Assembly (NCBI RefSeq): GCF_037076455.1
Contig: NZ_AP028679.1
Span: 2,185,501 to 2,249,500 of the forward strand
Direction of reading: 5' to 3'
Source of the DNA: Desulfoferula mesophila
Lineage (GTDB): Bacteria > Desulfobacterota > Desulfarculia > Desulfarculales > Desulfarculaceae
Length of the DNA: 64,000 nt
Positions within the stretch are counted from its first letter, which is position 1, and each line of letters opens with the position of its first letter. Both the position numbers and the translations under genes were made by a program. Under the pieces are notes generated by a model. The model was given only the letters and a program-made list of their open reading frames with translations. It ran no database searches and was not told the DNA's origin. This document shows positions 1 to 64,000 of this stretch, one piece after another.

Positions 1-467
1 GGAGCGTCTTCCAGGTTCACGGTCATGCCGTCAAAGTGCGAACGGATGAAAGCCGCGTCCTTGTGGTTCAGGGGCACGTCGATGGTGCATCCGGCCGGGC
101 CGCGCTTTTTTACCGAGGGTATCAGGGCCAGGCCCCGGCCCAAGGCCTTGCGGAAGGGGGCGCCCAGCTTGGGGTGCAGGATGGCCGCGCCGTGCTCCAA
201 CTCGCCGTCCAGGCCGATTATGGCCGCCTTGCCGTAGCTCTCGCATTGCTCGGGGGCGATGCCCAGGGCCTCGCGGGCCTTGTTGCCCAAAAGGTCGCCC
301 AACTGTTCACCGATGTTCATCAGCTCGCTGAGGTCCTCGGCGTATTCGTGGGCAAAGGGGTTGTGGATAACCGCGATGGCCGCCGCTTTGCGGGTGGCGG
401 GCTTGATGTCGCGGCCCGCCTCCTGCAGGGTCTCCTCCACTATGGTCACCAGCTTGCGAATCTGCAT
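1..467 (-). CDS. PF06684 (AA_synth/DUF1185) family protein, 3' end outside window
   Basis: The gene starts with ATG at 467, reading MQIRKLVTIVEETLQEAG, behind GGAGAT. About 155 codons are visible before the window edge, so the C-terminus is missing. The sequence resembles the PF06684 'amino acid synthesis' family, whose biochemical role is not established; the visible part carries a conserved-looking stretch around PFAHEYAEDL. It lies 30 bp downstream of the enamidase gene on the same strand and is probably in one transcript with it and the XRE-cupin regulator. Context suggests a role in N-heterocycle or amide catabolism, which is inference from neighbours only. Confidence 0.75.
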   Translation of the reverse strand, partial: MQIRKLVTIVEETLQEAGRDIKPATRKAAAIAVIHNPFAHEYAEDLSELMNIGEQLGDLLGNKAREALGIAPEQCESYGKAAIIGLDGELEHGAAILHPKLGAPFRKALGRGLALIPSVKKRGPAGCTIDVPLNHKDAAFIRSHFDGMTVNLEDA

Positions 468-497
468 GGTTTCATCTCCAGGAAATTGAGAAAAATA

Positions 498-1655
498 CTA
501 GTCCACCACCTGGGCCTTGCGAACCGCCGGCGGGGTGTTGCGGCTTACCTTGGCCACGATCTTGCCGTCGATAAGGATCATGCTCACGCCGGGGGTGTCG
601 CCCTCGGAAAGGGCCTCGAGCACGTCGGCGCCCGGTGAGCCGATGGGCGTGTCCATGAATACCAGGTCGGCTTCCAGGCCCACGGCGATCCGGCCCCGAT
701 TTAGGCCGTAAAGCTTGGCGGTGTTGCCGCTGGCCATGGCCACGGTAAGCTCAGGCGCCACCCCGCCCAGGCTGGCCACCATGGCCATGTTGCGCAGGAT
801 GCCCAGGGTCACCACCCCGGTGCCGCTGGGTGCGTCGTTGCCGAAGATCACCCGGCCCCATTGCTTGGTCTCGTCCATGTAGCGGGCCACCTCGGCGGCG
901 CGCTTCACGTTGCCGCACTGCACGATCTCGATGGCCACGTCGGTCTGGTCGATGATGCGCTTGGCTTCTTCCAGGCTCACCGCGGTGGGCCCGCCGTTGA
1001 TGTGGCTGGCCACCGAGGGTCCGGTAGCGATGATTTGTTCGGCGCCCACCGGGGAAGATCCGGGAATGGAGGTGCCGCCGGTGTGCATCATCACCACCAT
1101 GCCGCGGGCCTTGGCCCAGGAGGCCATCTCGGTGGACTCGGGCGGGTTCTTGACCGAACCCAGGCCCACCTCGCCCACGACCTTGACCCCGGCCTGGGCG
1201 CATTCTTCGATGTCCGCCTCGGTGAGGCCCTTTTCCAAAATCAGCGCGCCGCCCAAGACCTTCATGCCTCCGGGGCGCACAGCGGCCCAGCTCTTGGCGG
1301 CCACGATGGCCAGACACTTGGTGCCCAGGGCGTCCTTGGGCCGGCCGGGCAGGTGGACCTCGCCCGCGCTGATGGAGGTGGTCACGCCGCCGTGCAGGGA
1401 AGAATCCAGGAAGTTGACCATCTGCTGCCGGGGGGTCCAGTCGCCCAAGACCACGTGGCAGTGCGAGTCGATGAGGCCGGGGGTGAGTGCGCAACCCTGG
1501 GCGTCGATCACCATGGCGCCTTGGGGAGCCGCGAGGCCCGAGCCGATTTGTTGGATCAGTCCGTCGGCGATTACCAGGCTGTCGGCATCAAGGATGGGCT
1601 GGTCAATATCGCCGCTAAGCATGAGACCGACGTTTTTTACCAAAACCGAACTCAT
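498..1655 (-). CDS. ena: Enamidase-like amidohydrolase (6-oxo-tetrahydronicotinate hydrolysis)
   Basis: 385 aa, full length for the family. Enamidase opens 1,4,5,6-tetrahydro-6-oxonicotinate to 2-formylglutarate and ammonia in anaerobic nicotinate degradation. The amidohydrolase metal-site pattern is visible: H65-C-H67, E162, H191 (MMHTGGTSIPGSS), H218 (SHINGG) and D274 (FGNDAPSGTG). The segments HGGVTT, FPGRPKDA-like LPGRPKDAL and VEIVQCGN-like IEIVQCGN match what I recall of the Eubacterium barkeri enzyme, including outside the metal ligands. The ATG at 1655 follows AAGGA. It sits 28 bp after the XRE-cupin regulator and diverges from the TRAP/molybdenum hydroxylase/6-hydroxynicotinate reductase genes, which supply the preceding pathway steps. 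A related cyclic enamide or lactam substrate is the main alternative. Confidence 0.82.
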   Translation of the reverse strand: MSSVLVKNVGLMLSGDIDQPILDADSLVIADGLIQQIGSGLAAPQGAMVIDAQGCALTPGLIDSHCHVVLGDWTPRQQMVNFLDSSLHGGVTTSISAGEVHLPGRPKDALGTKCLAIVAAKSWAAVRPGGMKVLGGALILEKGLTEADIEECAQAGVKVVGEVGLGSVKNPPESTEMASWAKARGMVVMMHTGGTSIPGSSPVGAEQIIATGPSVASHINGGPTAVSLEEAKRIIDQTDVAIEIVQCGNVKRAAEVARYMDETKQWGRVIFGNDAPSGTGVVTLGILRNMAMVASLGGVAPELTVAMASGNTAKLYGLNRGRIAVGLEADLVFMDTPIGSPGADVLEALSEGDTPGVSMILIDGKIVAKVSRNTPPAVRKAQVVD

Positions 1656-1683
1656 TTGATTCGCTTCCTTTCAGAAATGGCTT

Positions 1684-2241
1684 TTACCAACTGGGGGGAG
1701 TGACGACCCATACCAGCCGGCAGGGTTGCTTGGCCTCGTTGGTCCAGGCATGGGGTTGAGTGGAGGAATAGTAAAAGGAAGAACCGGCGGGAACCTGGTA
1801 GACGTTGTCGCCCAGGCGCAAGGTGAGTTCGCCCTCCAGAACCAAGCCGAACTCCTCGCCAACGTGATGATAATCTTCCTTGGCGCCTCCGCCGGGTTGG
1901 ATCACTGTGTAAAATGGCTGCATGTGGCGATGCTTGACCATGCGCACCATCTGCTTGATGTCCGCTTTCCAGCGGGGCAGGCTCACCCTGACCCATTGCG
2001 ATGGGTCGAGCACCACGGGATCCTCATCGGTTTCATCGTCAAAGAAATCCACGATCCTGGCTTCCAGGACCGCAGCGATTTTTTTCAGGGTAGCGATGGA
2101 GGGAGAGGCCTTGTCGTTTTCGATCTGAGATAAATGCGCCGCCGTGCAGTGGGCCTGTTTGGCCACCTGCTGCAAGGTAAGGTTTTTGGCCAACCTCAAT
2201 GCCCTTAATTTGCCGCCTAGTGTTTCCAAGGCCTCCGTCAC
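1684..2241 (-). CDS. XRE-family regulator with C-terminal cupin domain
   Basis: 185 aa. Residues about 10-65 form a Cro/C1-type helix-turn-helix (LTLQQVAKQAHCTAAHLSQI then ENDKASPS), and residues about 110-183 form a cupin barrel (EEFGLVLEGELTLRLGD, ending in PHAWTN). This HTH-cupin architecture is typical of single-component regulators that bind a small metabolite in the cupin. It is the first gene of a minus-strand unit with the enamidase and PF06684 genes and is divergent from dctP, so it most likely controls both directions through the 412-bp intergenic region and senses the N-heterocycle or a product (inference). Confidence 0.88.
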   Translation of the reverse strand: MTEALETLGGKLRALRLAKNLTLQQVAKQAHCTAAHLSQIENDKASPSIATLKKIAAVLEARIVDFFDDETDEDPVVLDPSQWVRVSLPRWKADIKQMVRMVKHRHMQPFYTVIQPGGGAKEDYHHVGEEFGLVLEGELTLRLGDNVYQVPAGSSFYYSSTQPHAWTNEAKQPCRLVWVVTPPSW

Positions 2242-2301
2242 TCCCGCGCCATTTCAAAAACTGCTTGACGACAGCGCCATATTAAATATAAATTAAAAAA
2301 T

Positions 2302-2330
2302 ATACTATCTATTAAAAAGGTATTGGTCAA
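2302..2330 (-). promoter_or_regulatory. Sigma-70-type promoter of the XRE-cupin/enamidase unit
   Basis: Read on the minus strand there is a -35 TTGACC (2330-2325), a 17-bp spacer and a -10 TAGTAT (2307-2302), about 60 bp before the regulator's ATG. The surrounding stretch is strongly AT-rich compared with the genome. The spacer contains most of a 20-bp element found again near 59560. Confidence 0.6.
2306..2325 (-). repeat. Copy 1 of a 20-bp upstream element (19/20 identical to 59560-59579)
   Basis: The plus strand reads TATCTATTAAAAAGGTATTG here and TATCTATAAAAAAGGTATTG at 59560-59579. Both copies lie upstream of a minus-strand gene, 65 and 57 bp from its start codon. Here it overlaps the predicted promoter spacer. 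It could be a shared regulator site or a chance match between AT-rich promoters. Confidence 0.45.
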
Positions 2331-2434
2331 GGGCAAAAGGGATCACGTGGTCAGGTAATAACAAAATTGAAGCTTTTCCGCAGTTTCTCGGATAGTTGGC
2401 TGCGGATACCCTGCAACCGCTGATGACAATTTCC

Positions 2435-2462
2435 TTGACGTCTAGGAGATTTTAACTATATT
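2435..2462 (+). promoter_or_regulatory. Sigma-70-type promoter for the dctPQM catabolic operon
   Basis: TTGACG (2435-2440), a 16-bp spacer, then TATATT (2457-2462), followed by an AT-rich start region. It lies about 190 bp upstream of dctP and leaves a long leader that contains a possible 41-codon ORF. It is the best plus-strand promoter match in the divergent intergenic region. Confidence 0.5.
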
Positions 2463-2527
2463 TTAACATTTAAAGCAAATATTAATTTTACGCGAATTTG
2501 GCCCTCTTTGCCGCAAGGGAAGGGCGC

Positions 2528-2653
2528 ATGACGACGAACAAACGATTTTACCATTGGCGTTTGGCTATGTTATGGCGCTTACACATGCGTGCCCTCCAGG
2601 GTGCGGAGGTCGGCGCTGGATCCATGTCACATTACTCAAGGAGGGCAATCTAG
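2528..2653 (+). CDS. Possible 41-aa leader ORF abutting dctP
   Basis: ATG at 2528 behind an AAGGGAAGG-like Shine-Dalgarno, reading MTTNKRFYHWRLAMLW at its N-terminus. Its TAG stop at 2651-2653 directly abuts the dctP ATG (TAGATG), and it runs through the dctP ribosome binding site. It has no recognisable family. The abutting arrangement would permit translational coupling, but an ORF this short may be chance. Confidence 0.25.
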   Translation: MTTNKRFYHWRLAMLWRLHMRALQGAEVGAGSMSHYSRRAI

Positions 2654-3727
2654 ATGAGAAAGTCTGCTTGGTTGTTGGGCCTGTTCGCGGCGCTCATGAT
2701 CTGCTTCGGCGGATTCACCGGCGCCAAGGCGGCTGACGAGAAAAAGAGCATCCATATCAAGTTCTCCACCTGGCATCCCCCGATGAGCCGCGAGGTGAAA
2801 ACCGTATGGATTCCCATGCTGGAGGAACTCAAGAAACGCAGCAACGGCCGCATCACCTATACCCTCTATGCCGGCGGCGCCTTGGGCAAGGGCCCCGAGC
2901 ACTTTGACATCGTCAAAAACGGCCTGGCCGACATGGGCTACTTTACCGCCACCTGGACCCCGGGCCGCTTCCCCCTCACCGACGTGCTGTCCATGGCAAG
3001 TTGGGTGGACGGCAAGGACCTGGCCGCCAACATCGGCAACCAGGTATACGAAAAGGCCCTGCAGGAAGAGTTCAAGGGCGTCAAGGTGCTGGAACTCAAC
3101 GGCTGCATCCAGTCCTTCCTGTGGACCACCAAGCCGGTGCACACCCTGGAAGACCTGAAGGGCCTGAAGATCCGCACCCCCGGCGGCATGCAGACCGGCT
3201 ACATCAAGTCCCTGGGCGCCCAGCCCGTGTTCATGCCCTTGGGCGACGTTTACCTGGCCATGGAGACCGGCACCATCGACGGTCTGGTCACCTGCCCCCC
3301 GCTGGTTCTGGCCTTCAAGCTCTATGAAGTGGCCAAGTACGGCGTCAAGGCCACCTTCGGCTGCGTGTCCGAAGGCGTGATCATGAACGAGAAGTTCTGG
3401 AACAACACTCCCCCGGATCTGCAGAAGATCATCGTGGAGGTGGTGGGCAACCCCTTCGCCACCACCCACGGTCTGGACAAGAAGACCTACGCCCAGATGA
3501 TCACCGAGATCCAGGGCAAGGGCGTGAAGCTCTACACCCTGCCTCCCAAGGAGGAAGAGCGCTGGTTCACCCGCTTCCAGGAGGTCACCCGCAAGTGGGT
3601 GGCTGAAATGGAAAAGCAGGGCAAGCCCGCCAAGGAAGCCGTGATGATGTACACCAAGATCGTGGAGCAGGCCGGTTCCAAGTGCGTGGCCGCGCCCCCC
3701 GAGTGGCACACCGACGGAAAGAAGTAA
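2654..3727 (+). CDS. dctP: TRAP transporter periplasmic solute-binding protein (DctP family)
   Basis: 357 aa with a cleavable signal peptide at residues 1 to about 26 (hydrophobic core LLGLFAALMICFGG, cleavage after AKA). The mature part follows the DctP fold, with FSTWHPPM near its start, GLKIRTPGG and PLGDVYLAMETGTIDG. The ATG has AAGGAGG 9 bp upstream. This protein would capture a carboxylate in the periplasm for DctQM. Its operon position before a molybdenum hydroxylase and 6-hydroxynicotinate reductase makes nicotinate or a related heteroaromatic acid the likely ligand (inference; DctP sequences alone do not reveal the ligand). Confidence 0.93.
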   Translation: MRKSAWLLGLFAALMICFGGFTGAKAADEKKSIHIKFSTWHPPMSREVKTVWIPMLEELKKRSNGRITYTLYAGGALGKGPEHFDIVKNGLADMGYFTATWTPGRFPLTDVLSMASWVDGKDLAANIGNQVYEKALQEEFKGVKVLELNGCIQSFLWTTKPVHTLEDLKGLKIRTPGGMQTGYIKSLGAQPVFMPLGDVYLAMETGTIDGLVTCPPLVLAFKLYEVAKYGVKATFGCVSEGVIMNEKFWNNTPPDLQKIIVEVVGNPFATTHGLDKKTYAQMITEIQGKGVKLYTLPPKEEERWFTRFQEVTRKWVAEMEKQGKPAKEAVMMYTKIVEQAGSKCVAAPPEWHTDGKK

Positions 3728-3768
3728 CAACCTCATCGGCAGGATCGTGCCCATGATCGGGAGTGGAT

Positions 3769-4257
3769 ATGCAAGCGTATGAGAACGTAAAGGCCTTTAT
3801 CCAAAAGGTCACGCGAATACTGACCTACGTGGGCATGTTCCTGCTCATTCCCATGATGCTGTTGACGGCGGCCGAAGTGGTGGGCCGGGGCATTTGGTCC
3901 CGGCCCATCCCCGGCACCTTGGAGCTGTCCAGCTACATGCTGTCGATTTTTATCCTGCTGGGGCTGGCCTACACCCAGCAAGTCAGGGGTCACGTTAGGG
4001 TGACCATGTTCACCGACCGCCTGCCCGAGAAAGTGGCCCTGAGCATGGATGTCTTCACCACCCTGTTGAGCATCTTCATCATCGCCATGCTCTGCTGGCA
4101 AGGCTACAAGGTGGCCATGGAAGAGGTCTCGGTATCGGACATGCTGCGCGTCCCCCAGTATCCCTTCCGGATGCTGGTGGCGGTGGGAGCTTTTTTCCTG
4201 TGTCTGGAGTTGTTGTGCGATTTGGTGGACACCGTGCGCAGGCTGGCAGGTAAATGA
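3769..4257 (+). CDS. dctQ: TRAP transporter small membrane subunit (DctQ)
   Basis: 162 aa with four hydrophobic segments, beginning around MFLLIPMMLLTAAEVVGRG, as expected of DctQ. The ATG at 3769 is preferred because GGGAG lies 5 bp upstream; a GTG at 3763 in the same frame is the alternative. Its TGA overlaps the dctM start (ATGATGA), indicating translational coupling. It links the DctM channel to the binding protein. Confidence 0.9.
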   Translation: MQAYENVKAFIQKVTRILTYVGMFLLIPMMLLTAAEVVGRGIWSRPIPGTLELSSYMLSIFILLGLAYTQQVRGHVRVTMFTDRLPEKVALSMDVFTTLLSIFIIAMLCWQGYKVAMEEVSVSDMLRVPQYPFRMLVAVGAFFLCLELLCDLVDTVRRLAGK

Positions 4258-5567
4258 TGATTGATCCAGTAACCATAGGCGTAATCGGAACTATCGCCGT
4301 ATTCGTGCTGCTGTTCCTGGGTATGCCCATTGCCTTCGCCTTGATGCTGGTGGGCTTCTCGGGCATAAGCATGTTGGCCTCGGTCGACGCCGCCTTGCCC
4401 AAGGTGGCCAGCACGGTGTGGGAAGTCTCGTCCTTCTACCCCTACACCGTCATTCCCTTGTTTATCGTAATGGGAGGTTTTGCCAGCAGCTCGGGACTTA
4501 CCAGCGAGATGTACGGCACCTTTGACAAGTGGATGCGCCGTTTGCCCGGAGGTTTGGCCATAGCCACCATCGGGGCCTGTGGCGGCTTCTCGGCGGTTTC
4601 CGGCTCCTCGGTGGCCACCGCCGCGGCCATGGGCACCGTGGCCCTGCCGGAGATGAAGCGCTTCAATTACAAATCCAGCCTGGCGGCCGGGTCGGTGGCC
4701 GCGGGCGGCACCCTGGGCTTTTTGATCCCCCCCAGCATCGGCTTCGTGGTCTACGGCATGATCACCGAGCAATCCATCGGCAAGCTGTTGGTGGCGGGCA
4801 TGTTGCCGGGCGTCGTGCTGGGCTTGGCCTACGTGGGCATCGTCATCGCCTGGGTCAAGATGTACCCCGATGCGGCCCCCACAAGCCCGGAGCGGGTGAC
4901 CTGGGCCGAAAAGTTCGCCTCCCTCAAGGGCGTTTGGGAGCCTTTGGTGCTGTTCATGGTCGTCATGGGCGGCATCTACGCGGGATTCTTCACCCCCACC
5001 GAGGCCGGCGCGGTGGGCGCCACGGTCTTGTTCCTCGTGGCTCTCATCAAGAGGCGCCTTTCCTGGCAGGTGCTCATCGGGGCGCTGATCGAATCGGTGC
5101 GCATCTCGGTGATGGTGCTGTTTTTGGTGGCCGGAGCCAACGTGTTCAGCTACTTCCTGGCCCTGTCCACCATCCCCACCCAGGTGGCCGGCTGGGCGGC
5201 GAGCCTGGATGTCTCGCCCTACCTGATCCACACCGTCATCATCCTGATCTACCTTTTCCTGGGCTGCTTCCTGGACGCCATCTCCATGATGGTGCTCACC
5301 CTGCCGGTGATCTATCCCATCATCACCGCCTTGCACTTCGATCCCATCTGGTTCGGGGTCATCGCGGTGCTCATGATGGAGGCCGGTCTGATCACCCCGC
5401 CCATGGGCCTGAACATCTTCACCGTGGCGGGCGTTTCCCCGGACATAAAGCTGGAGACCATCTTCAAGGGGGTCGCTCCCTTCTTGCTGGCCATCTTCTT
5501 CGTGGCCTTTTTGATCACGGTCATCCCCGGCATCGCCACGCTTTTGCCCAACATGATGACCCGGTAG
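4254..5567 (+). CDS. dctM: TRAP transporter large permease subunit (DctM)
   Basis: 437 aa, highly hydrophobic with about 12 predicted membrane segments. DctM hallmarks include FLGMPIAFALM, SGSSVATAAAMG, FLIPPSIGFVVYG and FLDAISMMVLTLP. It starts at the first of two tandem ATGs overlapping the dctQ stop. It is the ion-coupled channel of the TRAP system. It ends 14 bp before the 2Fe-2S hydroxylase subunit, placing uptake and first oxidation in one operon. Confidence 0.94.
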   Translation: MMIDPVTIGVIGTIAVFVLLFLGMPIAFALMLVGFSGISMLASVDAALPKVASTVWEVSSFYPYTVIPLFIVMGGFASSSGLTSEMYGTFDKWMRRLPGGLAIATIGACGGFSAVSGSSVATAAAMGTVALPEMKRFNYKSSLAAGSVAAGGTLGFLIPPSIGFVVYGMITEQSIGKLLVAGMLPGVVLGLAYVGIVIAWVKMYPDAAPTSPERVTWAEKFASLKGVWEPLVLFMVVMGGIYAGFFTPTEAGAVGATVLFLVALIKRRLSWQVLIGALIESVRISVMVLFLVAGANVFSYFLALSTIPTQVAGWAASLDVSPYLIHTVIILIYLFLGCFLDAISMMVLTLPVIYPIITALHFDPIWFGVIAVLMMEAGLITPPMGLNIFTVAGVSPDIKLETIFKGVAPFLLAIFFVAFLITVIPGIATLLPNMMTR

Positions 5568-5581
5568 GGAGGTGTGTCCAA

Positions 5582-6064
5582 GTGGCGCTCAACTTCACTC
5601 TTAACGGCCATAAGGTGAGCCTGGAGGACGTGCCGGGCGAAGCCACCCTGTTGGAAGTGCTGCGCGGCCGCCTGGGCCTGTTGGGGGCCAAGGAGGGCTG
5701 CGGAGTGGGGGAGTGCGGCGCCTGCACCGTGCTCTTGGACGGCAAGGCCGTGGACTCCTGTCTAACCGCCGCCTGGCAGGCCGCCGGACGCCAAGTCGCC
5801 ACCGTGGAGGGCTTGGCCGTCGGCGACGAGCTGCATCCCATGCAAAAAGGCTTCGTGGAAACCGGCGCGGTGCAGTGCGGCTTTTGCACGCCGGGCATGA
5901 TCCTCACCGCCCTGGATTTGGTGGAGCAGAGCCCCGAGCCCAGCGACGAGCAGATACGCCGGGCCTTGTCGGGCAACCTGTGCCGCTGCACCGGTTACCA
6001 TGACGTGGTGCGCGCCGTGCGCCGGGGAGCCAAGTACATGCGCGGAGAAGGGGAGGAGGCATGA
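5582..6064 (+). CDS. Molybdenum hydroxylase 2Fe-2S subunit (nicotinate dehydrogenase small-subunit-like)
   Basis: 160 aa. The GTG start at 5582 sits 7 bp after GGGAGGTG. The N-terminal plant-ferredoxin-type cluster has C40, C45, C48 and C60 (CGVGECGACTVLLDG), and the second, helical 2Fe-2S site has C99, C102, C134 and C136 (QCGFCTPGM, LCRCTGY). This is the electron-transfer subunit of the xanthine dehydrogenase family. Its stop overlaps the FAD subunit start (ATGA), so the subunits are co-translated. Family members act on many heterocycles; nicotinate is proposed from the neighbouring hnr and ena genes. Confidence 0.9.
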   Translation: MALNFTLNGHKVSLEDVPGEATLLEVLRGRLGLLGAKEGCGVGECGACTVLLDGKAVDSCLTAAWQAAGRQVATVEGLAVGDELHPMQKGFVETGAVQCGFCTPGMILTALDLVEQSPEPSDEQIRRALSGNLCRCTGYHDVVRAVRRGAKYMRGEGEEA

Positions 6065-6921
6065 GCCGCTTCCTGACCCCCGCCACGCTGCCCGAGGCCC
6101 TGGAGGCCCTGGCCCGGCCCGGCGCTAAGGTCTTGGCCGGAGGCACCGACCTGATGATCGCCCTGCGCCAGGCCCGCCTGGAAGGCGCGGCCCTGCCCGA
6201 GTTGCTGGTGGACGTGACCCGCCTGCCCGAGCTGAAGCGCCTGGAGCTGGACGGCTCCGCCTGCTACCTGGGGGCTGGTTTGACGTTCCGCTATCTGGAA
6301 GAAAGCCCGGAGGTGAACCGCCGCCTGCCGGTTTTGGCCCAGGCCGCCTCCAAGGTGGGCTGCCAACAGATTCGCCAGACCGGCACCATCGGGGGCAACG
6401 TGGCCAACGGCTCCCCGGCGGCGGACAGCCTCAGCGCCCTGGTGGCCCTGGACGCGGTGGCCGAGATCGCCTCCCAGGAGGGGGTGCGCCACTGCCCCTT
6501 GCCCGAGCTGATCACCGCGCCCAACCGGACCACGCTGGCCCCCGGCGAGCTGATCCTGGGCTACGCCGTCAGCCCGCCCCCCGAGCCCGAAGGCCAGGTG
6601 TTCCTCAAGGTGGGCCGCCGCCACGAGGTGGCGGTGGCGCGGCTCAACCTGGCCGCCTGCCTGGACCGCGCCATGAACGACCCCCGGGTGGTGCTGGGCT
6701 CCTGCTTTCCCTCTCCCCGCCGCCTGACCGACGTGGAGGAGCTTGTCAAGAGCGGCGAGCCGGGCCCCGCGCTTTGGCAGGCCGCCGGCGACAAGGCGGC
6801 CGGCCACTTCACCGACGTGTGCGGCTGGCGCTCATCGGCCACCTACAAGGTCCCGGCCATCACCCGGATAACCGCCCGGGCCCTAAGCCTGGCCTGGGCC
6901 GGCCTGGAGGAGCGCTCATGA
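6061..6921 (+). CDS. Molybdenum hydroxylase FAD-binding subunit
   Basis: 286 aa, with a PCMH-type FAD fold (VLAGGTDLMIAL at about 24-34; RQTGTIGGNVANGSPAADS at about 105-123) and a CO dehydrogenase flavoprotein C-terminal region. It passes electrons from the iron-sulfur subunit to NAD(P) or another acceptor. It overlaps its neighbours by 4 bp on both sides, giving the usual S-F-L order of a heterotrimeric hydroxylase. Confidence 0.9.
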   Translation: MSRFLTPATLPEALEALARPGAKVLAGGTDLMIALRQARLEGAALPELLVDVTRLPELKRLELDGSACYLGAGLTFRYLEESPEVNRRLPVLAQAASKVGCQQIRQTGTIGGNVANGSPAADSLSALVALDAVAEIASQEGVRHCPLPELITAPNRTTLAPGELILGYAVSPPPEPEGQVFLKVGRRHEVAVARLNLAACLDRAMNDPRVVLGSCFPSPRRLTDVEELVKSGEPGPALWQAAGDKAAGHFTDVCGWRSSATYKVPAITRITARALSLAWAGLEERS

Positions 6922-9179
6922 GCCTGGGACAGAGCCTGATCCGGTTGGGCACCGAGGCCAAGGTGCGCGGCGAGACCCGCTACGGTTTTGACATGCCCCA
7001 GGATGGCGACCTGCAGATCGCCTGCGTGCGCGCCCCCAAGGCCCCGGCCCGCATCGTAAGCATCGACGCCCGCGGGGCCGAGGCCCTGCCCGGCGTGGTG
7101 CGGGTTTTCACCGCGGCCGACGTGCCCGGCGAGCACCGCCTGGGCATCATCGCGGTTACCCAGGACCAGGAGTTCCTGGCCCATGAGACGGTGCGCCAAC
7201 CCTACCAGTGCGTGGCCTTCGTGGTGGCCGAAACCCTGGAAGCGGCCCGGGCCGGTGCCCGCGCGGTAGAGGTCGAATACGATTTCTCCCCCGGCGTCTA
7301 TTCCTTTGACGAGGCCCTGGCCCCCGAGGCCCCCTTGGTGCAACCCGAGCATCCGGGCGGCAACCTGCTTCGGGAAAACAAGGTGCGCAAGGGGGACGCC
7401 GAGGCGGCCCTCAAGGATGCGGCCGTGGTGGTGGAGGCCACCTATACCACCGAGCGCCTGGAGCACTGCGCCATAGAGGTGGAAGGTGGCCGGGCCTGGT
7501 GGGAAGACGGCAAGGTGGTGGTCAAGGCCTGCTCCCAGAACCCCCACTACGACCAGGCCGACCTGGCCCGCTTCCTGGGGGTGGACGCGGACAAGGTGCG
7601 GGTGATTCAGGCCGAGACCGGCGGCGGCTTCGGGGGCAAACTGGACTTGTCCCTGCAACCCTTCCTGGCCCTGGCGGTGTGGCACCTCAAGCGCCCGGTG
7701 AGTCTGCGCTACAGCCGGGAAGAGTCCATCATGGCCACGGCCAAGCGCCACGCCCTGTGGATGCATTTCATCTCCGGGGCCGACGAACGGGGCAACATAA
7801 CCGCCCTCAAGGCCACCCTCAACGGGGACACCGGGGCCTTCGCCTCCTACGGCCTGGCGGTGAACCAGCGGGCGGCGGTGCACGCCACCGGCCCCTACCG
7901 CACCCCCAACGTGGACATCGTGGCCCGCATGGCCTACACCAACAACACCTTCAACGGAGCCATGCGCGGTTTCGGCTGCCCCCAGGTGGCCCTGGCCCAC
8001 GAGGCCCAGATGGACGCCATCGCCGCCGAGCTGGGCTTGGACCCCCTGGACCTGCGCAAGCAAAACGCCCTGCGCCAGGGCGACCACACCTGCACCGGCC
8101 AGTTGCTCAGGGCCGGGGTGGGCCTGCTGGAGTGCCTGGAGCGCATCGAGCCCATCTACCGCAAGTGGCAGGCCGAGGCCCGGCACACCGATGAGTACTA
8201 CGAAGGCGTGGGCGTGGGGGCCATGTACTACGGCATCGGCAATACCGGAGCCTCCAACCCCTCCACCGCCCAGGTGGAATGGCTGCCCAGCGGCCGGGTG
8301 ACCCTGTTCACCGGCGCGGCGGACATCGGCCAGGGCAGCGACACGGCCCTGCGCCAGATCGCCGCCGCCCGCTTGGGCCTGCCCGTGGAGCGGGTGGACG
8401 TGTGCCGGGGCGACACCGATCGGACCACCAACGCGGGGGCTACCTCGGCCAGCCGCCAGACCTATATCAGCGGCAACGCGGTGCTGGGCGCGGCGGCCAA
8501 TTTAGAGATGCAGCTCTTGCAGGGGGCGCGGGAGATGCTCAAGGAGCGTCATCTGGAGGTGGAACTCAAGGGCGGTATGCTCACCACCGCCGACGGCCGG
8601 CAGATCGATCCCGCCGAGGTGGTGTGCCATTTGGCCAAGTCCGGCGCGCGGGCCATGGGCGACGGCCGCTTTGATCCCAACTTCACCACCCTGGACCCGG
8701 AGACCGGCCAGGGCCGTCCCTACGCGGCCTACGCCTACGCGGCCCAGTGCGCTCGCGTGCGGGTGGACCGGGCCAGCGCCATGGTCAAGGTCACCGACGT
8801 GGCCGCGGCCCACGACGTGGGCCGGGCGGTGAACCCCCGCGCGGTGGAAGGCCAGATCAGCGGCGGCGTGGTCATGGGCGTGGGCATGGCCCTCATGGAA
8901 GAATACATCCAGGGCCGCACCGACAACTTGCAGTCCTATCACATACCCACCGCGGCCGACGCGCCCAACATCACCCCGCTCATCGTGGAAGACCCCGAGC
9001 CCTCCGGTCCCTACGGGGCCAAGGGGGTGGGGGAGCCCGCCCTGATCCCCACCGCTCCGGCCATCGCCGGCGCCGTGGGCCGGGCCCTGGGCCGCCCCAT
9101 GCGCCACCTGCCCATATCCCTGGAGCGGGTCATGGAGGCCCTCACCGCCGTTGAAGGAGACAAACACCGTGAAGATTGA
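6918..9179 (+). CDS. Molybdenum hydroxylase catalytic (molybdopterin) subunit, unsplit
   Basis: 753 aa from the ATG at 6918, which overlaps the FAD subunit stop. Family landmarks are GGGFGGK at 235-241, AMRGFGCP at 348-355 and the catalytic glutamate in KGVGEPAL at about E706. The enzyme hydroxylates an aromatic N-heterocycle with water-derived oxygen. In E. barkeri nicotinate dehydrogenase this region is divided into two polypeptides (NdhL and NdhM) and the active site carries labile selenium. Here it is one polypeptide, and a yqeC-like gene nearby makes a selenium-dependent form plausible. Substrate assignment rests on context. Confidence 0.9.
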   Translation: MSLGQSLIRLGTEAKVRGETRYGFDMPQDGDLQIACVRAPKAPARIVSIDARGAEALPGVVRVFTAADVPGEHRLGIIAVTQDQEFLAHETVRQPYQCVAFVVAETLEAARAGARAVEVEYDFSPGVYSFDEALAPEAPLVQPEHPGGNLLRENKVRKGDAEAALKDAAVVVEATYTTERLEHCAIEVEGGRAWWEDGKVVVKACSQNPHYDQADLARFLGVDADKVRVIQAETGGGFGGKLDLSLQPFLALAVWHLKRPVSLRYSREESIMATAKRHALWMHFISGADERGNITALKATLNGDTGAFASYGLAVNQRAAVHATGPYRTPNVDIVARMAYTNNTFNGAMRGFGCPQVALAHEAQMDAIAAELGLDPLDLRKQNALRQGDHTCTGQLLRAGVGLLECLERIEPIYRKWQAEARHTDEYYEGVGVGAMYYGIGNTGASNPSTAQVEWLPSGRVTLFTGAADIGQGSDTALRQIAAARLGLPVERVDVCRGDTDRTTNAGATSASRQTYISGNAVLGAAANLEMQLLQGAREMLKERHLEVELKGGMLTTADGRQIDPAEVVCHLAKSGARAMGDGRFDPNFTTLDPETGQGRPYAAYAYAAQCARVRVDRASAMVKVTDVAAAHDVGRAVNPRAVEGQISGGVVMGVGMALMEEYIQGRTDNLQSYHIPTAADAPNITPLIVEDPEPSGPYGAKGVGEPALIPTAPAIAGAVGRALGRPMRHLPISLERVMEALTAVEGDKHRED

Positions 9180-10692
9180 TCTGGAGCGCTGCAACGGCTG
9201 CGGACTGTGCGTAAAGGACTGCCCGGTGGCGGCCATATCCCTGCAAGACAAAAAAGCGGTCATCGGCCCCTCCTGCGTGGAGTGCCACACCTGTTTCCGG
9301 GTGTGCCCGCGCGGCGCGGCGCTGGACGAGCCGGTGCCCGTGGCCGGGGCCAAGGAATGCACCCACTGCCCGGTGGGCTGCCGCATTCCCGAGGGCCTTA
9401 CCGGAGCCTGCGGCCGCTATAAAAACCAGGGCCATGAGCTGGTGCGCAGCCGCCCCTTGCTCACCTACGCCGAGGTGGCCGCCGAGGTGGGGCCCGAACC
9501 GGAGTTGCTGATCGAGCGCCCCAGCATCACCGCCATCGGGGCGGGGGGCACCTATCCCGACTACGTGCCCGCGCCCTATATCGTCAGCCACGAGCGCGAC
9601 GGGGTGGAGGTGGTCACCGTGGTCACCGAGGCCCCGCTGTCCTACTCCGGGCTCAAGGTGAAGATCGACACCGACCTGGAGGTGGGCGAGGAAGGCGCGC
9701 CCATCACCTTCGAGGGCCGCACCGTGGGCATGGTGGAGACCGAGGAGTACGGCTCCAAGATGCTGGCCATCGGCGGGGTCAACCGCCTGACCGGGCGGCA
9801 CGGCTTTGCCGCGGCCCGGGCGGTGGCGGCCATCGCCAACCGCGAGGCGGTGCGGCTCAAGGTCAAGGGCGGGGCCAAGCTGGAACTCCAGGTGGGCCAA
9901 CCGCCGGTCATCGACGGCCAACTGGTGGAAAAAATGCGGGTGGGCTGCGGCTCGGCCTCGGCCGGGCTTTTCGCCACCTTCTTCCTGGACGCGGCCGACG
10001 AGGTGATCGTGCTGGACCAGCACATCACCAGCCTGTTCAGCCATCACGCGGCCGGGCGTTGCCTGGGCCTGGCTCCTGGCGGGGTGGAGCTTTGCTTCCA
10101 ACGCTCCACGCCAGGGCGCTACTTCGGCACCCACGGCAAGGGCTGGGGCGGCACCGACCTGGCCGACCCCCTGGACATCGTGAAGCAGGTGGACACCGGC
10201 CTGACCAAGCCGGGATCGACCCTACTCATCACCGAGACCACCGGCCAGAACGCGGCCATGTACGTTTTGGGCGAGGACGGCAAGTTCGCCCCCACCGAGC
10301 TGAGCGACAAGGCCCAGCAGGCCGTGGCCGCCCTGGCCGAGACCTGCCAGCGCTCGCTGGTATCGGCGGTGTACGTGGGCGGGGCCGGAGGCTCGGCCCG
10401 GGCCGGTGTGGCTCGCTATCCCCTGCGCCTGACCCACGCGGTGCACGCGGCCAAGGCGGTGCTCACCTGCGGCGGGGCCAAGGTGTTCGTGCTGCCCGGG
10501 GGAGGCATCACCTTCTACGTGGACGTGGAAAAGGTGCGCTCCGGGGCCTTCACCTGGGTGCCCACCCCGGCCACGGTGGCCCCCATCGAATACACCATGC
10601 GCCTTAGCGACTACGAAGAGATGGGCGGCCATCTGGAAGCGGTGAAACCCTTCGCGGCCCAGGAACCGGTGCCATGGAACCGGTGCAAGTAA
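9169..10692 (+). CDS. hnr: 6-hydroxynicotinate reductase-like iron-sulfur protein
   Basis: 507 aa from the GTG at 9169, which has AAGGAG 9 bp upstream and overlaps the hydroxylase gene by 11 bp; an in-frame TTG at 9151 is less likely. The N-terminus is a 2x[4Fe-4S] ferredoxin domain (C8, C11, C14, C18; C36, C39, C42, C46) followed by more cysteines (C64, C67, C71, C81). The long C-terminal region matches my recollection of Hnr, which uses reduced ferredoxin to convert 6-hydroxynicotinate to 1,4,5,6-tetrahydro-6-oxonicotinate, the enamidase substrate. Hnr is rare, and its pairing with enamidase is the strongest evidence for the pathway. Confidence 0.8.
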   Translation: MKIDLERCNGCGLCVKDCPVAAISLQDKKAVIGPSCVECHTCFRVCPRGAALDEPVPVAGAKECTHCPVGCRIPEGLTGACGRYKNQGHELVRSRPLLTYAEVAAEVGPEPELLIERPSITAIGAGGTYPDYVPAPYIVSHERDGVEVVTVVTEAPLSYSGLKVKIDTDLEVGEEGAPITFEGRTVGMVETEEYGSKMLAIGGVNRLTGRHGFAAARAVAAIANREAVRLKVKGGAKLELQVGQPPVIDGQLVEKMRVGCGSASAGLFATFFLDAADEVIVLDQHITSLFSHHAAGRCLGLAPGGVELCFQRSTPGRYFGTHGKGWGGTDLADPLDIVKQVDTGLTKPGSTLLITETTGQNAAMYVLGEDGKFAPTELSDKAQQAVAALAETCQRSLVSAVYVGGAGGSARAGVARYPLRLTHAVHAAKAVLTCGGAKVFVLPGGGITFYVDVEKVRSGAFTWVPTPATVAPIEYTMRLSDYEEMGGHLEAVKPFAAQEPVPWNRCK

Positions 10693-11555
10693 TACGGCCC
10701 GACCTGGTCCTGGTGGACTGGGGCCCCATGACCCTGACCATAGCCGCTTGGCAAAACGACGAACCCCGCCCGGTGATGGCCGCCCAGGCCGCCCGGGCGG
10801 CTTTGCGTTGTCTCGCGGTGCTGGCCGAATTCCAAGGCTACATGCGCCGCCGGGTGCGCGAGCTGCCCGCCGGGCGGCCGCTGCCGCCGGTGGTGGAACG
10901 GGCGGCCCGGGCCTGCCGGGCGATTGACGGCGGGCTGACCCCCCTGGCGGCGGTGGCCGGGGCGGTGGCCGACGAGGTGGCTGATTTCGCCCTCAGCCTG
11001 GGAGCCGACCGGGTGGTGGTGAACAACGGCGGGGACATCGCGGTGCGCCTGTCGCCGGGGCAAACCCTCAAGGTGGGGGTGAAACCGCCGGACCGGGAAG
11101 CAGGGGAGGCCTCGCCGCTCATGGGGCGCCTGAACCTCCGCGGCGGTGACGGTATCGGCGGGGTGGCTTCCAGCGGTTGGCAGGGCCGCAGCCACAGCTC
11201 CGGCGTGGCCGATCTGGTCACGGTGTGGGCCGGGGACGCCGCCCTGGCCGATGCGGCGGCCACCTCCCTGGGCAACGCGGCCCAAGCCCAAGGCGCGCGC
11301 CAGGCTTCGGCCCGCGAGATCGACCCGGACAGCGGCCTGGGCGAGCAAAAGATCACCACCGCAGTGGAGCCTTTGCCCAGGGAGCAGCGGCTCGAGGCCC
11401 TGCGTGGGGCCCGCGAGGCGGCACTCCGCCTGCACCAGCGGGGGCTTATCAAGGGCTGCCTGGTGCTGGTGCAGGGTGAGGCCCTGCTTCTGGACCAAGA
11501 CCAGCGAATCGCCTTGGCCGGGCCGGCTGCCTCGGGCAAACTTCTCGCCGCCTAA
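10674..11555 (+). CDS. UPF0280 family protein (ApbE-like fold)
   Basis: 293 aa. Sequence such as FALSLGADRVVVNNGGDIAV and the GGVASSGWQGRSHSSGVAD region match the UPF0280 family, distantly related to ApbE/FMN transferases. It overlaps the hnr end by 19 bp and is clearly in its operon, so an accessory role for Hnr (cofactor attachment or maturation) is a reasonable but untested idea. It meets the convergent mobA-yqeC gene with a 4-bp overlap. Confidence 0.78.
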   Translation: MEPVQVIRPDLVLVDWGPMTLTIAAWQNDEPRPVMAAQAARAALRCLAVLAEFQGYMRRRVRELPAGRPLPPVVERAARACRAIDGGLTPLAAVAGAVADEVADFALSLGADRVVVNNGGDIAVRLSPGQTLKVGVKPPDREAGEASPLMGRLNLRGGDGIGGVASSGWQGRSHSSGVADLVTVWAGDAALADAAATSLGNAAQAQGARQASAREIDPDSGLGEQKITTAVEPLPREQRLEALRGAREAALRLHQRGLIKGCLVLVQGEALLLDQDQRIALAGPAASGKLLAA

Positions 11556-12910
11556 TCCCCCTCCCGCAAAACCTGGCAAGCGCCCTGCAAAAAGCTGGTG
11601 AGCAGCACCCGCAGCGATGGGTCTTGTTGCCCGATAAGCTCGGCCACCTGGTTGGCGGCCTGTTCCGCGCCGGCCAGGTCGCCCTGGTTGAGCACCAACA
11701 CCTTGCGGCAGCGGGCCGGGGCCTTCTTGAATAGACCCTTGGGGTGCAGGGCCAGCGCCGCCAAATGAGCCGCTTGCACCGGGTCGCCGGGCGCGGCGCC
11801 GCTCAGGGCGCACAGCTCCTTGGCTCCCGTGACGTGTTCCTCGTCCAGCGGCCGGCCCAGGGCGGCCAGGCCCACGACCCCTACCAGCAGAGTGGTGGAT
11901 AGCGGAATGACCGGTTCATGGGAGCGAGGGGCCTTGAGGGGCAGGCGACGAGCTCCGTCCGCCTCCACCAGGATGAGCGGAACCAGGGCCGTCTCCCACA
12001 GCCAGTCCACGCTCTGGGGGGGCAGGCCTTTAAGCTTGATCCGCCCCTCCGTTGTTTTCGCTTCCGAGGCCACGGTTAGGCAGGCGCCGGGGGCCAGCAG
12101 CCGCTCGATGCGCTCGGGCAGCCAGTCCTCGTGGGGCTCGATAAGCACCGAGCCGCTGGGGCGAAAGACATGGGTGGTGGTGGTGGCCAGCACCGCCTTG
12201 CCGCGCATTGCCTGTTCGCTGGCCAGGGCCTCGATAAGGCTGGTCTTGCCTCCCGCCCCCACGACGCTTACCAAGTCGCCCCGCTCCAGCTCCAGCACCA
12301 GGCTAAAGCGGCCCCTGAGCGCCGCCTCGGCCCGGCCGAGCTGCCCGGGGGTGTCCACGTCCAGACCGGCCAGGGGAAAGTCGGGCGCAAGCGGCAAGAC
12401 CTCGTCGCGGTACTTGTCCAGCACGCCGCGCCCCCCGGTGTCGCCGGTCAATTGCAGAAGCTCGGGCCAATAGCGGCGGTCGAACAGGGTAGGGGGAGAA
12501 AAGGAATCGGGTCCGGCCAGGGCGGCCAGGTCGTTGTCTTCCTCGGCGGCCTGCACAAAACGGTCGATGAGAGCTGATGAGATCAAGGGCTGGTCGGCCA
12601 GCAAGAACAGGGCGTGGCTTGGTTCATCGCCCAGGGCCCGCAGGCCCAGGCGCAGGGAAGAGGCCTGGCCGTCCTGGGGGTTGGGATTGACCACTACCTC
12701 GAGCTGGGGAAAGGCCTGGGTCAATTCCGCGGCCTGCTCCGCACCGGCCACCAGCACCACCCGGCCCAGGCGGGAGGCCAGGGCCGCCTCGACGCACCAA
12801 GCTATCAAGGGGCGCTCGGCCAGGGGGGCGGCGAGTTTCGCCCCGCCGAAGCGGGTGGCCAATCCGGCGGCCAGAATTACGCCGGCGACTTCACTCTGGG
12901 GTAAAGCCAT
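11552..12910 (-). CDS. MobA-like nucleotidyltransferase fused to YqeC-like selenium hydroxylase accessory domain
   Basis: 452 aa with two domains. Residues 1 to about 190 are a MobA/MocA-type NTP transferase (VILAAGLATRFGGAKL; LLADQPLIS) of the kind that makes molybdopterin cytosine dinucleotide for xanthine dehydrogenase-type enzymes. Residues about 200-440 resemble YqeC, with a P-loop VVGAGGKTSL, TTTTHVF and VEADGARRLPLKAP. YqeC genes co-occur with selenium-dependent molybdenum hydroxylases. Fusion of the two suggests one protein serving maturation of the upstream hydroxylase. It is the last gene of the minus-strand mrp-nfu-queC unit and converges on the hnr operon. Confidence 0.85.
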   Translation of the reverse strand: MALPQSEVAGVILAAGLATRFGGAKLAAPLAERPLIAWCVEAALASRLGRVVLVAGAEQAAELTQAFPQLEVVVNPNPQDGQASSLRLGLRALGDEPSHALFLLADQPLISSALIDRFVQAAEEDNDLAALAGPDSFSPPTLFDRRYWPELLQLTGDTGGRGVLDKYRDEVLPLAPDFPLAGLDVDTPGQLGRAEAALRGRFSLVLELERGDLVSVVGAGGKTSLIEALASEQAMRGKAVLATTTTHVFRPSGSVLIEPHEDWLPERIERLLAPGACLTVASEAKTTEGRIKLKGLPPQSVDWLWETALVPLILVEADGARRLPLKAPRSHEPVIPLSTTLLVGVVGLAALGRPLDEEHVTGAKELCALSGAAPGDPVQAAHLAALALHPKGLFKKAPARCRKVLVLNQGDLAGAEQAANQVAELIGQQDPSLRVLLTSFLQGACQVLREGD

Positions 12911-12928
12911 GGCAGCTGCCTCACAAGG

Positions 12929-13630
12929 TCAGGGGGCTAAAACCGGATCGGAAACCCCGGCCTCGGCAAAGCCCTTGGCCCTGAGCAAACAGGAGTCGCA
13001 CTGGCCGCAGGGTCTGCCGTCCGGGGCGGGGTCGTAACAGGAATGGGTCAGGCCGTAGTCCACCCCCAGCTTGAGCCCGGCTTCGATTATCTGGGCCTTG
13101 CTCAGGCGGATCAAGGGCGCGTGCACCTTGATGCGCCGCCCCTGGGTGGTGGACATCTTGGTGGCCAGGTTGGCCATGTTTTCAAAGGCCATGATGAACT
13201 CGGGGCGGCAATCGGGATAGCCCGAATAGTCCAGGGCGTTGACCCCGATGAACAGGTCGGTGCTGTCCAGGGTCTCGGCCCAGGCCAGGGCCAGGGAGAG
13301 GAACACGGTGTTGCGCGCCGGCACGTAGGTGACCGGTATCTCGCCGGACATGTCGTCCTCGGAGCGGCCCTTGGGCACCTCGATGTCGGCGGTGAGGGCC
13401 GAGCCGCCAAAGGCGCTCAGGTCCACCCCGATCTCCCGGTGTTGGGCCGCGCCCAGGGCCCGGGCCACCCGCCGGGCCGCCTGAAGCTCCACCTGGTGCC
13501 GTTGGCCGTAGACGACGCTCAGGGCGTAACATTCGTAACCCTGGGCCCGGGCCATGGCCAGGCAGGTGGTGGAGTCCAGGCCGCCGGAGAGAAGCACCAC
13601 GGCCTTGGGTTTGCCGTCGCTGGAAACCAT
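12929..13630 (-). CDS. queC: 7-cyano-7-deazaguanine synthase
   Basis: 233 aa, normal for QueC. It converts 7-carboxy-7-deazaguanine to preQ0 with ATP and ammonia for queuosine tRNA modification. An N-terminal PP-loop ([13 protein letters not shown]) and the C-terminal zinc-binding cysteines (C-x9-C-x2-C-x2-C in the [11 protein letters not shown] region) are both intact, as is the [10 protein letters not shown] segment. It lies 10 bp after the Nfu-type gene and 18 bp before mobA-yqeC on the same strand. Confidence 0.95.
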
Positions 13631-13640
13631 GAGCCTCTTG

Positions 13641-13877
13641 CTACATCAACGCTTCCACCCGGTTGATGCCGGGCAGTTGCTCCTTGAGGGACTTCTCGAT
13701 GATCTCCTTGAGGGTGACGTTGGCCGAGGCGCATCCCGAACAGGCGCCCATCAGGCGCACCAGGACCACTCCTTGGTCGTTCACTCCCACCAAGTCCACG
13801 TTGCCGCCGTGCTTCTTGAGCTCGGCGCGGGCCGCATCCAGGGCCTTTTCCACCGCTTCGCGGGATACCTCGGCCAT
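13641..13877 (-). CDS. Nfu-type iron-sulfur scaffold (NifU C-terminal domain protein)
   Basis: 78 aa, a stand-alone NifU-C domain. The CSGC motif inside [15 protein letters not shown] supplies the two cysteines per monomer that bridge a [4Fe-4S] cluster in this family. The ATG follows GGGAGG by 8 bp. It lies between mrp (another Fe-S carrier) and queC, so this minus-strand unit starts with cluster delivery factors. Related single-domain proteins are common in anaerobes. Confidence 0.92.
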
Positions 13878-13897
13878 GTCTAAGCCTCCCTAGCTAA

Positions 13898-14956
13898 TCA
13901 GTCCTGGCTTTGCAACTGGGCCATCACCTTTTTGGCCAGCTCCCGGTAGGGCTCGCCGGCCGGGCTCTCCAAGACGGTCTTGGGCTGGCCCAGGTCGGCC
14001 AACTGGCGCAAGGTCGGGTCCAGGGGTATTTCGCCCAGGTAGGGCACGCCCAGCTTTTCGCACAAGGGCTTTACCGAGCCGTGGCCGAAAATCTCGTGGC
14101 GGCTGCCGCAGTCCGGGCAGTTGAAGTAACTCATGTTCTCCACGATGCCCATGAGCGGCGCGTTCACCTGGCGGAACATGTCCACGCCCTTGATGGCGTC
14201 GGTCAGGGCCACGTCCTGGGGCGTGGTCACCACCACCGCTCCGGTGATGGGCACTTCCTGGGCCATGCTGATCTGCACGTCGCCGGTGCCGGGAGGGAGG
14301 TCCAGAATCAACACGTCCAAGGGAGCCCAGGCCACCTCGTGCAAAAGCTGGCGCACCGCCTTCATCACCAAGGGGCCGCGCCAGATGAGGGCGGTGTCGG
14401 CCTTGATGAGAAATCCCACCGACATGGCCTTGAGGCCATGGGCCATGATGGGAGCGATCTTGTCGCCCACCGCGTCCGGCTGAACTCCGGTTACTCCCAG
14501 CATCATGGGCACGGAGGGGCCGTAAAGGTCAAGGTCCAGGATGCCCACTTTGAGCCCCTGGCTGGACAGGGCCATGGCCAGGTTGACCGCCACGGTGGAT
14601 TTGCCCACTCCGCCTTTGCCCGAAGCCACGGGCACCACCCACTTTACGCCGTCGATGGCGTGGGGCCCTTTTTCTTCTTGCTTCTTGGGCTGGGGCGGTT
14701 CGGGGGAATGCACCTCCACCTCGGCCACGCCGGTGGCCTCGCGCACCATGGCCGCGATCTGGTTTTCCAACTCTTCGCGAACCTCGGGCGGGGCGGAAAC
14801 CGGGCGCAATTGGATTACGGCTTTGCCTTCCAACAAGCGGGCCTCGGTGACCAACTGCATGGACAAAATGTCCATGTCAAATCCGGGGTAACGCACCTTT
14901 TTGAGCGGCGCTTCCAATTCCTGATCAATGGGGAACTCTTGGTTCTTATCGGACAT
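13898..14956 (-). CDS. mrp: Mrp/ApbC-type P-loop iron-sulfur carrier
   Basis: 352 aa from the ATG at 14956, chosen because GGAG lies 6 bp upstream; a longer frame begins at 14971. An N-terminal MIP18/DUF59-like domain (about 1-80) precedes a deviant Walker A P-loop (VASGKGGVGKSTVAVNLA). A CxxC pair (FNCPDCGS), which bridges a cluster between subunits in Mrp/Nbp35 proteins, lies toward the C-terminus. It is a cytoplasmic ATPase loading [4Fe-4S] clusters and heads a unit with the Nfu protein. Confidence 0.93.
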   Translation of the reverse strand: MSDKNQEFPIDQELEAPLKKVRYPGFDMDILSMQLVTEARLLEGKAVIQLRPVSAPPEVREELENQIAAMVREATGVAEVEVHSPEPPQPKKQEEKGPHAIDGVKWVVPVASGKGGVGKSTVAVNLAMALSSQGLKVGILDLDLYGPSVPMMLGVTGVQPDAVGDKIAPIMAHGLKAMSVGFLIKADTALIWRGPLVMKAVRQLLHEVAWAPLDVLILDLPPGTGDVQISMAQEVPITGAVVVTTPQDVALTDAIKGVDMFRQVNAPLMGIVENMSYFNCPDCGSRHEIFGHGSVKPLCEKLGVPYLGEIPLDPTLRQLADLGQPKTVLESPAGEPYRELAKKVMAQLQSQD

Positions 14957-15015
14957 GATCGCTCCAATCATATGGCGGTGGGAATTTGCTCAAAAGAATA
15001 CCAGGCGTGGGAGAT

Positions 15016-16014
15016 TCAGCCCAATACCTCCACAAAGGCCTCCAACCTCAGACGGGTGCGGCCGTCCACCGGTGCGTATTGGTCGCCTTCCAGGGTGAGC
15101 AGGGGCAGACCCAGCTCGCGGCGCAGCACCAAATCCTGCATCTGCCGCCAGCAAAAGCTCTGTGTGTAATGAATAAGCCCGTCCAGCCTTCGGCGCAAGG
15201 CCTCCCGCTTTATATCCGCCAACCGAGCCCCCACCTCGTAGGGATAGGTGTAGCGGGCGTATTGCTCGGCCAGGCTATCCACGGAGGCTTGCTCGCCGTC
15301 CAGCATGGCGAACTGGCGGGGCACCTCGTTGAATACCACCCCCGCGCCCAGCTCTTCCAAGGTCTCGTGCAAGCCGCTGATGATGGGCGGCACGCCCAAC
15401 AGCCCCAGGCGCACCGGGTGACGGCGCGGCGCGCGGGCCTCGGCCTGGTCCAGAAAACGGCTCAGGCGTCTGGCGAAATCCTGATGGTCGCCGTCAAAAT
15501 CACTGGCGCTGACCAGCCAAAGGTGGTTTTCCCCGCCGCTGACCTTGCCCTCTTGCCAGGTGAGCCGGTCCAGGCGCTCCAGATCGGCCCGCAGGGGGAC
15601 CAGCTCCCGGCGTATGGCCTCGGCCCGCTCCAGGCCGGCCCCCAGTTGCTGGGCCAGCCGCTGGATGGCCGAAGCCATGGCCTGGGGGTCGTTTTGGGCG
15701 GGGTAGTCAAAGGGCACCACCCGACGACCCGCCCGACTGAGCAGCTCCATGAGCGCGTGGGTATTGGAACAGTCGCCCCGGGTGACCCCCACCAGGGCGC
15801 CCACCTCGGGGTGCTCCAGGCACCAGGCGTACATGCCCTTGATCCAGGCGCACAGGGTGCGGGGCAGGCCTTGCTCCTCGGCCCGGCGCACCAGACCCTC
15901 GGGATCGGGGTAGGTGACGAAACGGTTGTTGAGGTCCACCGGGGTCCAACCCCCGGCCAGGGCCACCTCCACCGGAATGGTGGAGGTAATGCCCAACTGG
16001 CGAGACGCCGACAA
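15016..16014 (-). CDS. 2-hydroxyacyl-CoA dehydratase D-component family protein, single subunit
   Basis: 332 aa from a TTG at 16014, 10 bp after the upstream synthetase stop; homologues begin just here (GITSTIPVEVALAGG). It belongs to the HgdB/BcrB-like HGD-D family (PF06050), whose members hold a [4Fe-4S] cluster. Candidate ligands include the Cys in GVTRGDCSNTHA and the Cys in SFCWRQMQD. Canonical dehydratases need a partner subunit and an ATP-dependent activator, and neither is beside it. Possible roles are an orphan reductase or dehydratase subunit; the actual substrate cannot be told. Confidence 0.8.
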   Translation of the reverse strand: MSASRQLGITSTIPVEVALAGGWTPVDLNNRFVTYPDPEGLVRRAEEQGLPRTLCAWIKGMYAWCLEHPEVGALVGVTRGDCSNTHALMELLSRAGRRVVPFDYPAQNDPQAMASAIQRLAQQLGAGLERAEAIRRELVPLRADLERLDRLTWQEGKVSGGENHLWLVSASDFDGDHQDFARRLSRFLDQAEARAPRRHPVRLGLLGVPPIISGLHETLEELGAGVVFNEVPRQFAMLDGEQASVDSLAEQYARYTYPYEVGARLADIKREALRRRLDGLIHYTQSFCWRQMQDLVLRRELGLPLLTLEGDQYAPVDGRTRLRLEAFVEVLG

Positions 16015-16023
16015 GATTCGGCC

Positions 16024-18102
16024 CTAGTGGCCCGGCTTGGGCAGGTCGCCCGCCACCCGCACCCGGGCGTCCACGGCCATGACTCCGCCGGGGCCGGCCA
16101 GCAAGGGATTCACGTCCAACTCGGCTATGGCGGGCATCCGGTCGGCCAGGATGGCCAGACGCATCACCGCCTCCAACAAGGCGGCGCGGCTCACCGGCGG
16201 CCGGCCGCGAAATCCCTTGAGCAACGCGGCGCCCTTGAGCTCGTCCATCATCTGGCCCGCCTCGTTGTCGTCCACCGGGGCCAGGCGCAGGCTGACGTCG
16301 CCCAGGGCCTCGGCCGTAACCCCGCCCAGGCCCAACAGCACCACCGGCCCGAAGCCGGGATCGCGCTTGATGCCCATGATCAGTTCCTGGCCGCCCCCGA
16401 TCTGCTGCATAACCACCAGGCGCTGGGGCTTGAGTCGATCCATCATTTTTTGGGCCGCCGCGCGCACCGCCTCGGCGTCCTCCAAGCCCAGCACCACGCC
16501 GCCGGCCTCGGTCTTGTGCAAGAGCTCGGCGCCGCCCACCGCCTTGAGCACCACGGGATAGCCCAGGGTCTCGGCCGCGTGCACCGCGTCCTCGGCGTCC
16601 AGGGCGGTGACAAAAGGAGCCACGGGAATGCGGGCCGCGTTGAGCAGGTGCAGGGCCTCGGGAAGATCCAGCCAACCGTCGGGACCGGCCGAAGCCAGCA
16701 GGCGCTGGGCCATGTCCTGGTCAAAGCCCTCGGCGCAGCCCAGGCGGTCGGTCACGGGGATGCCACCCGCCTTTTGGGAGCAGGACAGGGCCAGGATGCC
16801 TTCCTCGGCAAAGGGGAACAAGGGTATGGAGGAGAGCTTGGCCGCTTCTATCATCTCCTCGGGATCGACCAAGAGGACCAAGGCCACCGGCTTGCCGGCC
16901 TGCTTGCACAACTCGCCCACCTTGGCCACGAACTGGCGCGACACTTCCACCTCGGGGCCCCGGTAGCCGTGCACCATGACCACAGCGTCAAAATCTTCCT
17001 GGGCCAGGGCGTTCTTCACTATGTCCACGTACAGCTCGAAGTGGAACAGATCGCCCAGGTCCAGGGGGTTCTGCAAATGAATCACCGAGGCCCGGGTGGC
17101 CTCCTGGATGGGGGCCAAATATTCCTCGGGAAAGGGGGGCAGCACCATGTCGTGGCGGAAGGCCGCGTCCGCGGACACCACGGCGTGGCCACCGGAGCGC
17201 GAGATGATGGCCAGGCGGCGGCCCTTGGGCTTGGGCAGGCTCAGGCCCTTCACGATCTGCATGCACTCGTGCACCGTGTGGGCCCTTATGGCGCCGGCTT
17301 GCTTGAGGGCCGCGTCCACCACCGCGTCGTCGTTGGCCAGGGCCGCGGTGTGGCTGCTGGCAATGGCGTGGCTGGTGGCGCCGATGTTGGACTTGTGCAC
17401 CACCACCGGCTTGGAGGTGGAGCGTATCAGGTCGTACAGGGCCCGTCCGTCCACGATGGATTCCAGATACAGCAGGATGGCCTCGGTCTGGGGGTCGTCC
17501 ACCAGATAGGCCAACAGATCGCGCTCGTTGACGTTGAGCTTGTTGCCCATGCTGCAAAACTTGGCCACGCCCACCTTGTTTTCCGAGCAGCCGTGCAGAT
17601 AGGTGAGCCCTATGCCGCCGCTTTGGGCCAGGATGGACAGGCCGCCGGGACGGATGGGGCGGTCCAGCAGGGGGAAGGGCACCGAGAGCTTGGATTCGGT
17701 GCAGATGACTCCGATGCAGTTGGGGCCGATGAAGCGCATGCCGTATTTCCGGCTGGCCTCCACGATCTGGTTTTCCAGGGAGCGCCGGTCGTCGGCCAGC
17801 TCCCGGAAGCCGCCCGTCTCGATGACCATGCGTTTGACGCCCTTTTGGCCGCAGTCTTCCACCAGGCCGGGCACCGTTGCCGCGGGGGTGAGGACCACCG
17901 CCAGGTCGGGCGTCTGGGGCAGCTCGGCCACGCTGGAGTAGATGGGGCGCCCACCCAATTCGCCGCCCTTGGGCGACACCAGGAAGATTTCTCCGGGGAA
18001 GCCGATGTTCTCCAGGTTGGCCAGGATGTTGCGGCCCATGTTGCCGGGCCGGGGGGAGACGCCAAGGATGGCCACCGATGAGGGGTAAAAGAACTGCTTC
18101 AT
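16024..18102 (-). CDS. ADP-forming acyl-CoA synthetase (fused alpha-beta, acetate-CoA ligase family)
   Basis: 692 aa from the ATG at 18102 (MKQFFYPSSVAILGVS), normal for a fused NDP-forming acyl-CoA synthetase. It has an N-terminal CoA-binding Rossmann domain, succinyl-CoA-synthetase-like flavodoxin domains with GPNCIGV and SSHTAALANDD (the likely phosphohistidine His), and a C-terminal ATP-grasp region (YPVVLKAVGGAELLHKTEAG). It makes ATP from acyl-CoA or activates acids. It is followed within 10 bp by the HGD-D gene, suggesting both act on one acyl-CoA. Confidence 0.9.
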   Translation of the reverse strand: MKQFFYPSSVAILGVSPRPGNMGRNILANLENIGFPGEIFLVSPKGGELGGRPIYSSVAELPQTPDLAVVLTPAATVPGLVEDCGQKGVKRMVIETGGFRELADDRRSLENQIVEASRKYGMRFIGPNCIGVICTESKLSVPFPLLDRPIRPGGLSILAQSGGIGLTYLHGCSENKVGVAKFCSMGNKLNVNERDLLAYLVDDPQTEAILLYLESIVDGRALYDLIRSTSKPVVVHKSNIGATSHAIASSHTAALANDDAVVDAALKQAGAIRAHTVHECMQIVKGLSLPKPKGRRLAIISRSGGHAVVSADAAFRHDMVLPPFPEEYLAPIQEATRASVIHLQNPLDLGDLFHFELYVDIVKNALAQEDFDAVVMVHGYRGPEVEVSRQFVAKVGELCKQAGKPVALVLLVDPEEMIEAAKLSSIPLFPFAEEGILALSCSQKAGGIPVTDRLGCAEGFDQDMAQRLLASAGPDGWLDLPEALHLLNAARIPVAPFVTALDAEDAVHAAETLGYPVVLKAVGGAELLHKTEAGGVVLGLEDAEAVRAAAQKMMDRLKPQRLVVMQQIGGGQELIMGIKRDPGFGPVVLLGLGGVTAEALGDVSLRLAPVDDNEAGQMMDELKGAALLKGFRGRPPVSRAALLEAVMRLAILADRMPAIAELDVNPLLAGPGGVMAVDARVRVAGDLPKPGH

Positions 18103-18226
18103 GCTACCTCGCTGGAATGTGCAGGCGTGCGGCGCCGGTAAATTACCATAGCTTGTAACTATCCACCCAGGGGCGGGGAATTTCAATAAACCACCGGGGA
18201 GGGCGGGTGTCAATATGAATGGTGGT

Positions 18227-19009
18227 TCAGCGCCCGGAAGGGCTGCCGGAGACTCGCAGGGAGCGCAGGGCCAGCCCCAGGCTGGGCAGATCGTGGCCCA
18301 CCACCTCCCGCCAAAAATCGGCCAAAAATCCCAACGCCAGGGGGGCCTGCCCGGCGGGAAGGCGCAGGCGCGAAAGGGCTTGGGGTTCCAGATCGCGGGC
18401 GGCGGCCAAAAACTTCACCAGGCCGGGCGGCGCCTGGTGGTCGCGGTGCCCCGGTGGACAGGAGGGGCACACCAGGCCCCCGCCCAGGCTGAGCCGCGCG
18501 CTTTTCATCTGCTCCAGGGGGCGGCCGCAATGCAGGCAAGCGTCCAGGTTCAGGCCGTAGCCCAAGCGGTCCAGCAGGCGCACCAAAAAGACGGCCAGGC
18601 CCGCGCCCAACTCGGCCGGGGTGTCGCCCGTTTCCAGGCGGGCCAGGACGGCCAGGGCCAGTTCCAGGGCCCCGCTTTGGGGCGATTGCACCGGGGTGGC
18701 CCGCAGCAGCAGCTCCAGCACTGGCCCGGCAGCCAGCAGGCGGCGGTAGTCCTGGCGCAGCCCCACGTGGGAAGCCATCACCTTGGCCGAGGCCAGGCGC
18801 CAAAGGTCGGGGCTCTTGGTGGGCTCCAGATTCATTTCCAAAAGATGAGTCTCGAGCAGAACCCCGAAAAAACGCTGTTTGGAGCGCTTGCCCCCCTTGG
18901 CCACGGCGGTGAGGCGTCCCATGGGCTCGGTAAACACATCGAGCATGAGGTCGCTTTCGCCCAGGGGACGCAAGCGTAGCACCAGGCCGGGGAGGGCGGA
19001 GGGAGGCAC
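18227..19009 (-). CDS. recO: DNA repair protein RecO
   Basis: 260 aa, GTG start overlapping the upstream hydrolase stop by 1 bp. It has an N-terminal OB-fold (VLRLRPLGESDLMLDVFTE), a helical middle, and a zinc finger with CLHCGRPL and CPSC at about residues 155-180. RecO loads RecA onto SSB-coated DNA with RecR. Length and motifs are normal. Confidence 0.93.
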   Translation of the reverse strand: MPPSALPGLVLRLRPLGESDLMLDVFTEPMGRLTAVAKGGKRSKQRFFGVLLETHLLEMNLEPTKSPDLWRLASAKVMASHVGLRQDYRRLLAAGPVLELLLRATPVQSPQSGALELALAVLARLETGDTPAELGAGLAVFLVRLLDRLGYGLNLDACLHCGRPLEQMKSARLSLGGGLVCPSCPPGHRDHQAPPGLVKFLAAARDLEPQALSRLRLPAGQAPLALGFLADFWREVVGHDLPSLGLALRSLRVSGSPSGR

Positions 19010-19866
19010 TAATCCAGGCCTTTTAAAAAATCACGCACCAGGGAGACTAACTCCGGAACCATGGTGTAGACGGGCATGTGGCCGCAGGGCAGGGACTCCC
19101 AGCGAGCCCCGGTGGGCAGTTGGGCGTAAAGGCGCTGGATTTCCACCGGAGGCACTACCTGATCCTGTTCACCCTGCACCAACAGAACCGGTGTTTGTAT
19201 CTCATGCAGACGCGGCCAAACCGGCTGATCCAAAATGGCCACCCCCGAGCGAACCAGGGAGCGTTCCAGCAGGGGCCGCTCCGGCCCCATCCACTGGGCA
19301 CGCACCCGGCGGGTCAACTCCAAGCGCGCGGGGTGGCGGGGATCGCCAAAAATGGCGCGGGTGGACAGGTTGATCATCCAGGGCTCGAAAAAGCGGAGCC
19401 TCTGGTTTTTGTTCACCAGCACTTTTTCCAAAAATCCTTTCCAGCCGCTGGCCCCGTCGTGCCCCCCGGCCGGGCAAACCGCCACCAGCGAACGCAGCAA
19501 CCCCGGGCGCTCCAGGGCCAGGGAGAACACCACTTGTCCGCCCATGGAATGGCCAAGCCAGTGCGCGCGCTCCACTCCCAAGTTTTTCGCCGCCTGGCTC
19601 AGGACTTGGGCGTAAAAACCGGGGCCGTAGGGCAGGTCGGGCTTGTCGGAGTAGCCGGAGCCGGGCAGATCGGGGATCAACAGGGAGAAATCGTCCGCCA
19701 ACCGAGAAGCCATGGGCAGAAAATCGTGACAGCTGCCTCCCAAACCATGCACCATGAAAAGAGGCGGCCCGCTTCCTCCGGCGACCAGGTGCAGTTGCCC
19801 CCAATCAAAAGAAATACGGTAACTGTCTAGACCCGAAGGAAGCGCTGGTGAATTATTGCGGCCCAT
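19009..19866 (-). CDS. Alpha/beta hydrolase
   Basis: 285 aa. It has the oxyanion-hole motif MVHGLGGSCHDF, the nucleophile elbow GHSMGGQV, an acid in the VQGEQDQVV segment and the catalytic His in CGHMPVY. No signal peptide is seen. It belongs to the large esterase/lipase-type hydrolase group, and the sequence does not reveal the substrate. It is translationally linked to recO and divergent from rpoH. Confidence 0.88.
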   Translation of the reverse strand: MGRNNSPALPSGLDSYRISFDWGQLHLVAGGSGPPLFMVHGLGGSCHDFLPMASRLADDFSLLIPDLPGSGYSDKPDLPYGPGFYAQVLSQAAKNLGVERAHWLGHSMGGQVVFSLALERPGLLRSLVAVCPAGGHDGASGWKGFLEKVLVNKNQRLRFFEPWMINLSTRAIFGDPRHPARLELTRRVRAQWMGPERPLLERSLVRSGVAILDQPVWPRLHEIQTPVLLVQGEQDQVVPPVEIQRLYAQLPTGARWESLPCGHMPVYTMVPELVSLVRDFLKGLD

Positions 19867-20016
19867 TCAATTGTCCTTTTTTGTTGCCGCGAACTACGGC
19901 GGCTAGTATTTTCTTAATTAGTCGGAATTGTTATGCGCAACCAACATGCAGCCATTCTAACCCAAATCATCGTATACAGCAGGTTGGCAAGCTGAATTTC
20001 GCACTTGAAAGGCATT

Positions 20017-21183
20017 ATGTCAGCAAAATCCACAGGCAAGAAAAAGGCTTCTGCCCCTCGGAAAAAGCCCCAGGCTAAAAAAGCGCCGGCCAAGCCGAGC
20101 AAGGGCAAGGTCTCTGCCAAGGGCGAGGCTCCGACAAGCGTGACGGAGCCGGAAATACTGGACCCCGAGGAACAAACCGATTCGCCCCGGGCGGGGGGAG
20201 ACCTGCTCGAAGAGGACGATCTGGAGTTCGGCTCTCCCGGCGAGCCAGGCGACTCGGAAGATGAAACAGAGGAGCAGCCCGGCCTGGTGCCCCTGGCTGG
20301 CGGCGGCCCCCCGGCCATCACCAACCCCCTTCAGCGCTACCTGTGGGAAGCCCGCCAGTATCCCCTTTTGACCAGGGAAGAGGAAAAGGAGCTGACCCAA
20401 GCCTATTACGACAGCGGCGACCCGGCCCTGGCCGCCAAGTTGGTGACCAGCAACCTGCGCCTGGTGGTCAAGATCGCCATGGATCACCAGCGGTTCTGGA
20501 TGCGCAACCTCCTGGACTTGATCCAGGAAGGCAACATCGGCCTTATGCAGGCGGTGCAAAAGTACGACCCCTTCCGGGGCATCAAGTTTTCCTACTACGC
20601 CAGCTTTTGGATCAAGGCCTACATCCTCAAGTTCATCATGGACAACTGGCGCCTGGTCCGCCTGGGCACCACCCAGGCCCAGCGCAAGCTTTTCTACAAC
20701 CTGCGCCGCGAGCAGGAAAAGCTTCAGTCCCAGGGGATCACCCCCGGCCCCAAACTGTTGAGCACCCGCCTGGGAGTATCGGAAAAGGACGTCATCGACA
20801 TGTCCCAGCGCCTGGACAGCTGGGAGCTCAGCCTTGACGCGCCGGTGCGCGAAGACTCCGAAGAGGCGCACCAGAATTTCTTGACCGACGAAGAGCAGAG
20901 CGATGCCGAGGACGAGCTGGTCAACCAGGAACTTAGAAAACTTTTCCATGACGAGTTGATGGCCGTGCGCGATACTTTGGATGAAAAGGAGCGCGACATA
21001 TTGGACCGCCGTCTGTTGGCGGAAAACCCCATGACCCTGAACGAGCTGGGTGAGGAACACGGGGTCAGTCGCGAGCGCATACGTCAATTGCAAGTACGCT
21101 TAATGGATAAGCTCAAGGACCGTCTCAGTGAACGCATCCCCAATTTTGAAGAACAGTTCGCCGGCCTGTCCGAGGGCGACTGA
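20017..21183 (+). CDS. rpoH: RpoH-like heat-shock sigma factor with long N-terminal extension
   Basis: 388 aa from the ATG at 20017 (AAAGG just upstream). The sigma core starts near residue 103 (NPLQRYLWEARQYPLLTREE). It has region 2 (NLLDLIQEGNIGLMQAV, FSYYASFWIKAYI), the RpoH box QRKLFYNLRR at about 222-231, and a region 4 HTH (LGEEHGVSRERIRQLQ). Typical RpoH is about 285 aa. The extra ~100 residues comprise a Lys/Ala/Pro-rich part (1-38) and an acidic part (43-88). It heads a run with a TPR protein, a lipoprotein and a Mut7-C protein. Confidence 0.9.
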   Translation: MSAKSTGKKKASAPRKKPQAKKAPAKPSKGKVSAKGEAPTSVTEPEILDPEEQTDSPRAGGDLLEEDDLEFGSPGEPGDSEDETEEQPGLVPLAGGGPPAITNPLQRYLWEARQYPLLTREEEKELTQAYYDSGDPALAAKLVTSNLRLVVKIAMDHQRFWMRNLLDLIQEGNIGLMQAVQKYDPFRGIKFSYYASFWIKAYILKFIMDNWRLVRLGTTQAQRKLFYNLRREQEKLQSQGITPGPKLLSTRLGVSEKDVIDMSQRLDSWELSLDAPVREDSEEAHQNFLTDEEQSDAEDELVNQELRKLFHDELMAVRDTLDEKERDILDRRLLAENPMTLNELGEEHGVSRERIRQLQVRLMDKLKDRLSERIPNFEEQFAGLSEGD

Positions 21184-21199
21184 GGAGTCGGCCTTGCTC

Positions 21200-22975
21200 A
21201 TGAGCATCAGTTCCAAAAGCCAAACCCTTTACGCTGTGGTTTTGGGTCTGGTTCTTTTGGCCTCGGCGGCTTGCGCCGGGGCCCCCGTGTCTGCGACCGC
21301 GTCTCCCCAGGTGGCCAGGCCCGCGGCATCCGGGGAAGCGCCACCCGCGACCAAGGCCCCAGCAACGCCGTCGGACAACCTGCGCTCCCTGACGCTCTAT
21401 GCCCAAGCCCAGGTGAGTCTGCGCAACGGCGACCACGTGGCGGCACTTAAATACCTGCGCGAGGCCCAGCAGGCCGACCCCTCCAGCGGCTATCTCCACT
21501 TGGAGATGGCCCGAGTGCTGGTGCGCATCAACCAGATGGACCAGGCCCTGGCCGAAACCCGCGAGGCGGTGAAGCTGAGCCCCGATCTGGCCGACGCCTG
21601 GTTGCTCTTGGGGGGCATCTATTCCAACCGCAAGGAAGTGTCACGGGCCATAAGCGCCTATGAAAAGGTTTTGGCCATTGATCCCGAGCAGGAGGACGCC
21701 CGCCTGCTTTTGGGCACCATGTACCTGGAGGACCGTCGTTTCGAGTTGGCGGCCAAGGTCCTTACCCCTCTGGTGAAAATCCAACCGGAATTGGTGCCCG
21801 CCCATTATTATTTGGGCCAAGCCCAAGTGGGGTTGAAGCGCTACGCCGCGGCCGAGAAAAGCTTTCAACAGGTGCTGGAACTCTCCCCCCGGTTCCAGGG
21901 GGCCCAATTCGAATTGGCCCGTCTTTACGAGTTGCAACGGGATATGGCCAAGGCCGAGGCCATGTACCGGGATATCCTGAAGAACCATCCCGAATCCACC
22001 CTGGCCCACGAGCGGCTGGGGCGGCTTTACCTGCGCTCGGGCCGCTACCAGGAGGCCTTGAACCAGTTCGCCATCCTCAAAGGGCTGAGCCATGACGATC
22101 CGGAGGTGCGGGTCAAGATAGGCATGGTGTTTCTGCAGCAGAAGCGCTACGGCCAGGCGGCCGAAGAGTTTCAGGCCATATTGAAACAAGACCCCAAAAT
22201 GTACCGCGCCCGTTATTACCTGGGACTGACCCTGCAAGAGCTGAACAAGCCGGAGCAGGCCCTGGAGGTGTTGGAGGAGGTGCCGCCCAGCTCCGAGTTC
22301 TATGTGGAAAGCCGCCTGTTGCAGACGGAAATTTTGCTGGACTTGGGACAGGACCAGGAAGCCGACAAGGTCTTGGAGGAAGCCCTGAAGCTCTTCCCCA
22401 AGGAGGCCGATCTACACCTGGCCGTGGCCGCCTTGGCCGAATCGCGCAAGGACATGGTAAAGGCCGAGGCGGAGCTGCAAAAGGCGCTTCACCTGGAGCC
22501 GGGCAACGCCGAGGCCCACTTCCGCCTGGGAGTGGTCTTGGACAAAGAGGGCAAGCACCAGCAGGCCATGGAGGAGATGGAAAAAGCGGTGCGCATCGAC
22601 GACCGCCACGCACGGGCGCTCAACTACCTGGGCTACACCTTGGCCGAAAAGGGCCAAGACCTGGACAAGGCGGAAAGCTACATCCGACGCGCCTTGGCCG
22701 TGGAACCCAACGCATTTTTCATCATGGACAGCCTTGGCTGGGTTTACTATCAGCGCGGGCAATACCTTCAGGCCATGCATTACTTGAAGCAGGCGACGGC
22801 GGCCGGAACTGCGGACCCGGTCATCTTCGAACACCTGGGCGATACCTACATGAAGCTGAAACGCTACCAGGAGGCGGTCAAGGCTTATCAACAGTCCCTG
22901 GCCAGCAATCCCCTTGATCCCAAAAAGGTGCGGGGCAAGCTCAAGGAGGCCGAGCGCCTCCAGGGCGCGCAGTGA
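21200..22975 (+). CDS. Secreted/lipoprotein tetratricopeptide-repeat protein
   Basis: 591 aa. The N-terminal hydrophobic signal (TLYAVVLGLVLLASAACAG) is compatible with export and perhaps lipidation at the Cys, though the lipobox is weak. From about residue 55 onward the protein is a long array of 34-residue TPR units, at least ten. The ATG at 21200 is used; a TTG at 21194 is better spaced from GAGGAG and may be the true start. It lies 16 bp after rpoH. TPR arrays scaffold protein complexes in the envelope; partners are unknown. Confidence 0.88.
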   Translation: MSISSKSQTLYAVVLGLVLLASAACAGAPVSATASPQVARPAASGEAPPATKAPATPSDNLRSLTLYAQAQVSLRNGDHVAALKYLREAQQADPSSGYLHLEMARVLVRINQMDQALAETREAVKLSPDLADAWLLLGGIYSNRKEVSRAISAYEKVLAIDPEQEDARLLLGTMYLEDRRFELAAKVLTPLVKIQPELVPAHYYLGQAQVGLKRYAAAEKSFQQVLELSPRFQGAQFELARLYELQRDMAKAEAMYRDILKNHPESTLAHERLGRLYLRSGRYQEALNQFAILKGLSHDDPEVRVKIGMVFLQQKRYGQAAEEFQAILKQDPKMYRARYYLGLTLQELNKPEQALEVLEEVPPSSEFYVESRLLQTEILLDLGQDQEADKVLEEALKLFPKEADLHLAVAALAESRKDMVKAEAELQKALHLEPGNAEAHFRLGVVLDKEGKHQQAMEEMEKAVRIDDRHARALNYLGYTLAEKGQDLDKAESYIRRALAVEPNAFFIMDSLGWVYYQRGQYLQAMHYLKQATAAGTADPVIFEHLGDTYMKLKRYQEAVKAYQQSLASNPLDPKKVRGKLKEAERLQGAQ

Positions 22976-22990
22976 GAGACCTTGCATGAT

Positions 22991-23794
22991 ATGCCGGGCC
23001 TGCGCGCCATAAGCTGCATGCTGCTGGTGGCAGCCCTAGCGCTGGGCCTCACCTCGTGCGTCCACCTGCCCGGCGGCCCCACCGCCAGCCTGTTGCCCGT
23101 GGCCCAAGAGGTGCGCGCACGCCTGCAGGCTCGCCAACAGGCGGTGTCCTCTTTCGTGTTGAGCGGCGAGGTGGAGCTGGCCGCACCCCAGGGAACCCTG
23201 AACGGCGATCATTTGATCATGGGCCTGGCGCCAAACCGCATCCGGGCCGAGATAATGGGCCCCTTTGGGCAGCCCCTGCTCAGGGTAATCACCGACGGTC
23301 AGAAGATGGCCGTGCTCTCCTACCGGGAGAACCGCGCCTACATGGGCCGGGCCAGCCGGGAAAACCTGGCGCGTTTTCTGGGCCTGGCCTTGTCTTCGAG
23401 CGAGATATATGCGCTGTTGACCGGCTCGGTGCCCTTGTTGCCCTCCACGGCCCAGGCCGAGGTGATCCCTAGCGACTCGGAAAAGGGCATGGCCTTGCTG
23501 CACCTGGTGGAGCCCGGCGGACAGGTGGCCGAGGGAGTGGTCTTTGATCCCGGGGATTACGCGATACGCCGGGCCTGGCTGGAAAGCCGGGACCGCGGAC
23601 CCAACCTGGACATGTCCTTTGACCGCTTTCAAGAGGCCCTGGGCTCGCGCTACCCCACCCAGATCAAAGCCACGGACGGCCAGGACCGCAGCTTGCTGTT
23701 GATAAGCCACGAGATGAAGCTCAACCAAAAAGTGGACGCCTCCCTGTTCCAGGTGGCGGTGCCGCCCGGCCTTGAGGTGGTGGAGCTGAGGTGA
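22991..23794 (+). CDS. LolB-like / DUF4292 outer-membrane lipoprotein
   Basis: 267 aa from the ATG at 22991; a TTG at 22982 is possible. The lipoprotein signal has lipobox LTSC with C23. The body fits the LolB/DUF4292 beta-fold (SSFVLSGEVELAAPQGTLNGD, LLRVITDGQKMAVLS). Such proteins receive or bind lipoproteins or lipid in the periplasm. It is immediately downstream of the TPR gene, and its stop overlaps the Mut7-C start (GTGA). Confidence 0.78.
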   Translation: MPGLRAISCMLLVAALALGLTSCVHLPGGPTASLLPVAQEVRARLQARQQAVSSFVLSGEVELAAPQGTLNGDHLIMGLAPNRIRAEIMGPFGQPLLRVITDGQKMAVLSYRENRAYMGRASRENLARFLGLALSSSEIYALLTGSVPLLPSTAQAEVIPSDSEKGMALLHLVEPGGQVAEGVVFDPGDYAIRRAWLESRDRGPNLDMSFDRFQEALGSRYPTQIKATDGQDRSLLLISHEMKLNQKVDASLFQVAVPPGLEVVELR

Positions 23795-24249
23795 CCCGCC
23801 TCGTGTGCGATAGCATGTTGGGCCGTTTGGCCCGCTGGCTGCGCCTCATGGGCTACGACGCCCCCCTGCTCAAACGAATCCCCGCCCAGGCCCCGCCCGG
23901 CCAGTTTCTGCTAACCCGCCGCCAGGCCTGGCGGGGCAGGCCGGGGGTGCTGTTCATCAGCCGTGACCGCCTGGAAGACCAGCTGGGGCAGGTACTCGCC
24001 GAGTTGGAGTTGGCCCCGGACCCGGCCCGCTTTTTCACCCGCTGTTTGGATTGCAATGTGTCGGTGGAGCTGCTGGCCCGCGAGGATGCCTCCGGTAGGG
24101 TGCCGGACTATATTCTGGACACGGCGGAGGGATTCACCCATTGCCCCCAGTGCGGCAAGGTGTTCTGGCCGGGCAGCCACGGCCAGCGGGCAAAACAACG
24201 CCTGACGGCCATCATGGACAAACTCCACGGCAGCGCGCCAGGGCAATAG
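23791..24249 (+). CDS. Mut7-C RNase domain protein
   Basis: 152 aa, GTG start overlapping the previous stop. The N-terminal half has the PIN-like Mut7-C acidic motif (VCDSMLGRLARWLRLMGYD), and the C-terminal half carries zinc-ribbon cysteines (CNVSVELL and CPQCGKVFW). The family is predicted to be a nuclease; the target is unknown. It is the last gene of the rpoH run and is convergent with the PPC gene. Confidence 0.88.
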   Translation: MTRLVCDSMLGRLARWLRLMGYDAPLLKRIPAQAPPGQFLLTRRQAWRGRPGVLFISRDRLEDQLGQVLAELELAPDPARFFTRCLDCNVSVELLAREDASGRVPDYILDTAEGFTHCPQCGKVFWPGSHGQRAKQRLTAIMDKLHGSAPGQ

Positions 24250-24274
24250 GCTTGTCTCGGGTTGTCTGGCCGGT

Positions 24275-24727
24275 CTAGCCTTCCGGGTCTGGCACCAAAC
24301 GGCTGAAGCCCACCTCGGGGTCGAAGCGGCGCACCGCCTTGAGGCCGGCCAGCTCCATGACCACCACCTCGGCCACCTCCCACACGTGCACCCCCAGGCG
24401 CAGGCAGCCCATGCTCACCCGCTCGCCGGTGGCCATGGCGCCGTGCAGGTGCACCACCGGGTGTCCCGCCTCGTCCGGGAAGATGGTGCCCATGACCATG
24501 GCGTCGTTGGGCCGCTCCACCAGGGTGGTCAGGATGGTCACCGGGTTGGCCTTGGGGTCGTCGGGCCCGGCCACCAGCTCGCCGTTTTGCAGGGCTCCCA
24601 GCATGAACACCACCCCATGGGTGAGCTTCTGCTCCAGGGCGAATTTTTCCACGGCGTCGGGCAGGCGCTCGCCGTCCTCGATGGTGACCAGGAACACCCG
24701 GCCAAGTTTGGCTTCGCTGTATTTCAT
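24275..24727 (-). CDS. PPC/DUF296 domain protein
   Basis: 150 aa. The PPC (PCC) fold is shown by LTHGVVFMLGALQNGELV and the metal-binding-like HPVVHLHGAMATGERVSMG stretch. Bacterial stand-alone PPC proteins are small trimeric proteins often called DNA-binding by analogy with plant AT-hook proteins; no AT-hook is present here. It lies 5 bp downstream of the MoaB/MogA gene, so fusA-moaB-PPC probably form one minus-strand unit. Confidence 0.87.
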   Translation of the reverse strand: MKYSEAKLGRVFLVTIEDGERLPDAVEKFALEQKLTHGVVFMLGALQNGELVAGPDDPKANPVTILTTLVERPNDAMVMGTIFPDEAGHPVVHLHGAMATGERVSMGCLRLGVHVWEVAEVVVMELAGLKAVRRFDPEVGFSRLVPDPEG

Positions 24728-24732
24728 GATGT

Positions 24733-25233
24733 CTAATCCAGGGGCCGGGCGCAGTCGCTCTGGTCGCCGCAGAGCTTGTCCAGGGCGTGGGGCAGGGCGG
24801 GCAGGACCGCCTCCAGGTTTTCCAGGGCGCCCCGGGGAGAGCCCGGCAGGTTGATGATGAGGGTGGCCCCGCGCACCCCGGCCAGGCCTCGCGAGAGCAT
24901 GGCGTGACGGGTGTGCTTGAGGCCCTCGGCCCGCATGACCTCGGCGATGCCGGGGACCGGGCGCTCGATGACCTGGGCGGTGGCCTCGGGGGTGTTGTCC
25001 CGAGGGCTCAGGCCCGTGCCTCCGCTGGTGAGCACCAGCGCGAGGCGCATTTGGTCGGCAAAACGCTTGAGCGCGGCCACGATCTGCTCGGGCTCGTCTG
25101 GCACCGTCTCGCTGACCACGGTGTCTATTTCCCAGGCGGCCAGGGCGTCACGAAGCGCGGGGCCGGCGAGATCTTCCCGCCGGCCCTGCGCGGCCTTGTC
25201 GCTGATGGTCAGGATGGCGGCTTGGTGCCTAAT
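24733..25233 (-). CDS. MoaB/MogA-type molybdenum cofactor protein with apparent ATT start
   Basis: The family N-terminus (AAILTISDKAAQG) lies upstream of the first GTG (25119). The open frame back to the fusA stop contains no ATG, GTG or TTG, but an ATT at 25233-25231 lies 6 bp after a perfect AAGGAGG (25246-25240), giving 166 aa. Downstream motifs are TSGGTGLSPRDNTPEAT and NLPGSPRGA, the molybdopterin-binding loops of MogA/MoaB. It would adenylylate molybdopterin before molybdate insertion, which fits a genome with a molybdenum hydroxylase. It overlaps the fusA stop by 5 bp. The alternative is a truncated protein from 25119. Confidence 0.82.
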   Translation of the reverse strand: MRHQAAILTISDKAAQGRREDLAGPALRDALAAWEIDTVVSETVPDEPEQIVAALKRFADQMRLALVLTSGGTGLSPRDNTPEATAQVIERPVPGIAEVMRAEGLKHTRHAMLSRGLAGVRGATLIINLPGSPRGALENLEAVLPALPHALDKLCGDQSDCARPLD

Positions 25234-27322
25234 TGCCTTCCTCCTTGGCTTGCTGGTAGGCCTCCACGATCTTGGCCTGCACGTCGCCGGGCACTTCCTC
25301 GTAGTGATCCAGCTCCATGGTGAAGGCCCCGCGGCCGCCGGTCATGGAGGTGAGCTCGGGCTGGTAGGTCAGCAGCTCGGACATGGGCACATGGGCGCTG
25401 ATCACCTGCAGGCTGCCCTTGGAGTCCATGCCCAACACCCGGCCGCGCCGGGAGCTGATGTCGCCCATGACGTCGCCCATGGCGTCCTCGGGCACGGTCA
25501 CGGTCAGCAGCATGATCGGCTCCAGCAGGGTGGGCTTGCACTGGGCCGCGCCCTTTTTGAAGCCCATGGAACCGGCCACCTTGAAGGCCATTTCCGAGCT
25601 GTCCACCGGGTGGAAGGAGCCGTCCACCAGGCGCACCTTCACGTCCACCATGGGATAGCCTGCCAACACGCCGCCCAGCAGGGCTTCGCCGATGCCCTTT
25701 TCCACCGCCGGGATGTATTGGCGGGGAATGGAACCGCCCACGATCTCGTCCACGAACACGTAACCTTCGCCGGGGTTGTCCGAGGGGCTGATCTCCAGCC
25801 AGGTGTCGCCGAACTGGCCCCGGCCGCCGGTCTGCTTCTTGTAGCGCCCCTGCACCCTGATCGAGCCCTTGATGGTCTCGCGGTAGGGCACCTTGGGGGT
25901 CTTGAGGTTCACCTCCACGCCGAACTTGCGCTTCAGGCGGTCCAGGGTGGTCTCGATGTGCACCGAGCCCATGCCCGAAAGCAGAGCCTCGTTGGTCTGG
26001 GGGTCGCGGTCCAGGCGCAGGGTGGGGTCCTCTTCCAAGAGCCGGTTGATGCCCGCGAAGACCTTTTCCTCGTCGCCCTTTTCCTTGGCCTCGATGGCGT
26101 AGGAAATGACCGCGGGCAGGGGTTCGATGGTCTCGAACTGGATGTTGGCCCCGGCGGCGTAGAGGGTGTCGCCGGTGCGGGTTTCCTTGAGCTTGGGAAT
26201 GGCCACGATGTCGCCGGGCAGGGCCTCGGATACCGTCTTTTGGGTCTTGCCGGTCTGTAGGTAGAGCTGGCCGAAGCGCTCCTTGGCGTCGCGGTTGGGG
26301 TTGATCAGCTGCATGTCCGAGCTGAGGGTGCCCGCGAAAATCCGCACCATGCTCAGGCGGCCGGCAAAGGGATCGGCCACGGTCTTGAACACCAGGCCCG
26401 CGAAGGGCGCGGCGGGATCGGGCTGGCAGGAGGTCTCGCTGCCGTCCTTGGGGTTGATGCCGGCCACGGCTCCCCGAGTGATGGGGGAGGGCAGCAGACG
26501 GTTGATCAGGTCCATCACCGGCTGCACGCCCATGTTCTTCAGGGCGGCGGTGGCGGCCACGGGCAGGAACAGGCGATCGGCCACGCCCTTGGCCAGGCCC
26601 TTGGCCAGGTCGTCGGCGCTGAGCTCCTCGCCCTCCAGGTAACGCTCCATGAGGGTGTCGTCGGCCTCGGCGATGTCTTCGATGAGCGTCTCGCGGGCGG
26701 CTTCCACCGCGTCGGCGAAATCGTCCGGCACCTCGCCGGTGGTCATCTTGCCCGAGCCGTCGGCGGCAAAGGTGTAGGCCTTGTTGGCCAACAAATCCAC
26801 TACGCCGGTGAAGCTATCGGCGGCGCCCATGGGAATTTGCAGCTTGATGGCCTTGATGCCCAGCATGTCGGGGATCATGTTCACCGCGGCGTCAAAGTCC
26901 GCCCGCTCACGGTCCATCTTGTTGACCACCACCAGGGCGGGCAAACCGGCCTTGTCCACGAACTGCCAGACCTTTTCACCCTGCACCTTCACTCCGTCTA
27001 TGGCGTCGGCCACCATGACCACGCCGTCCACGGCCCGGAGAGCGGCGGCGGCGTCGGAGAGGAAGTTGTCGTCGCCGGGGGCGTCCACGAAGTTCACGGT
27101 GAACTTGTTGAAGCCGTAGTGGCCGAAGGAGGCGCTGATGCTGCCTCCGCGCTTGGCCTCTTCGGGCTCCCAGTCCAGGGTGGTGGTGCCTTCGTCCACC
27201 TTGCCCAGGCGGTCGGTGGCCTTGGCGTTGAAGAGCATGGCCTCGGCCAAGGAGGTCTTGCCCCCACCGCCGTGCCCTACGATGGCGACGGTGCGGGTTG
27301 CTTTGATCTTGTCGATGCTCAT
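25229..27322 (-). CDS. fusA: Elongation factor G paralogue (EF-G-2-like)
   Basis: 697 aa from the ATG at 27322 (AGGAG 6 bp upstream). It has all five EF-G domains, but the G1 loop is GHGGGGKTSL rather than the usual GHIDAGKTT, and the switch region reads RGGSISASF rather than RGITI. G3 DAPGDDNF and G4 NKMD are present. This pattern matches the second EF-G type found beside a canonical translocase in many bacteria. It is not next to rpsL/rpsG/tuf, unlike a main fusA. A promoter TTGACT-17-TAATTT lies 60 bp upstream. Confidence 0.88.
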   Translation of the reverse strand: MSIDKIKATRTVAIVGHGGGGKTSLAEAMLFNAKATDRLGKVDEGTTTLDWEPEEAKRGGSISASFGHYGFNKFTVNFVDAPGDDNFLSDAAAALRAVDGVVMVADAIDGVKVQGEKVWQFVDKAGLPALVVVNKMDRERADFDAAVNMIPDMLGIKAIKLQIPMGAADSFTGVVDLLANKAYTFAADGSGKMTTGEVPDDFADAVEAARETLIEDIAEADDTLMERYLEGEELSADDLAKGLAKGVADRLFLPVAATAALKNMGVQPVMDLINRLLPSPITRGAVAGINPKDGSETSCQPDPAAPFAGLVFKTVADPFAGRLSMVRIFAGTLSSDMQLINPNRDAKERFGQLYLQTGKTQKTVSEALPGDIVAIPKLKETRTGDTLYAAGANIQFETIEPLPAVISYAIEAKEKGDEEKVFAGINRLLEEDPTLRLDRDPQTNEALLSGMGSVHIETTLDRLKRKFGVEVNLKTPKVPYRETIKGSIRVQGRYKKQTGGRGQFGDTWLEISPSDNPGEGYVFVDEIVGGSIPRQYIPAVEKGIGEALLGGVLAGYPMVDVKVRLVDGSFHPVDSSEMAFKVAGSMGFKKGAAQCKPTLLEPIMLLTVTVPEDAMGDVMGDISSRRGRVLGMDSKGSLQVISAHVPMSELLTYQPELTSMTGGRGAFTMELDHYEEVPGDVQAKIVEAYQQAKEEGN

Positions 27323-27381
27323 GTCGGCTCCTAAAAGCTGCAAGAGGTAACTATGCCGGTAAAAACGGAATGTAACGGCCA

Positions 27382-27410
27382 AAATTAACCAAGCCCCACA
27401 CGATAGTCAA
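27382..27410 (-). promoter_or_regulatory. Promoter of the EF-G paralogue gene
   Basis: On the minus strand: TTGACT (27410-27405), 17-bp spacer, TAATTT (27387-27382), leaving a leader of about 60 nt before the ATG at 27322. Confidence 0.5.
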
Positions 27411-27488
27411 GTCTTAGCTTGGATAGCGCCCAACTATTTTGTTATGTGCCCCCTCCCGGCCATGTGGCGACGTAAATTTTCTTTGCAC

Positions 27489-27516
27489 TTGATTCCCCCA
27501 CCCGGAGCGATATGAT
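27489..27516 (+). promoter_or_regulatory. Promoter upstream of xerC-hslVU
   Basis: TTGATT (27489-27494), 16-bp spacer, TATGAT (27511-27516), about 70 bp before the xerC GTG. It is probably the main promoter of the long plus-strand biosynthetic run that begins here. Confidence 0.45.
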
Positions 27517-27586
27517 ATTGTTTTTCATATTGCAGCCCAAGCGCTTAGAGGCCCTGGGCGGCAAGAGGAGGCGAGCGTAGGGCGCG

Positions 27587-28534
27587 GTGGAAAAGTGGCT
27601 GAAAGCCTTTGAAGGCTACCTGGCCGAAGGCGCGGGTTCCGCCGCGCTGACCAGCGCGGCCTACCGGCGCGACGTGGTGGAATTCGCGGCGTTTTTGGAC
27701 GGCTATCGCCCCGGTTGGGACTGGCCCTCGGTGGGCGAAACCGACCTCTTGGCCTGGATGGCCCAGGGGCTCAAGACCAAGCAGCGCTCCACCATGGCCC
27801 GCAAGCTCATGAGCCTCAGGAAGTTTTTCGATTTCCTCCTGCGCCAGGGGGAAATCGCGGCCAACCCGGCGCGGCAGGTTAAACCTCCCCGCCAGGGGCA
27901 CCATCTGCCCCCGCGGCTTAGCGTGGACGAGGCCTTTCACCTGGTGGAGGGCCCGGCCCGCCAAATGCGCGCCAAGGCGCTTTTGGGCCCCAAGCGGGCG
28001 GCGGCGCTCAGGGACCTGGCCATGCTGGAGCTGATGTACTCCAGCGGTCTGCGGGTAAGCGAGCTTACCGGCCTGGACCTGGGCCACCTGCGCCTCGACC
28101 TGGGCCTGGCCCGGGTGGTGGAGGGCAAGGGGGGCCGGGAGCGCTGGGTGCCGGTGGGCGCCGGGGCGGCTGAAGCCCTCAAGGGCTACCTGGCCGCCCG
28201 CAGCGAGTTGGCTCCCAAGGATGGGGAGCAGGAGGCGCTGTTCTTGAACCAAAAGGGCGGGCGCATCACCCAGCGCAGCGTGCAGCGCCTGGTGGCCCGT
28301 TTCGCGGGCGAGCTCAGCGCGGGACGCAGGCTCAGCCCGCACGCCCTGCGCCATGCCATGGCCACCCACCTCTTGGAGGGCGGGGCGGACCTTCGCTCGG
28401 TGCAGGAGATGCTGGGGCACAAGAGCCTCAGCACCACCCAGAAATACACCCACCTCACGGTGGACCACCTGCTCAAGGTCTATGACCAGGCCCACCCCCG
28501 GGCCCACGAGACCGAGGGCGAGGAGGATAAATAA
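27587..28534 (+). CDS. xerC: Tyrosine recombinase XerC
   Basis: 315 aa. The GTG at 27587 is the first possible start after an in-frame stop at 27578. The N-terminal SAM-like core-binding domain is about 1-110. The catalytic set is visible: Arg in SGLRVSELTGL, HALRH, the LGHKSLST His and the nucleophile Tyr in TTQKYTH. With XerD it resolves chromosome dimers at dif. Its position before hslV-hslU is a common bacterial arrangement and argues for housekeeping XerC rather than an integrase. Confidence 0.92.
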   Translation: MEKWLKAFEGYLAEGAGSAALTSAAYRRDVVEFAAFLDGYRPGWDWPSVGETDLLAWMAQGLKTKQRSTMARKLMSLRKFFDFLLRQGEIAANPARQVKPPRQGHHLPPRLSVDEAFHLVEGPARQMRAKALLGPKRAAALRDLAMLELMYSSGLRVSELTGLDLGHLRLDLGLARVVEGKGGRERWVPVGAGAAEALKGYLAARSELAPKDGEQEALFLNQKGGRITQRSVQRLVARFAGELSAGRRLSPHALRHAMATHLLEGGADLRSVQEMLGHKSLSTTQKYTHLTVDHLLKVYDQAHPRAHETEGEEDK

Positions 28535-29074
28535 ATGTCCACTCCCCAGATGCGCGGCACCACGGTATTGGCCCTTCGGCACGCCGGCGGGGTGGTCATG
28601 GCCGCCGACGGGCAGGTGACCTTGGGCAACACCGTGATGAAGGCCACCGCCAACAAGCTGCGGCGGTTGTATCACGACCAGGTGCTGGCCGGGTTCGCCG
28701 GGGCCACGGCCGACGCCTTCACCCTGTTCGAGCGCCTGGAGAGCAAGCTGGAGGCCTATGCCGGCAACCTGACCCGGGCGGCGGTGGAGTTGGCCAAGGA
28801 CTGGCGCACCGACAAGGCCCTGCGCCAGCTCGAAGCCCTGCTGTTGGCCGCGGACAAGGACAAGCTCTTGATCATCTCCGGTTCGGGCGACGTCATCGAC
28901 CCGGAGGAGGGCATCGCGGCCATCGGCTCGGGCGGGCCCTTCGCCCTGGCGGCGGCGCGGGCCTTGGTAAAGAATACCGACATGGACGCCGAGGCCATCG
29001 CCCGCGAGGCGCTGGACATTGCCGGCGACATCTGCATTTACACCAACCACCAGATAAGGGTGGAGAGCCTATAA
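28535..29074 (+). CDS. hslV: ATP-dependent protease subunit HslV
   Basis: 179 aa. The short pro-sequence MSTPQMRG precedes the catalytic N-terminal Thr of [10 protein letters not shown], as in HslV. It also has [10 protein letters not shown] and a conserved SGSGDVI segment. It forms the proteolytic double hexamer with HslU, which begins immediately after its stop. It follows xerC without a gap. Confidence 0.96.
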
Positions 29075-30442
29075 ATGGCAACCCTGACTCCCAGAGAGAC
29101 CGTGGCCGAGCTGGACAAGTACGTCATCGGCCAACACGACGCCAAGCGCTGCGTGGCCATTGCCCTCCGCAACCGCTGGCGCCGCCGCCAGGTGCCCGAG
29201 CACCTGCGCGACGAGATAGCGCCCAAGAACATCATCATGATCGGGCCCACCGGGGTGGGCAAGACCGAGATAGCCCGGCGCCTGGCCCGCCTGGCCGACG
29301 CGCCGTTCCTCAAGGTGGAGGCCAGCAAGTTCACCGAGGTGGGCTACGTGGGCCGCGACGTGGAGTCCATGATCCGCGACCTCACCGAGCTGGCCATCAA
29401 CATGGTCAAGGCGGCCGAGCACGAGACGGTGCGGGCCAAGGCTAGAGAGCTGGCCGAGGAGCGTCTGCTGGACATCCTGCTGCCGCCGCGCCGGGCGGGC
29501 GACGAAAAGGACGAGGAAGACGCGGGCCACCTGGAGGTGGTGCGGGCCGGGGAGGACCTCAACCCCACCCGCAGCAAGCTGCGCCGCCTGCTGCACGAGG
29601 GAAAGCTCAACGAGCGCTACGTGGACCTGGAGGTGCAGTCCCAGGGGCCCACGCCCATGGTGGAGATTTTCTCGGCCGGGGGCATGGAAGAGATGGGCAT
29701 GAACCTCAAGGACATGCTGGGCGGCATGTTCCCCCAGCAGACCAAGCGCCGCAAGGTCAAGGTGCCCGAGGCCCTGGAGATCCTGACCAACGAGGAAGCC
29801 GGGCGGCTCATCGACATGGACCGGGTGGTGAGCGAGGCCATGTCCAAGGTGGAGCAGGAGGGCATCATCTTCCTGGACGAGATCGACAAAATCGCGGGCC
29901 GGGAGACCGGGCACGGCCCGGACGTGAGCCGCGAAGGCGTGCAGCGCGATCTATTGCCCCTGGTGGAGGGCTCCACGGTGACCACCAAGTACGGCATGAT
30001 CAAGACCGACCATATCTTGTTCATCGCCGCCGGGGCCTTCCACGTGTCCAAGCCCAGCGACCTGGTGCCCGAGCTGCAGGGGCGCTTTCCCATCCGGGTG
30101 GAGTTGCAGGCGCTGAGCGCCGACGACTTCGTGCGCATCCTCACCGAGCCGGAGAACGCCCTGATCCGCCAGTACGAGGAGTTGATGAAGACCGAGGGCC
30201 TGACCCTGGACTTCACCCCCGAGGCCATCCGGGAGCTGGCCGAGATCGCCAGCCAGGTGAACCAGGCCACCGAGAACATCGGGGCGCGCCGCTTGCACAC
30301 GGTGATGGAGCGCCTGCTGGAAGAGGTCTCCTTCGAGGCTCCGGGCATGGAAGGAGTGACCCTGAAGATCGACGCGGACTACGTGCAACAGCGCCTGTCC
30401 GAGATAAGCACCGATCGGGACCTGAGCCGTTATATCCTGTAG
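29075..30442 (+). CDS. hslU: HslU, ATPase subunit of the HslUV protease
   Basis: 455 aa. An N-terminal AAA+ module with Walker [10 protein letters not shown] and Walker [12 protein letters not shown] flanks the I-domain (about 110-240). The C-terminus ends in SRYIL, the tail that docks into HslV to activate it. The pore-loop-type motif [16 protein letters not shown] is present. HslU unfolds substrates and feeds them to HslV. Confidence 0.96.
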
Positions 30443-30452
30443 GAAGGAAAGC

Positions 30453-31346
30453 ATGGCTTCCATCGATCCGAAAATAACCGCCCAGACCCTCATCGAGGCG
30501 CTGCCCTATATAAGGCGTTTCGCCGGGCAGACGGTGGTGGTCAAATACGGCGGCCACGCCATGGTGGACGAGGACCTCAAGGAGAGCTTCGCCCTGAACG
30601 TGATCCTCCTCCGGGCGGTGGGCATCTACCCGGTGGTGGTGCACGGCGGCGGCCCCCAGATCGGCGATCTGCTCAAGCGGCTCAACATCGCCTGCGAGTT
30701 CATCGACGGCATGCGGGTCACCAGCCCCGAGGTCATGGACGTGGTGCAGATGGTCCTGGTGGGCCAGGTCAACGCCTCCATCGTGGGGCTGATCAACAAG
30801 CACGGCGGCCGGGCCGTGGGACTCAACGGCCACGACGGCGGGCTGATCAAGGCCGGCAAGATGCAGATGACCCGCAAGGGACTCGCCGCCGACCAGCCGC
30901 CCGAGATCATCGACCTGGGCCTGGTGGGCCAGGTGGAGGCGGTGGACGCCCAGGTGCTGCACGCCCTGGAGCACGGCAACTTCATCCCGGTGATCGCCCC
31001 GGTGGGGGTGGGGCCCCAGGGCGAGTCGTTCAACATCAACGCCGACCTGGTGGCCGCGGCGGTGGCCAGCCGCCTGAGGGTGGCCAAGCTGATCATGATG
31101 ACCGACACTCCGGGGGTGCTGGACGGCGAGGGCAAGCTGATCAGCTCGCTGACCGCGGCCAAGGCCGAGGAGCTCAAACAGAGCGGGGTCATCGCCGGAG
31201 GCATGATCCCCAAGGTGGGCTGCTGCCTGGACGCCCTGGAGGCCGGGGTGGAGCGGGCCCACATCATCGACGGGCGGGTGCCCAACGCCCTGCTCTTGGA
31301 GGTGTTCACCGACCAAGGGGTGGGCACGGTGTTCAGCGCCCGTTGA
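30453..31346 (+). CDS. argB: Acetylglutamate kinase
   Basis: 297 aa, AAK superfamily. It has VVKYGGHAM near the N-terminus, VVHGGGPQIGDLLK for substrate binding and GGMIPKVGCCLDAL for nucleotide binding. It phosphorylates N-acetylglutamate, the second step of arginine synthesis, usually under arginine feedback. It starts 10 bp after hslU behind AGGAAGG and is the first of five consecutive arg genes; argJ and argC are not in the window. Confidence 0.95.
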   Translation: MASIDPKITAQTLIEALPYIRRFAGQTVVVKYGGHAMVDEDLKESFALNVILLRAVGIYPVVVHGGGPQIGDLLKRLNIACEFIDGMRVTSPEVMDVVQMVLVGQVNASIVGLINKHGGRAVGLNGHDGGLIKAGKMQMTRKGLAADQPPEIIDLGLVGQVEAVDAQVLHALEHGNFIPVIAPVGVGPQGESFNINADLVAAAVASRLRVAKLIMMTDTPGVLDGEGKLISSLTAAKAEELKQSGVIAGGMIPKVGCCLDALEAGVERAHIIDGRVPNALLLEVFTDQGVGTVFSAR

Positions 31347-31461
31347 TCGGCGGGAACTGGAGGGGCGAGAAGAAAATGTATTTGATGCACGGGAAACGAC
31401 GATAAAGCCGCGAACCTGGAATGCGCATAATTTCTTTTCTTTCAGCTAAGGAGCCATGGAA

Positions 31462-32643
31462 ATGGACGCGGCAACGCTAGTCGATAAATACGTAATGAAC
31501 ACCTATGGTAGGGCCCCCATCACTTTTGTGCAGGGCCAGGGCACCCAGCTCTGGGATTCCCAGGGCAACCAGTACACCGACTTTTTGGCGGGCATCGCGG
31601 TGGTCAACCTGGGCCACGCCCACCCCGAAGTGACCGAGGCCGTCTGCGAGCAGGCGGCCCGCTTGGTGCACGTGAGCAACCTCTACTACACCGAGCCCCA
31701 GGCCAGGGTGGCCGAGCTTTTGGTGGAGAACTCCTTTGCCGACAAGGTGTTCTTCTGCAACTCCGGGGCCGAGGCCAACGAGGGAGCCCTCAAGCTGGCC
31801 CGCCTGTGGGGCAAGAACAAGATGAAGGGCGCCTTCACCATCATCACCATGGAGCGCTCCTTCCACGGCCGGACCTTGGGCACTCTTTCGGCCACGGGCC
31901 AGGACAAGATCCAAAAGGGCTACGACCCGCTGGTGCCCCGTTTCAAGCACGTGCCCTACGGCGACCTGGAAGCGGTGAAGGCCGTGTGGGACGACAACGT
32001 GTGCGCGGTGCTGGTGGAGCCGGTGCTGGGCGAGGGCGGGGTGGTGGTGCCGCCCGACGGCTACCTGCCCGGCCTGCGCGAGCTGTGCGACAGCCACGGG
32101 GCCCTGCTCATGTTCGACGAGGTGCAGACCGGCCTGGGCCGCACCGGCAAGCTGTTCGCCCACGAGCACTTCGGGGTCAAGCCCCACGTGATGACCCTGG
32201 CCAAGGCCCTGGCCAACGGCCTGCCGGCCGGGGCGGTGTTGGCCGACGTCGAGGCGGCCGAGATGTTCGGACCCGGTTCCCATGCCACCACCTTTGGGGC
32301 CGGACCCGTGGTCATGGCCGCCGCCGGGGTGGTGCTCGAAAACCTGGTCAACGGCGGGCTGGTGGAGCACGCCGAGGCCACCGGCTATTACTTCAAGGCG
32401 CAACTGGAAGGCCTGGCCGCCAAGTACCCCAAGGTGGTGACCCAGGTGCGCGGCCTGGGCCTCTTGTTGGGCCTGGCCCTCAACATGGCGGCCGGCCCCT
32501 TGGTGGTCCGGCTCCGGGAAATGGGCTACATTGTGGGAGCCGCCCAGGATACCGTCATCCGTTTCGCCCCGCCCCTGGTGGTGACCCAGGGCGACATCGA
32601 CGGGCTTGTGGCCGCCCTGGATCAGGCCCTGGCCGAGATTTAG
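31462..32643 (+). CDS. argD: Acetylornithine aminotransferase
   Basis: 393 aa from the ATG at 31462, which has AAGGAG 8 bp upstream; an ATG two codons earlier would sit only 2 bp from it. It is a class III PLP aminotransferase, with CNSGAEANEGALKLAR, the MFDEVQTGLGRTGK segment and the PLP lysine in TLAKALANGLPAG. It makes N-acetylornithine from the semialdehyde. The 110-bp gap before it is AT-richer than its surroundings and may hold an internal promoter. Confidence 0.94.
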   Translation: MDAATLVDKYVMNTYGRAPITFVQGQGTQLWDSQGNQYTDFLAGIAVVNLGHAHPEVTEAVCEQAARLVHVSNLYYTEPQARVAELLVENSFADKVFFCNSGAEANEGALKLARLWGKNKMKGAFTIITMERSFHGRTLGTLSATGQDKIQKGYDPLVPRFKHVPYGDLEAVKAVWDDNVCAVLVEPVLGEGGVVVPPDGYLPGLRELCDSHGALLMFDEVQTGLGRTGKLFAHEHFGVKPHVMTLAKALANGLPAGAVLADVEAAEMFGPGSHATTFGAGPVVMAAAGVVLENLVNGGLVEHAEATGYYFKAQLEGLAAKYPKVVTQVRGLGLLLGLALNMAAGPLVVRLREMGYIVGAAQDTVIRFAPPLVVTQGDIDGLVAALDQALAEI

Positions 32644-32691
32644 CCGGCGATTTGGCCGTACTACTGAACTAAACTAAAATCGGTATTAAGG

Positions 32692-33621
32692 ATGCAACTT
32701 AACACCAGACATCTACTGACGATTAGAGACTTGAATCCCGAAGAGGTGCGCGAGTTGGTGCGGCGGGCCGCGGAACTCAAGGCCTCCTTGGGCAGCCCGG
32801 AGCATCCCCAGCCCCTGCGGGGCAAGAGCGTGGCTCTGATCTTTGACAAGCCCTCCACCCGCACTCGGGTGTCTTTCGAGGTGGGCGTTACCCAGTTGGG
32901 CGGCAAGGCTCTGTTCATGACCTCGCGCGATAGCCAACTGGGCCGCGACGAGCCCCTCAAGGATACCGCCAGGGTCATGAGCCGCTACGTGGACGCCATG
33001 GTGGTGCGCACCTTTGGCCAAAGCGTGGTAGAGGACCTGGCCCAGTGGGGCAGCGTGCCGGTGATCAACGCGCTCACCGACCTGTACCATCCCTGCCAGG
33101 TCTTGAGCGACCTCTTGACCGTGAGCGAGCACCTGGGGCGCCTGGAGGGGATCGCCTACGCCTGGCTGGGCGACGGCAACAACATGGCCCACTCCTGGCT
33201 GGAGGCCGCCGCCGCCCTGAAGCTCAACCTGCGCTTGGCCTGCCCGCCGAACTTCATGCCCGATGCGGGCATCGTGGCCCACGCTCGCGAGCGGGGGGCC
33301 GAGATCACCTTGACCCACGACCCCCGCGAGGCCATCGCCGGGGCCCAGGTGATCAACACCGACGTGTGGGCCTCCATGGGCCAGGAGGCCGAGGCCGGGG
33401 CCCGGCTCCAGGCCTTTGCCGGCTACACCCTGGACGCGCAACTGATGTCCCTGGCCGATCCCAAGGCCATTGTGCTACATTGTCTACCCGCCCACCGGGG
33501 CGAGGAAATCAGCGAAGAAGTCATGGAAGGCCCCCAATCGGTGGTCTGGGACCAGGCGGAAAACCGCCTGCACATGCAAAAAGCCATCATGGAAGCCCTC
33601 CTGGCTCCGCAAGTGAGTTGA
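32692..33621 (+). CDS. argF: Ornithine carbamoyltransferase
   Basis: 309 aa. It has the carbamoyl-phosphate loop [11 protein letters not shown], the [13 protein letters not shown] motif (HPCQ) and the ornithine-binding [13 protein letters not shown]. It catalyses ornithine plus carbamoyl phosphate to citrulline. The start ATG has only a close AAGG upstream, so initiation may be weak or coupled. Confidence 0.95.
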
Positions 33622-33626
33622 AGATC

Positions 33627-34841
<1,215 letters not shown>

Positions 34842-34850
34842 CCGCGCCGC

Positions 34851-36254
34851 ATGGACGAGAGCAAGGCCAAAAGGCTCTGGGGAGGGCGCTTCGCCGAAGG
34901 CCCCAGCCAGACCATGGAGCGCATCAACGCCTCCATCTCGGTGGACAAGCGCCTCTACCTCCAGGATATCCGGGGCTCCCAAGCCCACGCGGCCATGCTG
35001 GCCCGCCAGGGCATCCTCACGGCCGACGACGCCAAGAAGATCATCGCCGGCCTGGAGCAGGTAAGGGCGGAGATCGAGGCGGGGCAGATGCAGTGGTCCG
35101 AGTCCTTGGAGGACATCCACACTCACGTTGAGATGCGCCTCAAGGAGCTGATCGGCGAGGCGGCCGGGCGGCTGCACACCGCCCGCTCGCGCAACGATCA
35201 GGTGGCCACCGATCTGCGCCTGTGGGTCATGGACGCCTGCCGGGAGATCGACGGGGCCTTGCTTAATTTTCAGCGCGCCCTGGTGAACCGGGCCGAGGAG
35301 CACCTCGGGGTGATCATGCCCGGCTACACCCACTTGCAGCGGGCCCAGCCGGTGCTCTTGTCCCACCACCTTTTGGCCTACGTGGAGATGGCCTGGCGCG
35401 ACCGGGCCCGGCTGGCCGACTGCCTGGGGCGTGCCGCGGTGTTGCCCCTGGGGGCCGCGGCCCTGGCGGGCACCAGCTTTGCCCTGGACCCGGCCTCGGT
35501 GGCCGACGAGTTGGGCTTTGGCGGGGTGTTCGCCAACTCCCTGGACGCGGTGAGCGACCGTGACTTCGCGGCCGAGTTCCTCTTTGCCCTGGGCCTGATC
35601 CAGGTGCATCTGAGCCGCATGGCCGAAGAGTTGGTGCTGTGGTCTTCCATGGAGTTCGGCTTCATCTCCCTGAGTGACGCCTTTGCCACCGGCAGCTCCA
35701 TCATGCCCCAAAAGAAAAACCCCGACGCCGCCGAGCTGGTGCGGGGCAAGACCGGACGGGTGCTGGGCGACTTGATCAGCCTGCTCACCGTGCTCAAGGG
35801 CCTGCCCTTGGCCTACAACAAGGACCTGCAGGAGGACAAGGAGCCGGTGTTCGACGCTTTTGACACCGTCCTGGACAGCCTGCTGGTCATGGCCCCCATG
35901 GTCGAGACCATGCACGTGCACGCCGAACGCATGGAGCTGGCGGTGCACCACGGCTTCTTGAACGCCACCGAGCTGGCCGACTACCTGGCCGCCAGGGGGG
36001 TGCCCTTTAGGGTGGCCCACGAGGTTTCGGGCAAGGCGGTGCGCTTGGCCGAGGAACGCGTGTGTACTCTGGAAGAGCTAAGCGGCGAAGATCACGCACG
36101 TTTGTGCGAAGGGCTTGAGGTTGAGCTGGATGACGGGTTAAAACAAGCCTTGGACCCCGGCCGGGCGGTGGACCGCAGGATCTCTCCTGGCGGCACTGCC
36201 AGGCAAAACGTTGAAGCAGCCCTCAAGGAGGCGAGGAAGCGGTTATGGCCATAA
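34851..36254 (+). CDS. argH: Argininosuccinate lyase
   Basis: 467 aa. The superfamily signature GSSIMPQKKNPDAAELVRGK carries the catalytic Ser loop, and the N-terminal LWGGRFAEGPS plus TARSRNDQVATDLRL are classic. It cleaves argininosuccinate to arginine and fumarate. Its end overlaps the next lipoprotein gene by 10 bp. Confidence 0.96.
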   Translation: MDESKAKRLWGGRFAEGPSQTMERINASISVDKRLYLQDIRGSQAHAAMLARQGILTADDAKKIIAGLEQVRAEIEAGQMQWSESLEDIHTHVEMRLKELIGEAAGRLHTARSRNDQVATDLRLWVMDACREIDGALLNFQRALVNRAEEHLGVIMPGYTHLQRAQPVLLSHHLLAYVEMAWRDRARLADCLGRAAVLPLGAAALAGTSFALDPASVADELGFGGVFANSLDAVSDRDFAAEFLFALGLIQVHLSRMAEELVLWSSMEFGFISLSDAFATGSSIMPQKKNPDAAELVRGKTGRVLGDLISLLTVLKGLPLAYNKDLQEDKEPVFDAFDTVLDSLLVMAPMVETMHVHAERMELAVHHGFLNATELADYLAARGVPFRVAHEVSGKAVRLAEERVCTLEELSGEDHARLCEGLEVELDDGLKQALDPGRAVDRRISPGGTARQNVEAALKEARKRLWP

Positions 36255-37303
36255 GGCTTAGAGCAGTAGCGCTAGTATTGGTTATTTCGGCGGCGATGTT
36301 TGCCGTTGCCTGCGGGGTGAAGTCCAACCCCATTCCCTCCTCGCTCCTGGTGCCCGCTCCTCCCTCTAGCGTGGCGCTCAAGTCCACCGCCGAGGGCATG
36401 CTCATCAGCTTCAACGTGCCTTCCGCCAAGGACGCCTCGCGGGCCATCGAGGACATAAAAATCTACTATGGCTATCTGCCCCTGACCGGCGACCCGGCCT
36501 GCCCGCCGTGCCCGCCGCGCTTGCGCAAGTTCTATGACTTCACCTTGGCCAAGGGCAAAAGCAAGGTGGACCCCATGGAGGGCGGCCGCTTCTCATATCT
36601 GGACACCGCCGCTCCCATGAACATGGAAGCGGTGTACCAGGTGGTGCTCACCGACGGCGCGGGCCGGGAGAGCAAGCCTTCACACCTGGCGCGCATGCCC
36701 CGCCTGGTGCCGGCCGGCGCGCCTCTCAACCTGAAGGCCACCTCCGGGGATCAAGAGGTCATTCTGGCCTGGGACGCGGTCCGGGCCTCGGTCAATGGCA
36801 AGACCCTCACCGACATCTCCGGCTATATCGTGGTGCGCAAGGGCCCCGACGGCACCAAGCAGCTCAACGAGCGCCCCTTGACCGTGCCCATGCTCAAGGA
36901 CCAGACCGTCAACAACGGCAAGGACTACTCCTACCAGGTCTTCGCCACCCGCGCCTACCGCGACCACAACCTGCCCGGCCAGGGCAGCCAGTGGGTCAAG
37001 GCCGCGCCCAAGGACATGCAGCCGCCGGCGCCGCCCAGCGATCTGGCCGGAGCCAGCACCGCAGAGGGCATCTACCTGCGCTTCACCCCCAGCCCGGACG
37101 TCGACGTGGCCGGATACAACGTCTATCGCAAGACCAAGGGCGGGCAGTGGAGCAAGCTCAACGCTTCCTTGCTGGTGGAGAACGTTTACATCGACAAGGG
37201 CGTGAAGCCTGAGAAGACTTATTACTACCGGGTGCAGGCCCAGGACGAAGCCGGCAACCTCAGCCAGTTCAGCGAGGAGATGGATATAGTCCATCTTCCC
37301 TAG
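36245..37303 (+). CDS. Lipoprotein with LptM-like N-terminus and fibronectin type III repeats
   Basis: 352 aa. The signal peptide has a hydrophobic core (VALVLVISAAMFAVA) and C23 as lipidated Cys. The mature start CGVKSNPIPSSLLVPAPP resembles the CGLKGPLYFPP-type start of LptM, the small lipoprotein encoded just before lysA/dapF in many proteobacteria. The rest contains about two to three FN3-like domains (HLARMPRLVPAGAPLNLKA; VDVAGYNVYRK; KTYYYRVQAQDEAGNLS). It sits between argH and lysA, the LptM position. Whether it acts in outer-membrane LPS transport assembly is inference. Confidence 0.82.
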   Translation: MAIRLRAVALVLVISAAMFAVACGVKSNPIPSSLLVPAPPSSVALKSTAEGMLISFNVPSAKDASRAIEDIKIYYGYLPLTGDPACPPCPPRLRKFYDFTLAKGKSKVDPMEGGRFSYLDTAAPMNMEAVYQVVLTDGAGRESKPSHLARMPRLVPAGAPLNLKATSGDQEVILAWDAVRASVNGKTLTDISGYIVVRKGPDGTKQLNERPLTVPMLKDQTVNNGKDYSYQVFATRAYRDHNLPGQGSQWVKAAPKDMQPPAPPSDLAGASTAEGIYLRFTPSPDVDVAGYNVYRKTKGGQWSKLNASLLVENVYIDKGVKPEKTYYYRVQAQDEAGNLSQFSEEMDIVHLP

Positions 37304-37621
37304 TCCAGGTGGGGTTGGGCTTGACAAAAGCAAAACTTTAAGCATATTTATGAATATTGACCATCTGTATACGATGGTCGCGCCGCGACCCCGTCTCTCG
37401 GGGCGCGGCCCAGATCTGAAAGCGGCGGTAGAAGCATGGCACCGAACCGGAATAAAATGAAACCTAAAGCCGGGGGCCGGCGAAAAAAGGCCTCATGCTT
37501 TCGGTTGCCGGAAAACGGGCGCCCGCCGCGCCGCGACTGAGCCTGGGCCTTCCCGGCCCTGATCCCATACAAGACGGCGGCCCCTTGACCAACAACACCA
37601 GCATTGTGCGGCTGTTAGACT
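37304..37621 (+). other. lysA upstream region: promoter, two hairpins, possible 34-aa ORF
   Basis: This 318-bp gap holds a promoter candidate TTGACA (37321-37326), 18-bp spacer, TATTTA (37345-37350). A perfect inverted repeat follows, GACCATC-7-GATGGTC (37359-37379), then a GC-rich hairpin with arms GCCGCG/CGCGGC and a CCCCG/CGGGG core (37382-37409) that lacks a T-run. An ORF at 37436-37540 would encode a 34-aa Lys/Arg-rich peptide (begins MAPNRNKMKPK) with a weak ribosome site. I see no clear lysine riboswitch core. It may be a regulated leader for lysine synthesis. Confidence 0.45.
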
Positions 37622-38881
37622 ATGCATCATTTTAGCTACAAGAATGGCGAGCTCTACGCCGAGGACGTGCCTCTGAGCCAGATCGCCCAAGAGGTGGGCA
37701 CCCCGGTCTACGTGTATTCCCAGGCCACCCTGGAGCGGCACTTCAAGGCCTTTGACCAGGCCTTCGAGGGCCTGGAGCACCTGGTGTGCTTCGCGGTGAA
37801 GGCCAACAGCTCTCAGGCGGTGGTGGCCACCATGGCCCACTTGGGCGCCGGAGCGGACATCGTGAGCGGCGGCGAGCTTTATCGCAGCATGGCCGCGGGC
37901 GTGCCCGCCGAGCGCATTGTTTACTCCGGGGTGGGCAAGAGCGAGGCCGAGATGGCCGCCGCCTTGGACGCGGGCATCCTCATGTTCAACGTGGAGAGCG
38001 CCCAGGAGCTCGCGGTGCTCGACCAGGTGGCCGGGCGCCTGGGCAAGAAGGCCCCGGTGAGCCTCAGGGTGAACCCCGACGTGGATGCCCAGACCCACCC
38101 CAAGATCACCACCGGCCTGTCCAAGAACAAGTTCGGCCTGGACATAGAGCTGGCCTTCAAGCAGTACCAGGACGCGGCCAAGCTGCCCAACGTGGAGCTC
38201 AAGGGCGTCTCCTGCCACATCGGCAGCCAGTTGACCAAGGTGGAGCCCTTTGCCGACGCCCTGGAGCGGGTGGGGGTGCTCATCGGCCGGCTGCGCGGCG
38301 CGGGCATTGAGCTGGAGCTGTTGGACCTGGGCGGCGGCCTGGGCATCTCCTATGACCAGGAAGAACCCCCCAGCCCGGCCCAGTACGCGGCGGCCCTCAA
38401 GGAGCAGGCGGGACGCCTGGGCCTGAAGCTGGTGTTGGAGCCGGGGCGGGTCATCGTGGGCAACGCGGGCATAATGTTGTGCCAGGTGCTGTTCACCAAG
38501 GACACCCCCGCCAAGCACTTCATCATCGTGGACGCGGGCATGAACGACCTGGTGCGCCCGGCCATGTACGACTCGTTCCAGGCCATCTGGCCGGTGACCG
38601 AAGACCCGGAGCGCCCCCAAGTGGTCAGTGACGTGGTGGGGCCCATCTGCGAGACCGGCGACTTTTTGGCCCGGGATCGCCAGCTGCCCGACATGGGCCG
38701 AGGCGAATTGATGGCGGTGATGAGCGCCGGGGCCTACGGTTTTTCCATGGCCAGCACCTACAACTCCCGCCCCCGGGTGGCCGAGGTCATGGTCAGCGGG
38801 GACCGGTGGTCGGTGGTGCGCCGCCGTGAGACTACCGAGGAACTCATGCGCGGCGAAAGCCTGCCCGAGTGGATGGACTAG
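37622..38881 (+). CDS. lysA: Diaminopimelate decarboxylase
   Basis: 419 aa. Alanine-racemase-fold PLP enzyme: the PLP lysine lies in VCFAVKANSS, with CHIGSQLT, the glycine-rich phosphate loop LDLGGGLGI and the C-terminal GAYGFSMASTYN. It converts meso-diaminopimelate to lysine. It is followed by a hairpin and then dapF-dapA-dapB, so the whole end of the pathway is encoded together. Confidence 0.96.
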   Translation: MHHFSYKNGELYAEDVPLSQIAQEVGTPVYVYSQATLERHFKAFDQAFEGLEHLVCFAVKANSSQAVVATMAHLGAGADIVSGGELYRSMAAGVPAERIVYSGVGKSEAEMAAALDAGILMFNVESAQELAVLDQVAGRLGKKAPVSLRVNPDVDAQTHPKITTGLSKNKFGLDIELAFKQYQDAAKLPNVELKGVSCHIGSQLTKVEPFADALERVGVLIGRLRGAGIELELLDLGGGLGISYDQEEPPSPAQYAAALKEQAGRLGLKLVLEPGRVIVGNAGIMLCQVLFTKDTPAKHFIIVDAGMNDLVRPAMYDSFQAIWPVTEDPERPQVVSDVVGPICETGDFLARDRQLPDMGRGELMAVMSAGAYGFSMASTYNSRPRVAEVMVSGDRWSVVRRRETTEELMRGESLPEWMD

Positions 38882-38901
38882 GGGCCCCGACGGGGGCCCT
38901 T
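38882..38901 (+). terminator. Hairpin between lysA and dapF
   Basis: GGGCCCC (38882-38888), 4-nt loop, GGGGCCC (38893-38899), then a T/A-rich tract TTAACTTATTTATT. It may be a partial terminator that lowers expression of the downstream dap genes, or simply an mRNA-stabilising stem. Confidence 0.4.
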
Positions 38902-38927
38902 AACTTATTTATTCAGATAGGAACACC

Positions 38928-39833
38928 ATGGATTCGGCACAAATAAAGCGTCTGGAGGCCTTGGCGGGGATCGATCTGGTCAAGATGACCGGCACGGGCA
39001 ACGACTTCATTCTGGTGGACAACCGCAAAGCCGGGGTGACCCGGGAGTTGATGTCCGATCTGGCCCTGGGGCTTTGCCAACGTCGGCGTTCGGTGGGGGC
39101 CGACGGCATGATCTTTCTGGAGCCCAGCAACCGGGTGGACCCTGTGCGGGGCACCGTGGATTGGCGCTGGCATTTCTTCAACGCCGACGGCTCGGCGGCC
39201 GAGATGTGCGGCAACGGCGGGCGCTGCGCCGCCCGTTATGCCCACGACGTGGGCCTGGCCGGCGAGGAGATGGTGTTCGACACCACCGCCGGCCCCATAC
39301 GCGCCTGGATTTTGGATTCGGGCGTAAAGCTGGAGATGATCCATCCCTTTGGGGCCTACCAGGGGGTGGAGCTTGAGGTGGACGGCGGGATGGTGAAGAT
39401 GGACGGCGTTAACACCGGGGTGCCCCACGCGGTGATCGCGGTGGAGGATATCGAGGCGGCACCCGTGGTGCCGGTGGGCCGCAAGGTGCGCTTTGCCCCC
39501 CACTTCGCCCCGGCCGGGACCAATGTGAACTTCGCCTGCGCCAAGGACGGCGAGTTGGTGGTTCGCACTTACGAAAGAGGAGTGGAGGACGAGACCCTGG
39601 CTTGTGGTACCGGCGCGGTGGCTTCCGCCTTGATGCTGGGCCCGGCCATGGGCCTGAAATCGCCGGTTAGGGTCAAGGTTCGCAGCGGCGAGGAATTGAA
39701 AGTTCACTTTGATAAGCAGGGCGAGGACTTCGGCCCGGTATTCCTGGAGGGGGCGGCGCATTACGTCTACTCCGGCAAGCTCAACGCCGAAGCCCTGGCT
39801 TGGTTACATACTCAGGAGGATTCTCCATGTTAA
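38928..39833 (+). CDS. dapF: Diaminopimelate epimerase
   Basis: 301 aa. The two catalytic cysteines are in AEMCGNGGRC and TLACGTGAVAS, with MTGTGNDFILVDN at the N-terminus. It interconverts LL- and meso-diaminopimelate. It needs LL-DAP, here supplied by DapL. It overlaps dapA by 7 bp. Confidence 0.96.
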   Translation: MDSAQIKRLEALAGIDLVKMTGTGNDFILVDNRKAGVTRELMSDLALGLCQRRRSVGADGMIFLEPSNRVDPVRGTVDWRWHFFNADGSAAEMCGNGGRCAARYAHDVGLAGEEMVFDTTAGPIRAWILDSGVKLEMIHPFGAYQGVELEVDGGMVKMDGVNTGVPHAVIAVEDIEAAPVVPVGRKVRFAPHFAPAGTNVNFACAKDGELVVRTYERGVEDETLACGTGAVASALMLGPAMGLKSPVRVKVRSGEELKVHFDKQGEDFGPVFLEGAAHYVYSGKLNAEALAWLHTQEDSPC

Positions 39834-40705
39834 AGGGAGCCATGGTAGCTTTGGTCACTCCGTTTACCGCGGAAGGCCAAGTGGATGAAGAGAGCCTGCG
39901 CAGGCTGATCGAATGGCATATTGAAAGCGGCACGGACGGCATCGTGCCCTGCGGCACCACCGGTGAATCACCCACCCTCAGCCACGAGGAGCACCGCCGG
40001 GTCATCGAAATCACGGTGGAGCAGGTGAACAAGCGGGTGCCGGTGGTGGCCGGGGCGGGCAGCAACAGCACCGCCGAGGCCATCGCCCTGACCAAGCACG
40101 CCAAGCAGGTGGGTGCCGACGCCGCCCTGCTGGTGAGCCCCTATTACAACAAGCCCACCCAGGAGGGCCTCTACCAGCACTTCGCGGCCATCGCCAAGGA
40201 GGCCGCGTTTCCCTTGGTGCCCTACAACATCGCCGGGCGCACGGGGGTGAACATCGAGCCGGCCACCATGGCCCGCCTGGCCCAGCTGGACGAGGTGATC
40301 GCCTGCAAGGAGGCCAGCGGCAACATAAGCCAGATGGCCGAAATCTACCACCTGTGCGGCGACAAGATGGACCTGTTGTCCGGCGACGACAACATGGTGC
40401 TGCCCTTGTTGTCCATCGGCGGCAAGGGGGTCATCTCGGTGGTGAACAACCTCATCCCCTCGGAGATGTCCGAACTGTGCCGCCGCTGGTTCGCCGGCGA
40501 CGTCGAAGGGGCCCGCGAGATATTCTACAAAGTGCTGCCCCTGTGCAAGGCCATGTTCCTGGAGACCAACCCCATTCCGGTGAAGGTGGCCATGGGCCTG
40601 CTGGGCCGCATTCCCAACGCTTCCCTGCGGCTGCCCCTGTGCGACATGGCTCCGGCCAACCTGGAGCGCCTGAAGCAGGCTCTGGCCGCTTACGGACTCA
40701 AGTAG
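39827..40705 (+). CDS. dapA: 4-hydroxy-tetrahydrodipicolinate synthase
   Basis: 292 aa from the ATG at 39827 (AGGAGG 8 bp upstream) inside the end of dapF. It is a TIM-barrel aldolase with PCGTTGESPTL, the Tyr in SPYYNKPTQEG and the Schiff-base lysine in VIACKEASGN. It condenses pyruvate with aspartate semialdehyde. Confidence 0.96.
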   Translation: MLKGAMVALVTPFTAEGQVDEESLRRLIEWHIESGTDGIVPCGTTGESPTLSHEEHRRVIEITVEQVNKRVPVVAGAGSNSTAEAIALTKHAKQVGADAALLVSPYYNKPTQEGLYQHFAAIAKEAAFPLVPYNIAGRTGVNIEPATMARLAQLDEVIACKEASGNISQMAEIYHLCGDKMDLLSGDDNMVLPLLSIGGKGVISVVNNLIPSEMSELCRRWFAGDVEGAREIFYKVLPLCKAMFLETNPIPVKVAMGLLGRIPNASLRLPLCDMAPANLERLKQALAAYGLK

Positions 40706-40716
40706 GGGAGGGCCGT

Positions 40717-41544
40717 ATGGTCAAGATCACCGTGGCCGGGGCGGCCGGTCGCATGGGCGGGCACATCGCCCGCGCCGTTTACAACCGCCAAGGCGCCGAG
40801 TTGGCGGGGGCCTTCGAGGCCCCCGGCAATCCCACCGTGGGCAAGTCGCTGGCCGGTGTGGTGGGCCTGTCCGGGGCCGAGGGCGTGGTGGGCGACGACC
40901 CCGCCGAGGCCCTGGCCGAGGCCCAGGTGCTCATCGACTTCACCTCCCCGGCCTCCAGCATAAAGAACCTCAAGCTTTGCGCCACCCTGGGCAAGGCGGC
41001 GGTGATCGGCACCACCGGCCTGAACGAGGCCCAGAAAAAGACCCTCGTCGCCCAGGCCAAAAAGGTGCCCGTGGTGTTCGCCCCCAACATGAGCGTGGGC
41101 ATGAACCTCATGTTCAAGCTGGTGGCCCAGATGGCCCAGGTGCTGGGACCGGACTACGCCCTGGAGGTGTTGGAAGCGCACCACGACCAGAAAAAGGACG
41201 CCCCCAGCGGCACCGCGGTGCGCCTCATCGAGGAATTGTGCCGGGTGCGGGGTTGGAATTACGATGAGGTATGCCGCCACGGCCGGGTGGGCATGACCGG
41301 GGCCCGCACCGCCAACGAGCTGGGGGTAAGCGTCATCCGCGGCGGCGACATCGTGGGCGAGCACACGGTGTATTTCATCGCCAACGGCGAGCGCCTTGAG
41401 CTGACCCATCGGGCCCACAACCGCGACACCTTTGCCCAGGGCGCGGTGCGCGCCGCCCTGTGGGTGGTGAACAAGGAGCCGGGGCTCTATGACATGCAGG
41501 ACGTCCTGGGGCTGAGGGAGGCTGGCAAGAGTGAGCAAGAATAA
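40717..41544 (+). CDS. dapB: 4-hydroxy-tetrahydrodipicolinate reductase
   Basis: 275 aa from the ATG at 40717 behind GGGGAGGG. The nucleotide-binding start is VAGAAGRMGGHI, and the catalytic motif EAHHDQKKDAPSGTA is complete. It gives tetrahydrodipicolinate, the DapL substrate. It overlaps the following FAH gene by 14 bp. Confidence 0.96.
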   Translation: MVKITVAGAAGRMGGHIARAVYNRQGAELAGAFEAPGNPTVGKSLAGVVGLSGAEGVVGDDPAEALAEAQVLIDFTSPASSIKNLKLCATLGKAAVIGTTGLNEAQKKTLVAQAKKVPVVFAPNMSVGMNLMFKLVAQMAQVLGPDYALEVLEAHHDQKKDAPSGTAVRLIEELCRVRGWNYDEVCRHGRVGMTGARTANELGVSVIRGGDIVGEHTVYFIANGERLELTHRAHNRDTFAQGAVRAALWVVNKEPGLYDMQDVLGLREAGKSEQE

Positions 41545-42316
41545 AGATCTGCTGGGCTGCAAGCGGGGTATCGTTCGTTTCAGCTATCAGGGCAAGGTGC
41601 GCTATGGCCTGGTGTCCGGCGGCCGGTTGCGCCTCTACCAGGGGTCGCCGTTTTCCGGCGGGGTGCCGGGAAAGGAAAGCGCACCCCTGAACGAGGTGCG
41701 CCTGTTGGCTCCCTGCCGCCCCTCCAAGGTGGTGGCCGTGGGGCTCAACTACAAGGCCCACGCCAAGGAAGTGAACAAGGCCCTGCCCGCCGAGCCCATG
41801 ATCTTTATGAAACCCTCCACCTCGGTGATCGGGCCGGGCGAGAAGATCGTGCGCCCGGCCATAAGCGAACGGGTGGACCACGAGAGCGAGTTGGGGGTGG
41901 TGATCGGCCGCTCCTGCCGTTTGGTTTCCCCGGAGCAGGCCCCTGAGTACATCCTGGGCTATACCTGCCTCAACGACGTGACCGCCCGCGACCTGCAGGC
42001 CCGCGACGGCCAGTACACCAGGGCCAAGGGCTTTGACACCTTCTGTCCCCTGGGCCCGGTGATCGCCCTGGATCTGGACCCGCGGCGGGTGCAGGTCAAG
42101 GCCGTGGTCAATGGCGAGACCCGGCAGGACACCAATACCTCGGACATGATTTTCGACGTCTATCAACTGGTCTCTTTCATCTCTCAGGTGATGACCCTCA
42201 ATCCCGGCGACGTGATCGCCACCGGGACCCCCTCGGGGATCACTCCTCTCCAGGCGGGCGATGTGGTAGCCATAGAGATTCAGGGCGTGGGCGTGTTAAG
42301 CAACCCCGTGGTTTAA
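41531..42316 (+). CDS. Fumarylacetoacetate hydrolase family protein
   Basis: 261 aa, GTG start within dapB. The FAH fold is shown by VGLNYKAHAKEV, the metal-ligand set in VDHESELGVVIG, NDVTARDLQ and VIATGTPSGI. Members hydrolyse or decarboxylate beta-diketo or oxaloacetate-like acids. Location between dapB and dapL is notable because no such reaction belongs to lysine synthesis; an oxaloacetate tautomerase or decarboxylase-type housekeeping role is possible but unproven. Confidence 0.9.
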   Translation: MSKNKDLLGCKRGIVRFSYQGKVRYGLVSGGRLRLYQGSPFSGGVPGKESAPLNEVRLLAPCRPSKVVAVGLNYKAHAKEVNKALPAEPMIFMKPSTSVIGPGEKIVRPAISERVDHESELGVVIGRSCRLVSPEQAPEYILGYTCLNDVTARDLQARDGQYTRAKGFDTFCPLGPVIALDLDPRRVQVKAVVNGETRQDTNTSDMIFDVYQLVSFISQVMTLNPGDVIATGTPSGITPLQAGDVVAIEIQGVGVLSNPVV

Positions 42317-42356
42317 GCACAGTTAAAGATAAGAGCGAGAAGAACAGGAAACGACC

Positions 42357-43523
42357 ATGGAGATTATTCGCGCCCAGCGCCTACAAAAACTGCCGCCCTA
42401 TCTCTTCAAGGAGATCGACCGCCTGCGCGACGAAGTCCGCTCCCAAGGCGTGGACATCATCGACCTGGGAGTGGGCGACCCGGACCAGCCCACCCCGGCC
42501 AACGTCATCAAGCGCCTGAACGAGGCGGCGGCGGACCCCTCCACCCACAAGTACCCCGCCTACTCGGGCATGAACCGCTTCCGGGCCAGCGCCGCGGCCT
42601 GGTACAAGCGCCGTTTCGACGTGGACCTGGTGCCGGAAAAGGAAGTCATCACCTTGATCGGCTCCAAGGAAGGCCTGGCCCATTTCCCCCTGGCCTTCGT
42701 CAATCCTGGCGACGTGGTGTTGGTGCCCAGCCCGGCCTATCCGGTGTACAACAGCTCCACCATCATGGCCGGGGGCGTACCGGTGGAGATGCCGCTGACC
42801 AAGGATAACGGCTTCTTGCCCGACCTGGCGGCCATCGACCCGGCCACGGCCAAGGCGGCCAAGATCATGGTGGTCAACTACCCCAACAACCCCACGGCCG
42901 CGGTGGCCGACGCCGACTTCTACCAGCGCCTGGTGGAATTCGCCCTGGCCAATAGCATCATCGTGGTCTCCGACGCGGCCTACACCGAGATGGCCTTTGA
43001 CGGATATAAGCCGCTGAGCTTCATGCAGACCCCCGGGGCCATGGAGGTGGGCATCGAGTTCCACAGCCTGTCCAAGACCTACAACATGACCGGCTGGCGC
43101 CTGGGCTTCGCCGTGGGCAACGCCGAGTTGGTGGGCGGCCTGGGCCAGGTGAAGAGCCAGATCGATTCCGGCGCTTTTGACGCGGTGCAGATAGCGGGCA
43201 TCGAGGCCCTGGAGGGCGACCAGTCCAGCCTGGACGACATGCGTGCCCTGTACACCAAGCGCCGCGACGTGCTGGTGGAGGGCCTGCAGGGCCTGGGCCT
43301 GGAAGTGGAAAAGCCCAAGGCCACCTTCTACGTGTGGTGCGCCACGCCCAAGGGAATGAAAAGCGCCGATTTCACCAAGCGCCTGCTGTCTGAGTGCGGC
43401 ATCGTCACCACCCCGGGCAACGGCTTCGGCGCCCCGGGGGAGAGCTACGTGCGCTTCGCCCTCACCGTGGACAAGACGCGCATGGCCGAGGCCCTGGAGC
43501 GCATGAAAAAGCTGGAGCTTTAG
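42357..43523 (+). CDS. dapL: LL-diaminopimelate aminotransferase
   Basis: 388 aa, class I/II PLP aminotransferase. It has LGVGDPDQPTP, the NYPNNPTAAV segment and the PLP lysine in HSLSKTYNMTGWRLG. DapL converts tetrahydrodipicolinate straight to LL-DAP, bypassing the acyl route. The assignment is strengthened by adjacency to dapF/A/B and by absence of dapC/D/E here. Related aspartate-type aminotransferases are the alternative. Confidence 0.9.
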   Translation: MEIIRAQRLQKLPPYLFKEIDRLRDEVRSQGVDIIDLGVGDPDQPTPANVIKRLNEAAADPSTHKYPAYSGMNRFRASAAAWYKRRFDVDLVPEKEVITLIGSKEGLAHFPLAFVNPGDVVLVPSPAYPVYNSSTIMAGGVPVEMPLTKDNGFLPDLAAIDPATAKAAKIMVVNYPNNPTAAVADADFYQRLVEFALANSIIVVSDAAYTEMAFDGYKPLSFMQTPGAMEVGIEFHSLSKTYNMTGWRLGFAVGNAELVGGLGQVKSQIDSGAFDAVQIAGIEALEGDQSSLDDMRALYTKRRDVLVEGLQGLGLEVEKPKATFYVWCATPKGMKSADFTKRLLSECGIVTTPGNGFGAPGESYVRFALTVDKTRMAEALERMKKLEL

Positions 43524-43527
43524 CGGC

Positions 43528-44040
43528 GTGCCCCAAGGCCGGGAGGTGTTCATCGGCCTGGGCTGCAACCTGGGCGACTGCCGGGCCAACTTGCGCTTTG
43601 CCTTGGAGGGCCTGGCCGTCCTGCCGGGATACCGCCCCCTGGCGCTCAGTTCCCTGTATCTGACCGCGCCGGTGGGCAAAACCGACCAGGCCGACTTTTA
43701 CAACGCCGTGGCCCGTGGTAAATATGAAGGAGCGCCCCTGGAGCTGTTGGCCGGTTTGCAGGCCTTGGAACAGGCCAGGGGGCGAGAGCGCGTGGAGCGC
43801 TGGGGGCCGCGCACCCTGGATTTGGATCTGCTGCTTTTCGGGCGGGAGACATTGGATCTACCGGGCTTGCAAGTTCCCCATCCCCGCCTGAACCAGCGGG
43901 TGTTTGTTTTGGCGCCGCTGATGGAGATCGCCCCGGACTTGGTCCTGCCCCGCTGGGAGATGACCGCCGGGGAGCTTTGGGATCGCTTGCCCGCCGAGGA
44001 AAAGGCCCGCCAGGAAGCGAAACGGATTCGATGGGAATAG
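43528..44040 (+). CDS. folK: 2-amino-4-hydroxy-6-hydroxymethyldihydropteridine pyrophosphokinase
   Basis: 170 aa, GTG start 4 bp after dapL. Signature features are IGLGCNLGD and RWGPRTLDLDLLLFG, containing the two Mg-binding aspartates. It activates the pterin for folate synthesis with ATP. Length is normal for HPPK. Confidence 0.94.
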   Translation: MPQGREVFIGLGCNLGDCRANLRFALEGLAVLPGYRPLALSSLYLTAPVGKTDQADFYNAVARGKYEGAPLELLAGLQALEQARGRERVERWGPRTLDLDLLLFGRETLDLPGLQVPHPRLNQRVFVLAPLMEIAPDLVLPRWEMTAGELWDRLPAEEKARQEAKRIRWE

Positions 44041-44321
44041 TTCGCCTGGTCCAAATAGCCGTAGTCATCCTTTTGGTGTGGATGGGTATCAAGGCGATAA
44101 AACGGTTCATGGCCAAGGACGCCGAACCCCGGCGAGTGCGGCGTGATGCCGCGCCGGGCGAGGTGATGGACGTGATGGTCCAGGATCCTCAGTGCGGCAC
44201 CTACTTGCCCAAGCACGAGGCCTATAGCGCCTGGATCGACGGCAAGGAGCAATTTTTTTGCAGCCGCGAATGCCGGGACGCCTACAAGTCCGGGCAGTCG
44301 CCCAAGGCCAAGAAGGCCTGA
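44031..44321 (+). CDS. Small membrane protein with YHS/TRASH-like metal motif (PP0621-like)
   Basis: 96 aa from the ATG at 44031, overlapping folK by 10 bp. One N-terminal membrane helix (LVQIAVVILLVWMG) precedes a cytoplasmic domain with DPQCGTYLP and FFCSRECRDAYK, a cysteine pattern typical of small YHS-like metal-binding domains. Function unknown. The overlap with folK suggests coupled translation. Confidence 0.82.
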   Translation: MGIVRLVQIAVVILLVWMGIKAIKRFMAKDAEPRRVRRDAAPGEVMDVMVQDPQCGTYLPKHEAYSAWIDGKEQFFCSRECRDAYKSGQSPKAKKA

Positions 44322-44333
44322 CAAGATAATGAC

Positions 44334-44358
44334 CCGGCGGCCTGGCCGCCGGTTTGGT
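44334..44358 (+). terminator. Hairpin with T-rich tail before fsa
   Basis: CCGGCGGC (44334-44341), CTG loop, GCCGCCGG (44345-44352), then TTTGGTTT. The stem is perfect; the tail is interrupted by GG, so termination may be partial. It would separate the lysine/folate run from the aldolase gene. Confidence 0.5.
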
Positions 44359-44384
44359 TTGAGGGGCATAACTAGGAGAGTCTG

Positions 44385-45032
44385 ATGAAAATTTTTATCG
44401 ACACCGCCGACCTGGCCGAAATCAAGGAGGCCATGAGCCTGGGCATCCTGGACGGGGTTACCACCAATCCCTCCCTGGTGGCCAAGACCGGCAAGCCCTT
44501 TGAGGCCTGCATCAAGGACATCCTGCAGGTGGTGCCCGGCGACGTTAGCGTGGAAGTAGTGGGCACCGACCACGCCACCATGGTGGCCGAGGGCAAGAAG
44601 TACGCCGCCTGGGGCGACAACGTGGTGGTCAAGGTGCCCATCATCCAAGAGGGCCTGAAGGCCATCAAGAGCCTCAGCCAGGAGGGCATCAAGGTCAACG
44701 TGACCCTGTGCTTCAGCCCCTTGCAGGCCCTGCTGGCCGCCAAGGCCGGCGCCTCCTACATCAGCCCCTTCGTGGGCCGCCTGGATGACATCGGCAGCGA
44801 CGGCATGGATCTGATCCAGCAGGTGGTGGACATCTACGGCAACTACGGCTACGACACCGAGGTGCTGGTGGCCAGCATCCGCAACCCCATGCACGTGGTA
44901 AACGCCGCCCTGATGGGCGCCGACGTGTGCACCATTCCCTTCAAGGTCATCGGCCAACTGCTCAAGCATCCCCTGACCGACAAGGGCCTGGCCGCCTTTT
45001 TGGCCGACTGGGAAAAAGCCAACAAGGGATAG
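44385..45032 (+). CDS. fsa: Fructose-6-phosphate aldolase / small transaldolase
   Basis: 215 aa, the short transaldolase form. It has [26 protein letters not shown], the Schiff-base lysine in VVVKVPII and [15 protein letters not shown]. Such proteins act either as fructose-6-phosphate aldolase or as transaldolase in the pentose phosphate pathway; sequence alone does not decide which. Confidence 0.93.
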
Positions 45033-45044
45033 GAACGGCGCTCC

Positions 45045-45614
45045 GTGGGCCCCATGAAGAAAGAGCAGGTGTTCAACCTGCCCAACTTAATAACCCTGCT
45101 GCGGGTGGGCTCCATACCCCTGCTTATGGGTATGCTCTATCTGCCCGATGCCGGGTGGCACTGGGTGGCCGCCATCCTGTTCTTCGTGGCCGGGCTCAGC
45201 GACCTGGCCGACGGCTTGTTGGCGCGGCGCATGAAAAAGGTGACCGTGCTGGGCCAGTTCCTGGACCCATTGGCCGACAAGCTGTTGATCGCCTCCATAT
45301 TGGTGGTGCTGGTGGCCATGGGAAGGGCACAGGCCTGGGCCGCGGTGGTGATCATCTGCCGCGAGGTGGCGGTGACCGGCCTCAGGGCCTTGGCCGCCAC
45401 CCAAGGGCTGGCCGTGCCCAGCGATCGTTGGGGCAAGGCCAAGACCGCCTTGCAGATGCTGGCGGTGCTGCTGCTCATCATGCCCGAGCCCATCGGATCG
45501 TTCGACGTGCAGTATTGGGGCACCATCGCCCTGTGGCTGGCCACCCTGGTCAGCTTTGTTTCCGGGCTCAGGTATTTTGTGCGTTTCAATCGCCTTTACA
45601 TTGGGCAAAGCTAG
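45045..45614 (+). CDS. pgsA: CDP-diacylglycerol-glycerol-3-phosphate 3-phosphatidyltransferase
   Basis: 189 aa from a GTG at 45045 (AGGA 10 bp upstream); an ATG at 45054 is the alternative. It is a membrane protein with the CDP-alcohol phosphotransferase motif (Asp-Gly..Ala-Arg..Gly..Asp..Asp) spread over SDLADGLLARR and LGQFLDPLADK. It makes phosphatidylglycerophosphate. It is the last protein gene before two tRNAs. Confidence 0.95.
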   Translation: MGPMKKEQVFNLPNLITLLRVGSIPLLMGMLYLPDAGWHWVAAILFFVAGLSDLADGLLARRMKKVTVLGQFLDPLADKLLIASILVVLVAMGRAQAWAAVVIICREVAVTGLRALAATQGLAVPSDRWGKAKTALQMLAVLLLIMPEPIGSFDVQYWGTIALWLATLVSFVSGLRYFVRFNRLYIGQS

Positions 45615-45633
45615 TTTCTGTTCAGATTTCGCC

Positions 45634-45661
45634 TTGACATAACGGGCGGATACTGTAATAT
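45634..45661 (+). promoter_or_regulatory. Promoter of tRNA-Gly
   Basis: TTGACA (45634-45639), 16-bp spacer, TAATAT (45656-45661), ending 12 bp before the tRNA 5' end. Confidence 0.7.
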
Positions 45662-45673
45662 TCGGTTGCCGAT

Positions 45674-45748
<75 letters not shown>

Positions 45749-45761
45749 CCCAAAAGCAACG

Positions 45762-45789
45762 CCGGCCTCCTTCGGGGGGCCGGTTTTTT
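45762..45789 (+). terminator. Rho-independent terminator after tRNA-Gly
   Basis: CCGGCCTCC (45762-45770), TTC loop, then GGGGGGCCGG, followed by six T (45784-45789). A strong intrinsic terminator 14 bp after the tRNA. Confidence 0.85.
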
Positions 45790-45843
45790 GTTGGCAAAAG
45801 CGCTCCGACACACAAGGGAGCGCTGCCCGTGGCCCGAAACTGC

Positions 45844-45872
45844 TTGACACCCCCCCAAGGGGCCGATATTAT
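45844..45872 (+). promoter_or_regulatory. Promoter of tRNA-Cys
   Basis: TTGACA (45844-45849), 17-bp spacer and TATTAT (45867-45872), near-consensus, about 57 bp upstream of the tRNA. Two tandem tRNAs thus have separate promoters. Confidence 0.75.
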
Positions 45873-45929
45873 TTGGGCCGGTCGTGCTGGGCTTATAACA
45901 GGCCGTAGTCACGGAATAATCGTACATAA

Positions 45930-46005
45930 GGCGGCGTAGCCAAGTGGCTAAGGCAGCGGACTGCAAATCCGTTATTCACCGGTTCAAATCCGGTCGCCGC
46001 CTCCA
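45930..46005 (+). tRNA. tRNA-Cys (anticodon GCA)
   Basis: The acceptor stem GGCGGCG pairs with CGCCGCC, with discriminator T and encoded CCA (46003-46005). Anticodon GCA at 45963-45965 in loop CTGCAAA; T-arm GGTTCAAATCC. Normal cloverleaf. Confidence 0.97.
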
Positions 46006-46014
46006 AAAAAATTA

Positions 46015-46043
46015 GGGGCTGGCCTTATTGGCCAGCCCCTTTT
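46015..46043 (+). terminator. Rho-independent terminator after tRNA-Cys
   Basis: GGGGCTGGCC (46015-46024), TTATT loop, GGCCAGCCCC (46030-46039), then TTTT. A perfect 10-bp stem that closes the long plus-strand run. Confidence 0.85.
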
Positions 46044-46248
46044 GTGTGTCCAACCGTCCTGTTAACCGCGTCCCGCCTTCTGGGAGTTTCGGGGAGTTCG
46101 ACCTAGGTCCCAGATGCCGCCCCAAGTGAGTCCTTGCCCTGGGCGGTCCCGGCCAGCTATAGTGAGAGCGCAACGATGACCCGGAAGGGGACGGGTTCGA
46201 GGCTATTGGCGTTCGGCCTGCCGGGTAAGGAATCAGCGGACGAAGACC

Positions 46249-48270
46249 ATGATAATCCCCCAGCAGCCCGGTGCTTTGCTCAAGGCTGTTAGCCAAGACA
46301 TCACATTGGGCCAAAGCGCATCTTATTTGTCCCATAAAGGCGTTGCTGCCTTGTGCCTTCACGACGGCAAGGGCAGGGCGGTGGGTGTGTTCGTCCATCA
46401 CAATCTGGCCGAGGCGGTGGCAGCTGGCGCCGCCATGCATGCGCCGGCTAGAAACTGGGCCGGCCCGGTCGGGGAATTTCACGGCCTTACACAAGAGAAC
46501 GCCGCCAGCAAAGACCCCACGCCCGGTTTGGCCGCTTGGCCCATGGAGCGGCTGCTCTTCGACGTCCTCAATTCCATTTACAACCCGGTGTTGGCCGTGG
46601 ACAGCGCGGGCACGATTATTTTCTGCAATCCCGCCATGGCGGCGGTGGCTAACACCACGGTTGAGTATCTCACAGGGCAACGGGTGGAGAATTACGTGGC
46701 CAACACCCGCTTGCCGCGCATCATCATTACCGGACAGCGTGAGACGGTACGCCAGATCGTCATAGGTGGGCGCACCTACATTTCCAACCGCACGCCCATA
46801 AAAGACGGCGAAAGGGTCATCGGCGCACTGGCCATTTTGCAAGACATCTCCGAGCTGGCCGCAATTGCGGATAAGATGGAACGCACCAAAGACCTAACCA
46901 ACGAACTTAACGCAATAATCGAATCTTCTTTTGACGGCATCTATGTAACGGACGGTCAGGGACGCACTCTAAGGGTAAACAAGGCCTACGAGCGCATCAC
47001 CGGACTGCGGCGGGAAGAACTACTCGATCGCAACATGCACGATTTGGTGGAGGAGGGCTTTTACAACGAATCGGTCACCCTGCGGGTGCTGGAGACCCAG
47101 CGGGCCGAGTCGCTAATGCAGACCATACGCACCGGCAAGACGGTGATGGTCACCGGCACTCCCATCTGTGATACGCCCGGCAAGGTGTCGTTGGTGGTCA
47201 CCAGCGTACGCGACGTCACCGAGTTGTACAACCTGCAAGTCAAACTGGAGCGCGAAGAAAAGCTGCGCACCAAGTATGAGAGTGAGCTGGAGCTTCTGCG
47301 CCGCAACACCGAGGAAGAAAACGACATAGTGGTGCAGTCGGGCAGAATGCGGGAGGTCTACGAGTTGGCTCTGCGTTTGGCCAACGTGGACACCACCGTC
47401 TTGGTGCAAGGCGAATCCGGAGTGGGCAAGGAGGTGTTCGCCGACATCATTCACCGCAACTCTCAAAGGTGTGACGGCCCCTTGGTCAAGATAAGCTGCG
47501 CGGCCATTCCGGCGCAGCTTTTGGAGTCCGAGTTGTTCGGTTATCAGGCCGCGGCTTTCACCGGGGCCAGCAAACAGGGCAAGGTGGGCATTTTCGAGGC
47601 GGCCAAGGGTGGCACCATTTTCCTGGATGAGATCGGTGAGCTGCCCTTGGGATTGCAGGCCAAGCTGTTGAGGGTCCTGCAGGCCAAGGAAGTGATCCGG
47701 GTGGGCAGCAGCGTGGCCATGCCGGTGGACGTGCGCATCGTCGCCGCCACCAACCGCGACCTCCAGGACATGGTGCGCAGGGGACGCTACCGCCAGGACC
47801 TTTTCTTCCGCCTAAACGTGGTGCCCGTGGTAATCCCGCCTCTGCGCCGCCGCAAGGATGGCATTCCCAAGCTGGTCTATCATTTCCTCGACCAGTTCAA
47901 CCGACGCTATGGATTCAGCAAGCAGGTGGACCCCAAAGTGTTGCAGGCCCTTTACGACTACGATTGGCCGGGCAACGTTCGCGAGTTGATGAATACCATC
48001 GAGCGCATGGTGGTAACCACCCAGGGTGAAGTGATCGGCTGGGCGGACATGCCCGACTACCTTAAAAAGGCCGCCGAAGAGCCCAGCAAGGACCCCGAAG
48101 TATTGGAGGGGTCGTTGAAGGCCACCCTGGAAGCGCTTGAAAAGCAGATCCTGACCAGCGCCCTGCGCATCCACAAAAGCACCTACAAGGCCGCCCAGGC
48201 TCTGGGGGTGAACCAGTCGACTATTGTCCGCAAGATGAAACGCCTGGGGATTCGTCTCAAAGCCAAGTAG
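46249..48270 (+). CDS. Sigma-54-dependent activator (PAS-PAS-AAA+-HTH)
   Basis: 673 aa. A weakly CBS-like N-terminal segment (about 15-60) is followed by PAS domains at about 100-205 and 215-330. The AAA+ domain spans about 360-590, with Walker A GESGVGKE at 388-395 and Walker B GGTIFLDEIGE. A C-terminal TyrR/Fis-type HTH (KAAQALGVNQSTIVRKMKRLGI) ends the protein. The sigma-54 contact loop reads AAFTGA (435-440), with Ala replacing the first Gly of GAFTGA. It lies just upstream of a -24/-12 promoter and hydroxybutyrate genes, so it is almost certainly their activator, sensing a small ligand through PAS. Confidence 0.93.
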   Translation: MIIPQQPGALLKAVSQDITLGQSASYLSHKGVAALCLHDGKGRAVGVFVHHNLAEAVAAGAAMHAPARNWAGPVGEFHGLTQENAASKDPTPGLAAWPMERLLFDVLNSIYNPVLAVDSAGTIIFCNPAMAAVANTTVEYLTGQRVENYVANTRLPRIIITGQRETVRQIVIGGRTYISNRTPIKDGERVIGALAILQDISELAAIADKMERTKDLTNELNAIIESSFDGIYVTDGQGRTLRVNKAYERITGLRREELLDRNMHDLVEEGFYNESVTLRVLETQRAESLMQTIRTGKTVMVTGTPICDTPGKVSLVVTSVRDVTELYNLQVKLEREEKLRTKYESELELLRRNTEEENDIVVQSGRMREVYELALRLANVDTTVLVQGESGVGKEVFADIIHRNSQRCDGPLVKISCAAIPAQLLESELFGYQAAAFTGASKQGKVGIFEAAKGGTIFLDEIGELPLGLQAKLLRVLQAKEVIRVGSSVAMPVDVRIVAATNRDLQDMVRRGRYRQDLFFRLNVVPVVIPPLRRRKDGIPKLVYHFLDQFNRRYGFSKQVDPKVLQALYDYDWPGNVRELMNTIERMVVTTQGEVIGWADMPDYLKKAAEEPSKDPEVLEGSLKATLEALEKQILTSALRIHKSTYKAAQALGVNQSTIVRKMKRLGIRLKAK

Positions 48271-48284
48271 AAAAAATTATGTGT

Positions 48285-48320
48285 CCAATGCGTAAACGCA
48301 TTAATGCAGTAGCGCATTGG
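48285..48320 (+). promoter_or_regulatory. Upstream activating sequence: nested AATGCG/CGCATT half-sites
   Basis: Three overlapping inverted repeats lie here: AATGCG-TAAA-CGCATT (48287-48302), the palindrome GCATTAATGC (48298-48307), and outer arms CCAATGCG (48285-48292) with CGCATTGG (48313-48320). A further AATGCATT lies at 48383-48390. They sit about 230 bp upstream of the sigma-54 promoter, the usual distance for activator hexamer binding. Confidence 0.7.
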
Positions 48321-48548
48321 TTCGCGCACTAACCTAGAATTGTCAAGCTGTTATCCTTCCACGGCTTGTTCAAAAAGGCAAAAATGCATTGTTTGTCACC
48401 GTTGTGCACTAGGTCTTCGAGCCTTTTCTCACGGACAGCCCACAAACGAATTCCAAAACACCGCACCTAGCATAAAGTCACGATTAAAAGTTACTTAGCC
48501 TACAGATTGCCTCTCTGTTTTCCCGCCAAATCGCAACGGTTTCACATA

Positions 48549-48565
48549 TTGGCATCCTTGTTGCT
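48549..48565 (+). promoter_or_regulatory. Sigma-54 (-24/-12) promoter
   Basis: The sequence TTGGCAT-CCTTG-TTGCT matches the YTGGCAC-N5-TTGCW consensus, with one change in the C of the -24 box; GG and GC are correctly spaced. It lies about 125 bp upstream of the dehydratase gene and just downstream of a sigma-54 activator gene. The remainder of the 418-bp gap between those genes holds no credible ORF. Confidence 0.85.
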
Positions 48566-48688
48566 TTTTGTAACGCCGACGGCCCCACCCATGGTGGATG
48601 GCCTGGGGCCACAGCAAATCATCCTTTCGGTTACAGGGAGTATGTATCTCGGTTTCCGAATATCACGCGGCAACAGGAGGGTTGAGAG

Positions 48689-50146
48689 ATGCCAATGATG
48701 ACCGGCCAACAGTACGAAGACAGCCTGCGCAAGCTCAATTTAAAAGTGTACATGTTCGGCGAAAGAGTAGAGAACGTCGTCGACAACCCTATCATCCGCC
48801 CCTCGATGGAAGCAGTTAAGCTGACCTACGACCTGGCTCAAGATCCACAGTACGAAGACTTGATGACCGCCACTTCCCACCTGAGCGGCGAAAAGATCAA
48901 CCGGTTCACCCATATTCACCAAAGCACCGACGACTTGGTGAAAAAGACCAAGATGGGCCGTCTGCTGGGTTCCCTGACCGGCTGCTGCTTCCAGCGCTGC
49001 GTTGGTATGGACGCCGTCAACGCCCTGTCCATCGTCACTTATGACATCGACCAAAAATTCGGCACGGAATACAACAAGAGATTTCTGACCTATCTGCAAT
49101 ATGTGCAGGAAAACGACTTCACCTGCGACGGGGCCATGACCGACCCCAAGGGCGACCGCTCCCTGCCCCCCAGCAAGCAGCCGGACCCCGACGCCTTCAT
49201 GCATGTGGTGGAAGAGCGCGACGACGGCATAGTGGTGAGCGGGGCCAAGGCCCACCAAACCGGCGCCGTTAACTCTCACGAAATCATCATCATGCCCACC
49301 ATCAGCATGCGCGAGGAAGACAAGGACTGGGCCATATCCTTTGCCCTGCCCGCCGATGCCGAGGGCATCACCTACATCATGGGCCGCCAAAGCTGCGACA
49401 CCCGCAAGCTGGAAGAGGGCACCATGGACCGGGGCAACGGGATTTACGGCGGCCACGAGTCCCTCGTGGTTTTCGACAACGTGTTCGTGCCCTGGGACCG
49501 GGTGTTCATGTTCAAGGAGTGGGAGTTCGCCGGGCGCCTGGTGGAGCATTTCGCTTCTTACCACCGCCAAAGCTACGCCTGCAAGGCGGGCGTGGGCGAC
49601 GTGTTGATCGGCGCGGCCCAAACTGCGGCCCAATACAACGGCGTGGCCAAGGCTTCGCACGTCAAGGACAAGCTCATCGAGATGAACCATCTCAACGAGA
49701 CCTTGTTCTGCGGTTCCGTAGCCTGCGCGGCCCAGGGCGGCAAGGAGCCCAGCGGGACCTATCTAGTGGACACCCTGTTGGCCAACGTATGCAAGCAGAA
49801 CGTGACCCGCTTCCCCTATGAGATCGCCCGCCTGGCCCAGGACATCGCCGGCGGCCTTATGGTGACCATGCCTTCGGAGGCCGACCTGCGCTCGCCCGAA
49901 GTTGGCAAGTGGGTGAACAAGTACTTCAAGGCCAACCCCGAGGTCTCCACCGAAAACCGCATGCGCATCCTGCGACTTATCGAAAACCTCACCCTGGGCA
50001 CCGCCGCGGTCGGCTACCTAACCGAGTCCATGCACGGCGCGGGCTCTCCCCAGGCCCAGCGCATCATGATCGCCCGCCAGGTGAACATGGCCCAAAAGCA
50101 GAAGGTGGCCAAGAAGCTGGCCGGCATCGAGGAGGAGCAGGCGTAG
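48689..50146 (+). CDS. abfD: 4-hydroxybutyryl-CoA dehydratase / vinylacetyl-CoA isomerase-like protein
   Basis: 485 aa, HpaB-like flavoprotein fold. AbfD uses FAD and a [4Fe-4S] cluster to dehydrate 4-hydroxybutyryl-CoA to crotonyl-CoA. Cluster-ligand candidates are C100 and C104 (CFQRC, a CxxxC as in AbfD Cys99/Cys103), H292 and C298 (HRQSYAC). E257 sits at the numbered position of the catalytic Glu. In the Clostridium enzyme the pair is His292/Cys299, so the spacing here is one residue shorter. The ATG lies after GGAGG. It is the first gene of a sigma-54 operon with a CoA-transferase, as expected for 4-hydroxybutyrate use. Confidence 0.82.
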   Translation: MPMMTGQQYEDSLRKLNLKVYMFGERVENVVDNPIIRPSMEAVKLTYDLAQDPQYEDLMTATSHLSGEKINRFTHIHQSTDDLVKKTKMGRLLGSLTGCCFQRCVGMDAVNALSIVTYDIDQKFGTEYNKRFLTYLQYVQENDFTCDGAMTDPKGDRSLPPSKQPDPDAFMHVVEERDDGIVVSGAKAHQTGAVNSHEIIIMPTISMREEDKDWAISFALPADAEGITYIMGRQSCDTRKLEEGTMDRGNGIYGGHESLVVFDNVFVPWDRVFMFKEWEFAGRLVEHFASYHRQSYACKAGVGDVLIGAAQTAAQYNGVAKASHVKDKLIEMNHLNETLFCGSVACAAQGGKEPSGTYLVDTLLANVCKQNVTRFPYEIARLAQDIAGGLMVTMPSEADLRSPEVGKWVNKYFKANPEVSTENRMRILRLIENLTLGTAAVGYLTESMHGAGSPQAQRIMIARQVNMAQKQKVAKKLAGIEEEQA

Positions 50147-50439
50147 TGTTTTTGGGCCTGAAGTTTTGCGGCGGCTGTTCGCCCGACTACGACCGGAGCG
50201 AGCAAGTCTACCGCCTGGCCCAAGTACTGGACGGATTGGTCGAACTGGTCTCGCACGAGGATCCAAGAGCGGAGCGCGTTCTGGTGGTCATGGGATGCAA
50301 AAACGCCTGCGCCGATACCCAGCCCCTTTTGGGCCGCGAGCTGATCTTGGTCCATGGAGAGGATGAGTTCGACCAAGCAATAAAGAGACTGCGCGCAGTC
50401 GCCAAAGGAGCCAAGAATGGATTGGCAAGAGGTATATAG
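50146..50439 (+). CDS. Small four-cysteine protein (CGGC motif) of unknown function
   Basis: 97 aa, GTG start overlapping the abfD stop by 1 bp with GGAGGAG 8 bp upstream, so strongly coupled. C8 and C11 are in KFCGGCSPDYDR, and C51 and C55 in VMGCKNACAD; together they could hold an Fe-S cluster or a redox disulfide. No signal peptide. Its end overlaps the CoA-transferase start by 23 bp. Position between dehydratase and transferase suggests a maturation or electron-transfer role for the dehydratase (inference). I do not recognise a characterised family. Confidence 0.78.
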   Translation: MFLGLKFCGGCSPDYDRSEQVYRLAQVLDGLVELVSHEDPRAERVLVVMGCKNACADTQPLLGRELILVHGEDEFDQAIKRLRAVAKGAKNGLARGI

Positions 50440-51805
50440 GGACAAACTGGTCGATGCCGATGAAGCGGTCAGCCGGATCTCCTCGGGGGACCGGGTGGTG
50501 GTGGGCCATGCCTGCGGCTCGCCGGAGACCTTGCTTCGAGCGATGGTGGACAACAAGGAGCGCTATCACAACGTAGAGTTGGTCCACATGGTCTCCATGG
50601 GCAAGGCCGACTATTGCGAGATTGAAAACAGCCCGCACTTTTTCCATAACTCGCTGTTCGTGGGCGGTACCACCCGCCAGGCGGTGGGCGGCGGCTGGGG
50701 GGTTTTCACCCCCTGCCACTTCAGCCAGATTCCAAATTTGTTCACCCAGGGCATCTTGCCGGTGGACGTGACCCTGTGCATGCTTTCCCCGCCCGACGAG
50801 CATGGCTACTGCTCCTTCGGGGTGTCGGTGGACTACACCAAGCCGGCGGCGGAGAGTTCGCGCCTGGTCATCGCCGAGATCAGCCACCACATGCCCCGCA
50901 CCTTGGGGGACTCCTTCATTCACATCAAGGATATTGACTGCATCGTGGCCACGGACGCGGAGCTGATTTCTCTGCCCCAAGCCAAGATAACCCCCACCGA
51001 CGAAGCCATCGGAGGCAACTGCGCCGACTTGATCCGCGACGGCGACTGCCTGCAACTGGGCATCGGGGCGGTGCCCGACTCCATCTTGGGTTTCTTGAGA
51101 GACAAGAAGGATCTAGGTATCCACACCGAGATGTTCTCCGACGGCGTGGTGGATCTGGTGAATTCGGGCAACGTTACCTGCGCCCGCAAGAACCTGCACA
51201 AGAACAAGATGGTGGCCACCTTTTTCATGGGCACCGAAAAGCTCTACAAGTTCCTGCACAACAACCCCATGGTGGCCATGTTCTCGGTGGACTACACCAA
51301 CGACCCCCGGGTAGTGGCCCAGAACGACAACATGGTATCGGTGAACTCCGCCCTGCAGGTGGATTTTGCCGGGCAGGTCGTTTCCGACAGCATAGGCTTC
51401 CGCCAATACAGCGGGCCGGGGGGGCAGGCCGACTTCGTGCGCGGCGCCAGCTGGTCCCGGGGCGGCCGTTCCATCCTGGCCTTCCACTCCACCGCGGCCA
51501 GGGGGGCCATCTCCCGCATAGTGCCAGCCATCGACCAGGGGGCCTCAGTAACCACCCTACGCACTGACGTGCATTACATCGTCACCGAGTATGGCGTCGC
51601 CGACTTAAGGGGCAAGTCGGTATCCGAGCGGGCCAAGAGCCTCATCGGCATAGCCCATCCTGATTTTCGCTCCGACCTGCGGCGCGAGTTTGAAAATATT
51701 TACCTGAAGGACAACCCGCTGCTCAGGCCCATGTCCGAAGAGCGGCGCAAAGCATTCTGGCCTCACGAAATGGATGGAGCTTATCTGCAACAGTTGCTTG
51801 GATGA
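50417..51805 (+). CDS. 4-hydroxybutyrate CoA-transferase-like protein
   Basis: 462 aa, acetyl-CoA hydrolase/transferase family. The catalytic glutamate is in GIHTEMFSDG, and the CoA-binding FRQYSGPGGQADFVRG and ITRLPxG-like C-terminal ADLRGKSVSERA are present. It would transfer CoA from an acyl-CoA to 4-hydroxybutyrate, giving the substrate of the upstream dehydratase. ATG with AAAGGAG upstream. Other short hydroxyacids or acetate are possible substrates, but the neighbour argues for 4-hydroxybutyrate. Confidence 0.88.
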   Translation: MDWQEVYRDKLVDADEAVSRISSGDRVVVGHACGSPETLLRAMVDNKERYHNVELVHMVSMGKADYCEIENSPHFFHNSLFVGGTTRQAVGGGWGVFTPCHFSQIPNLFTQGILPVDVTLCMLSPPDEHGYCSFGVSVDYTKPAAESSRLVIAEISHHMPRTLGDSFIHIKDIDCIVATDAELISLPQAKITPTDEAIGGNCADLIRDGDCLQLGIGAVPDSILGFLRDKKDLGIHTEMFSDGVVDLVNSGNVTCARKNLHKNKMVATFFMGTEKLYKFLHNNPMVAMFSVDYTNDPRVVAQNDNMVSVNSALQVDFAGQVVSDSIGFRQYSGPGGQADFVRGASWSRGGRSILAFHSTAARGAISRIVPAIDQGASVTTLRTDVHYIVTEYGVADLRGKSVSERAKSLIGIAHPDFRSDLRREFENIYLKDNPLLRPMSEERRKAFWPHEMDGAYLQQLLG

Positions 51806-51811
51806 TGGAGC

Positions 51812-51840
51812 GCCCCGGCCTGTGATGCTCAGGCCGGGGC
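51812..51840 (+). terminator. Perfect 11-bp hairpin between CoA-transferase and permease
   Basis: GCCCCGGCCTG (51812-51822), 7-nt loop, CAGGCCGGGGC (51830-51840). No T-run follows, so it may be an mRNA-stabilising or attenuating stem rather than a true terminator. It would set a lower level for the permease. Confidence 0.4.
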
Positions 51841-51886
51841 CCCCAATTGTTATCGGCAGGCACAACCAACACAGGGAGGATAGGGG

Positions 51887-53323
51887 ATGATCCGTCGGGA
51901 ACGGGAATACGGCAAAATTCAGCCGGGAATCAAGATCGGTCAGTTATACCTGCGGTTGCCCTTCGTTCACTACAGATTCGAGTTCCCGGATTACCTGCAA
52001 GGGCTTTTGATGTGCACGGTTTGCTTGGCCATCATTCCCGTGCTTACTGCCAAACTTGGCATGTCCTTTGAAGTTGCCCTGGCCATCGTCATTTTAAACG
52101 GCACCCTTTACCTGACCCACGTCATGTTCGGCGATCCGGTGGTGCCGGGCTGGGTTACCCCGGCCATACCCCTGCTCATCGCATATGTGGAGGCCTTTGC
52201 CCCAGGCGTAGAGCGCATGCAGGCGCTCATCGCCTTTGAGCTGACCTTCGGCGTGTTCACCATGTTGATAGGCTTCTCGGGGCTGGCCAAGAGGATTATC
52301 AACCTGGTGCCCAACGCGGTGCAGTCGGCCATTCTACTGGGCGCGGGCATCGCGGCGGCCATGCTGGTGTTCAAACCTGGAGAGGGACTGAAGAGCTTCG
52401 ACAGCTTCCCCTGGACCGTCATCATCTGCGTGGGCCTTGCCTTTTACCTGTTGTTCTCCGAGCATTTCAAGCGCATCCGGCGCAAGAACAAGGCCCTGCG
52501 CTATCTGGCCAACCTGGGCATGATGCCCGCCTTGTTCCTGGCCATCTTCGTGGGCCCTCTAACCGGCGAGTTGGCCTGGCCCACCTATGACGGTGCTTTT
52601 TTCACCAGCCCGGACTTTGTGGACCTGTTCAAGAACTTCACGGTCATGGGGGCCATACCTTTTCCGCCGGCCCATATGTTCATCTCCGGCTTGCCCATGG
52701 TCATCAGCGCCTACATCGTGGTGTTCGGCGATGTGATCCAGTCCCAGGCCCTGTTGGAGGACGCCCAGAAGTATCGTCCCGACGAGGACGTGGACTACAA
52801 CCCCAACCGTTCGCACATCATCTTCGGCGGCCGCAACATCATCATGAGCATCCTGGGCCCCGATATCTCCATGTGCGGCCCCCTGTGGGCGGCCATGCAG
52901 GTGGTGGTTTGCGAGCGCTATAAGCACGGCCCCGCGGCCATGGAATCGGTTAACGGCGGCGCCGGCTCCTTCAGATTCGGCACCTGGACGGGCTATTTCA
53001 TAGCCCCCATCGTGGAGTCGGTGCGGCCGATACTCGGGGTGGGCTTGGCCTCCACCATGCTGATCCAGAGCTACGTCAGCGTGAGGGTGGGCATCTTGAA
53101 ATCCCGCTCCTTCAACGACCTGGGCATAGCCGGGGTGGCCGGAGCCATCGTGGCCACCCGTGGCGCGGCCTGGGGCTTGGGCGCGGCCATCGCGCTAACC
53201 CTGCTGGTGTATCTGGGCAGCAAGAAGGAGAACGTCTATATGCGCGAGGAGCCGGTGTTCCCCTGCAACTCGCCCGAGAAAATCGCCAGGGAAATCGAAG
53301 AAGCGCAGAAGGAAGCGCAATAG
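51887..53323 (+). CDS. Multi-spanning permease, NCS2/SulP-like
   Basis: 478 aa with about 11-13 hydrophobic segments and no signal peptide. The layout resembles xanthine/uracil-type (NCS2) or related permeases, with LVPNAVQSAILLGAGIAAAM like the QSAIxxG motif of that superfamily and FGDPVVPGWVTPAIP early. It sits 81 bp after the CoA-transferase gene, in the same direction, behind GGGAGGA. Context makes it the uptake system for the hydroxyacid used by this operon (inference); a purine or other substrate cannot be excluded. Confidence 0.75.
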   Translation: MIRREREYGKIQPGIKIGQLYLRLPFVHYRFEFPDYLQGLLMCTVCLAIIPVLTAKLGMSFEVALAIVILNGTLYLTHVMFGDPVVPGWVTPAIPLLIAYVEAFAPGVERMQALIAFELTFGVFTMLIGFSGLAKRIINLVPNAVQSAILLGAGIAAAMLVFKPGEGLKSFDSFPWTVIICVGLAFYLLFSEHFKRIRRKNKALRYLANLGMMPALFLAIFVGPLTGELAWPTYDGAFFTSPDFVDLFKNFTVMGAIPFPPAHMFISGLPMVISAYIVVFGDVIQSQALLEDAQKYRPDEDVDYNPNRSHIIFGGRNIIMSILGPDISMCGPLWAAMQVVVCERYKHGPAAMESVNGGAGSFRFGTWTGYFIAPIVESVRPILGVGLASTMLIQSYVSVRVGILKSRSFNDLGIAGVAGAIVATRGAAWGLGAAIALTLLVYLGSKKENVYMREEPVFPCNSPEKIAREIEEAQKEAQ

Positions 53324-53454
53324 TCTTTGCTGGCTGGTGACCGTAGGTCTCCGGACCGGCCCGAATGGACAGCCCTTGTCCCGCACGACAGTTGCCGCCG
53401 TCCTCAAACTCTCTCATGAGGGCGGCGGCAACCACCAAGCCAGGAAGGACGCTC

Positions 53455-54168
53455 ATGGCATATATCTTTGGCTACCCCGAGACCAAGCCCCTGCGCAAGG
53501 ACCTCATTTCTCTCGCCGTGCTCATGGCCGGCCCCCTGGTGGCGGCCATATCGATCTACGACGCGGTCAACGGCCGTCTGTGGGGCATTCTTTCCTCGGC
53601 CGTGGTGGGTGCGGGCCTGGCCGGGATAATGATACTTTCCTACGTCAAACTCTACCCCCGCTCCCTGCAGCGGGTTTTCAAACCCCAGCTTTTCGACCGG
53701 AACATCCGGCAAGACCGCTCCGTAATAGATGGGTTGAGCCACCTGGAAGGCGGCTGGTTCGTGTTCAACGACATCGTCCTGGAGCTTTTCAATGTGGAGC
53801 ACCTGCTCATCGGCAAAGGCGGCGTGTTCGTGCTGGCCAAGGTGCGCCATCCCGGACGCCTCAATCCCCGAGATGGATTTCTCTTCGCCGGTGACGAGCC
53901 CCTGGAGGTCTTGACCACCAAGACCTGGCGGTCCTGCCACCTGATCAGCATCCTGCTCAGGAAATGGTTCAAGGTGGAGCATCTGCCCCAACCCATACTG
54001 GTGGCCGAGCGGGAGCAGATAGGTGATTGCCGCGAATTCGACGGCATCCGGATCATGGATCTCGGAGAGGCCATTCGTCGGGTGGCGAAGTCGCCCGAGG
54101 CCTTGGAAGGCGACACGGCCATGGCCTTGGCCAAGTTTGTGAAGGAGCGTTATGCGCCAAGCAAGTAG
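53455..54168 (+). CDS. Membrane-anchored protein with degenerate NERD-like domain
   Basis: 237 aa from the ATG at 53455 (AGGAAGGA 6 bp upstream). Two N-terminal membrane helices (LISLAVLMAGPLVAAISIYD; ILSSAVVGAGLAGIMILSYV) precede a soluble domain with FVFNDIVLELFNVEHLLIG and GKGGVFVLAKVRHPG. This resembles the NERD motif in which a conserved E-x-K follows 'GxFVI', but the acidic residue is replaced by Ala here, so nuclease activity is doubtful. It overlaps the next gene by 17 bp. Confidence 0.65.
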   Translation: MAYIFGYPETKPLRKDLISLAVLMAGPLVAAISIYDAVNGRLWGILSSAVVGAGLAGIMILSYVKLYPRSLQRVFKPQLFDRNIRQDRSVIDGLSHLEGGWFVFNDIVLELFNVEHLLIGKGGVFVLAKVRHPGRLNPRDGFLFAGDEPLEVLTTKTWRSCHLISILLRKWFKVEHLPQPILVAEREQIGDCREFDGIRIMDLGEAIRRVAKSPEALEGDTAMALAKFVKERYAPSK

Positions 54169-54550
54169 ATATCCCTTGAACGAGCTGCCCAAGGAAGTGC
54201 TCATCTGTCTGGCCCTGACCCCCTTGGCGTGGGCGTTCTATCTGGTGAGCGAGATAATGCTCAGCGGCACCATATCCCTGGTGCAGTTGGGCATGGCCGG
54301 GTTGTGTTCCCTGGCGGCCTTCAGCCTGCGCGGCTGGGGCCGCTGGCTCTGCGTGGCCTACGACGCGCTAATGGCCGGCGCCCTGGTTTTTCAGGCAAGC
54401 CAAGGGCAATTTCCATCCTTGGCCTTGTTGCAAGGCGCGGCCTTCGTCATAGCCGGCGGGGCCGTGTTCTGGCCGGCCACCAGCCGGGCCTATCGCCAGG
54501 CCGCGGATCAAGCAGACGCCGGGGTCGTTCAGGGAGCGACGAAAGGTTAG
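54152..54550 (+). CDS. Small membrane protein of unknown function
   Basis: 132 aa with about four membrane helices (LALTPLAWAFYLVSEIML; LVQLGMAGLCSLAAFSL; LCVAYDALMAGALVFQA; LLQGAAFVIAGGAVFW). ATG at 54152 behind AAGGAGCG, inside the end of the NERD-like gene, so the two are co-translated. No family recognised. Confidence 0.7.
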   Translation: MRQASRYPLNELPKEVLICLALTPLAWAFYLVSEIMLSGTISLVQLGMAGLCSLAAFSLRGWGRWLCVAYDALMAGALVFQASQGQFPSLALLQGAAFVIAGGAVFWPATSRAYRQAADQADAGVVQGATKG

Positions 54551-54710
54551 GGGCCATAGGCCGGACGCGAATAGGGTGCGGAGTGAGGTGGCCGGGCGCT
54601 AGACAAAGACCACGGCCTGGAGCAGTTTCATTCCTTTGTCTGGGTAAGAAAGCAGTCGCACAGTTTCGGGCCTGGGAATCGATGCGGCCCCTGAATGGCT
54701 AACGCCCGGC

Positions 54711-55727
54711 TCAGTGCCTGCCATGTCTGGGTGGGGCTCCGCCTGGCCTGGTCCGGAGCACGCTTTGCGGTGGGCCCTTGGGTGAGATCAAGCCCATAAC
54801 CTCGCCCACCCGTCTCCACCAGGACCTGCCGGGGGCCGCCCCCACTTCCAGTTCAGTCTCTATTTTGCAATCGTCACACTCGTCTTGCTCGGCGAGCGAA
54901 CGCTCCAGCCAGTCATAGTCCAAAAGGCTTTCCGTAGGCTGGCGTATGTCTTGTCGCCACTGCTCCTTTGAAATCAGGGCATGTTGGGCCAACTGGCCCA
55001 CCGTGCCCAGGCAGTACTTGCAAGCATCGGTGGGAACATCGGAATATAGCAGGGTGAGCAGGCGCTCCCGAAAATCCGGACTGTCAAGCAAACGCAGTCG
55101 GTCAGTGGCGACCTCGACGTTTTCATCCACCAGCTGCGGGATATAGGTGCCGCAGGGGCATTTGTACAGCCAGCCTTCGCGATAGACGGTACACATCCAG
55201 AGGTTGGCCAGCTTGCAGGTCTTGTATATTAGTTGGACCAGTTCCCGGTCTTGGGTACCTATGGAAGAAAAAGAATGGCGGAAAACATCAAACTGCATGA
55301 TGCTCAAATCGACGCCGAACTCCGAAGCCTTTTCCCGGACCAGTGCAAATATTTCCTCGTCCGGGGAGACCTCGGGATAGCTGGAGATCTCCAGGCTGTC
55401 GATCGCCCGCAGGACGGCGTCGTCAATTTTGTGGAGCAAGGTGCCGTTGGTGACGAGTTTGAAATGGGGGCTGATGCCTGAGGCGCGGGCGGCCTTGACC
55501 ACTTCCACCAAGGCGGGATGCAGCAATGGTTCGCCGCCAAGCACCTTCACGTAGGCGGGCCGGTAATACTTGGCAAGGACGGACAACTCCTTGCAAACCG
55601 TATCAGGATCCGCGAACCATTTCGCTACGACCGGCGAGGCGTGGTTGCAGGCGCGGCAGGTAAGGTTGCAATGGTCGCAAGCGATCAGATCCATGTGGTT
55701 TTTAGGCACGATGTGGTCGCTTGGCAA
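54711..55727 (-). CDS. Radical SAM protein
   Basis: 338 aa from a TTG at 55727 with AAGGAG close upstream; ATG at 55694 is an alternative. The radical SAM cluster motif CxxxCxxC is C20, C24 and C27 (CNLTCRAC), followed by KVLGGEPLLHP. Further cysteines toward the C-terminus (MCTVYREGWLYKCPCG; ACKYCLGT; CDDC) suggest an auxiliary cluster as in SPASM/twitch enzymes. No peptide precursor gene is adjacent, so the substrate is unknown. Confidence 0.85.
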   Translation of the reverse strand: MPSDHIVPKNHMDLIACDHCNLTCRACNHASPVVAKWFADPDTVCKELSVLAKYYRPAYVKVLGGEPLLHPALVEVVKAARASGISPHFKLVTNGTLLHKIDDAVLRAIDSLEISSYPEVSPDEEIFALVREKASEFGVDLSIMQFDVFRHSFSSIGTQDRELVQLIYKTCKLANLWMCTVYREGWLYKCPCGTYIPQLVDENVEVATDRLRLLDSPDFRERLLTLLYSDVPTDACKYCLGTVGQLAQHALISKEQWRQDIRQPTESLLDYDWLERSLAEQDECDDCKIETELEVGAAPGRSWWRRVGEVMGLISPKGPPQSVLRTRPGGAPPRHGRH

Positions 55728-55837
55728 GATGCTCCTTCTTCAATGGTTTCAGTCGATGACACCTCTATATTCCAATCTCCCACAAGTGTTTGCCGCCGTC
55801 AAACTAGATGGATCACCCCATCATATTAGGAGAATTT

Positions 55838-56179
55838 ATGAACTCTATATCCTGCTGCGGTCTGGACTGCGCCCAATGCCCGGCCCATCTGGCCTGGCTG
55901 AACGACGACCAGGCCCTGCGGCAAAATACGGCCCAGGAATGGTCGCGCATGTACAAGGCCCAAATCACCCCGGAGCAGATCAACTGCCAAGGTTGCCAGT
56001 CGCTTCAGGAACCCCTGTTCGGCCACTGCCACGCCTGCGACATCCGCGCCTGCGCCCGTGAGCGGGGCCATGCTACCTGTGCCCCCTGTGTGGACTATCC
56101 CTGCTCCCGTCTGGATTTCGTGCACCAGGCCGTGCCCGCCGCCCGGCAAAACCTGGATAATTTGCGCTCCCGGAGCTGA
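55838..56179 (+). CDS. DUF3795 cysteine-rich protein
   Basis: 113 aa from the ATG at 55838 (TTAGGAGAA upstream). It has SCCGLDCAQCPAH, CQGCQS, HCHACDIRACARERG and CAPCVDYPCSRLD, the cysteine layout of the DUF3795 family common in anaerobes. It probably binds zinc or Fe-S; function unknown. It is divergent from the radical SAM gene. Confidence 0.88.
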   Translation: MNSISCCGLDCAQCPAHLAWLNDDQALRQNTAQEWSRMYKAQITPEQINCQGCQSLQEPLFGHCHACDIRACARERGHATCAPCVDYPCSRLDFVHQAVPAARQNLDNLRSRS

Positions 56180-56196
56180 GGGACCATACTTGGGCC

Positions 56197-56883
56197 ATGA
56201 TTGCCGCGCAGAAATCAAAAGACGCCTCACGCGACATCTTGGTCATCGGGGGAGGGCGCTTCGGTAGCCTGGCCCTGGAGCGCCTGCCCGGCCGGGTGAC
56301 CAAGGTGGTGGAGCCCGCCCCGGATGAGGGCCTGCTCGCCCTGGCCCACGCTCAGGGCGCGGAGGTGGTGCAAGCCCAGGGAGTCGATATCCTGCCCCCC
56401 GCCCTGGCCGGGGAGCGCCCCCCCATCTGGGTGGTGCCCGCCTTGCCGCGCCATCTGCTGCACGACTGGCTACTTAGCGAACTGGCCCCCCAAGGGGCCC
56501 GCGCCTTGGAGGTGCCCCAGGAGCCGCTGCCCCAGGTGGCCATGGCCATGCGGGGCGAGGAAGGCCAATGCTTCCTCAGCCTGGCCGATTTCCGCTGCCC
56601 GGACGACTGTCCCGAGCCGCCCAAGCTGTGCACGGTCACCGGTAAGCCCCGCGGCGCGCCCCTGTTCCAGCGCTTGGCCGAGATGAGCCCGCCCGGTTGG
56701 CGAGTGGCGGTGTTGCGCAGCCACCAATTGGCCCCTGGAGTGGGCGGCTGCCTTGCTTCTGAGATGCTGGAGCTCAAGCAACTGGTGCAGGCCCAGGGTG
56801 GAAAATGGCTAGTGGCCACCGCCTGCCGCTGCCACGGGGTAGTCAGCGGCCTTGAGTTGCCGGAAAAGCCTCACCATGCCTGA
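56197..56883 (+). CDS. TrkA-N/Rossmann-like protein of unknown function
   Basis: 228 aa. The N-terminal dinucleotide-binding fingerprint VIGGGRFGSLALERL (about 15-30) is like RCK/TrkA-N domains. The second half has a cysteine-containing motif DFRCPDDCPEPPKLCTVTG and a late CRCHG, not typical of potassium-channel regulators. It starts 17 bp after DUF3795 and overlaps the HAD gene by 8 bp. I cannot assign a role. Confidence 0.7.
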   Translation: MIAAQKSKDASRDILVIGGGRFGSLALERLPGRVTKVVEPAPDEGLLALAHAQGAEVVQAQGVDILPPALAGERPPIWVVPALPRHLLHDWLLSELAPQGARALEVPQEPLPQVAMAMRGEEGQCFLSLADFRCPDDCPEPPKLCTVTGKPRGAPLFQRLAEMSPPGWRVAVLRSHQLAPGVGGCLASEMLELKQLVQAQGGKWLVATACRCHGVVSGLELPEKPHHA

Positions 56884-57562
56884 TTTCGCCTACCAGGCGG
56901 TGCTGTTCGACATGGACGGGGTGGTGCTGGACTCCATGGAGCAGCACGCCGCCGCCTGGCTGCGGGTTATGGGCGAGGCGGGCCTGCACGTGGAGCGGGA
57001 GTTCGTGTTGCTGCACGAGGGCTGCCTGCAGACCGAGGTACTGGAAAAGCTGCTCCAGGAGCAGGGCGTAATCCTGCCGCCGGGGCAGGGGGCCGCGGAA
57101 TTCATGCTGCGCCTGCTGGACGGCCAACGCCGTCTTTACCTGGAGGAGTTCGCTCGCCAGGTGGCTCCCTTCCGCGGCGCGGCCGGCCTGCTGCGAGCCC
57201 TGGCCTCCCGGGGGGTGCCCACCGCCCTGGTCACCAGTTCGCGGCGCGACCAGGTGGATAGCTGCCTGCCCGAGGGGTTGCTGCGCAGCTTTGCCCACAT
57301 TGTCACCTCGGACGACGTGACCCGTCACAAGCCCCACCCCGAGCCTTACCTAAAGGCCTCCCAAGCCCTGGGAGTGGCGGCGGATGGTTGCCTGGTGGTG
57401 GAAAACGCCCCGGCGGGCATCGCCGCCGCGCGGGCCGCCGGAGCGGTGTGCTACGCGGTGGCCACGACCCTGGGCCGCGAGCACCTGAGCCAGGCCCATG
57501 CCGTTTTCAGCGGCCTGGACGAGCTGACCCATTATCTGGGGATGGGCGGGGCAGGGGAGTGA
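56876..57562 (+). CDS. HAD-superfamily phosphatase/phosphoglucomutase-like
   Basis: 228 aa from the ATG at 56876. HAD motif I is LFDMDGVVLDS with nucleophile and acid/base aspartates, motif II is VTSSRRDQ, and the lysine motif III is HKPHPEPYLKA with VVENAPAGIAAARAAG. It belongs to the beta-phosphoglucomutase/phosphatase subgroup; the substrate is unknown. Its stop overlaps the next start (TGATG). Confidence 0.9.
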   Translation: MPDFAYQAVLFDMDGVVLDSMEQHAAAWLRVMGEAGLHVEREFVLLHEGCLQTEVLEKLLQEQGVILPPGQGAAEFMLRLLDGQRRLYLEEFARQVAPFRGAAGLLRALASRGVPTALVTSSRRDQVDSCLPEGLLRSFAHIVTSDDVTRHKPHPEPYLKASQALGVAADGCLVVENAPAGIAAARAAGAVCYAVATTLGREHLSQAHAVFSGLDELTHYLGMGGAGE

Positions 57563-58503
57563 TGCGCCTCCTGCTGGCCCAGGTGTCCCTTTTACCCGAA
57601 ACGCTCAGCCGCAAGGTGACTCCCTGGCAACTGCCAAGCCTGGCGGTCCGCCACGGTTTTCAGGGAGTGGAGTGGCTGGACCGTTTGCTGCCTTCGCTGG
57701 AGCCCCGGGCCCTGCGCCGTTTGGGGTACATGAGCCGCGAGGCGGGCGCCACGGACAACGCCCTGAGCCTGAGCATCCCCTATGACGCCGACCCCGGCCG
57801 TCTGCACAGGGCCACCCAGCGCTGCCTGGCACTCTTGGAGGCCTGCCCGTCCCTGGGGGTGGGCGCGGTGCGGGTGGATCTGGCCCGATCCGGAGTCAAC
57901 CTGGGGCATCTATTAGAGATGGTCAGCTCCTGGCGCAGCCACAAGTATCAGGGAGGCGATCCCCTGGGCTGGGCCGGGCGCTTGGCTTACCTGGTCCTGG
58001 CCAGGGCGGGCCTGGCCCGCGACCGGGGACACGGGACCACTCCGCCGCCCTCGCCTCGAGCCGAACTGGACCGCGCGGTGCGGGCATTGTTGCCCCTGGC
58101 GCGAAAAGCGGCCGACCTGGGCCTTGCCCTGGGGGTGGAAAACCACTGGGGCCTAAGCGGCCGCCAGGATCAGCTTTTGTATACAATCCACCAGTTGCGG
58201 GAATACGGCGTGGGCGTTTGCCTGGACCTGGACAACTTTTACGGCGACCAGAACGCCTTGTCCGGGGTGGCCGCATTGGCACCCCAGGCGGTGCACGTGC
58301 ATTACAAGGCACACGCCAGGGAGGCTGAGGCCGAGGCCGCTCGCCTGGATTACCGGGCGCGCCTGGGGCACCTCCAGAGGTCCGGTTATGCGGGAATGTT
58401 CAGCGTGGAATACGACGGCCCGCCGCCGGGCCTTAGCGGATCCACGCGAGCCGCCAGGGTATTGCGGGAGATGTGGGAAGGGCGCTCAGATGGTGGCTGC
58501 TAG
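57562..58503 (+). CDS. Sugar-phosphate isomerase/epimerase-like TIM barrel
   Basis: 313 aa, ATG overlapping the HAD stop. Features of the xylose-isomerase-like barrel are GVEWLDRLLP early, LGLALGVENHWG, VCLDLDNFYGD and VHVHYKAHA, with HIS/ASP/GLU spread as metal ligands, and FSVEYDGPPPG near the end. Such proteins act on sugars or inositols. Linked to a HAD phosphatase, it may process a sugar phosphate (inference). Confidence 0.82.
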   Translation: MRLLLAQVSLLPETLSRKVTPWQLPSLAVRHGFQGVEWLDRLLPSLEPRALRRLGYMSREAGATDNALSLSIPYDADPGRLHRATQRCLALLEACPSLGVGAVRVDLARSGVNLGHLLEMVSSWRSHKYQGGDPLGWAGRLAYLVLARAGLARDRGHGTTPPPSPRAELDRAVRALLPLARKAADLGLALGVENHWGLSGRQDQLLYTIHQLREYGVGVCLDLDNFYGDQNALSGVAALAPQAVHVHYKAHAREAEAEAARLDYRARLGHLQRSGYAGMFSVEYDGPPPGLSGSTRAARVLREMWEGRSDGGC

Positions 58504-59191
58504 CGGGGAAGCCGAGGTGCGGGCGTCGGTGCTGTTCAGTCGCGACGCAAGGGAATACGATGAGTTGCGCCGCCTTTTGGTGCCTTGTTTCGACGAGTTC
58601 TATGGCACCGCTCTCAGGCTCATTCAGGAATGGCGGGGCACCTCGGATATCGAGGTTCTGGATATCGGCGCGGGAACCGGTCTTTTTTCGGCCATGGTGC
58701 TGGGGCAGGGGCAGGTCAAGCGGCTGTGCCTGCTGGATGGTTCTGCCGCCATGCTAGAGCGGGCCCGTTGCCGCTTTCCAAAGGACGACCTGGTGGAGTA
58801 CCGGATTGCCGACATGGGCCAGGCCGATCTGAGGGGGCCGTGGGACCTGGTCATCTCGGCGCTTGCCATCCACCACTTATCCGACGACGGGAAACGCGAG
58901 CTATATCGTCGCATTCGCCGTGTGTTGAAGCAGGGCGGGTTGTTCGTGAACGCCGAGCAGGTCGCCGGGCCGACGCTTGAGGCGGACCAGCGCTACGAAC
59001 GGATCTGGTTGGAGCAGATTCGCCAGCTCGGCGTATCGGAGGAGGAGGTCGCAAAGGCGCGCCAACGCATGTCCTATGACCAGTGCGCGCCGGTAGAGAG
59101 CCAACTACAATGGTTGACGCAAGCAGGGTTCTCGGAGGTGGATTGCAGCTTCAAGGCCTGGCGCTTCGCGGTGATCAGCGGCTTGGCCTGA
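58490..59191 (+). CDS. SAM-dependent class I methyltransferase
   Basis: 233 aa from the ATG at 58490 (GAAGGG 7 bp upstream), overlapping the previous gene by 14 bp. SAM-binding motif I is VLDIGAGTGLFS, with the acidic residue in LLDGSAAML and DLVISALAIHHLSD as motif for the post-I region. The acceptor is not evident. It is the last gene of the overlapped 56197-59191 set. Confidence 0.9.
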   Translation: MVAASGEAEVRASVLFSRDAREYDELRRLLVPCFDEFYGTALRLIQEWRGTSDIEVLDIGAGTGLFSAMVLGQGQVKRLCLLDGSAAMLERARCRFPKDDLVEYRIADMGQADLRGPWDLVISALAIHHLSDDGKRELYRRIRRVLKQGGLFVNAEQVAGPTLEADQRYERIWLEQIRQLGVSEEEVAKARQRMSYDQCAPVESQLQWLTQAGFSEVDCSFKAWRFAVISGLA

Positions 59192-59200
59192 GCCGCTTGA

Positions 59201-59503
59201 CTAGTTCCACATGATGCTTTCGTTGCCCGTGGGGAACTTGTCCACCCGAGGCAGTTCCACCCAGCGTATGCGGATGCCTTGCGGCGTGTTGACTATGATC
59301 CGCTGCCAGGATTTGCCGCTTTGGGTGTCCACCATGAGCATTCCGCCATAGGGCTTGGGCGCCTCGAATATCTGGTAGCGGGGCGGCGGGCTATACAGGC
59401 TGACGGCCCCGCCTTGAGGAACTGCTTGCGGGGGGGCGGCCATGGCTGGTGCGGCGCAGGCCAAAAGGGCCAGCAGGATGAAACAGATTAACGCGGCTCT
59501 CAT
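59201..59503 (-). CDS. Small secreted protein of unknown function
   Basis: 100 aa from the ATG at 59503, which has AAGGAG 8 bp upstream; the longer upstream frame is AT-rich noncoding. A signal peptide (core LICFILLALLACAAPA, cleavage after AMA) leads to a short mature domain with PPPRYQIFEAPKPYGGMLMV and ending MWN. No family recognised. It is convergent with the methyltransferase gene. Confidence 0.75.
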   Translation of the reverse strand: MRAALICFILLALLACAAPAMAAPPQAVPQGGAVSLYSPPPRYQIFEAPKPYGGMLMVDTQSGKSWQRIIVNTPQGIRIRWVELPRVDKFPTGNESIMWN

Positions 59504-59559
59504 GGCGGTGTCTCCTTGGTTTTCGTTGATTTTAGCCTTATTAATTAGCTCCGAGCAAG

Positions 59560-59579
59560 TATCTATAAAAAAGGTATTG
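59560..59579 (-). repeat. Copy 2 of the 20-bp upstream element
   Basis: TATCTATAAAAAAGGTATTG on the plus strand, one mismatch from 2306-2325. It is 57 bp upstream of the secreted-protein ATG on the minus strand, in the promoter position. Confidence 0.45.
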
Positions 59580-59871
59580 TAAACAATAAGATATAAGATA
59601 ATATTTATAACAAGAATTCGAATAAACATATAACAACATAATTATCAAGGAATATTTCATATGCGATGTTCAGCGCCAAGTCGGTTCCAGATTCCCGTTA
59701 TAAATAATGTCGCATAAGATATATTATGTAAACTTTCAGATAGGTCAAGGGTTGCGCGGTTGGCGTCGTCCATTCAGGAGCCCCTGAGGCAGACCGCAGC
59801 AGCCGATAACGCCCCCTAACCCGCTGGTAAAGATAAACGCAATTTATTTGAAATTTGAAGCGGTAACCATC

Positions 59872-59901
59872 TTGACGCCCGACTACCCCCCTGCTTAGAA
59901 T
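59872..59901 (+). promoter_or_regulatory. Candidate promoter of pckG
   Basis: TTGACG (59872-59877), 18-bp spacer, TAGAAT (59896-59901), about 240 bp before the pckG start; the leader would be long. Confidence 0.35.
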
Positions 59902-60142
59902 GAAATCCCTTTTACTAAGGTTGGTCGGGAATATCGCAACCACGGCGGTAGCGATTTCCGACAGGTTGGTAACAGTGCTCACGGACACCACAGCTCTCCG
60001 CGCCGCCTTGGCGGCCTGGTGGGCGGGTGGACCTTTGGATTAATAATCGTGTTGCCCAAGGTATCCCTCCCCATTGGGGTGTCCGCCTCAGCCTATTCCC
60101 TATTTAACCGTCTGGTGCGACGATAATTAGAAGGAGTCCCCA

Positions 60143-62107
60143 ATGCTCGAACTCAACAAAGGCGTTGATATTCTTACCGACATCGGTGGCGTCAAAGGCG
60201 AAGCCGAAGTGGACCGCGTTCTGCGCGAGGCCATGGACGACACCGAGTTCGCCAAGATTGAAAAGATCAAGAACCCTCTGGCCCGCTTGAAAATCGCCAA
60301 CACCATCGCTCTGGGTCAGCCGGACAAGGTCATCGTAAACACCGGCAACGATCAGGACAAACAGCGCATCCGCGAGCTGTGCCTCACCCAGGGCGAAGAA
60401 CGCGCCCTGGCCATTCCCGGCCACACCCTGCACTACGATCTGGCCGAGGAACAGGCCCGCATCGTGGACCGCACCTTTTACATCGCCAACCCCGAGGACA
60501 CCGTCAGCTCCCTGGCCAACCGCATAGAGCGCACCGAAGCCTATGACTATGTCAAGAAGCACATGGTCGGCATGATGAAGGGCATGATCCTGGTCATCGG
60601 CTTCTACTCGCGCGGCCCGGTGGGCGCGGTGGCGGCCATCCCGGCCATCGAGGCCACCACCTCCCTGTACGTGTGCCACTCGGCCGAGCTCCTCTATCGC
60701 AACTGCTTCGACCAGTTCGACGCCGAGGCCGAGCGCGTGGGCCACTTCTTCACCAACGTGCACTGCCAGGGCCCCAACCGTGCCGAAGACCTGCCCAACG
60801 CGCGGGTGTTCATGGACCGCTCCTGGCAGACCACCTACAGCACCTTCTGCACCTACGCCGGCAACACCCTGCTGCTCAAGAAGGGCAACCACCGTTTCGC
60901 CGTGGACCGGGCCACCTATTACCGCAAGGGCAGGGAACTCTCCGAGCACATGTTCATCACCGGCCTGGAAGGCCCCGGCGGCCGGGTGACCTACTTCGCG
61001 GGCGCGGCCCCCTCGGGTTGCGGCAAGACCACCACGGCCATGGTGGGCGAGAAGTTCATCAGCGACGACTTGGCCCAGATCTGGATCGCCGAGGACGGCA
61101 CCATCCGCTCCATCAACCCCGAGACCGGCATTTTCGGCATCATCGAGGACGTCAACTGGACCGACGACCCCATGATTCTGGACCTGCTGCGCCACGAAAA
61201 GGCCGAGGTCATCTTCTCCAACATCCTGGTGAAGGACGACAAGCCCTACTGGGTGGGCAGCGGCGAAGAAACCCCCAAAGAAGGCTTCAACTTCCAGGGC
61301 GAGTGGTTCGAAGGCAAGAAGGACGCCAACGGCAAGGCCGTTCCCCTGTCCCACGCCAACGCCCGCTTCACCCTCAGGGCCGAGGTTCTGGCCAACTGCG
61401 GCGACAAGCTGCACGACCCCTCGGGCGTGATCACCAAGGTCTTCACCTATAACGGCCGCGACGCGGACACCATGCCTCCGGTGCGCGTGGCCCGCGACGC
61501 CGACGAGGGCGTGGTCATCGGCGCCTCCATCGTGAGCAAGGCAACGGCCACCGAGGTGGGCGCCACCGGCGTCAAGCGCCAGCCTTGGGCCAACCAGCCC
61601 TTCATTCCCGGCGCCTTGGGCGACAACATGGTGGCCCAGTTCGAGTTCTTCAACAGCAAGGACATCGCCGAAGAGCACCGGCCCATCATGGCCGGCCTCA
61701 ACTATTTCCTCACCCATGAGGCCCGCGGCGGCGAAGGCAACGGCCTGTTGGGCGAGAAGCGCGACGTCAAGGTGTGGCTGGGCTGGCTGGACCGCCTGAT
61801 CCACAACGAGGTGGCCTCCATCCCCTCCCCCGTGGGCCTGCTGCCCGAGTACGAGGACCTCAAGAACATGTTCGCCGAGCTCTTGGACAAGGAATACCCC
61901 AAGGAGCTCTACGACAAGCAGTTCGCCCTGTACGCGGACAAGATCCTGGCCCGCGTCGATCTGCAGTACCAGGCCTTCAAGAAGGAGGAGAACATCCCGG
62001 CTCGCCTGTTCGAGATCTACGACGAACAGCGCAAGCAGGTGGAGGAGCTCAAGGCCAAGTACGGCGCGATCATCAGCATCGAGCAGCTCAAGGAGTTCAA
62101 CGGCTAG
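60143..62107 (+). CDS. pckG: Phosphoenolpyruvate carboxykinase (GTP type), divergent
   Basis: 654 aa, ATG behind GAAGGAG. The nucleotide loop is APSGCGKTTTAM at about 289-300 (FPSACGKTNLAM is usual), with the active-site Cys (C293) kept. YVCHSAELLYRN and NWFRKD-like segments are altered relative to vertebrate-type enzymes, but length and domain order fit GTP-PEPCK. It interconverts oxaloacetate and PEP for gluconeogenesis. It is flanked by a strong terminator and stands alone as a transcription unit. Confidence 0.87.
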   Translation: MLELNKGVDILTDIGGVKGEAEVDRVLREAMDDTEFAKIEKIKNPLARLKIANTIALGQPDKVIVNTGNDQDKQRIRELCLTQGEERALAIPGHTLHYDLAEEQARIVDRTFYIANPEDTVSSLANRIERTEAYDYVKKHMVGMMKGMILVIGFYSRGPVGAVAAIPAIEATTSLYVCHSAELLYRNCFDQFDAEAERVGHFFTNVHCQGPNRAEDLPNARVFMDRSWQTTYSTFCTYAGNTLLLKKGNHRFAVDRATYYRKGRELSEHMFITGLEGPGGRVTYFAGAAPSGCGKTTTAMVGEKFISDDLAQIWIAEDGTIRSINPETGIFGIIEDVNWTDDPMILDLLRHEKAEVIFSNILVKDDKPYWVGSGEETPKEGFNFQGEWFEGKKDANGKAVPLSHANARFTLRAEVLANCGDKLHDPSGVITKVFTYNGRDADTMPPVRVARDADEGVVIGASIVSKATATEVGATGVKRQPWANQPFIPGALGDNMVAQFEFFNSKDIAEEHRPIMAGLNYFLTHEARGGEGNGLLGEKRDVKVWLGWLDRLIHNEVASIPSPVGLLPEYEDLKNMFAELLDKEYPKELYDKQFALYADKILARVDLQYQAFKKEENIPARLFEIYDEQRKQVEELKAKYGAIISIEQLKEFNG

Positions 62108-62139
62108 GCGACCAGCGCCCTGCTCCTGATTGAACCTCA

Positions 62140-62169
62140 GGCCCCGGCCAATCACGGCCGGGGCCTTTT
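62140..62169 (+). terminator. Rho-independent terminator after pckG
   Basis: GGCCCCGGCC (62140-62149), 6-nt loop, GGCCGGGGCC (62156-62165), TTTT. A perfect 10-bp GC stem. Confidence 0.85.
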
Positions 62170-62239
62170 GTTACTTATGGTTTGGCCGTGTCCTAAAATG
62201 AGGCATAATAATCGGACGGCATAACAAGGAGCGCAACGC

Positions 62240-63277
62240 TTGAACCGACCTGGGCCCCACAACTGCATAACCGACGTAGCCGGCCTCAAGGTGGGCTCTT
62301 ACACCGATCGCCAGGCCCTGTGCGGCTGCACGGTTACGCTCTGCCCCGCCGGAGCGGTGGCCGGGGTGGACGTGCGCGGCGCGGCGCCGGGCACCCGGGA
62401 GACCGACCTCTTGGACCCGGTGAACCTGGTGGAGCGGGTGCATGCCATCTGCCTCAGCGGAGGCTCGGTGTACGGCCTGGCCTGCGCCGATGGCGTGGTG
62501 CGCTGGCTGGGCGGGCAAGGAATCGGCTTCCCCTTGGACGATCAGGGTCACGTGGCCCCCATCGTGCCCGGCGCGGTGCTGTTCGATCTGGGCCGGGGTG
62601 CGGAGTTCGTGCCGCCCGTGGGGCCGGACTGGGGCCGCGCCGCCTGCGAAGCCGCGGGCGCGGGCCCCGTCGCCCTGGGCTGCGTGGGCGCGGGCACCGG
62701 CGCGGTGGCCGGGGGCATGAAAGGCGGCCTGGGCTCGGCCAGCGAGGCGCTGGAAAGCGGCGTAACCGTGGGAGCCCTGGTGGCGGTCAACTCCCTGGGC
62801 TCGCTGTTGGACCCGGCCAGCGGCCGCTTTTGGGAGCTGGGCCTGGAGCTGGAGGGCGAATTCGGGGAGCGGGCCACCCAGGCCAAGGAGCTGCCGCCCT
62901 GGCCTCCACAGGCCGAGCCGGCCAAGAACACCACCATCGGCATGGTGGCCACCGACGCCACCCTTAACAAGGCCCAATGCGCCAAGGTGGCCCAAATGGC
63001 CCAGGACGGCTTGGCCCGGGCCATCCGCCCGGCCCATACCATGTTCGACGGCGACACCATTTTCGCCCTGGCCACGGGCGAGCGCTCCCTGCCCTCCTCG
63101 CCCGGGGTTTTCGGGCCGCCGGAGGCCACGGCCGTCACCGAGATAGGACGGGCCGCGGCCGACTGCCTGAGCCGGGCCATCATCCGGGCGGTTCTGGCCG
63201 CCGAGGGCCTGGGCGGCTGGCCCGCCTTTAGCGACCTGTCGCCACGGCAGGCAAATCCCTTCACCCGAAATGGATAG
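62240..63277 (+). CDS. P1/S58-family peptidase (DmpA-like)
   Basis: 345 aa from a TTG at 62240 with AAGGAG 8 bp upstream. Family features are the N-terminal ITDVAGLKVG, the glycine-rich SGGSVYGLACADG, and GAVAGGMKGGLG before the autocleavage-type Asn-Ser in LVAVNSLGS, whose Ser would be the nucleophile after self-processing. Members are beta-peptidyl aminopeptidases and related amidases. No signal peptide, so cytoplasmic. Confidence 0.92.
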   Translation: MNRPGPHNCITDVAGLKVGSYTDRQALCGCTVTLCPAGAVAGVDVRGAAPGTRETDLLDPVNLVERVHAICLSGGSVYGLACADGVVRWLGGQGIGFPLDDQGHVAPIVPGAVLFDLGRGAEFVPPVGPDWGRAACEAAGAGPVALGCVGAGTGAVAGGMKGGLGSASEALESGVTVGALVAVNSLGSLLDPASGRFWELGLELEGEFGERATQAKELPPWPPQAEPAKNTTIGMVATDATLNKAQCAKVAQMAQDGLARAIRPAHTMFDGDTIFALATGERSLPSSPGVFGPPEATAVTEIGRAAADCLSRAIIRAVLAAEGLGGWPAFSDLSPRQANPFTRNG

Positions 63278-63280
63278 GAC

Positions 63281-63676
63281 ATGAAACAGATTCTAATTGC
63301 CTCCCTGCTCATGGGCCTGGCTCTGGGCGTTTTGGCCTGCGCCGGCCCCGACAGCCCGCAGGCGATGCAGGAAAACGACAAGTTGCTTATCTCCGCCGGG
63401 TTCGACGCCATTCCTGCCAACACCCCTGAGCGGATGCAGCATCTCAAATCCATGCCCCAGCATCGCATCCTGCACGTGGTGCGCGACGGCAATGACTATT
63501 ACCTTTGGGCCGACGCGCAATACGATCAGTGCCTGTGGGTGGGAAACTGGGAGGATTACCAGCGCTTCAAGAAGCTGGGCTGGGACATGTATAACCAGGG
63601 CGGCCAGGCACGCGACAACTACCTGGACGGCTGGTCCAACGAGCCGGGGGACTGGGCCATGTGGGGACCTTGGTAG
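63281..63676 (+). CDS. Small lipoprotein of unknown function
   Basis: 131 aa. Lipoprotein signal with lipobox VLAC (C20) after hydrophobic ASLLMGLALGVLA. The mature part is rich in Trp and Tyr (YYLWADAQYDQCLWVGN; GDWAMWGPW at the end). It starts 3 bp after the peptidase. No known family. Confidence 0.78.
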   Translation: MKQILIASLLMGLALGVLACAGPDSPQAMQENDKLLISAGFDAIPANTPERMQHLKSMPQHRILHVVRDGNDYYLWADAQYDQCLWVGNWEDYQRFKKLGWDMYNQGGQARDNYLDGWSNEPGDWAMWGPW

Positions 63677-63781
63677 GGGGTATTGCGCCTACATACCACC
63701 TTCAAAGGTATTTTCTGGAAAGCCGGGAGCGCGCGAGGTATCATGACTAATCCCTATTAAAATGCTAAGTGAGGATTGGTT

Positions 63782-64000
63782 ATGCAAATACTGGTGATCC
63801 TCTCCAGTCAGGACCCGGAAATCAAATGGAACGCGGTCAGGCTTGGCAACTTCCTTTTGAACCAGAACGAGGAAGTCACCATTTTCTTGAACGGAGGGGC
63901 CGCGGACCTTTATCAGGGCGACAGCCCTACCTTCCCCATCCGGGAGGAAGCCAAGATTTTCGCCCTGAGCGAGGGGGTGCTGGCCGCTTGAGGCAAGTGC
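63782..64000 (+). CDS. DsrE-like protein with in-frame TGA, probable selenoprotein, cut by window end
   Basis: The ATG at 63782 follows GAGG by 7 bp. The first 69 codons match the start of DsrE/DsrF-like small sulfur-handling proteins (MQILVILSSQDPEIKWNAVR; EEVTIFLNGGAAD). At 63989-63991 the frame has TGA, then Gly-Lys-Cys before the window ends. Homologues continue past this point and have a CxxC there, so TGA sits at the first Cys (codon 70), giving UxxC. DsrE-like proteins are reported among bacterial selenoproteins. Read with the standard code it would be a 69-aa truncated product. Confidence 0.7.
63989..63991 (+). other. Candidate selenocysteine UGA codon
   Basis: GCC GCT TGA GGC AAG TGC: in-frame TGA followed by two residues and Cys. 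The bacterial SECIS hairpin should start just after it; only 9 bases downstream are in the window, so it cannot be judged. Confidence 0.6.

Follow-up and report, generated by a model that had tools for sequence, protein, structure and literature searches.

A probable selenium-dependent nicotinate dehydrogenase and a MocA-YqeC fusion gene in a proposed anaerobic nicotinate-degradation locus of Desulfoferula mesophila

Genes of the locus

The window, that is, the whole stretch of 64,000 nucleotides that we analysed, lies in a single-contig genome of 4.48 Mb (98.7% complete). Three consecutive genes on its forward strand encode the subunits of a putative nicotinate dehydrogenase (NDH). The small subunit (NdhS-like, 5582-6064, with a GTG at 5582 as the start predicted from the sequence) has Fer2 and Fer2_2 domains for two [2Fe-2S] clusters, and the FAD subunit (NdhF-like, 6061-6921) has FAD_binding_5 and CO_deh_flav_C domains and 3hrd_C among its best matches in the PDB. 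The molybdenum subunit (6918-9179) is a single open reading frame of 753 amino acid residues with intact Ald_Xan_dh_C, MoCoBD_1, and MoCoBD_2 domains. Residues 3-410 align with NdhL (3hrd_A) and residues 429-745 with NdhM (3hrd_B) of the Eubacterium barkeri NDH; thus, the gene does encode as one polypeptide what the clostridial selenium enzyme has as two, as a first reading of the sequence alone (hereafter the sequence-only reading) had proposed.

We compared the two halves of the molybdenum subunit with the PDB separately. The top match of the N-terminal half was NdhL (321 bits; runner-up, 168 bits) and that of the C-terminal half was NdhM (242 bits; runner-up, 149 bits), with 306 of the 719 residues aligned to NdhL and NdhM identical. 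The E. barkeri active-site residues Gln208L, Phe353L, Tyr13M, and Glu289M correspond to Q207, F352, Y438, and E706 in the window. The NCBIfam equivalog models that matched this subunit all scored under their cut-offs, and the model of the selenium-dependent xanthine dehydrogenase ranked first. According to the literature on the E. barkeri nicotinate system (PMC5746545, PMC9304392, PMC10331938), selenium is a terminal ligand of the molybdenum in its NDH, and Tyr13M was modelled as binding the ring nitrogen of nicotinate (both PMC5746545). We infer from these similarities that the hydroxylase is the NDH of an anaerobic nicotinate-degradation cluster.

The rest of the locus supplied the pathway context that identifies the substrate, which the sequence-only reading had overlooked, although it had placed the hydroxylase gene and the fusion gene described below correctly. 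The product of the gene at 498-1655 on the reverse strand matched the E. barkeri enamidase (2vun) over its full length with 466 bits, and the next PDB chain with 44 bits; its metal-ligand and catalytic motifs are conserved in the alignment. Beside it lies a gene for a transcription regulator with HTH_3 and Cupin_2 domains (1684-2241, reverse strand), relatives of which adjoin the clusters L141, L142, L143, L145, L146, and others. On the forward strand, sequence and synteny point to a TRAP transporter, probably for the uptake of nicotinate: the binding protein DctP (2654-3727), relatives of which adjoin many clusters, the small membrane subunit DctQ (3763-4257), assigned from its sequence and its position between DctP and DctM, and the large membrane subunit DctM (4254-5567; PF06808, E 2.6e-93).

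Downstream of the NDH genes, the forward-strand gene at 9151-10692 (true start probably a GTG near 9170) encodes an N-terminal 2[4Fe-4S] domain (Fer4) and a large conserved domain. We regard it as a candidate 6-hydroxynicotinate reductase (Hnr) from its synteny and from the E. barkeri pathway; it adjoins NDH and the enamidase in complete loci, and our PDB search found no solved Hnr homologue. Directly 3' of it, in a conserved arrangement, lies a gene for a UPF0280/ApbE-like protein (10674-11555, forward strand; NF003322/PRK04334, 191 bits against a cut-off of 290; ApbE PF02424, just under its cut-off), which is possibly a flavin-transferase relative serving Hnr.

Just outside the window, at genome positions 2183856-2185364 on the reverse strand, lies a gene for an aldehyde dehydrogenase, 633 bp from the enamidase gene and on the same strand. 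Methylmalonate-semialdehyde dehydrogenase (MMSDH) accounted for all ten of its PDB matches at the threshold used, and 5tjr and 1t90 are its best solved relatives. TIGR01722 was its best model, although the score (341 bits) was under the subfamily cut-off of 448.5 bits and the substrate proposed here, 2-formylglutarate, is a different one. Like MMSDH, the protein has NGNGKN at the site where NAD-dependent aldehyde dehydrogenases have their general-base Glu. Of the 20 Hnr loci that we took from elsewhere in the phylum, 11 have the gene beside the cluster, as do three genomes of the same genus; we saw it in no Firmicutes locus. Like methylmalonate semialdehyde, 2-formylglutarate belongs to the 3-oxo acids, and its CoA-dependent oxidation with loss of CO2 would therefore yield glutaryl-CoA. 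The chemistry and the synteny together suggest this short route.

The products of the locus would then act in series. The TRAP transporter would import nicotinate, the three-subunit Mo/FAD/[2Fe-2S] NDH would hydroxylate it to 6-hydroxynicotinate, the Hnr-like ferredoxin-domain reductase would convert this to 1,4,5,6-tetrahydro-6-oxonicotinate, the enamidase would open the ring to give 2-formylglutarate, and the MMSDH-like enzyme would probably convert the latter to glutaryl-CoA and CO2. Like E. barkeri NdhFSLM (3HRD), the window enzyme has its molybdenum, FAD, and [2Fe-2S] subunits encoded in one cluster and keeps the active-site residues; as among the E. barkeri nicotinate-fermentation genes, an enamidase and a candidate Hnr are clustered with NDH. 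The window locus differs in its unsplit molybdenum subunit, the TRAP transporter, the MMSDH-like aldehyde dehydrogenase, and the adjacent MocA-YqeC fusion.

The MocA-YqeC fusion gene

The gene at 11552-12910 on the reverse strand is convergent with the UPF0280/ApbE-like gene, with a 4-bp overlap, and is one open reading frame of 452 amino acid residues. A MobA/MocA-like nucleotidyltransferase domain spans about residues 10-189 (PF12804, 122 bits; TIGR03310, 123 bits, under the 186-bit equivalog cut-off), and a YqeC domain spans about residues 214-428 (PF19842; TIGR03172, 180.5 bits, cut-off 73) with the P-loop GAGGKTS and the other invariant YqeC residues intact. The convergent gene joining the two domains, as first read from the sequence, is thus real. 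Six further genomes, four of this genus and two from elsewhere in the family, have the same fusion, which is therefore no assembly error.

In our sample, real MocA-YqeC fusions were found only in the family of the window (G000, G049, G083, G111, G181, G282, and G319). A fusion in the reversed order, YqeC-MocA, with both domains complete, was found in G233 (L072, 8648-9988, reverse strand), which implies at least two independent fusions. Outside these fusions, MocA and YqeC are commonly encoded by separate neighbouring genes. The sequence-only reading had treated the fusion as remarkable and tied to the hydroxylase; however, G319 has its fusion gene and its NDH cluster on different contigs, and Zhang et al. 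had already listed a YqeC-MobA (HP2-COG2068) fusion in Moorella thermoacetica in 2008 (Table 1 of PMC2432076). The Moorella protein has the same two domains and a similar length (about 455 codons), and its genome also has SelD and YqeB. It comes from a different phylum, and the paper is silent on the domain order. Two genes that serve one maturation pathway have thus been joined repeatedly, and the fusion does not mark the hydroxylase.

Several other apparent fusions were rejected. That of G163 consists of a cut MocA and a YqeC without the P-loop in a genome of 950 contigs, and is probably a rearrangement or an assembly artefact. The long frames around YqeC in family f9 have a methyltransferase-like extra domain instead (tested in L062), and in f19 and others the stretch upstream of YqeC resembles, by eye, an out-of-frame reading of a GC-rich gene. 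An AlphaFold2 model of the fusion protein, made without an alignment, had a mean pLDDT of 38 and was discarded.

The methyltransferase-like domain is an observation of its own. In L062 (9099-10484, forward strand) and also in L063-L066, YqeC carries it at the N-terminus within the same open reading frame (Methyltransf_25/11, tested in L062), and several GC-rich families seem to have a comparable stretch immediately 5' of YqeC, in another frame. We know of no description that links a methyltransferase to the maturation of selenium hydroxylases.

Selenium genes and their co-occurrence with the pathway

The lack of selD in the genome had been named in the sequence-only reading as grounds for abandoning a selenium enzyme; we found selD, yqeB, and yqeC all present. 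The selD gene scores well over the cut-off and has an in-frame TGA (AAG-U-AAK), at what we take to be the position of the catalytic Cys of SelD (Cys17-equivalent); thus, SelD itself appears to be a selenoprotein. There is one copy of yqeB, over the cut-off and about 270 kb from the locus, and one copy of yqeC, which occurs only as the fusion. Elsewhere, the genome has a single gene of the XdhC family and another MocA-like gene, of the DVU_1551 type. As in the set of accessory genes of selenium-dependent molybdenum hydroxylases described by Haft and Self in 2008 (PMC2276186), selD, yqeB, yqeC, and a ygfJ/mocA-like domain occur in one genome with molybdenum hydroxylases; unlike in that set, the hydroxylase here is distant from both yqeB and selD, and mocA and yqeC are fused. 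Two other organisms, a Desulfobacteraceae MAG (L177, 7206) and Clostridium magnum (L197, 16764), have yqeB near the nicotinate cluster, a physical link that is absent from the window genome.

We compared the 20 Hnr loci from elsewhere in the phylum with the three genomes of the same genus. Every locus of sufficient length showed the order FeS-FAD-Mo-(enamidase)-Hnr-ApbE-like; DctP/DctM usually accompany it, and the MMSDH-like aldehyde dehydrogenase often does. We also scanned 84,980 species genomes with an Hnr alignment, and the matches listed serve as examples, not counts. Among them, the same set occurs in Firmicutes, for example in C. magnum, Acetobacterium bakii, Eubacterium aggregans, and Desulfosporosinus. 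A related set occurs in aerobic Alpha- and Betaproteobacteria, in which Hnr has no ferredoxin domain and many FeS domains are fused to the molybdenum subunit. The matches listed also include Hnr and ApbE-like genes in records of Hecatellales and Archaeoglobi (L198 and L205), with an enamidase in Archaeoglobi too; the Archaeoglobi locus had no molybdenum subunit within the stretch examined, and the Archaeoglobi genome carries YqeB.

All complete molybdenum subunits of Desulfobacterota that we examined are single chains. The split was found only in some Firmicutes (L180, L186, L193, L195, and L201-L204); L182, L197, L199, and L200 have the unsplit form, and among these Firmicutes relatives YqeB accompanies both states. 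Since the unsplit form is the usual one and YqeB goes with both forms, it is uninformative on selenium, and the sequence-only reading gave this ordinary feature too much weight. We do not treat the splitting into L and M as a defining trait of the E. barkeri-type NDH.

The co-occurrence of the pathway with YqeB was more telling. In the 394 genomes of the phylum, YqeC was over the cut-off in 109 and YqeB in 107; for the counts we used the 111 genomes with YqeB at E <= 1e-30, all of which (111/111) have an enzyme of the xanthine oxidase (XO) family. SelD was over the cut-off in 353 of the 394 genomes and is too common to discriminate in this phylum. Hnr was found in 55 genomes of 17 families, and 54 of these have YqeB and 53 have YqeC. 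As a control for merely having molybdenum hydroxylases, we restricted the comparison to the 183 genomes with an XO-family enzyme. YqeB was present in 54/55 with Hnr versus 57/128 without it (Fisher p 7e-14) and, in genomes with at least three such enzymes, in 52/53 versus 37/56 (Fisher p 8e-6). These p-values are descriptive, since related genomes are not independent and shared ancestry was ignored, though 17 families are represented. Outside the phylum, YqeB was found in 11 of 12 anaerobic carriers of the pathway and in 0 of 12 aerobic proteobacterial carriers (p 1e-5), in a chosen set of 24 genomes that had been sorted by hand into anaerobes and aerobes by organism name and locus type before the search. 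The exceptions were G041, which has the cluster without YqeB or YqeC, G226, in which YqeC is missing, and the Bacillota MAG that L182 comes from, in which YqeB is missing. This co-occurrence is our strongest new evidence; together with the identity of the pathway, it is more interesting than the unsplit subunit or the fusion.

Selenium or sulfur, and the role of YqeC

With selD, yqeB, and yqeC present, a selenium-containing enzyme as the closest characterised relative, and a nearly total co-occurrence of the pathway with YqeB, the selenium-dependent hydroxylase first suggested by the sequence is likely, and the genome evidence supports it well. We conclude that the locus is an anaerobic nicotinate-degradation cluster whose NDH very probably belongs to the Mo=Se type. 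SelD would produce selenophosphate; YqeB, the gene for which lies elsewhere, would help to put selenium on the molybdenum together with the YqeC domain; and the fused MocA domain would add CMP to molybdopterin.

The addition of CMP to Mo-molybdopterin is the most likely role of the MocA domain. In YqeC, the motifs kept across 24 relatives are the P-loop (GxGGKT), TTTT, EADG, and KAP..EP, and the PDB profile matches, to FtsY- and ArsA-like NTPases, were weak and confined to the P-loop region; these features make an NTP-driven delivery or loading step plausible. That one protein handles both cofactor nucleotide addition and selenium maturation, as the sequence-only reading had it, is an interpretation, and a yqeC deletion in Clostridioides difficile had no clear phenotype (PMC11448449). 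In that organism, a yqeB deletion mimics the loss of selD on purines and the yqeC deletion shows little, and yqeB gave only a partial rescue of the double mutant (PMC11448449). The experiments so far support YqeB more than YqeC. The YqeC domain of the fusion might instead act on the MCD cofactor only as an adaptor, either in handling nucleotides or as a chaperone, with no direct role in selenium, a view compatible with the rest of our explanation. The P-loop with its weak FtsY/ArsA-like matches and the contrast in growth phenotype between the two single deletions speak for such an adaptor, but the joint occurrence of YqeC and YqeB in 106 of the 394 genomes (five and three genomes had only one of them) and the incomplete rescue by yqeB speak against it, and we consider it unlikely, though still a serious contender. 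The 'YqeC' of a paper on Geobacter metallireducens is an unrelated Bacillus subtilis protein and was set aside.

A second alternative is that NDH is an ordinary sulfido enzyme, with the fusion and YqeB serving one or more other molybdenum hydroxylases of the genome, and that the position of the fusion next to NDH is due to chance or to MCD supply only. The genome encodes seven other XO-family large subunits, which are possible clients of the maturation genes; yqeB is unlinked to the locus, and the fusion and the NDH cluster of G319 are on separate contigs; YqeB also occurs in 57 genomes without Hnr; and the aerobic relatives, presumably sulfido enzymes, share the main active-site residues. However, the association of the pathway with YqeB (54/55) holds after conditioning on the number of molybdenum hydroxylases, anaerobes and aerobes with the same pathway differ in YqeB, and the closest characterised enzyme contains selenium (PMC5746545). 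We therefore think a sulfido NDH improbable. That the cluster acts on another N-heterocycle (e.g., a substituted pyridine or a purine-derived ring) seems very remote: although the entire gene set was assigned by homology and the equivalog models stayed under their cut-offs with a xanthine dehydrogenase model on top, the enamidase is far closer to the nicotinate-pathway enzyme (466 bits) than to any other chain (44 bits), the top matches are specific to NDH with Tyr13M and other residues kept, and the same gene set occurs in E. aggregans, which has an NDH almost identical to that published for E. barkeri.

Phylogeny of the molybdenum subunit

Returning to a selenium-containing NDH, we examined its relatives in a tree made by a quick search and rooted at the midpoint. 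The window sequence fell in a Desulfobacterota group and the E. barkeri NDH in a Firmicutes group. The aerobic sequences formed one group (SH-aLRT 96), joined to the Desulfobacterota with a support of 94. This topology allows either a loss of selenium in the aerobic branch or two gains. The residues that separate anaerobes from aerobes include N208, H210, Q231, Y311, and Q364 of the window enzyme; they are only candidates, because the groups are also separated by descent. Met653, which is Gln in most aerobes, was rejected as a selenium marker, as Met also occurs at this position in 4-hydroxybenzoyl-CoA reductase and in four of five paralogues checked.

We tentatively put forward a wider picture, to which we give somewhat less than even weight. 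Selenium would be the rule in the NDHs of anaerobes (Desulfobacterota, Firmicutes, and perhaps some archaea) and sulfur in the aerobic proteobacterial branch, a natural switch between the two elements for which N208, Q231, and Y311, for example, are candidates; and in Desulfobacterota the MMSDH-like route from 2-formylglutarate to glutaryl-CoA would replace the methyleneglutarate-mutase branch of E. barkeri. Of the uses that bacteria make of selenium, the placement of the labile atom on molybdenum is the one understood least (PMC11448449). One pathway found with YqeB in dozens of genomes and without it in aerobic relatives offers a clean comparison set for the roles of YqeB and YqeC and for selenium-linked residues. 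A further prediction of our reading is that many sulfate-reducing and syntrophic bacteria degrade nicotinate, by a shorter route to central metabolism.

Within the window genome, the closest paralogue of the NDH molybdenum subunit (L022, G000:C1 about 727,500) scored 560 bits against it. The Phe, Tyr, and Glu positions of the active site are kept in this paralogue, and Lys replaces Gln at the Gln208L position. Two inverted copies of a 3.45-kb segment, at around 999,000 (L019, 6816-10259) and 2,839,000 (L020, 7974-11417) of G000:C1, each encode a full-length large subunit of a molybdenum hydroxylase; the copies are 97.3% identical, which points to a recent duplication inside the genome.

Follow-up and report, generated by a model that had tools for sequence, protein, structure and literature searches.

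AbfD-type dehydratases catalyse a hard radical dehydration in the fermentation of GABA, succinate and 4-hydroxybutyrate, and the locus studied here raises the question of what a short four-cysteine protein encoded between such a dehydratase and a CoA-transferase may be doing there. The locus lies in a 64,000-nucleotide stretch of the Desulfoferula mesophila genome, referred to below as the window. A search of the open PMC literature turned up no maturation or repair factor dedicated to these dehydratases. A sequence-only reading of the window had proposed the short protein as an accessory factor of these enzymes, and the features on which the present analysis rests are the following.

46249-48270, + strand: PAS/sigma-54 activator (enhancer-binding protein), with PF00158 and PAS domains
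48549-48565, + strand: sigma-54 promoter-like site TTGGCATCCTTGTTGCT, an exact match to the published Clostridiales consensus
48689-50146, + strand: AbfD-type dehydratase of the HpaB family, 485 aa, with PF11794 and PF03241 and a PDB match to 1u8v
50129-50137, + strand: ribosome-binding site GAGGAGGAG, read from the sequence, 8 nt 5' of the GTG of the CGGC gene
50146-50439, + strand: gene of the 97-aa CGGC/CxxxC protein, GTG start, from the ORF list and the 91-sequence family alignment
50167-50178, + strand: codons C8-G9-G10-C11 (CGGC motif), invariant in the alignment
50194-50196, + strand: codon R17 (C11-x5-R17), invariant in the alignment
50293-50310, + strand: codons G50-C51-x3-C55 (GCxxxC motif), invariant in the alignment
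50417-51805, + strand: CoA-transferase, 462 aa, with PF02550 and PF13336, and TIGR03948 below its cut-off
51887-53323, + strand: transporter-like protein, 478 aa, of an unmodelled family that recurs in other abfD loci

The 97-aa frame is a real gene. As the sequence-only reading had described, it follows a strong ribosome site and overlaps both neighbours, sharing one base of its GTG with the dehydratase stop TAG (50144-50146) and 23 nt of its 3' end with the CoA-transferase, whose ATG (50417) is preceded at 6 nt by AGGAG (50406-50410). Comparison with an 83%-identical homologue from a close relative (L002) gave a dN of ~0.085 and a dS of ~0.486 over 88 codons, so the frame evolves as a protein, and this low ratio, together with the existence of homologues and of invariant cysteines, makes the ORF more than a chance occurrence.

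The surrounding operon appears to be under sigma-54 control. With at most one mismatch allowed, the consensus TTGGCATNNNNNTTGCT, taken from PMC6615313, has a single occurrence in the window, which is exact and lies 123 nt 5' of the abfD ATG; at the same stringency shuffled sequences gave a chance mean of 0.26, with a match in 20 of 100 shuffles. Since this site is accompanied by an activator gene just 5' of the operon, it is likely that abfD, the CGGC gene, the CoA-transferase and the transporter genes form one sigma-54 operon. The product of the last of these genes had no credible Pfam or NCBIfam match, and its relatives were seen in 11 of 80 CGGC loci and in the Fusobacterium abfD operon, which makes it a candidate for an unmodelled family of 4-hydroxybutyrate or crotonate transporters.

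The short protein belongs to a CGGC family for which the Pfam and NCBIfam libraries searched have no curated model. No model matched the window protein at E<=1, and 15 family members fell into no Pfam or NCBIfam family, giving only stray matches of one member each to FNIP_C, PNMA_N, DGC and RepSA. No credible sequence relative was found in the PDB by phmmer with the window protein or with a 15-sequence profile; two designed proteins that matched the window protein (E 8.5e-4 and 0.67) were taken as chance. Homologues are present in 15 of the 60 genomes of the relatives set, own genome counted, and a profile search of the genome-contig collection returned 222 stretches with relatives, of which the best 80, used for the linkage analysis, are mostly from deltaproteobacterial MAGs and also include Spirochaetes and 12 Firmicutes loci. 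No tblastn relative of the window protein was present in the plasmid collection at E<=0.01, and the family profile recovered a divergent copy there in a Fusobacterium record. The 91 aligned members are as little as 20% identical to the window protein, and eight residues do not vary in any of them (C8, G9, G10, C11, R17, G50, C51 and C55), while K6 is nearly invariant; the CxxC (C8-C11) and CxxxC (C51-C55) motifs noticed from the single sequence are therefore features of the whole family, all four cysteines included.

The neighbours are likewise what they had been taken for. In addition to the CoA-transferase domains listed above, the window dehydratase has as its best PDB match 1u8v, the gamma-aminobutyrate metabolism dehydratase/isomerase (723 bits, E 1.2e-216, residues 3-480), and thus resembles a characterised AbfD over its full length. 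Alignment places C100, C104, H292 and C298 at the Fe-S ligand positions of AbfD, which we take to be the ligands of its [4Fe-4S] cluster. The H-x5-C spacing of the last two (H292-C298, 49562-49582) is one residue shorter than the H-x6-C of 1u8v, and is typical of the clade that contains the window AbfD.

The genetic association between the CGGC gene and the dehydratase is strong. With the window dehydratase as query, an HpaB/AbfD-type gene was found in 65 of the best 80 of the 222 loci, and in 9 of the 15 loci lacking one the sequence extends less than 2.5 kb from the CGGC gene in at least one direction. In a phylum sample of 297 genomes, where HpaB was identified by PF03241, the CGGC family is present in 52 genomes (56 genes) and HpaB in 106, including all 52 positives. 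Within 5 kb of HpaB lie 42 of the 56 CGGC genes, a count composed of 35 links from coordinate tables and 7 among 20 further genes checked individually, one of the seven (G341) being next to a broken or partial HpaB; in G247 the distance is 13 kb. A second sample comprised 245 genomes from the class of Clostridium sp. 12(A) (L085), presumably Clostridia. Here the CGGC family occurs in 9 genomes (11 genes) and HpaB in 11 (14 genes), among them all 9 positives, and every one of the 11 CGGC genes is within 5 kb of HpaB, two genomes having two separate pairs each. Twelve of these 14 HpaB genes are strong matches (E<=4e-65), and the partner stands beside all of them except that of G578. Hypergeometric probabilities of co-occurrence were 1.5e-28 (phylum) and 7e-15 (Clostridia), values that carry no correction for kinship and concern counts of positive genomes that were compared by eye. 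A further 8 and 13 genomes reached via loci all possess HpaB; the 13 are the genomes of unlinked CGGC genes, and 10 of them encode one or more HpaB proteins with the Fe-S ligands, while no CCHC-type HpaB was seen among those assessed in G602, G607 and G609, a partial HpaB of the last being left out. The sequence-only reading had named homologues mostly unlinked to abfD as the outcome that would speak against it, and its suggested check of homologues for co-occurrence with abfD gave the opposite.

The identity of the partner is broader than had been proposed. A set of 147 non-redundant HpaB proteins, in which linked genes are enriched as many loci were picked via the CGGC gene, and in which short loci can mask a link, includes 143 with the CCHC ligand set and 4 without. 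The CGGC-linked dehydratases number 92, the linked HpaB genes of L309 and L316 standing outside this ligand tally, and all 92 have the CCHC set; none of the ligand-less proteins is linked, although with just four of them exclusivity is weakly tested. In a subset picked by HpaB itself (82 genes in 80 regions taken from the higher-ranking PF03241 matches, L117-L196), 27 genes are linked to a CGGC gene, namely 11 of 19 in the window-like clade, 8 of 19 canonical AbfD-like genes, 8 of 40 with other CCHC forms and 0 of 4 ligand-less ones. A restriction to canonical AbfD is ruled out by the pairing of related CCHC HpaB clades, and the CGGC protein is partnered more widely with those members of the HpaB/AbfD family that bear the Fe-S ligands. 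The proposal of an abfD partner thus stands as regards linkage and is widened as regards the enzyme, with a minority of members in other acyl-CoA operons. That the CGGC protein is an accessory factor of AbfD/HpaB-type Fe-S dehydratases is well supported.

A further component appears in part of the tree. The gene order in Fusobacterium vincentii is abfD, NifU-like, CoA-transferase, a transporter resembling that of the window, and the divergent CGGC gene (the record in question, L243 or NZ_CP084075.1, holds 2.1 Mb with the abfD operon and is labelled a plasmid, its size suggesting a chromosome). A profile seeded with this Fusobacterium NifU-like protein found relatives in 9 of the 12 Firmicutes contig-scan loci and had no match in the remaining 68 loci of that scan. 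In the Clostridia sample, each of the 7 HpaB genes scoring at least 720 bits has a NifU-like gene close to abfD or to the CGGC gene. All six NifU-like proteins scanned contain PF01106 (E 1e-16 to 2e-24). This companion in Firmicutes and Fusobacterium strengthens the link of the CGGC protein to iron.

Published gene lists contain possible further members. Table 1 of PMC6615313 prints an operon 'abfD-nifU-hyp-ach-golB' in the XanR regulon, with 'hyp' appearing there without a stated function; its position in the operon is the same as in the Clostridia CGGC loci, and on this analogy it is very likely a member of the CGGC family. An iron-regulation study, PMC6311696, lists C. difficile CD630_23400 between abfD and cat2, with the annotation 'Hypothetical protein'. 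By locus-tag order it occupies the same slot between dehydratase and CoA-transferase as in the window, and could be the NifU-like protein, the CGGC protein or neither.

Structure prediction suggests how the four cysteines could come together. AlphaFold models of the window protein (pLDDT 79.1) and of the relative L056 (pLDDT 87.6, pTM 0.77) both run strand, CGGC loop, helix, strand, strand, GCxxxC loop, strand, helix, the cysteine loops of the L056 model following strands 1 (CGGC) and 3 (GCxxxC). Foldseek and VIA searches of the PDB with the two models gave nothing at E<=0.001 or Z>=8, and a second look turned up NAD kinase 5eji (Z 7.1, rmsd 3.5, 80 aligned) and mannitol PTS IIB 1vkr (Z 6.7, rmsd 2.8, 79 aligned), although all fold Z values are below 8 and may reflect a common arrangement, which is too little to assign the protein to a fold family. 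No thioredoxin-like [2Fe-2S] ferredoxin was among the fold matches listed for the two models. A single four-cysteine site is plausible, since in the Rossmann-like arrangement that the second-look matches suggest both loops would share the same sheet edge.

These observations are combined in the following proposal. The CGGC protein would be a dedicated accessory factor of [4Fe-4S]/FAD AbfD/HpaB-type dehydratases, in which the CGGC pair after strand 1 and the GCxxxC pair after strand 3 would form one four-cysteine site on a small Rossmann-like alpha/beta domain. In Firmicutes and Fusobacterium this site may be supplied with iron or an Fe-S cluster by the NifU-like scaffold encoded at the locus, and in Desulfobacterota a general scaffold may be the cluster source; the cluster would then be passed to, or restored in, the three-Cys/one-His site of the dehydratase through direct contact between the two proteins. 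Coupled translation with abfD and the CoA-transferase gene could match the supply of the CGGC protein to that of the enzyme. Two properties expected of an Fe-S carrier are seen, namely conserved cysteines that could hold a cluster (C8, C11, C51, C55) and a genetic association with both an Fe-S client and assembly genes, the latter being NifU-like genes in Firmicutes and Fusobacterium only. We consider the chances about even that the protein serves the dehydratase specifically, as a factor that carries, inserts or repairs its [4Fe-4S] cluster. It is more tentatively suggested that the unmodelled family, alone or with the NifU-like scaffold of the operon, constitutes a client-specific delivery and repair system for the clusters of [4Fe-4S]/FAD radical acyl-CoA dehydratases of anaerobes.

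Many loci depart from the simple pairing. In the phylum sample 14 of the 56 CGGC genes have no HpaB within 5 kb, and for 51 of the 143 dehydratases with the CCHC set the available sequence contains no CGGC gene inside the same distance. The window genome has a single CGGC gene that was found and two other HpaB genes (L153, L154), both of the CCHC type and without a CGGC neighbour. No CGGC-family gene was found in five genomes with a window-like AbfD, and among the four AbfD records of the plasmid collection a family match was present in Fusobacterium and absent from Cetobacterium, Bradyrhizobium and Sphingomonas, which are part-genomes. Other CGGC genes are found beside a 3-hydroxyacyl-CoA dehydrogenase and a B12-dependent acyl-CoA mutase (L300, L302, L303, L305), beside a 3-hydroxyacyl-CoA dehydrogenase (L306), or beside a crotonase and an acyl-CoA synthetase (L029, L041, L050), the neighbour enzymes being confirmed by Pfam for L303, L306 and L041. 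By eye, the Desulfobacterota locus L061 also has a member in or beside a B12-dependent acyl-CoA mutase operon. These mutase/dehydrogenase and crotonase/synthetase neighbours are enzymes without Fe-S clusters. In addition, the CGGC domain is fused to a MaoC-type hydratase (L070, L085) and to SnoaL-like domains (L081, L095), and at the end of a contig it is in frame with a CoA-transferase (L088). In the family tree, which is based on a short alignment with few columns and unsettled bootstrap and allows coarse statements only, the locus labels cluster (35 changes versus 73.8 in shuffles), with most unlinked members scattered among dehydratase-linked branches and one mutase-linked group apart. The mutase and crotonase contexts rule out that the CGGC protein is exclusive to HpaB loci. 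What speaks most against a pure Fe-S role is this set of non-HpaB contexts, which leave room for a docking or general acyl-CoA role. Recombinant AbfD is active when made in E. coli, and the factor is for this reason not an absolute requirement.

These contexts, and the fusions to MaoC-type, SnoaL-like and CoA-transferase partners, would find an explanation if the protein were a docking subunit, binding a metal such as zinc and joining short-chain acyl-CoA enzymes of which AbfD is the commonest. HpaB is nevertheless present in every positive genome of the samples, where the genome-wide survey covered HpaB alone among these enzymes; the NifU-like partner would be left unexplained, and the CoA-transferase fusion stops at a contig end. 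We regard this alternative as improbable. A role as a small redox protein, of Fe-S or dithiol type, that moves electrons to or from AbfD and thereby sets the FAD/cluster state for the radical mechanism or reactivates oxidised enzyme, also accords with the four invariant cysteines in CxxC and CxxxC spacing, with the Fe-S ligand set in all 92 linked dehydratases and with the small alpha/beta domain of the models. It is unlikely all the same, as the NifU-like partner indicates cluster supply, no sequence match to ferredoxin or thioredoxin families was obtained in Pfam, NCBIfam or the PDB, and the overall AbfD reaction is, according to PMC8364193, redox-neutral.

The invariant C11 and R17 admit another reading. 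They stand six apart, after strand 1 and at the start of helix 1, and the closeness of the fold to PTS IIB 1vkr fits with a thiol enzyme of low-molecular-weight phosphatase, arsenate reductase or PTS IIB-like type, whose loop signature is presumably C-x5-R, with C51/C55 as a redox relay. The loop usually contains Pro (in at least 90% of the 15 sequences and a majority of the 91), and Asp or Glu precedes the Arg, which together would make a poor oxyanion cradle; C8 has no place in such a scheme, and a Z value below 8 may come from a common arrangement. This reading is very improbable. Cluster delivery or repair remains the preferred one, and such a partner, encoded with the dehydratase in Desulfobacterota, Firmicutes and Fusobacterium, would make cluster assembly in the AbfD class directly testable. 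To our knowledge, all AbfD biochemistry so far has been carried out without the CGGC protein, which might raise the activity of recombinant AbfD in pathways to butyrate or butanediol. Anaerobes of gut and sediment carry it as a conserved hypothetical gene, for which a testable function is now proposed.

Among known families, the tests made did not place the window family within NifU, DGC or the 'CGGC domain' (PF08821). The last of these has two occurrences in the window genome, matched none of 15 members at E<=0.1 and has just the motif letters in common. The DGC domain (PF08859) shares the GCxxxC motif, over which the Fusobacterium member reached E 2.2e-4 and 21.7 bits against a cut-off of 27 bits, whereas the lead among 15 members was one match at E 0.079 and the window protein had no match. 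The CGGC motif of the window family is absent from the 14 DGC relatives listed, and kinship found no support in hhalign, which gave a profile-profile probability of 6.9% over 33 columns. We know of no small Rossmann-like four-cysteine domain among Fe-S carriers. The closest functional parallel is offered by the NifU C-terminal/Nfu proteins, small cysteine proteins that carry clusters and are encoded, as PF01106 proteins, near the CGGC protein in the abfD loci of Firmicutes and Fusobacterium. PF01106 itself had no match to the CGGC protein at E<=1 (window) or E<=0.1 (15 members), and the two differ in their cysteines, Nfu having one CxxC and the CGGC protein four invariant residues.
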